DNA of 45,310 bases from Candidatus Woesearchaeota archaeon (GTDB taxonomy: Archaea; Nanobdellota; Nanobdellia; Woesearchaeales; GW2011-AR9). The notes beneath the pieces were generated by a model, which saw only the letters and a program-made list of their open reading frames with translations, was not told where the DNA came from and did not search any database. Where the stretch lies: assembly GCA_018657475.1 (NCBI GenBank), contig JABHXC010000028.1, positions 1 to 45,310 of the forward strand, in the 5' to 3' direction. Both the position numbers and the translations under genes were made by a program. Shown here piece by piece: positions 1-45,310 of the stretch (positions are counted from its first letter, which is position 1; each line of letters opens with the position of its first letter).

Positions 1-3000
1 GTTGTGTTTACTGTAACAGTGTAATTTGTTTCTGAAAAATTACTAAATCCTGCGCTATCAACACATTCAATATTCCAAATAAATTTTCCATCAGGCATAT
101 ATTTAGTTATGTTGTTTGTAGTGCTGTTACTGACATCAAAAATGGTAGTGTCTCTCTGCCAAGTTCCAGTTATGTTATTGTATAAAGAACAATTTGTCAA
201 ACTAGCATCATCATCACTAACGGTGAAGTTGAATTCGACCAATGAGTCAGTTAGTATGGCATTATTTGCGGGATTTAGTAATGAGATGTTAGGTACTTGT
301 GTTACATTGAAGAAAGTGGTAACACTACTGTTTATGTTAGTTACTGAGTCTGTTGCAATAAAAGTGACATTATGCCTACCGATTATTTGAGTAGTGTAGG
401 TGGAATTGTAGATGTCATCTGCGTCACTGTCAGTTAAAGTAATTTGATTGATAGTACCATTAGGAAGAGTTACATTAGCTAAAACTGAACTGACAGTGAA
501 CACATCAATTACAGTTACATTAAGATTTACTGTGTTTCCAAGACTGTAGTTTGTATTTTCATCTGGCTGAGGTAAAGTTACCGCAGGAGCAACAGTGTCA
601 ACTGTAACAGTGAAGTTGTTTACTGCAAATGCTGAATTTCCTCCCCCAGTACTGTTATCTGTTACTAAACAATTCCAAAGATGTTGTCCGTCAGCCACAT
701 TGTTTATTGTAAAACTAGTTTGATTTGTAGTTCCGTTTAATTCAATAGTTTCATTTGCAGTGAAAGTTCCTGAAAGATTATGATAAAGTGTAAAGTTGAA
801 CAAACCACCTGCATCAGTAGCATTACAAGTGAAAATCACTGTTGACGAGTTCTGGGAGGATGTATCTGCCGGAGAAACCAAAGTTACCAATGGAGCTGCA
901 GATTCTTGGATGTTAAAATCCCTAGTTTCAGTGTTGTTTAAATTTCCATCAGTGTCATTAGCTAAGATTAAGATAGTGTAAGTTCCAACGGCAGAAGTTT
1001 GATTAAATGTAACATTGTAAATCCCATTAGCATCATCATCAGTTAAAGTCTCTTGGATGATAGTTGTGTTAGGTAAAGTGATGTTGGCTAAGACAGTTTC
1101 CACAATTAGTTGATCGGTAACATTAACATTGATGATAACGTCAGTATCTTGAGCAAAATTACTTCCTTCTGCTGGAATTGTGATGTTGACTGAAGGTGGA
1201 TAAATATCATTTATAGTGAAATTAGTTGTTTCTGAATTGTTTACAAATCCTACACTATCATTAGCTATGATAGTTACATTATAGTTACCTGGCAGGGTTG
1301 GAGCTGTAAATGAACCATTGTATTTTTCTCCGCTGTCTAGAGAAAGAGTTATTTGTTCGATAGTGGAGTTGGGAAAAGTTATGTTAGCTAACACGGTGTC
1401 GATGTTTACTTCAGTAACATTAGCTGCAATTTCAATAGTTGATGCATTGTAAGCGGTGCTAGCGATTGGAATTAAATCGAATACTAAAGGCGTAGTGGTA
1501 TCGATGATGATATTTGTTCTTGTTACGGTATCGTTACTATTACCAACATTGTCTACTGCTGTTGCATTAATCAAATAAGTTCCGTCAACTAAATCGGTGA
1601 AGTTAACAAAGTGTGGAGATGCAGTAGTGTTAATAGTAGTGTTTAGTAAGACTAAATTTGAAGCATTGTAAAGATAAGTAGTGATATTAGCGATATTTGT
1701 ATCTGTTGCAGTTACATTAGTTAAGATGTTTGTTCTAGTTTGGTAAGTGCTAGCGTTATCTGTTGGATCGACGAAAATAATTGTGGGATTTGTTCCGTCA
1801 ACTGTAACCGTTCTGCTTTCAGTCCAATTAAGATTATTAGAGGTATCGTTCCCATACACTTGGAATGTATATGAGCCGTCTGCTAAACTTGTTTTTGTTA
1901 CTGAACACTGCTTTTCTGTTCCTGAGATGGTTGTTTCAGTCATTGACTCATTAGCACCATCAAATTCTAAAAGACAACTACCCACAGCAGTTTCATCGGT
2001 TAAAGTTGCATTGATGGTAAAAGTAGGGAGTTGTAAGGAAGTAGTGTTTGGTGTTGGATCAGTAAAAGTTATGTTTGGCCCAATAATGTCTGCCGCTTCA
2101 TTATAAGTCACATTAAAGAAGAATACGTCTGTGGAGACAGTTTCAGTTGAAGGAGCTCCAGCAGTAGTACGTTCCATTTCCATTTTTGCAAAAGCTCTCG
2201 TACCAGCTGCACCAAAGAAATTTGCACAAGTCCAGATTTCACCATTCCCGGTTACATCAGTACAAGTAACTCCAGGATTTGCTGCAGCACCTGGACAAGT
2301 ATTAGTAACTGCAGTATAAGAAAGCCCACCATTGGCATCAACAGAAACGTCACAAGTTTGAGTGTTAGTCCCAGTAGCCCAACGTTCATAACAAAGTAGT
2401 ACAGAATCAATGCTACCACAATTCGTTATTGATGTATTTACGGTTTGAATTCTTAATCCACCGAAATTAGTTCCACCTTTACCATAAGTTTGAGTTTCTA
2501 CCAGAGAGTTATCTGATTCTAATAAAGAACCGTCAGCAGCATCACAAGCACTAGCAAAAACGCCTGGACCAGCAGAATTTTCGGCATCACAAGTACTAAC
2601 TTCTTCTCCGAAAACCGGATCTTCAGCTGTTAGGATAAATGTGTAAGTTTCTCCTGGAGTTAAATTGGTTTGGAATAAAGCCCATTCACCGTAACAATCT
2701 TGTTGTTCAAAGTCGTAATCTTTACATTTGTATAAGTTTATTCCTTTTGCTTCTACTGTTACTAAACCATCCGTAAAATCTAGATTTTCTGGGTTAAGAG
2801 CATAAACTTGGGCCCAGCTCCCTAGAGGTGAAGGAAAATCTTTTGGCAGTTCTTCAAAGCCAAGATCGTTTTCATTGTTTAAATTAAGATCATTTAATCT
2901 GATTTCTTTAATCGGACTATTTTCTGGAGTGATCTTTAGATTGACTAGAGAATCATCACTTGCAATTCCTATATTTGAATCAGTGATAATTTCGTATTGT

Positions 3001-3554
3001 GCTGAAACTGTTTTTCTTTTACTATTCTTTAAATCGAAGTTATCAATTTGAGTTATAGTTGGAGTTATGGTTTCTGGTGAAATCTCAGCTACAGGAGTTG
3101 GCTCTGGTTCAGTGATAATTTTTTCTACTGTTTCATCTTCAGGAATAGAAACAACTTCTTGGGAAGGTTCCTCAATATTGTTGAGGAACTCTTCTGGAAG
3201 TTGTTTGGAGGTGTTGTTTGGAGGTAGGTTTATTGTTTCTGAGGTTTCATTTTCTGTAACATTAGAAAGGTGAACTTCCCCAGAAGAGTTCTCTGGGTTA
3301 GGGAGAGTCTCTTCTGGAGTTTGTTCTGGTTTCTTCTCTATTGGATTTATGTTACTTCGGTTTCCACCTAGAGTATGATTTGTGATATTTGATTCGTTTA
3401 CGATTTCTTCAGATGAATCAATGAACCCAATTTCTTCTGACACTACTGCACCGGTTATAGTTCCGGCACTAATTAGGGCAATTGTAAACATTACAGCTAG
3501 GACACTTACTAGTATAATAATGGGTGCTAGTCCGGATAGATGTTGGCGTTTCAT
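1..3554 (-). CDS. Large surface/adhesin-like protein with repeated Ig-like/cadherin-like modules; C-terminus truncated by window edge
   Basis: Open minus frame from ATG at 3554 (MKRQHLSGLAPIIILVSVLAVMFTIALISAGTITGAVVSEEI...) to the window edge. N-terminal TM segment, then repeats such as 'VLANITLPNTTIIQETLTDDDANGIYNVTF', 'VEFNFTVSDDDASLTNCSLYNNITGTW'. Absent from the ORF track because it runs off the edge. Confidence 0.85.
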   Translation of the reverse strand, partial: MKRQHLSGLAPIIILVSVLAVMFTIALISAGTITGAVVSEEIGFIDSSEEIVNESNITNHTLGGNRSNINPIEKKPEQTPEETLPNPENSSGEVHLSNVTENETSETINLPPNNTSKQLPEEFLNNIEEPSQEVVSIPEDETVEKIITEPEPTPVAEISPETITPTITQIDNFDLKNSKRKTVSAQYEIITDSNIGIASDDSLVNLKITPENSPIKEIRLNDLNLNNENDLGFEELPKDFPSPLGSWAQVYALNPENLDFTDGLVTVEAKGINLYKCKDYDFEQQDCYGEWALFQTNLTPGETYTFILTAEDPVFGEEVSTCDAENSAGPGVFASACDAADGSLLESDNSLVETQTYGKGGTNFGGLRIQTVNTSITNCGSIDSVLLCYERWATGTNTQTCDVSVDANGGLSYTAVTNTCPGAAANPGVTCTDVTGNGEIWTCANFFGAAGTRAFAKMEMERTTAGAPSTETVSTDVFFFNVTYNEAADIIGPNITFTDPTPNTTSLQLPTFTINATLTDETAVGSCLLEFDGANESMTETTISGTEKQCSVTKTSLADGSYTFQVYGNDTSNNLNWTESRTVTVDGTNPTIIFVDPTDNASTYQTRTNILTNVTATDTNIANITTYLYNASNLVLLNTTINTTASPHFVNFTDLVDGTYLINATAVDNVGNSNDTVTRTNIIIDTTTPLVFDLIPIASTAYNASTIEIAANVTEVNIDTVLANITFPNSTIEQITLSLDSGEKYNGSFTAPTLPGNYNVTIIANDSVGFVNNSETTNFTINDIYPPSVNITIPAEGSNFAQDTDVIINVNVTDQLIVETVLANITLPNTTIIQETLTDDDANGIYNVTFNQTSAVGTYTILILANDTDGNLNNTETRDFNIQESAAPLVTLVSPADTSSQNSSTVIFTCNATDAGGLFNFTLYHNLSGTFTANETIELNGTTNQTSFTINNVADGQHLWNCLVTDNSTGGGNSAFAVNNFTVTVDTVAPAVTLPQPDENTNYSLGNTVNLNVTVIDVFTVSSVLANVTLPNGTINQITLTDSDADDIYNSTYTTQIIGRHNVTFIATDSVTNINSSVTTFFNVTQVPNISLLNPANNAILTDSLVEFNFTVSDDDASLTNCSLYNNITGTWQRDTTIFDVSNSTTNNITKYMPDGKFIWNIECVDSAGFSNFSETNYTVTVNT

Positions 3555-3748
3555 TTAACTTTAAACCAGGCAGTTGCTTTGCCTATAGTAAAACAGTCTA
3601 CTTTCTTCTTCAATTGCAATTTTAGACAATTCCTGTCAGCAGTATGCCATGCAATGTTGAGTTTTTCTGCAATCTCTCGTGTTGAAATGGGCTGCTTGCT
3701 AGCATTGAGAAGTCGTACTATCTGCTTTGCTACCTCTTTTTTGGTCAT
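3551..3748 (-). CDS. Small winged-helix/HTH protein
   Basis: 65 aa; 'ISTREIAEKLNIAWHTADRNCLKLQLKKKVD' resembles an HTH. TATA-like ATTTATATAC just upstream. ATGA overlap with the surface-protein gene. Confidence 0.65.
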   Translation of the reverse strand: MTKKEVAKQIVRLLNASKQPISTREIAEKLNIAWHTADRNCLKLQLKKKVDCFTIGKATAWFKVK

Positions 3749-3911
3749 TCAGTGCTAGAAGAGAGTTCTTTTTCGTATATAAATGTTCGCATATAAGTAA
3801 TTAATTAGAGTAATACAGATTAGTTAGTAGAATTAGTAACATCCATTAAGAGAGTATATTCGCACTTTTTGAATAGAAAATATTTAAATACTGTAGAAAA
3901 ATAAAGGAATA

Positions 3912-4115
3912 GTGGCATTACAAAAGAATAGTAATCATCGTGCGCTCTGGAGTCATCTTCAAATTTGGCTAGGAATAGTGATAGTGTTAGTAGGATTGCT
4001 TGTTTTCAAATATTCATGGATTGCAAGTGTAATTGTTTTAGTAATAGGCATTCTTCTTCTTGCCTGGAAGAAAAAAGAATTAAAAGATTTTAAAGAAAAA
4101 CAAAAAGAGAAATAA
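3912..4115 (+). CDS. Small two-TM membrane protein with Lys-rich tail
   Basis: 67 aa, GTG start, two hydrophobic segments, KKKELKDFKEKQKEK tail. AT-rich TATA-like element about 25-30 nt upstream. Confidence 0.55.
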   Translation: MALQKNSNHRALWSHLQIWLGIVIVLVGLLVFKYSWIASVIVLVIGILLLAWKKKELKDFKEKQKEK

Positions 4116-4118
4116 AAA

Positions 4119-5048
4119 CTATTTATGAAATAAGAACTTCTGAATTGTTGGTCTCCAAAATGTTTTTGATGTTTTCAAATATTGTTCCATGGACAATCTA
4201 CAAAAATCAAAATTTTGATGGTTGCAATACTCAACTAATGTCTCACGAATTTGAAAATTCATATCACCTTTAAATATCAAAGGAGGATAATTATTCTGAA
4301 GCATTTGTACAACTAATAAAATTCTTCCCAAGCGACTATTACCATCAATAAATGGGTGAACTTTTTGGTAATTGAGATGAAAAATCAGTGGACGTAAGAA
4401 AGGATATACTTTTCTATCTTTATATTTCTTTAAAGTTTCTTTTAAATCATTTCTAATTTTGTTTGGCAATGATGTTAATGCTTTCTCAAGATAGCCAAAT
4501 GTGTTAATCTGTTTTTTAAATTTACCAGCATGTGAATAAATTCCACGATAAATGTCTTCATGTAACCTTTTAAACTGAACAATTGATCTAAATTCACTTT
4601 GCATTAATCTGAAGAGAGATTTTTTAGAATTATTATACAAATGAATGTCTAATTCTGGAAGTACAATTCTTTTCTTTTTATCTATGCTATCTGCAAGTTT
4701 AGGAGTTATTGTTGAACCTTCTAATTCCATACTATTTGCTAAAAAAAGCCTAACAAACTCACTAAAAATCTCTTTTTTATTTTTCTCTTCCAGTAAATTG
4801 AAAAATATTTGATAAAAAACTTTTTCTGTTTCTATTTCAACAATCTCTTTTAAAGTGAAATATGTTTGGAAATTTTCTTTAAAATATTTCGCTCTATCTG
4901 TAGCTATTTTCTGAATTATTTTTTCATTATAGCCTATTTTATCTTTAGCGATTATGAATGAGGCTTTTTTGATTTTATTTCCTATCCGAAAACTATGATC
5001 TATATAAGTGTAAGTTATACCATTAACCACTCTTTTTTGTAAAAACAT
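4119..5048 (-). CDS. Fic/DOC family protein (putative AMPylase)
   Basis: Motif HPFIDGNSRLGR (Fic HxFx(D/E)GNxRxxR); upstream ANSMELEGSTIT matches the (S/T)xxxE(G/N) inhibitory-helix pattern. TATA-like ATTTATATAT about 25 nt upstream of ATG. Confidence 0.85.
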   Translation of the reverse strand: MFLQKRVVNGITYTYIDHSFRIGNKIKKASFIIAKDKIGYNEKIIQKIATDRAKYFKENFQTYFTLKEIVEIETEKVFYQIFFNLLEEKNKKEIFSEFVRLFLANSMELEGSTITPKLADSIDKKKRIVLPELDIHLYNNSKKSLFRLMQSEFRSIVQFKRLHEDIYRGIYSHAGKFKKQINTFGYLEKALTSLPNKIRNDLKETLKKYKDRKVYPFLRPLIFHLNYQKVHPFIDGNSRLGRILLVVQMLQNNYPPLIFKGDMNFQIRETLVEYCNHQNFDFCRLSMEQYLKTSKTFWRPTIQKFLFHK

Positions 5049-5154
5049 GATTTTTTTTTGTTTAATAGATATATAAATGTTATGTGGTTTTTAAACCTAC
5101 ATAATCTCAAAAAAAACAAGTAGTGGGGTTATTTAAACGCAATTTAAGTAAGAG

Positions 5155-5334
5155 ATACCACTACACAAAAACAAAAACAAATCAAAAATTAAACCTACTA
5201 AATCACACTAATTTGGAAAAATTACTCCAAAAACACCAATGGACAGAAGCATTATTATTCTGACTATTGGAATTATCTTAACTTTGTGAAGAAAAAAGAA
5301 TTAAAAGATTTTAAAGAAAAACAAAAAGAGAAAT
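5155..5334 (+). pseudogene. Degenerate second copy of the small membrane protein at 3912-4115
   Basis: Conceptual IPLHKNKN... / RSIIILTIGIILTL / KKKELKDFKEKQKEK aligns to MALQKNSN... / IVLVIGILLLAW / KKKELKDFKEKQKEK, with an in-frame stop and a 1-nt frameshift. The 3' 47 bp (5288-5334) is identical to 4067-4113. Confidence 0.6.
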
Positions 5335-5337
5335 GAG

Positions 5338-6819
5338 TTAACTCTCATCCAACCCACCAAATATTTCTTGGTCAGGAAAGACGTCAAGACCATCAGAAGT
5401 AATATTCATAGCTACAATCTTGTGCTGATGACCAGCTCCCCGTAATTTAAGAACTTCAATTGCTCGCTCCCTTACATTACCTCGTTTAATGTTATAAATC
5501 ACAACAACGGCGTCAGCAAGAAATTCTTCAACACCAGTGGTAGAAAAAATAGTTGGAACTTGTTTAGTTTCCGTTATCAAAAATGAAGTTGCACCAATTT
5601 CTTCAAAAAATCTAAACAACTGCTCAATGTAAATTCTGTAAGAATCCTCTTTACCAGTAAAAGCAGAAGCAATAGCTGTTAAAGAATCAACAACAATAAT
5701 GTCTGGTTTAAAATTACCTGGAAAAATGATTGGTTGGACATCAATTAATAGTTCACCTTTTGATTTCATTAAAAGAGCATCCACACTACGCGTGATTTCA
5801 AATGGATTAAACCTTTTTAGAAGAAGATTACCGTCTTTGATATGTTTCTGGGGGTCCCAGCCAAAATCCTCCATATGTTTAATTAGTCGTTCTTCAGACT
5901 CTTCAAAGCTCATATACAAACATTTCTCGCCATGAGAAGCATGATATTCAAGAGTTTGTAATGCAAAAATAGTTTTTCCACTTCCTGCACCACCTGCCAC
6001 CAATACAGCAGCCCCTTTTGGCAATCCTTTATCCAATAAAGCATCAAATCCCTCAATACCAGTATAAATGTATTCTTGTTCTTCTCCTTTTTTGAGTTTT
6101 TTATGGGGCTTCTTTTTTCCTTTTAACTCTTCTTCAATTTCTTCTTTTATAGCAGCCATGTCAATTTTCTTGTTGCCATTTACTGTTTTGGCAACATGGG
6201 CGACAGGTGCACGTTCCTCTTTGATTTTAGCATGATGTCTCTTGATTTTGCCAGACTTCAATTCTGCCTGAATTTTATCTTTAGCTTCTTCAATATCAAA
6301 TTGAGGTTTAGTTGATTTTGATTCTGATTCTTTTTCTGCTTTGGATTTACGAGGTAATTTAGTAATATGTTCTTCTTGAAGAGGTTGAAGTTTAACATCT
6401 TCTTTTGGAGATGGTTCATCTTTTAGCGTGTGGACGTTGTCCTGGTTTACTTTTTTAACATTAACTTTGCCAGAGTTGGTCAAAGAATGTAACTGATCAG
6501 AGATTGTTGATTTAGTTAAGCCGGTTTTTTCAATCATCTCACTTATTGAAAGTCCTTCAGGATGACTTTTAAGAAGTTCTTGAAGAGATTGAAGCGCAAT
6601 ATCTTCTTTTGTTGGTTCTTCTTGCTTCCATTTATGCACTTTTGCCATATTGATTTGTTTGACATCAACTTTTTCAGAACCAACTAAAGCATGTAAACGA
6701 GCTAAAACAGTATGTCTGGCCAAACCGGTTTTGTTCATAATATCCTGAATAGTAAGACCATCTGGGTGTGACTGGAGAAGATCAATAATTGTAATTTTCT
6801 TTTTATCTTTTTTTTCCAT
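5338..6819 (-). CDS. KaiC-like RecA-superfamily ATPase with two N-terminal winged-helix repeats
   Basis: Walker A GGAGSGKT, 'YIYTGIEGFDALLDKGLPKGAAVLVAGGAGSGKTIFALQTLEY', Walker B-like 'DIIVVDSLTAI'. Two HTH repeats 'LLQSHPDGLTIQDIMNKTGLARHTVLARLHAL' and 'LLKSHPEGLSISEMIEKTGLTKSTISDQLHSL'. ATG at 6819 preferred over 6849 given TATA-like GTTTATAAACG. Confidence 0.85.
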   Translation of the reverse strand: MEKKDKKKITIIDLLQSHPDGLTIQDIMNKTGLARHTVLARLHALVGSEKVDVKQINMAKVHKWKQEEPTKEDIALQSLQELLKSHPEGLSISEMIEKTGLTKSTISDQLHSLTNSGKVNVKKVNQDNVHTLKDEPSPKEDVKLQPLQEEHITKLPRKSKAEKESESKSTKPQFDIEEAKDKIQAELKSGKIKRHHAKIKEERAPVAHVAKTVNGNKKIDMAAIKEEIEEELKGKKKPHKKLKKGEEQEYIYTGIEGFDALLDKGLPKGAAVLVAGGAGSGKTIFALQTLEYHASHGEKCLYMSFEESEERLIKHMEDFGWDPQKHIKDGNLLLKRFNPFEITRSVDALLMKSKGELLIDVQPIIFPGNFKPDIIVVDSLTAIASAFTGKEDSYRIYIEQLFRFFEEIGATSFLITETKQVPTIFSTTGVEEFLADAVVVIYNIKRGNVRERAIEVLKLRGAGHQHKIVAMNITSDGLDVFPDQEIFGGLDES

Positions 6820-6900
6820 GTTGAATTCCTGTTTAAACGAGTATATCATATTCGTTTATAAACATTGCGCATGGTAATTGAGTGGTTTGTTCGTCATTGA

Positions 6901-6947
6901 TAGATGCCTATCACAGATTAAATTTAGGTTCAAATTTAATGAAATTA
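6901..6947. repeat. Imperfect direct repeat copy 1 (intergenic)
   Basis: tagatgcctatcacagattaaatttaggttcaaatttaatgaaatta, closely matching 7091-7137. Confidence 0.6.
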
Positions 6948-7090
6948 CGATGAGGCGAAAGAGTGAGTCCAAAAAAATTAACGAGTGCATTGAAGTCATC
7001 ATTTTTGATTAAGAGAGTATTTATTTTAAGTATATGAGAGTTGTTTATAATAATTGTTATTCACCCACAAGTAGTTTTAACAACACTAAT

Positions 7091-7137
7091 ATGCATCTAT
7101 CACACATTGAATTTAAGTTCAAATTTAATCAAAATTA
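7091..7137. repeat. Imperfect direct repeat copy 2 (intergenic)
   Basis: atgcatctatcacacattgaatttaagttcaaatttaatcaaaatta, closely matching 6901-6947. Confidence 0.6.
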
Positions 7138-7194
7138 GATTCCTAACCACAAAAAAAATGGTCAAAATTATTAAAATTTATGTTTAAAAAAAGA

Positions 7195-10065
7195 TTAGTT
7201 TAATTTATTCTGTAATAATTCTAGCTGTTTTTTAAGATTTTTTCTGATTTTTTCTTCAGATTGTTTTTTTAACTGAGTTTTTAAATCAATTTCTTGTTGA
7301 TGTAATTTCTTCTTCAATTTCAAATGGGCAGCTCCAATAAGTTCTTTCTTCAACTTAGCTTTTTCAGTTTTTAATTTGATCTCATCTTTTGCTTTAAGAT
7401 CTGCCAATTTTTGCTGTAAGTCGTTATCTTTTAATCTCAAATCACTCAGATGATTTTTCTGCTCCATAGCCAATTCTTTTGATTTTTCTTGAAGAAGAGT
7501 TTTTTTTCGTTTTAATTCATCATTAAGTTTTTTGATCTTACTTTGACTGAGATTGCTTGACTTTCTAAACACACCAAGATGTTTGTTTAATTCTCGTACT
7601 TCATTTAAATGATGTTCTTTCTCTAGAATTAATTGTTTTTTCTTCCTGTTTAAAACAGTAGTTTTTAACTTTAAATTACTTCTAAGTTTCCTGATTAAAA
7701 CTTGATTGAGCTTTTGTTCATCATTTAAAGCCTGAACTGTTTTGTTTAATTCATTAGATTTTTTTCTCCAAAAGTCTTGACTTTCTTTACTTTTTTCTCT
7801 TAAGTTTAATTCTTTTAACTTTAGAATTTTTTTATCATGAGCAATTGTTTTGTTTAGTTTGCTTAGCTTAAGAGAGAATTCTTTGTTTAACTTAACAGTT
7901 AATTTTCTTTCATGTTCAGCAATCTTTTCATTTAACTCTTGGTGAGCACTTTGAATAATTCTTTCTTTTAGTTCAGCTTTTTCCCTAATAAGTCTAGCAT
8001 GATCTCTCTTTTTAATAGATTCAATTGATCGGAGTTGTTTCTGTTGGATCAATTTTTGCTGTTGAATTAATTTCTGTCGAGAAATCTTTTCTTGCTCAAG
8101 CTGAATTTCTTTTCCTTTTAAGACAGCTATTTTTTGTTGCAAGCCACCTACCATCTTTCTTACTTTGTTACTGCTTAAACTTTGATCGCTTTTTAATTCG
8201 TTAATTTGGTTGTTTAGATCTTCTTGTTTCTGTTTCAGAGAAACAAGTTCTTTAACTAAAACATCTTCTTTCAATTTTAAAGAATCGCGTTCACTTTTGT
8301 TTCTTACACTTAATTCTTCTAACTTCTTTTCTGTTTCTTCATTTAGCGCTCTTAATTTGTCTTCTGCTTCCGCACCCAAACGAGACTTTAATTCCTGTTC
8401 TTGTTGGAATAATTTATTATGAAGATTTTCTTGCGCCTGATTGAGTATATTAACTCTTGACTGAACTTTTTCATTCTCTAACTTTTCTCGTTCTTGCTTT
8501 TTAAGAACAAAAAATTCTTTTTCTAGATTTTCTCTTTGTAGATCTAACTCGTCTTGATAGTGTCTTTTCTCTTCAGCAAGCAGTTTTTCTTTCTCTTGAA
8601 GAGAGTTATCTTTTAACTGTAAATTGTTTACCAATCTACTGACTTCACTCTTAGTTAAGATTTGATCTTTTTCTAAAGAACTAATTTTATTTTTTAGATT
8701 TTCTCGTAATTGCTGAGCTGAGCTTTCTTTTTTGCTCATCTCTTCCAACATCCTGTTCTCTCTTAAGTTTAAATTACTTTTTTCTTGCTCCATTTTTGTC
8801 TGGAGCACATTTATCTTAGAGTTAAAATCTTGTTTTAATTTTTTTTCAAGAACGGTTCTCTGCTTATTCAAAGCGCGATGAAGTTTCTTTTTGAGCTTCT
8901 TTTCATGTTGTTGGTCCAACTTACTTTTTAAATTGGTTTGAGTCTCTTTAACAATCGTTGTTACTAGTTGAGCTTTCTCACGCTCAAATCTTGCTTTTTC
9001 TTGTTTTTTAAGTTCAGTAAAACTCTTTATCAAATTTTGCTTTTGAGAATCAAGATCGTCTTGATAACGCTTCTTTTCAGTTACTAATTGTTTTTCTTTT
9101 TCTTTTAAATCATTATTTTTTAATTGTAAATTGTCTTTTAATCTTTTTAGCTCGCTCTTGCTAAAAACTTGATCTTTTTCTAAAAGACGAATTTGAGTAG
9201 TTAAGTTTTGTTGTTGTTGTTGCAATGATTGTCTTTGTTTTTTAAGTTCAATAAAACTCTTTGTTGAATTTTGCTTTTGAGAATTAAGATCGTCTTGATA
9301 ACGCTTCTTTTCAGTTACTAATTGTTTCTCTTTTTTATTTAAATCATTATTTTTTAATTGTAAATTGTCTTTTAATCTTTTTAGCTCGCTCTTACCAAAA
9401 ACTTGATCTTTTTCTAGAAAACGAATTTGGTTTTTAAAGCCTTCTTGCTTTTGTCGCAGTGAAAGCTCACTTTTTTTCATCTCTTCTAAGATTTTCTTCT
9501 TCCTTAAATTAAGATCAGATTTTTCTTTCTCCATTCTTTTTTGGAGACCATCAATCCTAAGATCAAAATCTTGTTTTAATTTGGTCTCTAGAACTTTCTT
9601 TTGTTTACGTAGTGCTTGTTGCAGTCTTCTTTTGAATTTTAGTTCATATTCTTTTTCTAATTGTTTTTCTAATTGTTCTTTTTCACGACGTTCTTTCTCC
9701 CTATAAGCTTCATCAATGATTTCAGGAGGTATTCTTGGAGATAATTTTTTCTTAATTTTAACTAAAATGTTTTCTTCAACGGGTTGAACCTGGGATTCTC
9801 TGAAAAAATACTTTTCAACTATTTCACCTTTAGGTTCCGTTTTTTTTCTTTGATTCTTTTTAGTAGTTTTTTTAGAATTATGTTTGTTATGAGTCTTTTT
9901 TTTAGCATTAACTTTCTTAACAGAAGTTCTTTTAGCACTTGATTTTTTGTTAGGATTTCTGCTAGAATTCTTCTTTGAAACTTTTTTGGATTTAGATAGA
10001 ATAGTTTTACTGGAAACGGGCGTACTCTCCCTCTGCTTACTGAAGACTTTATCGAAAAGTGCCAT
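7195..10065 (-). CDS. Lys/Glu-rich giant coiled-coil protein with basic N-terminus
   Basis: 956 aa; long heptad-like K/E/L/Q-rich segments; no Walker motifs; near-identical internal repeat 'SELKRLKDNLQLKNNDL.KEKQLVTEKKRYQDDL'. RBS-like AGAGGT upstream of ATG and TATA-like ATTTATAACC. Confidence 0.8.
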   Translation of the reverse strand: MALFDKVFSKQRESTPVSSKTILSKSKKVSKKNSSRNPNKKSSAKRTSVKKVNAKKKTHNKHNSKKTTKKNQRKKTEPKGEIVEKYFFRESQVQPVEENILVKIKKKLSPRIPPEIIDEAYREKERREKEQLEKQLEKEYELKFKRRLQQALRKQKKVLETKLKQDFDLRIDGLQKRMEKEKSDLNLRKKKILEEMKKSELSLRQKQEGFKNQIRFLEKDQVFGKSELKRLKDNLQLKNNDLNKKEKQLVTEKKRYQDDLNSQKQNSTKSFIELKKQRQSLQQQQQNLTTQIRLLEKDQVFSKSELKRLKDNLQLKNNDLKEKEKQLVTEKKRYQDDLDSQKQNLIKSFTELKKQEKARFEREKAQLVTTIVKETQTNLKSKLDQQHEKKLKKKLHRALNKQRTVLEKKLKQDFNSKINVLQTKMEQEKSNLNLRENRMLEEMSKKESSAQQLRENLKNKISSLEKDQILTKSEVSRLVNNLQLKDNSLQEKEKLLAEEKRHYQDELDLQRENLEKEFFVLKKQEREKLENEKVQSRVNILNQAQENLHNKLFQQEQELKSRLGAEAEDKLRALNEETEKKLEELSVRNKSERDSLKLKEDVLVKELVSLKQKQEDLNNQINELKSDQSLSSNKVRKMVGGLQQKIAVLKGKEIQLEQEKISRQKLIQQQKLIQQKQLRSIESIKKRDHARLIREKAELKERIIQSAHQELNEKIAEHERKLTVKLNKEFSLKLSKLNKTIAHDKKILKLKELNLREKSKESQDFWRKKSNELNKTVQALNDEQKLNQVLIRKLRSNLKLKTTVLNRKKKQLILEKEHHLNEVRELNKHLGVFRKSSNLSQSKIKKLNDELKRKKTLLQEKSKELAMEQKNHLSDLRLKDNDLQQKLADLKAKDEIKLKTEKAKLKKELIGAAHLKLKKKLHQQEIDLKTQLKKQSEEKIRKNLKKQLELLQNKLN
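9001..9195. repeat. Intragenic direct repeat copy 1 (period 234 bp / 78 aa)
   Basis: Near-identical to 9235-9429. Confidence 0.75.
9235..9429. repeat. Intragenic direct repeat copy 2 (period 234 bp / 78 aa)
   Basis: Near-identical to 9001-9195. Confidence 0.75.
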
Positions 10066-10130
10066 TACAAACCTCTTTTTAAATAAGAATGAATTAGGAG
10101 GTTATAAATGTTACTTTGTTCAAAGTTTTA

Positions 10131-10475
10131 TTAGATAAGTGATTTTACTTTATTAAGTAAACTCTCAGAAGTAAATGGTTTCTGAATAAAACCGTCAATA
10201 TCTTCCATCCTTACATCTGCTTTTGGAATAATAGTGGCATAAATCATTTTTGCATCGTGATTTATGCGTTCTCTAAGTAATCTTAGAAGATCATATCCAG
10301 ATAAAGTAGGCATTTGAACGTCAATTATGATTAAATCAAAACCATCTTTTACTTTGTCTAAACCATCTGCACCATTATTTGCAGTTACAACACTATAACC
10401 ACCTTTTTCTAAAACATCTTTCATAGTGTCAAGATCTTCCATGTCATCATCAATAATTAATATTTTCTTTGCCAT
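10131..10475 (-). CDS. Stand-alone response-regulator receiver domain protein
   Basis: KKILIIDDDMEDLDTMKDVLEKGGYSVVTANNGADGL...LIIIDVQMPTLSGYDLL...FIQKPF; no output domain. Confidence 0.9.
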   Translation of the reverse strand: MAKKILIIDDDMEDLDTMKDVLEKGGYSVVTANNGADGLDKVKDGFDLIIIDVQMPTLSGYDLLRLLRERINHDAKMIYATIIPKADVRMEDIDGFIQKPFTSESLLNKVKSLI

Positions 10476-10503
10476 TTTTAAACCTGGTTTATTGTTTTTT
10501 TAG

Positions 10504-11886
10504 TTATCTTTTTTTAGTGGTTTTCTTAACTTTTTTCTTTTTATTAATAGTTTTCTTAGCAACATTTTTCTTTCTATTTATTTCTTTAGCTAGCTTCTCG
10601 CCTTTATCATATAACGCTTTTTCCCTATAAGCTTCTTGAACTAGCTTTTTAGATAACTTTCTGAAAAGAGATTTTTCTTTAGGATTGTTGGACCGCCCGT
10701 TTTTCTTAACTTGTTTGGTAATATCATATACTATCCCATAAACTCCCTGAAGCTTACCTGATTTAAACACTGAAGTTTTACGATCCTCAACTGTTCTCAC
10801 ATTTTTATTTTTGTCAATAATCCTATATCTCTGGATTATTGATCCTGGTTTTCTAATTAATTTTGAACCTTGCTTAAAAACTATTTTTTTATCTTTAGGG
10901 TAAATTAAATCTGCCCAACTAACTTTTTTCTTGGAAAAATCTTTTATTGAATAACCACAAACAAGTTCGCTATTAGCTATTATTTCAGCAGACCAATCTT
11001 GTTTTCCAATATAAAACATCCCAGAGGAATTTTTAACAATTAATTTATATTTATCTTCAATTTCTTTTTCCTTTTCTTTAATTGCTTCTCCCAAACCAAT
11101 CTCTTCTTTTGTTGTCCCAATTCTTAAAATGGCTAATTTTAAACTTGCAAGAATACGATCGAGGGAATTAGTTAGACTTTGGATTTCAAAAATATTACTT
11201 CCTTCTAACTGAATGTCTAACTTTCCTTTTGTTATCTCTTCAATACTTCTAGTTAATTTTACAATGGGATCAGAAATACGTTTAGCAGCAAAAATTGAAG
11301 TAAATATTAAAATAGTAGCGAGAATTATTGAGACGATTAAAATCAAGTTTCTAGATAATTCCTGACTTTCTCTTAACTCATCTTTAACAAAATCAGATAA
11401 CTTTAAAGAATTGGAAATCATTGATCGTGAAGTTACTAACATCTTAGAAATTATTCTTTCTTCAATAAGTTCAGATTTTTTAATCTCTTCAAGAGGAGAA
11501 TTTTCTTGAATTAATTTTTTCTTTGCATCGTAGTTTGCAACTAAGTCCGAGAATGAACTTCCAAGAGACATATAATCATTATTTATTGTTATGACAAGTT
11601 CTTTTTCTTCATCATCATCCCAATAACTTTCAGGTGAATTTATAAAGACACCCATGGAGTTATATTTTAAGCGCCATTGCTGCTCCATTCTCTCTTCTTG
11701 AAACAAAAAATATTCAGAAGTAAGAATATCAATTTCTGATACTGACTGCAGAACATTTTCGGTTAAATCAAGTTCTTTCGTTTCCCTGGATATCTCATTA
11801 GAAGTTATCAAAACTACAAGAACAAGCGTTAAAACTAGAAATACTGAAATTCCAGAACTAATGTAAAGTTTGGTTCTTATTTTCAT
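10504..11886 (-). CDS. Membrane sensor: TM-extracellular-TM-HAMP-PAS, no kinase domain, basic Lys-rich tail
   Basis: Two TM segments, HAMP-like 'RISDPIVKLTRSIEEITKGKLDIQLEGSNIFEIQSLTNSLDRI', PAS/PAC-like 'IQRYRIIDKNKNVRTVEDRKTSVFKSGKLQGVYGIVYDITKQ'; ends in a K-rich tail. Confidence 0.8.
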   Translation of the reverse strand: MKIRTKLYISSGISVFLVLTLVLVVLITSNEISRETKELDLTENVLQSVSEIDILTSEYFLFQEERMEQQWRLKYNSMGVFINSPESYWDDDEEKELVITINNDYMSLGSSFSDLVANYDAKKKLIQENSPLEEIKKSELIEERIISKMLVTSRSMISNSLKLSDFVKDELRESQELSRNLILIVSIILATILIFTSIFAAKRISDPIVKLTRSIEEITKGKLDIQLEGSNIFEIQSLTNSLDRILASLKLAILRIGTTKEEIGLGEAIKEKEKEIEDKYKLIVKNSSGMFYIGKQDWSAEIIANSELVCGYSIKDFSKKKVSWADLIYPKDKKIVFKQGSKLIRKPGSIIQRYRIIDKNKNVRTVEDRKTSVFKSGKLQGVYGIVYDITKQVKKNGRSNNPKEKSLFRKLSKKLVQEAYREKALYDKGEKLAKEINRKKNVAKKTINKKKKVKKTTKKR

Positions 11887-11893
11887 CTTTTAA

Positions 11894-12889
11894 TCATCTT
11901 ATTATCCCAATAGCTTCTGGTTTAACTTTTTCTAATGTATTCAAATGAATATAGTCCAAATAATTTGGAACTTCTTTTGCATCCGTTAAATCATTTTCAA
12001 TTGCCCATCTTGCTTCATCTTCTAGAGTTACTAATAAAGATTGGTCTAAAGAAATTTTAAATTTAAAGTCATCCCAGAGAGTAGTTATAATCTCTTGATC
12101 TAAATTTAATCTTTCAGCTACAATTGTTTGTGATTCTTCTTTGTTGTTTTTGATAAAATTAGTTGCTTCATCAACCGCCATAAGAAACTTTTCTATAATT
12201 TCAGGATTGTCTTCTACAAACTTATTCAGTACCATTAAATTAAAAGTTTCAGTGTAAACTTCAGAACTGGGTATTACTAAAGAGTTATCTCCCAATAAAT
12301 TTATTGCATTATACGCATGTGGTTCCCAAATAACAATGGCATCAACGTCCCCATTCTGTAACGCAGATGGTAATTCTGAAGGGATAAAACTTACTGTTTC
12401 CACATCAGATTCTAAAATTTTAGTATAAATTAAAAAAGCTCCTAAGAAAAACTGACTTGTTGAACCATCAACAATTCCTATTTTTTTACCTTTTAGATCT
12501 GCTGCAGAGTTAATTCCAACATCTTTTCTGGTAATTACTTTCACATCCTCATTAGAATCTACAAATGTTGCAAAAATAGAAAAGTCTTGTCTCTTGAAAC
12601 TATTAAACATAATAGGAGTAGGTGCAACTGTCGATATGTCCACACCACCATTTAACATATCGTTGAAACTTGCTTTCCCAGAATCAAATTCTTTAATAGT
12701 TAAATCCAATCCTTGTTCTTGAAAATAACCTTGATCTTCTGCAACCCAGACTGCTGCAGTGAGTAAACTTGTTTCTGCACCTAACGTGACTTTGTCAAAT
12801 TCTACTTGCTCTTGTGAACAACCTACAACTAGTAGACTAAACGATAAAATCAAAATTAAACTAATTATTTTTCTCTCCATCTTAATCAT
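11894..12889 (-). CDS. Substrate-binding lipoprotein, NMT1/SsuA/TauA/NrtA-like
   Basis: Lipobox-like 'LLVVGCSQ'; 'LTAAVWVAEDQGYFQEQGLDLTIKEFDSGKASFNDMLNGGVDISTVAPTPI', 'DLKGKKIGIVDGSTSQFFLGAFL'. Confidence 0.85.
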   Translation of the reverse strand: MIKMERKIISLILILSFSLLVVGCSQEQVEFDKVTLGAETSLLTAAVWVAEDQGYFQEQGLDLTIKEFDSGKASFNDMLNGGVDISTVAPTPIMFNSFKRQDFSIFATFVDSNEDVKVITRKDVGINSAADLKGKKIGIVDGSTSQFFLGAFLIYTKILESDVETVSFIPSELPSALQNGDVDAIVIWEPHAYNAINLLGDNSLVIPSSEVYTETFNLMVLNKFVEDNPEIIEKFLMAVDEATNFIKNNKEESQTIVAERLNLDQEIITTLWDDFKFKISLDQSLLVTLEDEARWAIENDLTDAKEVPNYLDYIHLNTLEKVKPEAIGIIR

Positions 12890-13944
12890 CTTATTATCCC
12901 AATAGCTTCTGGTTTAACTTTTTCTAATGTATTTAAATGAATATAGTCCAAATAATTTGGAACTTCTTTTGCATCTGTCAAGTTATTCTCAACATACCAT
13001 CTTGCTTCATCTTCAAGAGTTAAAAGTAAAGAGTGATCCAGAACAACATTAAAGTTATAATTCGCCCATAGTTCTTCTATATCTTGTTTAGTTCCATTAA
13101 CAGCAACAGCAACAATTTCTATAGACTCTTGTTTATTTTGTTTAACAAATTTTTCTGCTTTAAACAACGCTCTAATTATCTTTTCAAAAACTTCTGGATG
13201 TTCACTAATCAGATCAGTCTTTGATGCTAAATTAAATGTTGCAGAATAGCCATAATCATTTGGTAAAAGATTAGCTTCTTCCCCTAAACTTCTCTGAGCT
13301 TTTATAATGTTTGGTTCCCAAGTAAAAATAACGTCCACTTGTTTACTTTTAATTGCTTCAACCATCTCACCCGGTTTTAAATCAATGAGTTCAACATCAT
13401 CTAAACTTAAACTATTGAAGACAAAAAAAGTTATCATTGAAAAATGAGCAGTGGTTCCTTTCGTTGTAGCTACTATTTTTCCTTTTAAGTCTGCTGGATT
13501 CACAATTCCCGTATCTTTCCTGGTAAGAACTTTTACGTGATCTGCAGAATTAACTATTGTTGTAAAAGTCATAAAATCATTTCTTTCAAAACTTTTAACC
13601 ACAATGTTAGGATCAGAAACAGTTGCAATATCAACCTCATCATCTAACATCGCCTGAAAAGCAAATTTTCCTGCTGAATAACCTTTTATCTCGACATTAA
13701 CACCTTCTTCCAAAAAATAACCATTAGAATCAGCTATATGGATCAAAGCAGGAAGAAGACTTGTAGCACTAATACTAATAGATACATCTTCAAAATCTCT
13801 TTTTTCTTCCGCCTCAGAGACCATAAAAGATACTAAGAAAATTAGGCCCAAGATCACAACAATTCCTATAACTACCAACAATAAATTACTTGATTTTTTA
13901 TTGTTATTATTGTTTTTATTATTGTTATCTATCACTTTTTTCAT
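12886..13944 (-). CDS. Substrate-binding protein, NMT1/SsuA/TauA/NrtA-like, membrane-anchored
   Basis: Paralogue of 11894-12889; one N-terminal TM; 'DLKGKIVATTKGTTAHFSMITFF'; identical C-terminus; 4-bp overlap with the next gene. Confidence 0.85.
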   Translation of the reverse strand: MKKVIDNNNKNNNNNKKSSNLLLVVIGIVVILGLIFLVSFMVSEAEEKRDFEDVSISISATSLLPALIHIADSNGYFLEEGVNVEIKGYSAGKFAFQAMLDDEVDIATVSDPNIVVKSFERNDFMTFTTIVNSADHVKVLTRKDTGIVNPADLKGKIVATTKGTTAHFSMITFFVFNSLSLDDVELIDLKPGEMVEAIKSKQVDVIFTWEPNIIKAQRSLGEEANLLPNDYGYSATFNLASKTDLISEHPEVFEKIIRALFKAEKFVKQNKQESIEIVAVAVNGTKQDIEELWANYNFNVVLDHSLLLTLEDEARWYVENNLTDAKEVPNYLDYIHLNTLEKVKPEAIGIIR

Positions 13945-13982
13945 CTTATTTAACCAAATTTTGTTTTTAATCTTCTATAATA

Positions 13983-14945
13983 TTATTTTCTTCTTTTTGT
14001 TTTTTTCTTTCTATTAATTTGTTTGGCCATTTTTTCTCCTTTATTGCGTAATTTGTTTTCTTCATAAGCTTCATCTAACAATTTTTTAGAAACTTTTAGG
14101 GAGACACTTTTCTCTTTTTTTTCTAACACTGCCAATTTCATTGATTTTATAACCCTATTTAATGAGTGGTTTAATTTGTTGATCTCGTTTATCTTTTCAC
14201 TCCCATTAAGATTCAGATTAAAATTTCCTCGACTGATCTCGTCAACTACATTGGCCATATGATTAATAGGTTTTGAAATTGAACGAGAAGTAAAAAAAGC
14301 AACAACTGCTCCAACTATAAGAATAATTATGAAGAAAATTAGAGCTATTTTTAGATTACTGTCTAAAGATCGATGTATATCTTCAGCAGTATTAGTTATA
14401 CCAATTGTAGAACTTTTAACGATTTCTGTAGAAAATGATCCTCTCTTTGAGAAGTATTTTTCTAATCCTATATTATAAATCTCTTTCTGGTCCCAATATT
14501 CAGCACTTTCTAAAATAGTAACAGCACTTTCTTTTTCACCCTGAGAAACTCTAAGTATGGCTTCTTCTTCCATATCAACTAAAGCCAAATTTGCTGATTC
14601 AATACTTTGAAAAAAAATTTTATCTTCTAAATCTCCTTTTTCAATAGCCTCTTTTACTACTCTGTCCAATTCTGGAACTATTGTGTTATACCTTTGCTTC
14701 CATTTTTCATCACTAGTGAAAGCATAGTTTCTAGCACTCATAGTTAAAACTTCATCATAATACTTAATTAAATCGGCAAGTTTGTCCAACTCTAATTTCT
14801 TTGATAAATCAGAGATATCTTCTTGAATTTGATGTTCTAGTGGATGAGTAGATTTTTCTAAACCAGAGTATGAAATAAACCCAGAGATAAATATTAATAG
14901 TAAGATTAAAGAAAATCCAATATAAAATCGTGTTGAGATCTTCAT
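13983..14945 (-). CDS. Membrane sensor: TM-extracellular helical-TM-HAMP with basic tail, no kinase
   Basis: HAMP-like 'RSISKPINHMANVVDEISRGNFNLNLNGSEKINEINKLNHSLNRVIKSMKLAV'; tail KKLLDEAYEENKLRNKGEKMAKQINRKKKTKRRK. Confidence 0.8.
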   Translation of the reverse strand: MKISTRFYIGFSLILLLIFISGFISYSGLEKSTHPLEHQIQEDISDLSKKLELDKLADLIKYYDEVLTMSARNYAFTSDEKWKQRYNTIVPELDRVVKEAIEKGDLEDKIFFQSIESANLALVDMEEEAILRVSQGEKESAVTILESAEYWDQKEIYNIGLEKYFSKRGSFSTEIVKSSTIGITNTAEDIHRSLDSNLKIALIFFIIILIVGAVVAFFTSRSISKPINHMANVVDEISRGNFNLNLNGSEKINEINKLNHSLNRVIKSMKLAVLEKKEKSVSLKVSKKLLDEAYEENKLRNKGEKMAKQINRKKKTKRRK

Positions 14946-14992
14946 TTTATTGATAACACCTCAACAATTAATCCCATTGTTATCGCCATATT

Positions 14993-15286
14993 CTAATTAT
15001 TGACTCCTTTAATTACTCTAAAAAAGTAGTATGTACCAATTAATAAAATAATTGAACCGATTAATACTAAAATTGGCATGACATTAAATAGAATGTTTTC
15101 GCTTAAAAATCCATATGCCTCTAAAAACTCAGCCAATGAATGTAAAGCAACACTTACTAAAACCCCTGTAGCTAGTAAAACTGCACTGGTGTGAAGACCT
15201 TTTGCACATTTGTTTGCAACAATAAACAAGTACACTGTTGCAGCAATAGCTGAGATCGCAGATAATAAATTTAATATTTCAATCAT
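14993..15286 (-). CDS. Small three-TM membrane protein
   Basis: 97 aa, three hydrophobic segments; ATGA overlap with the upstream 57-aa ORF. Confidence 0.6.
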   Translation of the reverse strand: MIEILNLLSAISAIAATVYLFIVANKCAKGLHTSAVLLATGVLVSVALHSLAEFLEAYGFLSENILFNVMPILVLIGSIILLIGTYYFFRVIKGVNN

Positions 15287-15456
15287 TTTATACGCCTCTT
15301 TTTTTGTTTAATATTTTTTACTCTTTTTCTTTTTTTAACTTGCTTTTTTACAAAACCGTTATTTTTTAACTTATTTTCGTCAACAAGAATTTTTTTTAAT
15401 TTTTTAATCAAACCTTTTTTTAGTAATGATTTGGCATCAACTGGTTTTTTAATCAT
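15283..15456 (-). CDS. 57-aa Lys-rich basic protein (not in ORF track)
   Basis: ATG at 15456: MIKKPVDAKSLLKKGLIKKLKKILVDENKLKNNGFVKKQVKKRKRVKNIKQKKRRIK*, RBS-like AGAGGT upstream, ATGA overlap with 14993-15286. Confidence 0.6.
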   Translation of the reverse strand: MIKKPVDAKSLLKKGLIKKLKKILVDENKLKNNGFVKKQVKKRKRVKNIKQKKRRIK

Positions 15457-15498
15457 CTTGTACCTCTACTTACCACATTCTTTTTTTTTATATAAATG

Positions 15499-17556
15499 TT
15501 ACTTTGTCTTTGATTTTTTTAATTTCCTGGGATGGTCAATATTATTCTTTACAAACCCTGCTTCAATAATCTCTTTACCTGCTACCTTTTTATCTAAACG
15601 GTTATTAGATGATCTTTTCTCAAACAAAGCAAGCACATTATCCCTAAAATCACTTGCTTCTTTAACTGTAAGGATGTGATTTCTTTCTAAGATATTGATG
15701 TCTCCAAGAATATCCTTAGTAGTTATTCCAGGAAGTTTGTTAAGTTGTTTTTCACCCATCGGACCAAGAACTTTAAGATATAAATTTCTAATTTCAGCAG
15801 AAACGTCCTTTCCAAAGAATTTTTCTACAACCAAAATCAGATTTTGTGTTTGATTATTGTTAATGATGCCATGCCCTTGTATCTCTTTAACATAACTTAG
15901 TATGGTATCTTTTGATAGCCCTAATCGTTTTAATATATTAAACTCTTTTTCTCCCATTGGGCCAAGAATTTCTAAGAATAATTTTTTAAATTCTAACTCT
16001 ACATTTTCCTGTGATGAAAATAATAACTTGATTGCTTTAATCTCTTTAACAGGGATTAAAGGGAGGGTGAAGTAAAATGTTGACCCTTTACCCACTTCAG
16101 ATTCTAACCAAAGTTTTCCATTTTGTGCTTCTACAATACCGCGACAAATTGCTAAACCTAATCCAGTTCCACCTTTCTTACGATATATTGTTTGTTCGGC
16201 TTGATAAAATGGTTCAAAAATTCTTCTTTGATCTTCTAGTTTTAAACCTACACCCTGATCAGTCACACTAAATTGGATATAATTTTCTTTCTTTTTAGCA
16301 GTGACCACAACTTGTCCATTGTCTGGACTAAATTTAATTGCATTATTGATTAAATTTCTTAGGACTTGATCAACCCGATCAGGATCAACTTCAATTATTG
16401 GTAAATTATCAATGTGACCAATGATCTTAACTTTTTTCTCTGGCATGAACCCTTCCATAAATTTTAGTAATTGGTTCACTGATTGAGTTAGACTTACTTT
16501 CTTAAAAATAAATTTTAACCTAGCTGCCTCAATCCGGCTTACTTCTAAAAAGTCAACAATAATTTTGTCTAATCTATTAGCGTTTCGAATAACTGTTTGA
16601 ACTGCTTCTTTTTGTTTTTTAGAAATCTTGCCAAAATATTCGCCCTCTAACATTTGTAACTGTGCTTTCATAGGAGTCATTGGACTCCGTAATTCATGAG
16701 AAGTAATACTGATAAATCTGGTTTTTGCACTATCAATTTGTTTTCTTTCTTTTTCCACTTGAGCTAGTGCTTCTGTTGTTTTGTTTAATGCTAATCCTAA
16801 CTCTTCTAACTCATCTCCAGTTTTAACATCAACGCGGGAAGTATAATCGCCTTGTCCAATCTTTTTTGTTGCAAGATACAAATGTTGAATCGGTTTTGAA
16901 ATGGATTTGGAAACAACAAAACCAAACAATAATATGATAACAGTTATTACAAACATTATTAATGAAGTAATATTACCAACAACTTGTTTTCCCTCATTAA
17001 TTTTCACATAAGCAGCTGCAATCTCATTATTTCTTCTTAACATCTCGGGACTATTATCTTCAAGAAAATCAAGAGAAGATTTAATCTTAGGATTAAGTGT
17101 TCCATTAATAAAAGTTACTTCATTGGCAATAATATCTGCTTTTTCTTTGTATTCTAACCATAATTCTTCAGCTTTTAAAACAGTGGGCATGATACTTGGA
17201 ATTGCAGGGGGTAAAATTTTATTGTCAGCTATACCTGGAGCAATTCCTCCATCTTTTAAAGCATAAAAAGAAGTGTGATGTAATTCAATAAATGAGAGAA
17301 GTGGAGCTCTATCCTCTTCGTGTCCCTTAGCAACCATCTCGGAGTAATATCCAATTCTTTGAGAAAGCATCCTGTTTCTTCCAGCAGCATCTATAAGAGC
17401 ACCATCTGATTTTTGTGAAGATTGAAGATTGTAAACTAAAATAACATTAGATAATGTAATAAGAAATATAATGGAAAAGATGAAAATAAACTTTCTATTG
17501 ATCTTATTTGTTACCCACTTTTTCAAACTAAAGTGTTTTTTACTATCTAAGTCCAT
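15499..17556 (-). CDS. Sensor histidine kinase: PilJ/NarX-type N-terminal domain, HAMP, HisKA, HATPase_c, plus repeated C-terminal domain
   Basis: P-box-like 'IDAAGRNRMLSQRIGYYSEMV'; HAMP 'KSISKPIQHLYLATKKIGQGDYTSRVDVKTGDELEELGLALN'; H-box 'SHELRSPM'; N/G boxes 'NLINNAIKFSP', 'GTGLGLAICRGIV'; two C-terminal 'LGPMGEK' repeats. Confidence 0.92.
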   Translation of the reverse strand: MDLDSKKHFSLKKWVTNKINRKFIFIFSIIFLITLSNVILVYNLQSSQKSDGALIDAAGRNRMLSQRIGYYSEMVAKGHEEDRAPLLSFIELHHTSFYALKDGGIAPGIADNKILPPAIPSIMPTVLKAEELWLEYKEKADIIANEVTFINGTLNPKIKSSLDFLEDNSPEMLRRNNEIAAAYVKINEGKQVVGNITSLIMFVITVIILLFGFVVSKSISKPIQHLYLATKKIGQGDYTSRVDVKTGDELEELGLALNKTTEALAQVEKERKQIDSAKTRFISITSHELRSPMTPMKAQLQMLEGEYFGKISKKQKEAVQTVIRNANRLDKIIVDFLEVSRIEAARLKFIFKKVSLTQSVNQLLKFMEGFMPEKKVKIIGHIDNLPIIEVDPDRVDQVLRNLINNAIKFSPDNGQVVVTAKKKENYIQFSVTDQGVGLKLEDQRRIFEPFYQAEQTIYRKKGGTGLGLAICRGIVEAQNGKLWLESEVGKGSTFYFTLPLIPVKEIKAIKLLFSSQENVELEFKKLFLEILGPMGEKEFNILKRLGLSKDTILSYVKEIQGHGIINNNQTQNLILVVEKFFGKDVSAEIRNLYLKVLGPMGEKQLNKLPGITTKDILGDINILERNHILTVKEASDFRDNVLALFEKRSSNNRLDKKVAGKEIIEAGFVKNNIDHPRKLKKSKTK

Positions 17557-17675
17557 CTATCAACCTCTAATGTAAAATGAATGTTTTTTTCTTTTTAAAG
17601 TATTCCTCTAAATAGAATGAAAAAATGGAATAAAAGTAGGATTAAAATATAAAAATAAGATATAGAAAAAATGGT

Positions 17676-18200
17676 TTATTTTATCTCTATTACCGCATCA
17701 ACAAACATTGAAGCTTTCTTGATCAAAGCTTCCTGCTCTTTTATGTTTAAAGCGAGAAAAATTCCTTTAGTCTTACTAGCTTTGACTTTGTTGATTAGGT
17801 TACAAACAAATTTTTCTACTACGTTCGGTTTTCGATATGTTAAAAGATTAGTGATAGAATCAAAAATTAAATAGTCAAAACCGTGACCAATAAACTTTGA
17901 AATCACTATAGATAACTCAGTCAATGCACCTGGAGAGCTTACAAAATAGCAGCTTTCTGTTTGATCTTCTGATTTTTTAATTGTTTTAGAAATTGCGTCA
18001 ATAAAAACCATATTTTCTAACTTAACTTTTTTCTTTTTGAATTGTTCAGTAAGAGCATAAAAAGTTTTGTTTAAAGTGACATAACAAACATTCTTTTTAG
18101 AAAGTTTTTTTGTAACATCTGCTAAAATATCATGGTAGTCGGAACTGGGGAGTACTATTAACACGGTTTTATTTTCTGCTAATGTTTTTTCAATATCCAT
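17676..18200 (-). CDS. Degenerate KaiC/RecA-like protein lacking Walker A
   Basis: 'VLIVLPSSDYHDILADVTKKLSKKNVCYVTLNKTF', 'GHGFDYLIFDSITNLLTYRKPNVVEKFVCNLINKVKASKTKGIFLAL' follows the KaiC-like order (Walker B-like DSI, no GKT). Confidence 0.6.
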   Translation of the reverse strand: MDIEKTLAENKTVLIVLPSSDYHDILADVTKKLSKKNVCYVTLNKTFYALTEQFKKKKVKLENMVFIDAISKTIKKSEDQTESCYFVSSPGALTELSIVISKFIGHGFDYLIFDSITNLLTYRKPNVVEKFVCNLINKVKASKTKGIFLALNIKEQEALIKKASMFVDAVIEIK

Positions 18201-18201
18201 T

Positions 18202-18555
18202 TTATCCCAAGATTTTTTTTACTCTGGCTATAAGAGTTTTAATATCAAATGGTTTTTGAATAAAATCAACTATATTCTTTTGACCAAGTAGTTCTTCTTT
18301 TTCAGCTTCTGAGGTTCTTACAACACTCAAAAAAGAGATTTTGACGTTCTTTATTTTTTTTACAACATCTCTTGTTGGAGTTCCTGGCATCATTATGTCC
18401 ATTAAAATTAGATCAGGTTTAGTCTTTTCTAATTTCTTTAAACAGTCATCACCACTTACTGCAGTAACAACAGAGTAGCCCTCTTTCTTCAGAATCATCT
18501 TAACGGAAGAACGAATATCCTCTTCATCATCCACAACCATTATTGTTTTAGTCAT
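18202..18555 (-). CDS. Stand-alone response-regulator receiver domain protein
   Basis: MTKTIMVVDDEEDIRSSVKMILKKEGYSVVTAVSGDDCL...DLILMDIMMPGTPTRDVV...FIQKPF. Start placed at internal ATG 18555 (preceded by GAGGT) instead of 18633. Confidence 0.9.
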   Translation of the reverse strand: MTKTIMVVDDEEDIRSSVKMILKKEGYSVVTAVSGDDCLKKLEKTKPDLILMDIMMPGTPTRDVVKKIKNVKISFLSVVRTSEAEKEELLGQKNIVDFIQKPFDIKTLIARVKKILG

Positions 18556-18653
18556 AATTATTACCTCTATATTATTATTTGAAGAGTTGCCCACATTTTT
18601 AAACGTTTCGTATACTGATTGTAGGTTGTTCACAGTAGTTTTTTAAAGAAATT

Positions 18654-19064
18654 TCAGTTTAACTCCCTAATTCTTTTAATAAAATTTTTCATTCTTATTA
18701 AAACAGCTTGTGCTTCTTTCACATTAATTTCTTTGCCATAATAATTTAGTGCATTTCTTAATTTTCTGAATTTATCAAATTCGTCTCCAAGTCTGGATTC
18801 ATTAATAATTTCTTTAAGAAAAGCAGTATAACATTCATGGTTGTAAATTTTTAAGCTATTTTTTAGTGCTAAAACTTCTAAAAGAATACGTAAAGAATCA
18901 TACAATAAAGTTATTTTTGAATCTATGAAACTTAATGGGAGAGAATTTGAAGCTTCTTCTTTTCTTTGAGCACTTTTCAATAAAGCAATTATTTTATTCC
19001 GATCTGTTGTAACTTTCTTCACAAACCCACTCTTTTTGCAATTTACCATGTCCATTATTACCAA
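18654..19064 (-). CDS. HEPN-like protein of a HEPN/MNT pair
   Basis: All-helical, 'DEFDKFRKLRNALNYYGKEINVKEAQAVLIRMKNFIKRI' resembles the HEPN C-terminal helix; overlaps the MNT gene by 7 nt. Confidence 0.6.
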   Translation of the reverse strand: MVIMDMVNCKKSGFVKKVTTDRNKIIALLKSAQRKEEASNSLPLSFIDSKITLLYDSLRILLEVLALKNSLKIYNHECYTAFLKEIINESRLGDEFDKFRKLRNALNYYGKEINVKEAQAVLIRMKNFIKRIRELN

Positions 19065-19567
19065 CTCCCAGAAAGTAAGAAACCGTTAAGAATATTGTGT
19101 AATAATTCCTTATTTTTATTTAATGATTCTCTATCTTTAAAAGTAAATAATTGAATTTCTCTTTTGAATTTTGATTCAAACTTCTTTAAATTAATTGGTT
19201 TCTTTGTTGGAGAAAATATGGCAAGGTCAATGTCAGAATTCTCATTAATCTCACCTTTTGAAAAAGAACCGAATAAGATGATTACGGGATCGAGAAATTG
19301 TTCTTCTAAAAAAAAAGTTAATGGCTCTAAATATTTAGTATAATAAGCCTGTTGTAGCTTTACAAATAGCTTATTCTCTCGATTTGCTTGGAAAAAGTGA
19401 TAACGACGATCTTCTTCTTTTGTAAGCAGACCTTCTCTAGTAAAAAAGTTAAGTAATTTTGAGGCGTGGGGTGGACTAATTTTTTTAAACTTAGCAAATT
19501 CTCTAACACTTATCTTTACATAATTGTCTTCAAAAAAGTAAGCAAGGGTGTTAAATATTTCTAACAT
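19058..19567 (-). CDS. HTH-fused minimal nucleotidyltransferase (MNT)
   Basis: Nucleotidyltransferase motif 'ILFGSFSKGEINENSDIDLAIF'; N-terminal wHTH 'SVREFAKFKKISPPHASKLLNFFTREGLLTKE'. Confidence 0.85.
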   Translation of the reverse strand: MLEIFNTLAYFFEDNYVKISVREFAKFKKISPPHASKLLNFFTREGLLTKEEDRRYHFFQANRENKLFVKLQQAYYTKYLEPLTFFLEEQFLDPVIILFGSFSKGEINENSDIDLAIFSPTKKPINLKKFESKFKREIQLFTFKDRESLNKNKELLHNILNGFLLSGSW

Positions 19568-19587
19568 GTGTAATTAAAAATTAACAC
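19568..19587. promoter_or_regulatory. Candidate operator for the MNT/HEPN operon
   Basis: Imperfect inverted repeat GTGTaATTAAAAATTaACAC between the TATA-like element (GATTTAAAT) and the ATG at 19567; related GTTAAATTAAATTAAC at 19680-19695. Confidence 0.35.
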
Positions 19588-19867
19588 TGTTATTTAAATC
19601 TATCGAAAAATGAATATATTTTTTGGGAGATCCTAGAAACTTTGTTTCTGACATATTTTGTAAACAAATTATTACACCTGTTAAATTAAATTAACACCCT
19701 CTGATTAATACACACCAAGGGATCTCATTAGTTTTTAAAGAGATAATAGGAATAATTCCTTACTGGATTTTGGAAACTTTTTTAGTTTAAATTTTTACAG
19801 AAGTTAAATTAAGATGAAAAACTAAATCTACATCACTTTTTTAAAGAGAACATAGAATTGTAAGATT

Positions 19868-20935
19868 ATGCAACAAACTAGCTATGATCCACACCAATTT
19901 GTACATGTAGAGGATATTAAGATTAAACAAGAGACTGAACTGCTTTTACAAGAAGCAACTAAAGTCTATAAAGAAAATTTTGATGGAAAGACATGGTATG
20001 GAAGATGTATTTTTATCTCATGGTATTGTTCATTAGCAGATTGTACATTTTGTTTTAGATCAACTAATGCCCATAAAGAAAGGCATCCAGAAACTTCTAG
20101 AAGAGGAATGGGAAGCATGTTATTAGAAGCATTATTCTGTAGACTTTTTAACTGGAGAATAGAATTTATTACTGGGGGTTATGGAATAATGCAATTTCCA
20201 GATATGTTAGAAATTGTAAAAAGTATTTCAACAGTTTATGGAGAAAAAATATGGTTAAATATTGGAGTTATCGCTCCTGCACATTTGAAAGAATTGAAAC
20301 CGTACGTTAAAGGTGTTTATGCTTCTTTAGAAACAGTAACTCCAAAATTGCATGATTATGTTTGTCCTAGTAAACCAATCAAACCGTATGAAATGATGTT
20401 TGACAAATTAGACGGCTTCAAAAAGAGTATAGCAATAATTGTAGGATTGGGTGATACAATAGAAGATATCAAGTATTTATTTGATTTTATTGAAAAACAT
20501 CAAGTTGATAGAATTACATTATATGCATTAAAGCCAGTTAGAGGAACAGAATATACTCACGGTCCTTCAGTAGAAGAATACATTACTTGGATCGCAAAAT
20601 TGAGGATTAAATTTCCAAAATTACAGATTGTTGCAGGAACTAACTTGAGGAGATGTGAAGATACTGGTTTTGTAATAAGAGCGGGTGCAAATGCAATAAC
20701 AAAATTTCCTGCAACAAAACAATTTGCAACTAAGAAAGCAAAATTATTAAAACAGTTAATTGAAAATCAAAATAGAAAATTTATCAGCAATTTTACGGAA
20801 TTGCCGGAAATTGATTGGAATAAAGAGATTAATTCTTTAGACATTAAAGACGAGTATAAACAAGAAATGTTAGAAAAATTGCCACCATATTTAAAGCGTT
20901 TCCAGAATCCTGTTGATAAGGATAAGGCTATTTAG
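19868..20935 (+). CDS. Radical SAM protein with CX4CX2C motif
   Basis: 'WYCSLADCTFCFRS' cluster-binding motif, 'EFITGGYG', 'LNIGVIAP', 'IIVGLGDTIED' typical of radical SAM barrels. Confidence 0.8.
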   Translation: MQQTSYDPHQFVHVEDIKIKQETELLLQEATKVYKENFDGKTWYGRCIFISWYCSLADCTFCFRSTNAHKERHPETSRRGMGSMLLEALFCRLFNWRIEFITGGYGIMQFPDMLEIVKSISTVYGEKIWLNIGVIAPAHLKELKPYVKGVYASLETVTPKLHDYVCPSKPIKPYEMMFDKLDGFKKSIAIIVGLGDTIEDIKYLFDFIEKHQVDRITLYALKPVRGTEYTHGPSVEEYITWIAKLRIKFPKLQIVAGTNLRRCEDTGFVIRAGANAITKFPATKQFATKKAKLLKQLIENQNRKFISNFTELPEIDWNKEINSLDIKDEYKQEMLEKLPPYLKRFQNPVDKDKAI

Positions 20936-21263
20936 TGAAAATTTTAATTAAAGAATTTTGTAATTCTTTTAGTTTGTTTTCTTTTAGCTTTCCAATTCTT
21001 GACTTTATTATTGAAATGTCTGCAGTAAAAAGTTTGTTTGGCCTGATGATACTAGATACATGTAACTTGCCTTCTTGAAAATCTTCTGCTTCTAGGTTAA
21101 TTGCATATTTGTCTCTCCTGGAAGCAGCACTTGTTATCTGTACAAGAATTAAATCGTTTCCGCTAATGTTTGCAGCTACAACGGCTGGTCTCTTTTTAGA
21201 TGAGCTTAAGTCAGAAAAAGGAAAAAGAAGAACAACAATATCTCCCCTCACAAGTCTTTCCAA
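20928..21263 (-). CDS. MazF/PemK-like toxin
   Basis: 'RGDIVVLLFPFSDLSSSKKRPAVVAAN...LVQITS...SSIIRPNKLFTAD'. Confidence 0.85.
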   Translation of the reverse strand: MERLVRGDIVVLLFPFSDLSSSKKRPAVVAANISGNDLILVQITSAASRRDKYAINLEAEDFQEGKLHVSSIIRPNKLFTADISIIKSRIGKLKENKLKELQNSLIKIFTK

Positions 21264-21496
21264 GCTTCATCCTCCTCTGCAGTTAGCCAATCTTTTGCGA
21301 GAGATTTTTCACTGACTAATGCAGGAAAAAATTTCTCATTGAACTGTTTTAAAGGTCTTAACTCAACTTTATTTTCAAAAGCAAGAATTGCAATTTTGGT
21401 GCCTTCTTGAAAACCTTCAAGTCTCCTTATGTCTTTTGGTATTGCTATCTGTCCTTTCTCGGTAACTGTTACAGTTCTTATTTCTATTAACGCCAT
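21248..21496 (-). CDS. AbrB/MazE-like antitoxin
   Basis: 'IRTVTVTEKGQIAIPKDIRRLEGFQEGTKIAIL' swapped-hairpin AbrB fold; start placed at internal ATG (21496); overlaps the MazF gene by 16 nt. Confidence 0.8.
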   Translation of the reverse strand: MALIEIRTVTVTEKGQIAIPKDIRRLEGFQEGTKIAILAFENKVELRPLKQFNEKFFPALVSEKSLAKDWLTAEEDEAWKDL

Positions 21497-21590
21497 TTTC
21501 TTACTAGTAAGATAAGTAAGATTATTTAAATCTTTCTCATTTTTTATAAATAAAGGATATTTTTTAAAAAAACAAGTAAAAAGTACTATA

Positions 21591-22838
21591 ATGACAAAAA
21601 CTGTAGAAATCATGGCCCCTGCGGGTAGTTATGAATCATTACATGCAGCAATTAATGCTGGTGCAGATTCTGTATATTTTGGTATTGAACAACTTAATAT
21701 GCGTGCTAGGGCGGCAAATAATTTTACAACTGAAGATTTGAAAAAAATAGTTGCTATTTGTAAAAAAAATAATGTTAAGACTTACCTAACCTTAAACACA
21801 ATTATGTATGATCATGATTTAACATTAATGAAAAAAATATGCGACACTGCTAAAAATTCAGGAGTTAGTGCAGTAATTTGTAGCGATATTGCAGCAATGA
21901 GTTATGCAAAATCAATAGGTTTAGAAATTCATCTATCAACTCAAGCAAACATAAGTAACATCGAAGCGGTAAAATTTTATGCACAATTTGCTGATGTAGT
22001 AGTTTTAGCAAGAGAATTAACATTGCAGCAGATTAAAACTATTGTAAAAGAGATTAAAGAGAAAAAGATTTGTGGTCCGAAAGGGAAATTAATTGGGATT
22101 GAAGTTTTTGTACATGGTGCATTATGTGTTGCAGTTTCAGGAAAATGTTACATGAGTTTAGGAACATACAATGCTTCTGCTAATAGAGGGGCTTGTTTAC
22201 AGAATTGTAGAAGATCTTACAAAGTTATTGATGAAGAAACTGGAGATGAGTTATTAGTTGACAATAAATATATTATGTCACCAAAAGATCTTTGCACAAT
22301 TGGTTTTGTTGATAAATTAATTGAAGCAGGAGTTAATGTGTTTAAAATTGAAGGGAGAGGAAGAGCTCCTGAATATGTTGATACAGTGGTTAGATGTTAC
22401 AAAGGAGCTGCAGAAGCTGTTTCTAATGGAAAGTATAGTAAAGAAAAAATTGATCACTGGATCACACAATTAGAAAAAGTGTTTAACAGAGGTTTTTGGC
22501 ACGGCGGTTATTATCTTGGAAAAAAATTAGGAGAATGGAGTGGAGAATATGGAAGTCAGGCCACTACAGAAAAAATATTTGTAGGAGTTGTTCAAAATTA
22601 TTTTAAGAAAAATAAAGTTGGACAATTCTTGTTAGAAGCTGGAAGTTTGCAAGAGGGCAATACCATTCTTATCACTGGCCCGACAACAGGAGTAGTTAAT
22701 GGGAAAATTGAAAAAATGATCGTTAATGATGAAAAATCTGAAGTTGCAGAAAAGAATTCAGTTGTAACATTTAAAGTTGATAAGCAAGTTAGGCCAAATG
22801 ATAAACTATTTGTAATTAAGGAGAAAAAAAGTGCCTAA
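21591..22838 (+). CDS. U32 family peptidase-like protein (TrhP/YegQ-like)
   Basis: 'EIMAPAGSYESLHAAINAGADSVYFG', 'LTLNTIMYDHDL', 'EVFVHGALCVAVSGKCYMS', 'NRGACLQNCRRSY'. Confidence 0.92.
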   Translation: MTKTVEIMAPAGSYESLHAAINAGADSVYFGIEQLNMRARAANNFTTEDLKKIVAICKKNNVKTYLTLNTIMYDHDLTLMKKICDTAKNSGVSAVICSDIAAMSYAKSIGLEIHLSTQANISNIEAVKFYAQFADVVVLARELTLQQIKTIVKEIKEKKICGPKGKLIGIEVFVHGALCVAVSGKCYMSLGTYNASANRGACLQNCRRSYKVIDEETGDELLVDNKYIMSPKDLCTIGFVDKLIEAGVNVFKIEGRGRAPEYVDTVVRCYKGAAEAVSNGKYSKEKIDHWITQLEKVFNRGFWHGGYYLGKKLGEWSGEYGSQATTEKIFVGVVQNYFKKNKVGQFLLEAGSLQEGNTILITGPTTGVVNGKIEKMIVNDEKSEVAEKNSVVTFKVDKQVRPNDKLFVIKEKKSA

Positions 22839-23055
22839 GATTGTTCATTACAGAAACAAATGTATTGGCTGTAATTCTTGTGTAGAACATTCTCCAAACA
22901 ATTGGAAAATATCTTCAAATGATGGAAAGTCTGATTTAATTGGGAGTGTTAAGAAAAAAGATACTTTTGTAAAAAAAATTAGAGAAGATGAAATTGTTGA
23001 AAATGAATTAGCTGCAAGAGATTGCCCTGTAAAAATAATTCATATTTTTAAGTAG
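22831..23055 (+). CDS. Single [4Fe-4S] ferredoxin
   Basis: CIGCNSCVEHSP...CPVKII; GTG start overlapping the end of the U32 gene. Confidence 0.85.
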   Translation: MPKIVHYRNKCIGCNSCVEHSPNNWKISSNDGKSDLIGSVKKKDTFVKKIREDEIVENELAARDCPVKIIHIFK

Positions 23056-23068
23056 TCAGTTGTCATGA

Positions 23069-23272
23069 TTATGATGCGTTATTTGAGTGATTATAAGACC
23101 TAGGCATTATACCCTTCGGCTCAACATCAGTTAATTTGATTTTTACACTCTCACCATTTTTTTTAAAAATAACTTCATGAATATGTTTCTTCATTGCACT
23201 ATCTATTTTACGAATTATTTCCTCTTCACTGATATGTGCTTTGTCTAAGTATAGCAACTTTTTTATTGACAT
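23069..23272 (-). CDS. Hypothetical small protein
   Basis: 67-aa ORF, good start context; no family recognised. Confidence 0.4.
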   Translation of the reverse strand: MSIKKLLYLDKAHISEEEIIRKIDSAMKKHIHEVIFKKNGESVKIKLTDVEPKGIMPRSYNHSNNAS

Positions 23273-23334
23273 ACCATCCCCCGAGATTAGTAAGGTAAAG
23301 AAATATATAAATTATTTGGAGAAAAAGTGTGAAT

Positions 23335-24276
23335 TCACTTTTCTGGAGTTAACATATCTTCCATTAGAGCTTTAATGTTTTCTATAGTTTTCACATGTAA
23401 TAATCTCCCGCGAATGATTTTCCCGCCAACCATGCCTTTAGTGAAATTCATTGCTTGCATTCTGATATTGGCAAATTTAATTGTGGGATAATTTTTTGTA
23501 TAATCTAAATATTTAAAAAAAGCATGGATTCTTCTTTTATCAGAAACTTCACGATATTTACCTGTTTCTAAAAAGTGATTAATTTGTTGGAAGATAAATG
23601 GATTTTTTGCTGCAGCTCTACCAATCATCACATAATCACAACCAGTTTCGTCCAACATTCTTTTTGCATCTTCTGGAGTTTCAATGTCACCGTTTCCCAC
23701 TACAGGAATTTTTACTAACTGTTTTAATTCTTTAATTAATTTCCAATCAGATTTTCCGGAATAACCTTGTTTAACTGTTCTTGGATGTAACGTTATCATT
23801 TGCACACCTTCTTCTTCTGCAATTAATGCTATTTCTTTCCATTTATCAGAAGAAGTAACACCTGCTCGGATTTTTAGTGAGATTGGTTTCTTTGTTGATT
23901 GTACCATTGTTCTTAGAATTTTTCTTGTTAACTCTGGTTCCCTTAATAGTGCAGAACATGCCATTTGTTGTGTAATGTGAGGAGATGGACAACCCATATT
24001 GTAATCAATAATATCAAAATGTGGTTCAACAATTTTTACTGCCTGTTTTAGTTTTGTTAAATCTGAACCAAATAATTGTACAGATAATGGTCTTTCTTTT
24101 GGTGAGAATTCAATAAATTTCGTAATATCTTTTTGTTTTGCAGTAACTGCATGAATACTTTTAAACTCAGTAACGACTAAACCTGCCCCTAACTCTTTAC
24201 AAAGTAATCTTAGTGCTGGATCTGATAATCCTGCCATAGGTGCAAGAAATGCTTTACTTTGAAATTTTGGTAACAT
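23335..24276 (-). CDS. dus: tRNA-dihydrouridine synthase
   Basis: 'FLAPMAGLSDPALRLL', 'NMGCPSPHI', 'LKIRAGV', 'LHPRTVKQGYSGKSDW', 'VVGNGDIETPEDA', 'DYVMIGRAAAKNPFIF'. Confidence 0.92.
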   Translation of the reverse strand: MLPKFQSKAFLAPMAGLSDPALRLLCKELGAGLVVTEFKSIHAVTAKQKDITKFIEFSPKERPLSVQLFGSDLTKLKQAVKIVEPHFDIIDYNMGCPSPHITQQMACSALLREPELTRKILRTMVQSTKKPISLKIRAGVTSSDKWKEIALIAEEEGVQMITLHPRTVKQGYSGKSDWKLIKELKQLVKIPVVGNGDIETPEDAKRMLDETGCDYVMIGRAAAKNPFIFQQINHFLETGKYREVSDKRRIHAFFKYLDYTKNYPTIKFANIRMQAMNFTKGMVGGKIIRGRLLHVKTIENIKALMEDMLTPEK

Positions 24277-24306
24277 ATGAAGAAGATGATATAGTGTTTT
24301 TAAAAA

Positions 24307-24561
24307 CTATTTGATTGTTTCTCTAAACTCAGGAAAATATTTCTCAATGATTAGTAACTCAAACTCACTCATTATTGATTCTTTAGGTTCTCTTTCTAAC
24401 AGAAATTCAAAAGATTTTTTTAATAATTTTTCTTTTGAAATTTTTTTGTTTGTTAATTCTCCATATACTTTATCAGAAATATGAACAAGATGTTTTGTTG
24501 TTGTATCTTCAATTACTTCAACTAAGAAAGTTTCTTCATCCTGTTTTGTTATTTTTATCAT
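24307..24561 (-). CDS. Small conserved hypothetical protein
   Basis: 84 aa, 'VEVIEDTTTKHLVHISDKVYGELTNKKISKEKLLKKSFEFLLEREPKESI'. Confidence 0.6.
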   Translation of the reverse strand: MIKITKQDEETFLVEVIEDTTTKHLVHISDKVYGELTNKKISKEKLLKKSFEFLLEREPKESIMSEFELLIIEKYFPEFRETIK

Positions 24562-24581
24562 ATAATAAAAGAAAAAGAAAA

Positions 24582-24836
24582 TTATTCAGGTTTACAACCT
24601 TTTGCTTTTTCAGCAGCTTTTGCAATCCAAATAGTTGCGATTACCGCAAGAATTGTTACAACTATTGCATACGCCCATGGCCCACCAGCAGATAGTGCAC
24701 ATAATGCTCCTGCATCTTCTGTGCCACAAGGACCAGCAAATAATGCTTTAATTGCATCATTCCATGCTAATGCGGCAATTAAACCAAAAGCGGCAGTTGT
24801 TAATGCTGCAAATTTTTCTACAACGTCTTTTCTCAT
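24582..24836 (-). CDS. DUF5654-like small membrane protein
   Basis: 'FAALTTAAFGLIAALAWNDAIKALF' plus a second TM. Confidence 0.7.
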   Translation of the reverse strand: MRKDVVEKFAALTTAAFGLIAALAWNDAIKALFAGPCGTEDAGALCALSAGGPWAYAIVVTILAVIATIWIAKAAEKAKGCKPE

Positions 24837-24933
24837 TTTTATTCCCCCTATTATAAGTTATATTAATCTTCCATTTTTAAACTTTTTTGCATAAAAAGAA
24901 ACACATAAATAGCTAAAAACAATTACTTAGACA

Positions 24934-25593
24934 ATGAGCTCAAAAGAAACACTGATTAATCAGTGGAGAGCACACAACGTTGATTCAGATATTCTTGAAG
25001 CTTTTCTAACAGTTCCGAGAGAACATTTTGTTATAGACAGTGAAATGAAACAGTATGCATATGATGATAATCCACTTCCAACATTAAGAAAACAGTCATT
25101 ATCACAACCTACTACAGTGATCATGATGTTACAAGCATTGCAAGTAAAACAAGGACACAGAGTTTTTGAAGTTGGTTCTGGTGCAGGGTATAATGCAACT
25201 CTTCTAGCAGAACTTGTGGGAAAAGATGGTTATGTAGTCACAACCGAAGTTATTCCTGAACTAGTTGCCGTTTCAAGAAGAAAAATGGAGGAATTAGACT
25301 ATTCAAATTTTACAGTTTTTGAAACTGACGGGAGTGAAGGTTATTTGCAACAAGCACCATATGATAGAATTATTATTACTGCAGCATGTCCAAGTTTCCC
25401 ACAACCATTAATTGATCAATTAAAAGATGAAGGAATAATTCTTGCCCCAATAGGAGATCCAGAAAAACAGCAATTAGTAAAAGGAACAAAGAAAAATGGA
25501 AAACTTTCCCTAGAATTCTTAGGTCCATTCTGTTTTGTACCCATGATTGGCAAATTAGGGTTTAAAGAAATAGAACTACCCAACAAAAGATAG
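24934..25593 (+). CDS. pcm: Protein-L-isoaspartate O-methyltransferase
   Basis: 'VPREHFV', 'LSQPTTVIMMLQALQVKQGHRVFEVGSGAGYNATLLAELVG', 'DGSEGYLQQAPYDRIIITAACP'. Confidence 0.92.
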   Translation: MSSKETLINQWRAHNVDSDILEAFLTVPREHFVIDSEMKQYAYDDNPLPTLRKQSLSQPTTVIMMLQALQVKQGHRVFEVGSGAGYNATLLAELVGKDGYVVTTEVIPELVAVSRRKMEELDYSNFTVFETDGSEGYLQQAPYDRIIITAACPSFPQPLIDQLKDEGIILAPIGDPEKQQLVKGTKKNGKLSLEFLGPFCFVPMIGKLGFKEIELPNKR

Positions 25594-26259
25594 TTATTTT
25601 CTCAAAGTAAAAATTAAATCTTCATCACTAACTTTGTTAAAAAGCATGTTATCATACTCATAAACTGTTCCTTGATTTTCTACTCTTAGAGGAATTCCAT
25701 AATAAGTGTCAATCCAATAGAAATCTTCACCATTGACTAATACTTTCCAAACTTTTCTATTCTGTAGATTTTCTTCAACAATCTTCTCAGCTTCAGTTAT
25801 TTGACTCAACCAATCAAATGGAGTTTGTTGGTAATAATCAGTAAAATCAACAGGACCCATTTCTCCCGTTGTGATACAATATTTTTCACTTGCACAATAA
25901 CCAGTTCCTTTTCCACTTGGAATATCAAAAATTACGGTATCAAGTTCCATAGTGTTTAGAATATCACTTCCTGGTGGAATTTCTAATTTCATAGTGTTGC
26001 CTTTTAATGCGGTGTGATAAATTTCTGCTTTTATTCTTAAGAGATCTTCCTGATAATCATAGATTAAACTCTTAACATTGTTCTTTTTGTCTAAAACGTC
26101 TTGAATTTCATCTGGAATTCTAGAAACAATTACTTTTACTGGTTTAGGAGTTTCTTTAACTACCTCTGGTTCTATTACTTCTTGTTCTTGAACAATCTCT
26201 ACCTGAGTACAACCCACCAATAAAACGAGCAAACCAAGTAGTAAGAATAACTTTTTCAT
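25594..26259 (-). CDS. Putative lipoprotein
   Basis: MKKLFLLLGLLVLLVGCTQ signal with lipobox; start at internal ATG 26259. Confidence 0.6.
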   Translation of the reverse strand: MKKLFLLLGLLVLLVGCTQVEIVQEQEVIEPEVVKETPKPVKVIVSRIPDEIQDVLDKKNNVKSLIYDYQEDLLRIKAEIYHTALKGNTMKLEIPPGSDILNTMELDTVIFDIPSGKGTGYCASEKYCITTGEMGPVDFTDYYQQTPFDWLSQITEAEKIVEENLQNRKVWKVLVNGEDFYWIDTYYGIPLRVENQGTVYEYDNMLFNKVSDEDLIFTLRK

Positions 26260-26288
26260 ACTAGTAAGAAACCTTGAAACTTTAAAAA

Positions 26289-26849
26289 TCATTCTGTTGT
26301 TATAAACAATTGTTGTAATGTTCTAAACGAAAATAATTCTAAAGGTACAACTCTAAAATATTCTTGATTCATTTTACTGTATAATTTTCTGGATTTTTCT
26401 AACTCTGAAAGCAATGTTGATTTGTTTATTGCACCATAAAATTTTACACATCCGTTACTGTTATGGCAAACAACAATAAAGTCGGCAATTTTGTGTTGTT
26501 CAGTTCTAAAACGATCATCAGGGTAAGCTACTGATTTATATTTGTTTAATGAATCTGGTGCAACAGAACGAAGACCAATACTTACTTCTTTCTCACCTTG
26601 TTTTATCACAAAATCTTCCCCTGCACCTGCTGCATCGCCAAAATATAAACCCCTGTTTCTTAATGTGATTTTCTTTTGCATTAATAGTTGTTTAAACGCC
26701 TCTTCAGTGATCCAACAATGAACAAAATTTTGTATTTTAACTTCTTTATTTCTTCCTAACCATTTTTCATTTTCTATCTTTTGCCTAGCTTGTTCTGTAA
26801 AGAAATCTATTGTTGTTTTAGATACTGTGTGTTCCAAATAATTATTCAT
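26289..26849 (-). CDS. Candidate type II restriction endonuclease (unknown family)
   Basis: 186 aa, ATGA-coupled to the DNA methyltransferase gene; contains 'GAGEDFVIKQGEKEVSIGLRSV' and 'ADFIVVCHN', weakly reminiscent of a nuclease core. Confidence 0.45.
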   Translation of the reverse strand: MNNYLEHTVSKTTIDFFTEQARQKIENEKWLGRNKEVKIQNFVHCWITEEAFKQLLMQKKITLRNRGLYFGDAAGAGEDFVIKQGEKEVSIGLRSVAPDSLNKYKSVAYPDDRFRTEQHKIADFIVVCHNSNGCVKFYGAINKSTLLSELEKSRKLYSKMNQEYFRVVPLELFSFRTLQQLFITTE

Positions 26850-27622
26850 TTTTCTTCGATTTTTTTAAAGATTAAACAGTAATGATGGTGAACATTAGGT
26901 ACAAAACTGTAACGATAGCCGTAAGGGTATAAAGTCTTATTATCTTGACACCAAATACGTTCTCCACGAAACTGAAAATTTTGACTAACTAATTTTGCTA
27001 CGTCCCAAGCTAAAGGAATGTAGGTTCCTTTCTGCATATAATTTTGAAGAATTATTACCACATGACCATTTAATTTTACTTTAGGTTTAAGTTGAATAAA
27101 TAATTGATTGAGTTTTTCCACAAATTCATCGTGAGTTTCCACATTACCTAAATCGGCCTCATCATCACTATATTGTGTGTCTAATCCTTTATCAGAACGT
27201 TTTTTGGCAGCCAGGCTTTTCTTTTGTAACATTGCACCATATGGTGGGGAAGTAATAACAAGATCAATCTCTGGCAAATTGTGATTGTCAAAAGCATTGC
27301 CGATAATTATATGTTGTGTTTTATCAACTCTTTGTTTTGCAATTTCCGCATATCTCTTCTGTAATTCTATTCCAATACCTTTTCTTCCTGTTTGTTGTGC
27401 AGCAACCAAAGTACTTCCAGTTCCTAAAAATGGATCAAAAACAACTTGACCAGGTTTTGTAAAAAATTCAATGAATTCTTTGATTAGATTTTCTGGATAT
27501 TTAGCAGGATGTAACTGTTCTACTTTCTTCCTAGGAGGAGGATTATGAACAAACCAAGTTTTAGTGAATTTTAACCATTGTTTAGCACTTAGTTCATTCA
27601 AACGATTTTTAGGATCAAACAT
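26846..27622 (-). CDS. DNA N4-cytosine/N6-adenine methyltransferase
   Basis: 'HPAKYPENLIKEFIEFFTKPGQVVFDPFLGTGSTLVAAQQTGRKGIGIEL' (motifs X, I) then 'DLVITSPPYGAM' (motif IV). Confidence 0.92.
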   Translation of the reverse strand: MFDPKNRLNELSAKQWLKFTKTWFVHNPPPRKKVEQLHPAKYPENLIKEFIEFFTKPGQVVFDPFLGTGSTLVAAQQTGRKGIGIELQKRYAEIAKQRVDKTQHIIIGNAFDNHNLPEIDLVITSPPYGAMLQKKSLAAKKRSDKGLDTQYSDDEADLGNVETHDEFVEKLNQLFIQLKPKVKLNGHVVIILQNYMQKGTYIPLAWDVAKLVSQNFQFRGERIWCQDNKTLYPYGYRYSFVPNVHHHYCLIFKKIEEK

Positions 27623-27694
27623 AATGGACTAAGAGAAAGAGTGTATATAAAGATTTAGAATGTAAGAAAGAAAAAAAATAAGAAAAAAAGCGAC

Positions 27695-28183
27695 TTATCG
27701 TCGTCTTTTCGTTGTTTTACGTTTAGCAGGAGCTTTACGCTTTGCAGCTTTTTTCTTAGCTGGTTTACGTTTAGCAGGAGCTTTACGCTTTGCAGCTTTT
27801 TTCTTAGCTGGTTTACGTTTAGCAGGTGCTTTACGCTTTGCAGCTTTTTTCTTAGCTGGTTTACGTTTAGCAGATGCTTTACGCTTTGCAGCTTTTTTCT
27901 TAGCTGGTTTACGTTTAGCAACTTTTTTCTTAGTAGCTTTTTTCTTACTACGTTTTCTTCCTCGTGCCATTTTAGCTCGAGCAACGTTTCCTTGCTTGTC
28001 GATGAAGTATAAGTAACCAGACTCTTTCTTCACGCCAGCTTTTGCTACCACCTGTGTTTTCTTACGGCCTTTTCTTTGACCAGCTCTACTCATTGGAGCT
28101 CGTGCTACATTCCCATTTTTATCAACGAAATATAAGTAGCCTGACTCTTTTTTTACTTTAGTTTTTGAAACAACTTGTGCCAT
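27695..28183 (-). CDS. Histone-H1-like Lys/Ala-rich protein with two 'GYLYFVDKNGNVARA' modules
   Basis: MAQVVSKTKVKKESGYLYFVDKNGNVARAPM...VKKESGYLYFIDKQGNVARAKMARG then (AKRKAPAKRKPAKKKA)n tail; strong RBS GGAGGT upstream. Confidence 0.8.
   Translation of the reverse strand: MAQVVSKTKVKKESGYLYFVDKNGNVARAPMSRAGQRKGRKKTQVVAKAGVKKESGYLYFIDKQGNVARAKMARGRKRSKKKATKKKVAKRKPAKKKAAKRKASAKRKPAKKKAAKRKAPAKRKPAKKKAAKRKAPAKRKPAKKKAAKRKAPAKRKTTKRRR
27720..27911. repeat. 48-bp tandem repeat, 4 copies, coding for a 16-aa basic repeat
   Basis: cgtttagcaggagctttacgctttgcagcttttttcttagctggttta x4 with 1-2 substitutions. Confidence 0.95.
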
Positions 28184-28305
28184 TGTATCTACCTCCTCTT
28201 TTACGAGTTACTATCGTGCTACAAGAGAAACAATTTGAGTATTTAAAGCTTTCTTTTTATCGACGGGCAGCAACGCTTTTATAGTTGTAGAAAGTTCTTT
28301 GCAAA

Positions 28306-28851
28306 ATGGAACAATATATTCACCGCTGGACAAAACTAGTTCAAAAATTAAGAACAAAGTACCTTAACCCAGTAGGAAAAATATGCGTGAAAATAGGTTT
28401 AAGTGCTAATTTTATGACTGCAATTTCATTATTTTTTGGGGTCGTAGCGGTTTATTATCTATTTAGTGATCATAGAATGTTTTTAATTTTAGGATTACTG
28501 CATTTAATTGCAGATGGATTAGATGGAGTGATAGCCAGAGTAAGTAAAGAAACAATATTTGGAAAATACTTTGATTATTTTACTGACAGACTGATCATGG
28601 TTTTAATATTGTTAAAAGTTGGAATTGTTTTAGGGGAGTTATATGCATTTGTTGCTTTAAGTGTGGCTGTACTTGCACAGATAGTACATATATGGAGCAA
28701 AATGCAATCTCCAATATTATTTACAAGAACTTGGTTATTATTCTTTATGGCAGTACAATTGCCTATTGTTGGTTACTTAGTTACAGGAGTAGTTGCAGTT
28801 TATGTATTAGCTAGACAATTACAATGGTTTGTTGAAAAGCATAAAGTTTAA
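28306..28851 (+). CDS. CDP-alcohol phosphatidyltransferase family protein
   Basis: 'DGLDGVIARVSKETIFGKYFDYFTDR' matches D(x)2DG(x)2AR(x)8G(x)3D(x)3D. Confidence 0.9.
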   Translation: MEQYIHRWTKLVQKLRTKYLNPVGKICVKIGLSANFMTAISLFFGVVAVYYLFSDHRMFLILGLLHLIADGLDGVIARVSKETIFGKYFDYFTDRLIMVLILLKVGIVLGELYAFVALSVAVLAQIVHIWSKMQSPILFTRTWLLFFMAVQLPIVGYLVTGVVAVYVLARQLQWFVEKHKV

Positions 28852-28852
28852 T

Positions 28853-29371
28853 TCACCATTTAACTTTTCTTATTCTTAAATAATAAGCAATTCTATTAAC
28901 GACAATGTGAAGAACTGGACTGAAAACTATAATTGTAAGGATTATCTCTGCAGGAGGGATATAAATGAAAAACATAAACAATAATCCACCAAAAACAAAA
29001 TCTAATTGGTCCCAAGGAAACCATCTTTTGCCTGGAGCGATACCTGCTTTTCTTTTCAACCAACTTTCAATTAAGTCTCCAAGAATTGCTCCAAAACCCA
29101 AAAGAGCTCCGAAACCAACAGAGAAGTCAAGATAATCAATAACTGCCCATTGCGTAAAGCCATTATTGTAAGCTAATTTCTGAAATGAAAAAATAATTAT
29201 TCCAAAAAGTACAGCAACAACTAAGCCTCGCCATGTTTTATTCTTACCAAACCAGCGTTCATGAATTGGTTTGTTTAAGAAGGGTAACCATTTAAACAAT
29301 ACTGGTGCCATATTAGCGAAATAGACTGGTAAGAAAAGATAGAGTGCTTTTATTATTACTATGCCAACCAT
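28853..29371 (-). CDS. carS: CDP-archaeol synthase (CarS/DUF46)
   Basis: 'YFANMAPVLFKWLPFLNKPIHERWFGKNKTWRGLVVAVLFG', 'GALLGFGAILGDLIESWLKRKAGIAPGKRWFPWDQLDFVFGG'. Confidence 0.9.
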   Translation of the reverse strand: MVGIVIIKALYLFLPVYFANMAPVLFKWLPFLNKPIHERWFGKNKTWRGLVVAVLFGIIIFSFQKLAYNNGFTQWAVIDYLDFSVGFGALLGFGAILGDLIESWLKRKAGIAPGKRWFPWDQLDFVFGGLLFMFFIYIPPAEIILTIIVFSPVLHIVVNRIAYYLRIRKVKW

Positions 29372-29415
29372 GTTTGGAGTTAAATGTTATATGATTTTAA
29401 AAGTTCCGTTTAAAT

Positions 29416-29886
29416 CTAATCTTTACTGTAAATTACCAGGTGTTCATGAGTCGTAGTTGGAGTCATAGGAATTCCTGCTAATTCGCCTAATTTTTGAATT
29501 TTAGGATCCGCCATATTTGATTTCCTAATAAAAAATACCTCAATATCGTACTTGTCCTCAACAAAATTCTTATTTCTATAAGCTAAATTTAGCTTAGCAT
29601 CCGGAAAAGGTTTACCTGCAGGTTCTTTATCAAGCCATTTAGGAATTTTATAATCTTCTTCAACAAAAACTATAAAATCAAAATCAGAGAATAAACTACC
29701 CCTAAACCCAGGAGGAGCATACTTACCAAAATTATTTTTTACTGATGAACCTATTAAAATGATCTTAATTATCTTTTTATTTGGTAAAAGGTTAGATTTA
29801 ATTTTATTAATTGCTATACTCCGAAGAACTAAAATTTTTTCTTTAGGAAATATTTCTTTATGAGGCCTATCAAAATATTTTTTCAT
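29416..29886 (-). CDS. Nucleotidyltransferase-like protein
   Basis: 'IILIGSSVKNNFGKYAPPGFRGSLFSDFDFIVFVEED' resembles GS...SDxDxxV. Confidence 0.65.
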   Translation of the reverse strand: MKKYFDRPHKEIFPKEKILVLRSIAINKIKSNLLPNKKIIKIILIGSSVKNNFGKYAPPGFRGSLFSDFDFIVFVEEDYKIPKWLDKEPAGKPFPDAKLNLAYRNKNFVEDKYDIEVFFIRKSNMADPKIQKLGELAGIPMTPTTTHEHLVIYSKD

Positions 29887-30026
29887 ATGATCTTCTAATT
29901 AACGAACTTTATTAAAATATCTTATGATTCCGCTTACAACTTCCTATCAATGAGAAAGATGAGTTGTAACATCACTCATCAAGACCATAAATATATTTAA
30001 ACGAAAAACAATTTTGTCTTGCAAAA

Positions 30027-30042
30027 ACACCATATGTGCACT
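30027..30042. promoter_or_regulatory. NrdR-box-like site 1 (weak)
   Basis: acaccatatgtgcact; partial match to acaCwAtATaTwGtgt, 31 bp upstream of site 2. Confidence 0.45.
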
Positions 30043-30057
30043 TACTTTTTTTAACAC

Positions 30058-30073
30058 ACACCACATATAGTGT
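30058..30073. promoter_or_regulatory. NrdR-box-like site 2 (strong)
   Basis: acaccacatatagtgt; 14/16 match to the published bacterial consensus acaCwAtATaTwGtgt; immediately upstream of nrdR. Confidence 0.7.
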
Positions 30074-30106
30074 TTTGTCACTTACTAAGAAAAACAGAGG
30101 AAGAAG

Positions 30107-30538
30107 ATGGATTGCCCTTATTGTGCACACAATGATACAAAAGTATTAGAGTCCCGTTTAGTTTCTGAAGGGGTTAGAAGAAGACGTTCTTGTGGAAAAT
30201 GTGAAAATAGATTCACAACATATGAAAAAGCGTTCTTCAACCTCACAGTGTTAAAAAAAGATGGTAGAATGCAACCTTTTGACACTAAAAAGATTTCTGA
30301 AAGTTTGCAACGTTCATGTATCAAAGTTGATGACACAAAGTTAATTGAAATAACAAACTTGATTGAAAGAAAATTATTAGCAAAAAAAATTAACCCAATT
30401 AAGACTAAAGAAATTGGAAAAGTAGTTTTAAGAGAATTGAAAAAAATTGATAAGATGGCTTATTTACGTTTTGCATCTATTCATAAGTCAATTGAAGATC
30501 CTAAGCTCCTGGAAAAAGAGCTACAGACTATTACATAA
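30107..30538 (+). CDS. nrdR: Transcriptional repressor NrdR
   Basis: '[42 protein letters not shown]' zinc ribbon + ATP-cone '[20 protein letters not shown]'. Confidence 0.95.
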
Positions 30539-30552
30539 GAGGTGGAGAGTAT

Positions 30553-33500
30553 ATGGAACAAGAAAGTATTACACAAAGCAAAGGATTGAAGATCCCAAGG
30601 TATTTTACTACAGAAGGTGTTGACCCATTCAGTATGTTTACATATGAAAAAAGAAATTCTACAATTAAAAATCCTGATGGATCATTAGTATTTCATATGA
30701 ATGATGTTGAAGTGCCAAACTTTTGGACACAAGTAGCAACAGACGTTCTTGCACAGAAATATTTTAGAAAAGCAGGAGTACCATTAAAAGATAAAAGTGG
30801 TGATTTACTTCTTGATGAAAGTGGAAAAATTATTACAGGCAGTGAAACAAGTATTAAACAGGTTGCACATAGAATTGCAGGTTGTTGGCGTCACTGGGGA
30901 GAAAAATTTAATTATTTTTCCTCATTACAAGATTCACAATCATTCTATGAAGAAATGGTTTTTATGATCATTAATCAGTCTGCTGCCCCAAATAGTCCAC
31001 AATGGTTTACTACCGGATTAAATTGGGCATATGGATTAACAGGGCCAGCACAAGGGCACAGTTATATTGATCCAGTAACAGAAAAATTAGAGTTTTCAAA
31101 AGATACTTATTCTAGATCGCAACCTCACGCATGTGCAGAGTACCATACACAACTTTATACAGAAAAAGGAACTAGGTTTATTGGCGAGATTGTTGATAAA
31201 GATTTAACAGGTTTAAAAGTTTTTGATGGGGAAAAATTTGTAAAGATTCTCGCTACTAAAGACAATGGTGAAAAAGAAGTTTTTAGAATAACATTAAAAA
31301 ATGGGAATTATGTTGATCTTACTGAAGATCATCTTGTTTTATCTTCTGATAAATGGAAAGGAAAATATGATTGGAATGAAGTAAAAAGTTTGAATCTAGG
31401 CAACAGACTTCAACAACCACTTGTTCTTGACGTTAAAGAGAAAAATGTATTCAGTAAAGATTTAGCAGAAGCAAGACTAGCTGGCTGGACAATCGGAGAT
31501 GGATCCATTGGTATTTATCAAAATGTTATGCGCATGGAGATAATAACAGTAAATGATTCTGAGCATAATGCTGTATTAAGAGATCTTGAAGAAGTTTTTG
31601 GTGAAGAGTTATCATATTGGGTAACTAGTTTTGCAACTAAAGGGAAACATTTAGATGGAAAACGTATTCATCTTTCTGGAAAGAAGATTCATTCTTTTGT
31701 GGAAAAATATGAATTATTAGAAATGAGAAGTAGGACTGCCAGAGTACCTAAAAAGATAATTTATGGAAGTGCACAAGAAAAAAGAGAATTTATCAAAGCA
31801 TTATTTCAAGCAGACGGCTGTGTAAGAATTCGTGTTGATCAGAATAGAAATTCTGGTGATATTTGTTTAACAACTTGTTCAAAAGAGTTATCATTTGGTG
31901 TTCTTCAACTATTAAATTCCATTGGAATTTACGCAAGAATTTCTTGGAACAAAGATTCTAGAGAAAATAGAGCAGGAACACATCAAGTAACTATTGCTTA
32001 TGGAAGTGCACGAAATCAATATCAACAACAAATAGGATTCATCAGCCAAGAAAAGAAAGATAAATTAGTTATTTTGAATAAACTGGTTCAGCGTTCAAAA
32101 TCTGTGGCAATGATTAGGGAAGAAACAATTACTTCCATAGAGAAAATTGGGATTAAAAAAGTTTACGATATCCAGACTGAAAGTGGAAAATTTTTGGGAA
32201 ATGGTGTTGTTGTCCACAACTGTTTTATTCAACAAGTTGATGATGATCTTGTTCGTCCAGGAGGAATCTTTAGTTTATTAACTAGGGAAGCGAGAGTTTT
32301 CAAATATGGATCTGGAACAGGAAGTAACTTCTCAAACTTAAGAGGTAAAGGAGAAATTCTTTCTGGTGGTGGAACTAGTTCAGGATTGATGAGTTTCTTA
32401 AAAATATTTGATGTTGCAGCAGGTAGCATTAAATCAGGAGGAACAACAAGAAGAGCTGCAAAAATGGTAAGTCTTGACATGGACCATCCTGAAATTGAAG
32501 ATTTTATCTGGTGGAAAGTTAGAGAAGAAGAAAAAGTTGCATCTTTAGTAGCAGGTAGTAAGACATTAAAACAAAGGTTAAGTGCATTGATAAACTCTGC
32601 TAAAAATAAAGAAACACCATTAGAAGATAATTCTGTGAAAGAAGCAATCCAATTAGCTGCAAAAGATAATATTCCAGTTAGTTATTTAGTTAGGGCGTTA
32701 CACTTAGCAAAACAAGGATATGATTTACCGCTACAAGAGTTTGATACACATTACGAATCTGAAGCTTACTTAACAGTTTCTGGCCAGAACAGTAATAATT
32801 CTATCAGAATTCCTAACAAATTTTTTACTGCATTAAAAGAAGGTAAAGAATGGGAGCTAAAAGGTAGAACTCACGGTGATGTGATGAAAACTTTACCTGC
32901 AGCAAAATTATGGGATGATGTTGGTTATTGTGCATGGGCTTCTGCAGATCCAGGAGTTCAGTTTGATTCCACAATTAACGAATGGCATACTTGTTCTGCT
33001 GATGGTAGAATTAATGGAAGTAACCCTTGCAGTGAATACATGTTTTTAGATGATACTGCTTGTAATTTAGCATCCATGAATTTAGTGAAATTGTATGATG
33101 AAGATAAAGGATTTGACATTCAAGGTTATCGTCACACAATTAGACTATGGACAATTGCATTAGAAATTTCTGTTTTAATGGCACATTTCCCTTCAGAACC
33201 TATCGCAGCAAGAAGTTATGAATACAGAACTTTAGGGTTAGGTTTTGCTAACTTAGGAACTTTGTTAATGTTACAAGGAATCCCCTATGATAGTGAAGAC
33301 GGAAGATCAATCGCTGGAGCCATTTCAGCAATAATGACCGGAGATTCTTACACAACTTCTGCAGAGATGGCAAGCGTGTTAGGAACATTCAAACATTATG
33401 AACGTAACAAAGAATCAATGTTAAAAATTATGCGAAATCATCGAAGAGCAGCGCATAATGATGCCACATACGAAGATCTTACTGTTGAACCAATGAGCCT

Positions 33501-34827
33501 TAACCAAAAATCTTGTCCTGCAGATTTTTTAGCTGCCGCAAAGAACTCTTGGGATAATGCTGTTAGTGAAGGAGAAAAGCATGGTTACAGAAATGCACAA
33601 ACTACTGTTATTGCACCAACAGGAACAATAGGTTTAGTTATGGATTGTGATACAACAGGAGTTGAACCAGATTATGCATTAGTTAAATTCAAAAAATTAG
33701 CTGGAGGAGGATTTTTCAAAATAGTTAATCAGTCTGTCCCAAAAGCATTAAAGAAACTGAATTATCAACATAACCAAATTGATGAGATTCTTGCTTACTG
33801 TTTAGGTAAAGGTACTTTTTCTGGAAGTCCAGCAATTAATAAAGAAACTTTAGCTGCTAAAGGTTTAACAGAAGAACAAATTTCTACAGTTGAAAAAGAT
33901 TTGGGAAGTTCTATGGACATCAAGTACATGTTTAATCAATGGACATTAGGAGAAGAATTTTACAATAAATTAACACAAAACGGGGCTACAGATGTGTTAT
34001 CTGCATTAGGTTTTACTGTTGCAGAAATTGATGAAGCAAATGGATACATTTGTGGAACAATGACGCTTGAAGGGGCACCACACTTACTGAAAGAACATTA
34101 CCCAATATTTGATTGTGCAAATAAATGTGGTAAAATTGGAAAAAGGTACATTCATCCTTATGGGCACATTAAAATGATGGCTGCAACCCAGCCATTTATC
34201 TCTGGAGCGATTAGTAAAACAATTAACATGCCACAAGACTGGACAGTTGAACAAATTAAGCAGGCATATTATGACGCCTGGGCAATGATGGTTAAAGCTG
34301 TTGCTTTGTACAGAGATGGTTGCAAATTAAGTCAACCATTAAACACAACATTAGATGGAGATCCTTTGTTAAAACAGGTTTTGTCTGAAAGAATAGTTAC
34401 AGCTACTGCTTCTAACACAATGGTACATAAAATGAAAGTAGGAAATAAAGAGTTACGAATCACAGGTAAGCAAGAAGGAGTAATGTTAACAAATGTTGCT
34501 GTAACATTACAAGGGTTATCACCTGCTCAAGAAGCAATGATGCAAGCGTTAGTTAACTCAGTTAATTTAAGTTTACAACAAGGTGTTAACCCTGGTTTAA
34601 TTGCTTCTTCATTGAACATGGGAGGACACCCCGTTATAAGTGGACTTCAATCATTCTTAGAAGAGTTTGGAGATGTTAAAGAAAGTTTATCAATGGAAAC
34701 TTCAAAGATATCTTTATCTGGACAAGGGGAGAAGCAAACTTGTAATGCTTGCGGTGCAGCACAATTAAGACAAAACGGAACTTGCATGTTATGCGAGGTG
34801 TGTGGAGAAACAACAGGGTGTAGTTAA
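30553..34827 (+). CDS. nrdJ: Adenosylcobalamin-dependent (class II) ribonucleotide reductase, intein-containing
   Basis: '[12 protein letters not shown]', '[11 protein letters not shown]', '[13 protein letters not shown]', '[23 protein letters not shown]', '[23 protein letters not shown]', '[14 protein letters not shown]', C-terminal [18 protein letters not shown]. Confidence 0.95.
31132..32220 (+). mobile_element. Intein (363 aa) with LAGLIDADG-type endonuclease inside nrdJ
   Basis: Starts at Cys194 ([19 protein letters not shown]), block B-like '[12 protein letters not shown]', dodecapeptides '[12 protein letters not shown]' and '[11 protein letters not shown]', ends '[25 protein letters not shown]'. 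Confidence 0.95.
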
Positions 34828-36881
34828 TGGAAGTAGTAGTTACAAAGATTAAAGAAGTCGTAAAAAGGGACGGCAGAGTTGTAGAATTTCATCCTACAAA
34901 GATAGTTGATGCTATATTTAGGGCAGTACAATCAGTAGGGGGAAGTGACAAAGAAGAAACTAAAAAGATTGCTCAGGAAGTTGTAGAATTATTAGAAATA
35001 CGAGACAAAAAAGATTTGCCAACAGTAGAAGATGTACAAGATTGTGTTGAAAAAGTTCTAATTGAAAAAGGACATGCAAAGACTGCAAAAGCGTTTATTC
35101 TTTTTAGATATAAAAGAAATGAAGAAAGAAAACAGCGCGTGTTTATTTTAGGAAGAGAAAAAGCTAGTGAAAACATGAATTTTTCTAACCAAGCATTAAC
35201 CATTCTTGAAAGGCGTTACTTGATTAAAGATGAACAAGGTAGTCTTTTAGAAACTCCAAAAGGTATGCTGCAAAGAGTTGCACACCATGTTGCTGCAGCT
35301 GATGCTAAATACGGAATTAAAAGAGAGGGGATAAAAAATGCAGAAGAAAGATTTTTTGAAATCATGGCAGATTTACGATTCTTACCAAATTCTCCAACAT
35401 TGATTAATGCAGGAACAGAAGTTCAACAATTAAGTTCTTGTGTTGTGATGCCAATTGAAGACACAATGGAAGGGATCTTTGGAACGTTAAGAGATGCCGC
35501 AATGATTCATCAACAAGGTTCTGGCACAGGATTCAGTTTTTCTAGATTAAGACAAAAAGGTGACAAAGTTGGAACCCATTTAGGAGTTGCTGCTGGGCCA
35601 GTAGCATTCATGCAAGTTTATGATAGAGCATTAGAAGCAATTAAACAAGGTGGTGTTCGTCCTGGAGCAAACATGGCAGTGTTACGAGTTGATCATCCAG
35701 ACATTATTAGGTTTATTGAAGCAAAAAGAAGTCAAAGAGGATTAAAAAATTTTAACATTTCAGTTGGAGTTACTGACAAATTTATGAAAGCTGTACTTGA
35801 AGATAAACAGTACCAATTATTTAACCCTAGATCAGAAAAAACCATTGGTAAATTGCGTGCAAGGGATGTTTTTGCAGTGATAACACAAAATGCTTGGAAA
35901 ACGGGAGATCCAGGACTAGTATTCATTGACGAAATTAACAGAAAACATCCAGGAAAACATCTAGGCATTATTGAAAGTACTAATCAATGTGGGGAAGCAC
36001 CATTATTGCCACATGAAGGTTGTGTACTTGGTTCTATTAATGTTGCAAGACATATTAAAGAAGATTCTATTGATTGGGAATTGCTGAAAAAAACTGTACA
36101 GGCAGCCGTTCACTTTTTAGACAATGTTATTGATCAAAATAAATACGCTAAAAAAGAAATTAGAGAAATGACTAAAAGAACTAGGAAGTTTGGCCTAGGT
36201 GTTATGGGATTGGCTGATTTGTTTTGTTGTTTAAGGATTAAATATGATTCAGAAGAAGGTTTACAATTTGCAGATAAGTTAATGAGTTTCATTAAAGAAT
36301 CAGTTTACTCAACTTCACAAGCATTAGCTGAACAAAGAGGGGTTTTTCCAGCATGGGAAGGATCATCTCATCATCAAGCTGGACAAAAAATGCGTAATCT
36401 TTGTTGTTTATCAATATCTCCCACCGGAACAATTAGTATTCTAGCCGATACATCTTCTGGTTGTGAACCATTATTTGCACTTGCATATCAAAGAAGTGTT
36501 TTAGGAGATACAGAATTAGTTCATGTAAATAAAGTGTTTGAAAAAGTTGCTAAAGAAAAAGGGTTTTATTCTCCAGAATTAATAAGAAAAATGGCAAGAG
36601 TTGGTGGGGTCCAAGGTTTTACAGATGTTCCAAAATCAGTTAGGGAGATATTTGTAACTTCACAAGATATTTTGCCAGAATGGCATGTTAAAATGCAAGC
36701 AACATTACAAAAATATGTAGATAATTCCATATCAAAAACAATCAATTTTCCAAGAAGTGCTTCAATTAGTGATGTAGAACAAGCTTATGTTCTTGCTTGG
36801 AAAATGAAATGTAAAGGAATTACTATCTATAGAGATGGAAGTTATGAAGATCAAGTTTTAACTATTGGTGATGGCGCATGA
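34827..36881 (+). CDS. nrdJ: Second class II ribonucleotide reductase, with N-terminal ATP-cone
   Basis: ATP-cone 'VVKRDGRVVEFHPTKIVDAIFRAV'; 'LSSCVVMPIEDTMEGIFGTLRDAAMIHQQGSGTGFSFSRLR'; 'STNQCGEAPLLPHEGCVLGSIN'; 'SPTGTISILADTSSGCEPLF'. Confidence 0.93.
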   Translation: MEVVVTKIKEVVKRDGRVVEFHPTKIVDAIFRAVQSVGGSDKEETKKIAQEVVELLEIRDKKDLPTVEDVQDCVEKVLIEKGHAKTAKAFILFRYKRNEERKQRVFILGREKASENMNFSNQALTILERRYLIKDEQGSLLETPKGMLQRVAHHVAAADAKYGIKREGIKNAEERFFEIMADLRFLPNSPTLINAGTEVQQLSSCVVMPIEDTMEGIFGTLRDAAMIHQQGSGTGFSFSRLRQKGDKVGTHLGVAAGPVAFMQVYDRALEAIKQGGVRPGANMAVLRVDHPDIIRFIEAKRSQRGLKNFNISVGVTDKFMKAVLEDKQYQLFNPRSEKTIGKLRARDVFAVITQNAWKTGDPGLVFIDEINRKHPGKHLGIIESTNQCGEAPLLPHEGCVLGSINVARHIKEDSIDWELLKKTVQAAVHFLDNVIDQNKYAKKEIREMTKRTRKFGLGVMGLADLFCCLRIKYDSEEGLQFADKLMSFIKESVYSTSQALAEQRGVFPAWEGSSHHQAGQKMRNLCCLSISPTGTISILADTSSGCEPLFALAYQRSVLGDTELVHVNKVFEKVAKEKGFYSPELIRKMARVGGVQGFTDVPKSVREIFVTSQDILPEWHVKMQATLQKYVDNSISKTINFPRSASISDVEQAYVLAWKMKCKGITIYRDGSYEDQVLTIGDGA

Positions 36882-37471
36882 AAGTTTATACAAAAGTTGG
36901 TGATAAAGGTAAGACTGCATTTTTTGGATGTGGAATGATACAAAAAGATGATCCACGTATAGAAGCCGTTGGTGCACTAGATGAAGTTAATTCAGTTATT
37001 GGAGTTACACTTTGTTTCATTGAAAATGAGGAATTACGTCGTGTTTTACAAAAAGTACAAAACGATTTATTTCAAGTTGGAGCTGATTTAGCAGGTAGTG
37101 CATTGGAAGCTGATGCACTGCCAAGAATTAGAGAAAGTCATGTTATTGAATTGGAGAAAGCTATTGATAATATTCACGAAAAAGTTGGTGGACAACAAGC
37201 TTTCATTTTGCCAGGAGGTACTAGTGCTAGCTCATTTTTACATCTATGTAGATGTATCACCAGAAGAGCTGAAAGAAGCCTGATTGTTGCCAGTAAAGTT
37301 ATTTCATTGAACCCAGAAATGTTACGTTATGTTAACAGACTGAGTGATTATTTGTTCATGTTAGCTAGAGAAGCAAATAATGAAGTTGACGTTAAAGAAC
37401 AACAACCAATCTATAAATATTTTGATGTAGATAAATCTAAAGATCACAGCACAACAAAGCATATAAACTGA
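36878..37471 (+). CDS. pduO: Cob(I)alamin adenosyltransferase (PduO type)
   Basis: 'MKVYTKVGDKGKTAFFG', 'GALDEVNSVIG', 'LPGGTSASSFLHLCRCITRRAERSL', 'RYVNRLSDYLFMLAREAN'; ATGA overlap with the RNR. Confidence 0.93.
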   Translation: MKVYTKVGDKGKTAFFGCGMIQKDDPRIEAVGALDEVNSVIGVTLCFIENEELRRVLQKVQNDLFQVGADLAGSALEADALPRIRESHVIELEKAIDNIHEKVGGQQAFILPGGTSASSFLHLCRCITRRAERSLIVASKVISLNPEMLRYVNRLSDYLFMLAREANNEVDVKEQQPIYKYFDVDKSKDHSTTKHIN

Positions 37472-37488
37472 TTTTCTTGCTGATAATT

Positions 37489-39882
37489 ATGCTTCTAAAA
37501 CAGTTAACTCTCCAGAACATTCGATCATACACAGATACTGTTGTAAATTTTTCATCAGGGACAACATTATTAGCAGGAGATATTGGTTCTGGAAAATCTA
37601 CAATTCTTCTAGCTATTGAATTTGCTTTATTTGGTACGTCTCGTTCTGATCTTCCCGGGGAGGCACTATTACGAAAAGGAACAGTGAAAGGGTTTGTTGA
37701 ATTGATTTTGTTGATTAATGGACAAGAGATTACTATTCACCGTGCATTAAAAAAAGAAAAAAATGGAATTAAACAGTTAGCTGGTTTTTTATTGGTTAAT
37801 GGGTTAAAAAAAGAATTAACACCTGTTGAATTAAAAGCTGAAGTGATACGATTACTGGGTTATCCTGAAGAGTTTATAACCAAAAACAAGAATTACATTT
37901 TTAGATATACAATATACACTCCTCAAGAATCAATGAAGCAAGTTTTACAAGAAACTGCTGAAATCAGATTAGATTTATTGAGAAAAATATTTAATGTAGA
38001 TAAATATAAGGTTATTAGAGAAAATGTACAATTGTTCTTGAAAAAATTACGGGTAACCTTAGCTGTGTTAAACACAAAATTGGAACCTTTGCCTGAACAA
38101 GAAGAAAAATTTATAGCACTAAAAAATGATATTTCTATAGTTGAAATGAAATTAGAAGAGTTAGTACCAGAAAAATTATTTTATGAAGAAAAGTTGCAGG
38201 GATTTCGGGGAAAATTGGAGAGGGAAAAAGAAAAAGAAAAATTATGTTTAGAAAAAAAGCGTGAGTTACAAACTATCAGTTCTTTAATATTGCATAATAA
38301 AGTGCAACAAGAAAAATTGTTAACTCAGCAAAATGATCTGCAAAGTCGATTAAATGAATTGCAAAAAATTGGAGATAAAGCAGTTATCATAACAAAATTA
38401 GCAGAAGTACAAATTAAAAGAGATGCACACATTACTAAAAAAACACAGATTGAAACAGGAATATTACAAGTACAGCAAAAAATTACAGAAATACAACAAA
38501 ACATTTTTTCTGGCGGAGACATAAGTGAGATATTAGAGAAAAAACAAAATTTATTACAGTTACAACAACAAATTAATGAAAAAGCTGCTGTTGAAGAAAA
38601 ACTTGTTTTGTTAAGTGATCTCTTTACTCACACTACCAGTTTGATCTCTAAAAATTCTACAATATTAGATCAGGCTCAGGAGACTCATGGGCGTCTTAAT
38701 GATTTAGAAGAGTGTCCTACTTGTTTACAAAAAGTACAGGATGAACATAAGTCTAAAGTTCAGCAAAAAGAAGCGGATAAGATTAATCGTTCTGAAAAAT
38801 TACTTGTGGCATTACAAGACAAATTAACTGTGATTTTAGAACAAAAAGCTCAAGAATTAGAAAAACAAACAATAATTCGACAAGCTGAGCAGGAAAAAAT
38901 TAGAAGTGAAGTTGTTTTATCACAAATGGAACAACAAGTAAAGTTAAAAGAAGAATTAAAACAACAGTTAAGAGATAAAGTTAAAGAAAATAACGGTTTA
39001 CAACAAGAGTTACAGCAATTGCCTGGGATGTTAGATCTTGAAAATGAATTGATAGGGCTGCAGAGGCAACAACAAGAAATTTTAGTTTATGAAACAACAC
39101 AAAAAAAGTTATATGAGATAGAATTACAATTTAAAGAAATAGTTGAAAGAAATTTAGAGTTAAACGATAATCAACAAAGTTTACAATTAGAAGCGTCTTT
39201 AGGAGAACATCTTAAAGAAGAGATAATTATCTTAGAGAAAGAATGTGAGATACTACAAAAAAAAGTGACTACAATTGCTGTTGATGTTGCAACTGAAAGG
39301 GCAAACCAAACTTATCTAAATTATGAACTGAAACAAGTTATTAATGAAATTGAAAGATTAAAAAAATTACAAAAAGAACTAATTCACACCAAAGAAAAAT
39401 ATCATTGGTTAGATAGACATTTTCTGCCACTAACTTCAACTATAGAAAAACATGTAATGGCACATATCCATCGTTTATTTAATCAGTTATTTCAAGAATG
39501 GTTCTCTTTATTAATAGATGATGATGCATTAACTGCTCGTTTAGACGATGCTTTTACCCCAATAATTGAACAAAATGGTTATGAAATTTTGTTTGGAAAT
39601 TTAAGTGGAGGAGAAAGAACTTCTGCTTCACTTGCTTACAGATTATCACTAAACAAAGTAATTAATGAGGTTGTACAAGAGATTCAAACCAAAGATTTAT
39701 TGATTTTAGATGAACCAACAGACGGATTTAGTGCTGAACAATTAGATAAAGTTAGAGAAGTATTAGAGTTGTTGGCATTAAAACAGATTATTTTAGTCTC
39801 ACATGAAGCAAAAGTTGAAAGTTTTGTACAACATGTGATTCGTGTGCGTAAAGAACAAAATGTTAGTTTAGTTAGTGTGTAG
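37489..39882 (+). CDS. rad50: Rad50-like SMC-family ATPase
   Basis: Walker A 'GDIGSGKST', zinc hook 'CPTC', signature 'NLSGGERTSASLAYRLSL', Walker B 'LLILDEPTDGF'; ATG at 37489 preferred given TATA 'catataaac'. Confidence 0.88.
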   Translation: MLLKQLTLQNIRSYTDTVVNFSSGTTLLAGDIGSGKSTILLAIEFALFGTSRSDLPGEALLRKGTVKGFVELILLINGQEITIHRALKKEKNGIKQLAGFLLVNGLKKELTPVELKAEVIRLLGYPEEFITKNKNYIFRYTIYTPQESMKQVLQETAEIRLDLLRKIFNVDKYKVIRENVQLFLKKLRVTLAVLNTKLEPLPEQEEKFIALKNDISIVEMKLEELVPEKLFYEEKLQGFRGKLEREKEKEKLCLEKKRELQTISSLILHNKVQQEKLLTQQNDLQSRLNELQKIGDKAVIITKLAEVQIKRDAHITKKTQIETGILQVQQKITEIQQNIFSGGDISEILEKKQNLLQLQQQINEKAAVEEKLVLLSDLFTHTTSLISKNSTILDQAQETHGRLNDLEECPTCLQKVQDEHKSKVQQKEADKINRSEKLLVALQDKLTVILEQKAQELEKQTIIRQAEQEKIRSEVVLSQMEQQVKLKEELKQQLRDKVKENNGLQQELQQLPGMLDLENELIGLQRQQQEILVYETTQKKLYEIELQFKEIVERNLELNDNQQSLQLEASLGEHLKEEIIILEKECEILQKKVTTIAVDVATERANQTYLNYELKQVINEIERLKKLQKELIHTKEKYHWLDRHFLPLTSTIEKHVMAHIHRLFNQLFQEWFSLLIDDDALTARLDDAFTPIIEQNGYEILFGNLSGGERTSASLAYRLSLNKVINEVVQEIQTKDLLILDEPTDGFSAEQLDKVREVLELLALKQIILVSHEAKVESFVQHVIRVRKEQNVSLVSV

Positions 39883-39955
39883 AAAGATATAATTGACAGA
39901 GAGTATCTATCAGAGTATATAAATAGATATAAATTAGCTCTGTTGTGTTATTTTT

Positions 39956-40504
39956 GTGAAAACTAGAGGTGGAAAAACTAGATGGCCGGATTTGTACACA
40001 CTTATCCGTCAGTTGCAGGTAGTAGATGCACGTGTTGAAGATAACACCCCTTATCAGATATCAAATGATAAAGAATTAGGAATTCTTTTTGCAAGTTTTG
40101 TTAGTGGTGTGAAATCTGGATATTCGCCTTCAATTCTTAAAAATAAGCGTGGAAGTGTTAGTCCACAAGTTATTTCAGAATTTAAAAAGAGATTTGAAAA
40201 ATCTGCTAGAGCTTACTTAGGGACTACAAAACAGGAGCTAGCACTTAGACAGTACACAACTGAAAATTTAGAAGTTGAAGGTTTACCAACAGAATTTTCT
40301 GAAAGATTTTCGCCTAACACAGTAGAATCGCTTGTAGCTAATCTTGCTGAAGATGGACGTTTTGGAGATATAGGTAAAGCTGTTACTGCAGGTGCAAGAT
40401 CTTATCATGACACTTGTCTTTCTGAAGGGCGACCACGTCACTTAATTAGAAGAGAATATGACGCTATAGAGAATAAATTAAAAGAAGTTTCTTCAGAGAG
40501 GTAA
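39956..40504 (+). CDS. Hypothetical protein upstream of PIN-PhoH
   Basis: 182 aa, GTG start downstream of TATA 'gtatataaatag'; 7-nt gap to the next gene. Confidence 0.6.
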   Translation: MKTRGGKTRWPDLYTLIRQLQVVDARVEDNTPYQISNDKELGILFASFVSGVKSGYSPSILKNKRGSVSPQVISEFKKRFEKSARAYLGTTKQELALRQYTTENLEVEGLPTEFSERFSPNTVESLVANLAEDGRFGDIGKAVTAGARSYHDTCLSEGRPRHLIRREYDAIENKLKEVSSER

Positions 40505-40511
40505 GAAAGTA

Positions 40512-41840
40512 ATGCAAAAAGATTTCGTTCTAGATACTAATGTATTAATTCATGATCCCGGTTCATTATTTAACTTTGAAGATAATAATGTGATAATTCC
40601 TAGAGAAGTTATCCGTGAAACAGATGGACTTAAAAAATCAAGAGGGGATGCAGGTGTTCATGCTAGAGAAGCAAGCAGAATTCTTGAAGGTTTTAGCACA
40701 CAAGGAGATATTAGAAAAGGAATTGAACTGCCTAATGGTGGAACTCTTCATTTTGATTTTAAAACTTTGGAAGATAGTGTGGTGCGCCGTGTTGCGCCTT
40801 ACGGAACTCCAACGGTTGATGATCGGATCTTAGCACGAGCTTTATTAAGGGCGGAAAATAAAGATGGGTTAGTTACATTAGTAACTAAAGATTTGAACTT
40901 ACGTTTGCTTGCTCGAAATGAAGGCGTTACTGCTGATGATTACAATCATGACAAAGTTAGTTTAGATGTACGTGATCTCTTTGGAAGTCAAGAATCAATA
41001 CAAGTATCAGGAGAGATTATTGATTCAATTTTTAGAGGAGAAGAACTTCATGTTGATTGTTTAAAAGATTATTTATCTGATAAATTAGAATGTAATCAAT
41101 ATTTACAATTGCAAGCAGGAAAATCACAATCTGCTCTTGTGAGATATGATTTAATTAATGGTTTAAGATCAGTAAAAAGAATTAAAGGGAGGGGAATTGA
41201 AGGTATTAAATCTCGAAACGCTGCTCAATCATTTCTGTTTGATGCTTGTCTTGACCCGGAAACACTTGCTGTTTCAGCTCTTGGTATTGCTGGAACTGGA
41301 AAAACGTTAATTGCTTTAGCTGCAGGGTTAAATCAAGTTATAGATGAAAAAAATAGAAGATATGATAAAGTGGTAGTAGTGAGACCAATTTCTGAAGTTG
41401 GAGAAAAAGTAGGATATTTACCTGGAGAACTGGAAAATAAAATTGATCCATTCTATGCACCAATAGAAACTGCTCTAAGGAGAATTATTGGTACTGATTA
41501 TGATGATTATAATTATGGTATTAAAGATTTTGTAGAATTTAGACCAATAACATACATCAGGGGAGACACATTAGACAAAAAATATGTTATTGTTGATGAT
41601 GCACAAAATCTTTCACCAAGAAATATTAAAACTATTGTTACAAGAATGGGGGAAGGTGCCAAATTTGTTATGACAGGTGATCCTTTTCAAATAGATAACC
41701 CTTTCCTTGATGAACGTGATTGCGGACTTACCGTTACAACAGAAGAACTGATGAAAAATAAAGTTCCAGAATTTGTCCATGTTATTCTTGGTGAAGTTGA
41801 AAGAAGCAGATTAGCAGAAATTGGTGCAACGTATCTTTAA
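40512..41840 (+). CDS. PIN-PhoH fusion protein (PhoH2/YlaK-like)
   Basis: PIN 'FVLDTNVLIHDP', 'IIPREVIRETDGLKK', 'DDRILARALL', 'LVTKDLNLRLLA'; PhoH 'GIAGTGKTLIALAAGL', 'YVIVDDAQNLSPRNIKTIVTRMGEGAKFVMTGDPFQID'. Confidence 0.93.
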   Translation: MQKDFVLDTNVLIHDPGSLFNFEDNNVIIPREVIRETDGLKKSRGDAGVHAREASRILEGFSTQGDIRKGIELPNGGTLHFDFKTLEDSVVRRVAPYGTPTVDDRILARALLRAENKDGLVTLVTKDLNLRLLARNEGVTADDYNHDKVSLDVRDLFGSQESIQVSGEIIDSIFRGEELHVDCLKDYLSDKLECNQYLQLQAGKSQSALVRYDLINGLRSVKRIKGRGIEGIKSRNAAQSFLFDACLDPETLAVSALGIAGTGKTLIALAAGLNQVIDEKNRRYDKVVVVRPISEVGEKVGYLPGELENKIDPFYAPIETALRRIIGTDYDDYNYGIKDFVEFRPITYIRGDTLDKKYVIVDDAQNLSPRNIKTIVTRMGEGAKFVMTGDPFQIDNPFLDERDCGLTVTTEELMKNKVPEFVHVILGEVERSRLAEIGATYL

Positions 41841-42676
41841 TCTAAAACAGCTTCTAAAGATTTAATGCCAACTTCTAACTGTTTATCGGTAGGTTCTTTA
41901 GTAGTTAGACGTTGTAACCATAATCCCGGAGTTATGAAGATTTTCATTATTGGATTTTTGCAATATTTACCACTAAATTTGATAATTTCATAACCTATGC
42001 CAGCAATTACAGGAATTAGAACAAGTCTTCCCAATAACTCTACCCACCAAGGGCCTCTTAAAAGTGAAAAAATAATAATAGATAAAACTAATACAATTAC
42101 AATGAAAGAAGTTCCACATCTTGGATGGAACCGAGAATATTTTCTTACATTTTCTGGAATAAGTTCTTCTTTAGCTTCATAACAAGCAATAGTTTTATGT
42201 TCTGCACCGTGATATTGAAACAAAATTCTAATATCTTTCATTAATGAAATTAAAGCCAGATAAGCAATGAAAAGCGCTACTCTAAAAATTCCATCCAGGA
42301 CATCAAACCATACCCCTTCTGAATGGATCAATTTTGCAAATAGGAAAGGTAAACCGACAAATACTCCAAAAGCAAAAATAAATGAAAGTGCTACTGTCCA
42401 GGTTACTTCCCCTTTTTTAAGTTCCTCTTCTTCCTCAAGTTGTTGATTAGAACTCCAAATTAACGCTCTAACACCATCATATAACATAAACCACAAACCA
42501 ATAATTCCCCTCAAAAAGAATTTGTTAAAAATTTTGGGATATTTAGTTGTTTTTTCTTTTCTAACTTTTATTTCACCATTTTGAAGCCTAACAGCTACAG
42601 CAAATTTATCTTTATTGCGCATCATAACGCCTTCAATAACTGCTTGCCCCCCGATGTTCATAATAGTCTTGGACAA
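41837..42676 (-). CDS. DUF1385 family membrane protein (YqhQ-like)
   Basis: 'IGGQAVIEGVMMRNKDKFAVAVR', 'QYHGAEHKTIACYEAKEELIPENVRKYSRFHPRCGTSF'. Confidence 0.92.
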   Translation of the reverse strand: MSKTIMNIGGQAVIEGVMMRNKDKFAVAVRLQNGEIKVRKEKTTKYPKIFNKFFLRGIIGLWFMLYDGVRALIWSSNQQLEEEEELKKGEVTWTVALSFIFAFGVFVGLPFLFAKLIHSEGVWFDVLDGIFRVALFIAYLALISLMKDIRILFQYHGAEHKTIACYEAKEELIPENVRKYSRFHPRCGTSFIVIVLVLSIIIFSLLRGPWWVELLGRLVLIPVIAGIGYEIIKFSGKYCKNPIMKIFITPGLWLQRLTTKEPTDKQLEVGIKSLEAVLD

Positions 42677-42697
42677 TTCAGGTATATAAAAGTTACC

Positions 42698-45130
42698 TTA
42701 AAAGAATTTACCAAGCCCTTGCTGGCTACTTTCTGAGATAATATCGTCCTCTGAATATCCCAAAACTGCAAAAATACTACTAACTACAGGCAATAACTGT
42801 TGTTTTAGATAGTAATTGATATCATAATTTTCTACTTCGTCTGGGATTTTTGCTCGTTCCCTTACTAAACCTGATCCTTTTGCAATAACGTATTCTATGA
42901 TGCTGCCTGGTCCTACTTTTTTGCCCTGTGCAATTAATTGTTTTGCAACAGACACATGTGGGCCAACACTAGTATACTTGTCTACTGGACGAGTTAATTG
43001 CGTTTTTAGGATTAGTTGTTTTAATGGAATTTTTCCTTCTTTCAATTTTTTAGCTACATCTCGTACATAGATTAGTGCCTCTTTTTCATTTCCCTTCAGA
43101 ACTTCTTGTAAAACATGCTGTTGTACTTCTTTAGCTAGAGGTGACCAATTTCTTCTCACAAACTCAAAACCGGTGATTTTTAGCTTTCCATTTTTTTGAA
43201 GTAATGCATATTTTTTCTTAGCACCTTTCTTTGTACCTTTTGTAGCAACAAAAATTCCTTTTGGAAAGTAACCTTCAAACTCTAGTTCCATATGCCCAGG
43301 AAGATCAAAATTAACTTCGTTCATGAAAGCCAAAGCATCATCTAACTTTTGTTTGCCAAGAATCAGAAAACAAGAATCAGTATCTGCATAAATTACTTTG
43401 AATCCTTTCTGTTCTGCCTTATGAATAGTTTGTTTGATATAATCTCTTGCATAGGCAGTTGTAGAAGCTGCACAACCAAAACAATACCATCTAGCTCCAA
43501 AGAATCCAAGATAACCATAAAATGAATTTGCAAGAATTTTCAAAGCAAATGATCTGGCATCTAGCATCCCAGTGGGTTCATCTTTTTCTTTCTGTCCTTT
43601 GATTAATCTTTTAACGCCAGTTCTTCTAAGAATAATATGTTCTAGTACAGAAGGAAGAAAACTCTTCTTTTCTTGACAGAACCAATATTGTTCTCTTTCA
43701 GGAACATGTTGTTTGTCTTTACAACAATCACATTGGAAACCTTCTGGGCCGATATTATGTGCAGTAATAATTGTTGGATACAATGAACTGAAATCAAACA
43801 CCACAATTTCTTCATAGATATTAGGTGTGGGTTGGAAAACAAAAGCTCCCTGGATATGTTCTTCCATCCTTCTTTCTAACTCTTGACCGGTTGCTTTATT
43901 TGGAGCAATAACATTCTTTTTAATTGATTGTTTAAGAATATAATTCTCTACCAATTTGCCATAACGCATTCTTGACAAATCGTAGGGAGGAAGTGCAATT
44001 AACTTAGTAAACTCAATAAGAATTGGAAAAATATGTTGACATAGATCAAATGTTAACTTAGCGTCTTGTAAATTGTAAGCACAGTAACTTGCAAGTTCTT
44101 CAGGATGGTTATCCCAATTTTTTGATAGATCATCTAAATTAACGTCATGTTTTTTATGGCCTAATAATTCTTCAGCCACTGCATTTAATGAAAATGAATC
44201 TGTTTTAAGATTTTGACCAAGAATTTGTTTAATAAATGTATGAACATCTAAATGAACCCTACCGGTAACTTTAGCTTCATTACTGTGAAAACCTCTCCCT
44301 GAACGAATAAACAAATTACTGTTGTTTACACCTAGAATCATAGATAGATCATATTTCTTTGCTCGTGTGTCAATATAAGGAAAGTCAAATTTATCGGAGT
44401 AATAACCTGTTATAAATTCTGGATCTTGTTCATTAATAATTTCGCTAAATCTTTTTAACATTGCTTCTTCATCTTTAAGAACTTCAACATAATCAAAATC
44501 ATGAGGGAAATCTTTCCAGGTTAAAACTTTTTTGAAATTGTTGCTGTAAAGTGCAATCATTAGAATTGGATTTTTTTCAGGGTTAATTTCTTTATCTTTA
44601 GCGTAAGTTTCTATGTCTACAGCTAGCACATTCCACTCTTGAGGCATATCTTTTCCAAGATCTTCCACATTTGTTGCATGAAATATTGGAAGGGGTTTTT
44701 GGGTAAGAAATTCTCCAGTAACTTTAACTTTTGTTAATGGCGTGATTTTGTTATCTCTAAGATATCTGTGTGTATAAAGAATATCTTTCTCATAGCAAGG
44801 AATATTATCTTCAACTAGATGTTTTGATAAAATAGGAACGGCTTTAGGATAATTAACATAAATTTTCCAGAATTGTTGTTCTTGACCTAAAAGTTCAAGA
44901 TTGATTTCTTCAATTTTTGTAATCTTTGCTGCTTCTTTTTTTGTAGGAACAGTTAAACCATTGTAAGGGAAAGTTTCAGTAGTTTTTTTTGCATAAAAAA
45001 AAGCAGGGTGTTCATGAACAACACATATTTTTTCATGATCAGTAGTTTTACCGTACAGATACATAAACGTTTTTTCTTTTTCAACTCTGTACTCAAAATC
45101 GTAAGGATAAAAGATGATTTCCATTATCAT
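42698..45130 (-). CDS. polB: Family B DNA polymerase
   Basis: Exo 'VLAVDIETYAK', 'FITGYYSDKFDFPYI'; Pol 'VVFDFSSLYPTIITAHNI', 'LKILANSFYGYLGF', 'VIYADTDSCFL'. Confidence 0.95.
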   Translation of the reverse strand: MIMEIIFYPYDFEYRVEKEKTFMYLYGKTTDHEKICVVHEHPAFFYAKKTTETFPYNGLTVPTKKEAAKITKIEEINLELLGQEQQFWKIYVNYPKAVPILSKHLVEDNIPCYEKDILYTHRYLRDNKITPLTKVKVTGEFLTQKPLPIFHATNVEDLGKDMPQEWNVLAVDIETYAKDKEINPEKNPILMIALYSNNFKKVLTWKDFPHDFDYVEVLKDEEAMLKRFSEIINEQDPEFITGYYSDKFDFPYIDTRAKKYDLSMILGVNNSNLFIRSGRGFHSNEAKVTGRVHLDVHTFIKQILGQNLKTDSFSLNAVAEELLGHKKHDVNLDDLSKNWDNHPEELASYCAYNLQDAKLTFDLCQHIFPILIEFTKLIALPPYDLSRMRYGKLVENYILKQSIKKNVIAPNKATGQELERRMEEHIQGAFVFQPTPNIYEEIVVFDFSSLYPTIITAHNIGPEGFQCDCCKDKQHVPEREQYWFCQEKKSFLPSVLEHIILRRTGVKRLIKGQKEKDEPTGMLDARSFALKILANSFYGYLGFFGARWYCFGCAASTTAYARDYIKQTIHKAEQKGFKVIYADTDSCFLILGKQKLDDALAFMNEVNFDLPGHMELEFEGYFPKGIFVATKGTKKGAKKKYALLQKNGKLKITGFEFVRRNWSPLAKEVQQHVLQEVLKGNEKEALIYVRDVAKKLKEGKIPLKQLILKTQLTRPVDKYTSVGPHVSVAKQLIAQGKKVGPGSIIEYVIAKGSGLVRERAKIPDEVENYDINYYLKQQLLPVVSSIFAVLGYSEDDIISESSQQGLGKFF

Positions 45131-45205
45131 TTCAGGGTTTGGCTGTTTTTTAAAAGTTCTGTATTTTAAGAGAAGATTTTTATAGATTCGTTCCCTGTAA
45201 CTAAT

Positions 45206-45310
45206 ATGGGTGGTAAAAAGAAAAGGTTAGAGGCAGCTAACAATCGGCGTTTGGATTTATTCTTAGAAGGGTTAGAAATTGAAGAAACTAAAAGAAAGAA
45301 AATTGTTGAA
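45206..45310 (+). CDS. Partial hypothetical CDS running off the window
   Basis: ATG at 45206 downstream of TATA-like 'tttttatag': MGGKKKRLEAANNRRLDLFLEGLEIEETKRKKIVE... Confidence 0.5.
   Translation, partial: MGGKKKRLEAANNRRLDLFLEGLEIEETKRKKIVE

Follow-up and report, generated by a model that had tools for sequence, protein, structure and literature searches.

An archaeal NrdR and its paired operator very probably form an autorepressed ribonucleotide reductase regulon in Woesearchaeota

An operon for class II ribonucleotide reductases (RNRs) in a Woesearchaeota archaeon very probably represents an authentic archaeal NrdR regulon, headed by the gene of the repressor and preceded by a paired operator through which NrdR would repress its own transcription. 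The protein family, the operon, the conservation of the operator among relatives, its co-occurrence with NrdR and its linkage to RNR genes are established here. NrdR has been described as mainly bacterial and rare in archaea in papers from 2022 and 2025 (PMC9110341, PMC12176259), and the NrdR-box as absent in archaea in a 2014 review (PMC4009431); relative to these papers, two points are new: that NrdR is nearly ubiquitous in an archaeal class, and that archaea have the boxes. Within the open-licence literature we found no paper connecting NrdR with DPANN or Nanoarchaeota, and an earlier report may exist elsewhere.

The window, by which we mean the whole stretch of 45,310 nucleotides that was analysed, is one contig of an archaeal (Woesearchaeota) genome of 1.06 Mb in 81 contigs, and it also encodes a CDP-archaeol synthase (PF01864) and, as read by eye, apparently a family-B DNA polymerase. 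The operon has the order nrdR-nrdJ1(intein)-nrdJ2-cobalamin adenosyltransferase, with nrdR as its first gene, and comprises, together with its putative promoter and operator, the following features:

29990..30001, + strand: TATA-like element aatatatttaaa, with TTTAAA at 29996-30001 beginning 31 bp before box 1
30027..30042, + strand: candidate NrdR box 1, acaccatatgtgcact, 10/16 against the bacterial consensus acaCwAtATaTwGtgt
30058..30073, + strand: candidate NrdR box 2, acaccacatatagtgt, a full dyad, 14/16 against the same consensus
30107..30538, + strand: nrdR, Zn-ribbon and ATP-cone transcriptional repressor of 143 aa
30553..34827, + strand: nrdJ1, class II (adenosylcobalamin) ribonucleotide reductase with intein, starting 14 bp past nrdR
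34827..36881, + strand: nrdJ2, second class II reductase with N-terminal ATP-cone, overlapping nrdJ1 by one base
36878..37471, + strand: PduO-type cob(I)alamin adenosyltransferase (TIGR00636, 1.1e-53), overlapping nrdJ2, the last clear operon member

Pfam assigns Ribonuc_red_lgC (7.9e-122), Ribonuc_red_2_N, LAGLIDADG_3 and Intein_splicing to nrdJ1, and an ATP-cone (2.5e-22) and Ribonuc_red_lgC (6e-131) to nrdJ2. The LAGLIDADG intein of nrdJ1 covers approximately residues 195-554, and the same gene is intein-free in several relatives. Of 12 related loci examined, 9 have the adenosyltransferase 3' of nrdJ2, including two (L237, L245) in which the nrdJ2-adenosyltransferase pair is located 2-5 kb away from nrdJ1. 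No class III RNR (NRDD) was detected in the source genome as a second target. Elsewhere in the window, positions 10131-18633 hold, by eye, a signalling cluster that is sizeable for a 1-Mb archaeon: a histidine kinase and response regulators are accompanied by HAMP-type sensor proteins and by two periplasmic-binding-like lipoproteins that resemble each other.

The product of the first gene had been called a clear NrdR in the original prediction, and its profile and structure matches uphold this: Pfam recognizes Zn_ribbon_NrdR (PF22811, 1.3e-17) and an ATP-cone (PF03477, 8.8e-17), the TIGR00244 score of 130 bits exceeds the curated cut-off of 124.65, and NrdR chains in the PDB match at 4e-26. 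The same cut-off is passed by 12 of the 25 NrdRs of the GTDB family to which the genome belongs, the remaining ones scoring 111-124 bits. The two CxxC motifs of the N-terminal Zn-ribbon (C3, C6, C31, C34) are invariant in all 25. Among the DNA-contact residues, R17, the RRRR motif and R37 are identical in the window protein and D15 is replaced by E; in the ATP-cone, V48, K50, F58, K62 and F124 are retained, with E56 changed to Q, V127 to I and Y128 to H. Residue 15 has been implicated in sequence specificity; sampled bacteria have D15, and the conservative exchange to E15 occurs in 23/25 family NrdRs and in 13/95 other archaeal ones. Histidine takes the place of Y128, a residue that flips to read the 2'-OH of ATP, in 13 of the 25 family members, a substitution that may alter the nucleotide logic. 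By every sequence criterion tested the window protein is NrdR, and box 1 of its operator is, by its letters, a half box.

As originally proposed, a box with 14/16 consensus letters and a weaker one (10/16) follow a TATA-like element at a start-to-start distance of exactly 31 bp; the interval first given for this arrangement, 30020-30538, encloses both boxes and nrdR, with the TATA-like element lying outside it. Box 2 carries both C4 and G13, and box 1 carries C4 and lacks the right-hand G13. On its own, box 2 does not stand out, the 45 kb containing 2 matches where 1.27 are expected when 3 mismatches are allowed, and single-box searches of the window and of the whole genome returned about the expected number of matches and were uninformative. 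As a pair scored at a spacing of 30-32 bp, the two boxes (24/32) are the best in the window, 2 of 60 shuffled windows contain a pair as good, and within the 250 bp before nrdR they outscore all 100 shuffles. Judged from the window alone, the pair is thus modestly beyond chance, and the boxes are secure only because of comparative evidence.

For this comparison, nrdR loci were taken from the GTDB family of the source genome (25 genomes) and from about 95 further genomes of its order and class, and their upstream 200 bp were scored with the bacterial consensus, which is independent of these genomes. Pairs of at least 22/32 at 30-32 bp precede nrdR in 20/25 family loci, compared to approximately 0.6% of shuffles, and in 54/96 other loci, compared to approximately 1.1%. 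The boxes are conserved in related operons, the opposite of the outcome that had been named beforehand as speaking against the prediction. In the spacing spectrum, pairs concentrate sharply at 30-34, most of all at 32. Downstream, nrdR is immediately followed by an RNR gene in all 24 family loci with sequence and in 59/92 others, the other 33 having no RNR detected within the stretch fetched 3' of nrdR. Several loci of the other groups have no box pair before nrdR, and many such genomes have one at an RNR gene. Conserved dyads at this position could also act as RNA, in the form of a leader hairpin, an attenuator or a cobalamin riboswitch in the nrdR-nrdJ transcript: given the predicted start, both boxes fall in the 5' leader, box 2 is a palindrome with a T-rich stretch after it, and cobalamin riboswitches can control bacterial nrdJ genes. 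Rfam, however, matches nothing in the leader at E <= 1, the stability of the leader does not exceed that of shuffles (z = -0.97), RNAalifold yields no consensus structure in 22 loci, and conservation tracks the NrdR-box letters rather than pairing, as box presence tracks NrdR. We consider an RNA element highly unlikely.

The link between boxes and repressor can be read from relatives that have no repressor. Full NrdR is absent from 24/49 family genomes, and RNR matches are present in 46/49 overall. Upstream of RNR genes in the NrdR-less family loci, pairs scoring at least 22 with the bacterial consensus were found in 0/15, although TATA elements persist in several of these 15; the association of box pairs with NrdR is significant (Fisher p = 1.4e-6, with the family count taken conservatively as 19/25 against 0/15). 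A profile of the family operator built from sequence only (R1) matches 19/49 family genomes at E <= 2.5e-5, in every case at the nrdR promoter, and gives no match at this threshold in the NrdR-less family genomes. A second profile of the same kind (R2), built from 29 loci of other families, was run over 38 whole NrdR-bearing genomes chosen largely for having nrdR without boxes or away from RNR. At E <= 0.01 it found 27 loci, all of them directly upstream of nrdR (4) or of an RNR gene (23; 21 assigned by blastp, one by Pfam and one by reading the ATP-cone motif), and gave no match in 11 of the 38 genomes; over 25 NrdR-less genomes it produced just two marginal places (E > 0.006). Only two of the 27 loci (G211 and G144) belonged to the R2 training set; because both profiles were built from related loci, matches in their training genomes are not independent. 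A motif scan of related nrd promoters, suggested together with the original prediction, finds the box pairs recurring, in the case of R2 with 27/27 loci before nrdR or RNR, and the predicted pairs mark RNR promoters across the archaeal group (order and class). That a different archaeal regulator binds these boxes, with NrdR an incidental neighbour, appears extremely unlikely. E15 and H128 do show drift in the protein, and binding by NrdR is deduced from sequence, but the letters and spacing of the boxes equal those of the bacterial NrdR operator, R17 and the RRRR motif hardly vary, and where nrdR is missing the boxes are missing too, despite the persistence of RNR genes and TATA elements.

NrdR itself is widespread in these archaea. 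In the order, 274/353 genomes have an NrdR-family match, and in the class sample 285/370 do, a few of these matches being partial and comprising the ATP-cone only; the curated cut-off is passed in 238/353 and 264/370, respectively, and 206 of the 258 genera in the class sample have NrdR. The earlier view of a horizontally acquired regulator, understood as a local novelty, does not survive these counts. A recent transfer of nrdR and bacterial boxes that made this lineage unusual would agree with the description of NrdR as mainly bacterial (PMC9110341, PMC12176259), with the divergence of the family NrdRs, which form a clade of their own (support 100/99), and with the lack of the gene in half of the family. 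It is made very unlikely by the presence of NrdR in most genera of the class sample, by boxes that sit at archaeal TATA promoters in a fixed geometry, and by the nearest relatives of the window NrdR, which all belong to the same family (67% identity within the family, compared to approximately 41% for the best plasmid-borne bacterial matches). The phylogeny that had been called for has too few columns to settle the direction of transfer, or whether the class received NrdR from bacteria a single time; one class-wide clade, at a cost of 6 log units, is not rejected (AU p = 0.36). Judged by its distribution, NrdR is an established regulator of this archaeal class rather than a local acquisition; transfer from bacteria is possible but would be old.

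The placement of the boxes suggests how such a regulator could work on an archaeal promoter. In the family, 22/22 loci have a TATA-like hexamer that starts 29-38 bp ahead of box 1, mostly at 31-35 bp; in other members of the order this distance is mostly 16-28 bp. Across the order, these distances cluster at approximately 16-17 bp (16 bp in L093, L101 and L066), 24-27 bp (24-25 bp in L123, L059 and L104) and 31-35 bp (L050, L138 and the window family), perhaps a sign that TBP and NrdR sites are helically phased. Archaeal promoters have a usual distance from TATA element to start, and transcription is therefore predicted to begin near 30024, approximately 28 bp past the start of TTTAAA, which would place box 1 over roughly +4 to +19 and box 2 over roughly +35 to +50. 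For DNA binding, nucleotide control and repression, we infer the following course of events: the ATP-cone of NrdR would sense the balance of ATP and dATP and, when dATP is plentiful, a tetramer would bind both boxes, three helical turns apart, and bend the DNA across them, most simply obstructing the loading or early escape of RNA polymerase at a TBP/TFB promoter. NrdR would thereby repress its own operon, nrdR-nrdJ1-nrdJ2-adenosyltransferase, tuning dNTP synthesis jointly with the supply of the adenosylcobalamin cofactor. Autorepression by blocking of the start region, as first proposed, fits the position of the boxes just past the predicted start.

The operator of the family has a form of its own. 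Over 20 family loci, box 2 is complete, with C2, A6, T11, G13 and G15 invariant; in box 1, the promoter-side positions 1-10 are conserved and positions 14-16 hold almost no information. The family has lost the inner half of box 1, which makes its predicted operator asymmetric. The D15 members of the family (L009, L012) retain G13 in both boxes, and a coupling of E15 with the half-box operator is suggestive, and no more than that because D15/E15 is one split in the tree. Several relatives carry the repressor as part of a larger protein. In four genomes of the order or class, a complete NrdR (Zn-ribbon and ATP-cone) is fused in frame to a class III reductase (second ATP-cone and NRDD), possibly forming a bifunctional repressor-enzyme, and a further locus has NrdR fused to a different RNR:

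L098:464-2938, - strand: NrdR-class III fusion with upstream box pair (23-24)
L251:270-2594: NrdR-class III fusion
L252:264-2870, - strand: NrdR-class III fusion with upstream box pair (23-24)
L253:347-2728: NrdR-class III fusion with upstream box pair (23-24)
L254:323-4369, + strand: in-frame fusion of NrdR with an intein-bearing RNR (Ribonuc_red_lgC barrel), preceded by the box pair ATACCATATATAGTAT / ATACAACATGTTGTAT, 31 bp apart

A wider evolutionary reading, which we offer tentatively and rate slightly below even, is that NrdR and its boxes are the ancestral, near-universal RNR control of this archaeal class on TBP/TFB promoters, that the tetramer of the family evolved for a one-and-a-half-box operator (E15), possibly with altered ATP/dATP logic (H128), and that repressor and reductase became fused in some relatives.

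With NrdR in about three quarters of the sampled class genomes and matching operators at RNR promoters, a bacterial-type dNTP sensor appears to be a standard part of these small-genome archaea. The system offers a testable case of a bacterial-type repressor acting on archaeal transcription machinery, and its natural variants (E15, H128, half-box operators and repressor-enzyme fusions) should be useful for dissecting DNA recognition and nucleotide reading by NrdR. Among known archaeal systems, the haloarchaeal nrdR-nrdBA operons (Natronomonas, Halorubrum and others; PMC3019208) are similar in that NrdR heads an archaeal RNR operon and candidate dyads lie approximately 31 bp apart shortly upstream of the gene, resembling the spacing in the window; they differ in serving a class I RNR, in being often megaplasmid-borne and in their origin from bacteria, as reported in PMC3019208. 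In the haloarchaeal loci L196-L200, conserved paired dyads with diverged letters (CCACCANATNTTGCGG and CCACATATGGGG-like) are located approximately 80-30 bp before nrdR, and haloarchaeal NrdR lacks R17 in our alignment; together, dyads and missing R17 make a divergent specificity possible.

Bacterial NrdR, as known from Streptomyces coelicolor nrdRJ and Escherichia coli nrdHIEF (PMC9110341, PMC12176259), shares with the archaeal protein the Zn-ribbon and ATP-cone architecture and paired 16-bp boxes approximately three turns apart. In both domains, the boxes lie before RNR operons and often before nrdR, and R17, RRRR, K50 and K62 recur; S. coelicolor likewise has an nrdR-nrdJ (class II) operon. 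In the bacterial structure, one tetramer occupies two boxes, and the DNA is sharply kinked when the protein is loaded with ATP and dATP (PMC9110341). The bacterial literature places the boxes three turns apart and accepts spacers of 14-17 bp; for Streptococcus and Listeria NrdR, helical phase rather than exact distance governs binding, with the same spacers accepted, compared to 14-16 bp here, and some of their operators use 25-26 bp spacers, none of which are archaeal (PMC12051234). What sets the archaeal system apart from bacterial NrdR is the TATA promoter with boxes just past the predicted start, in the window family also E15 for D15, often H for Y128 and the lost inner half of box 1, and in the window operon the joint presence of two class II reductases and an adenosyltransferase.
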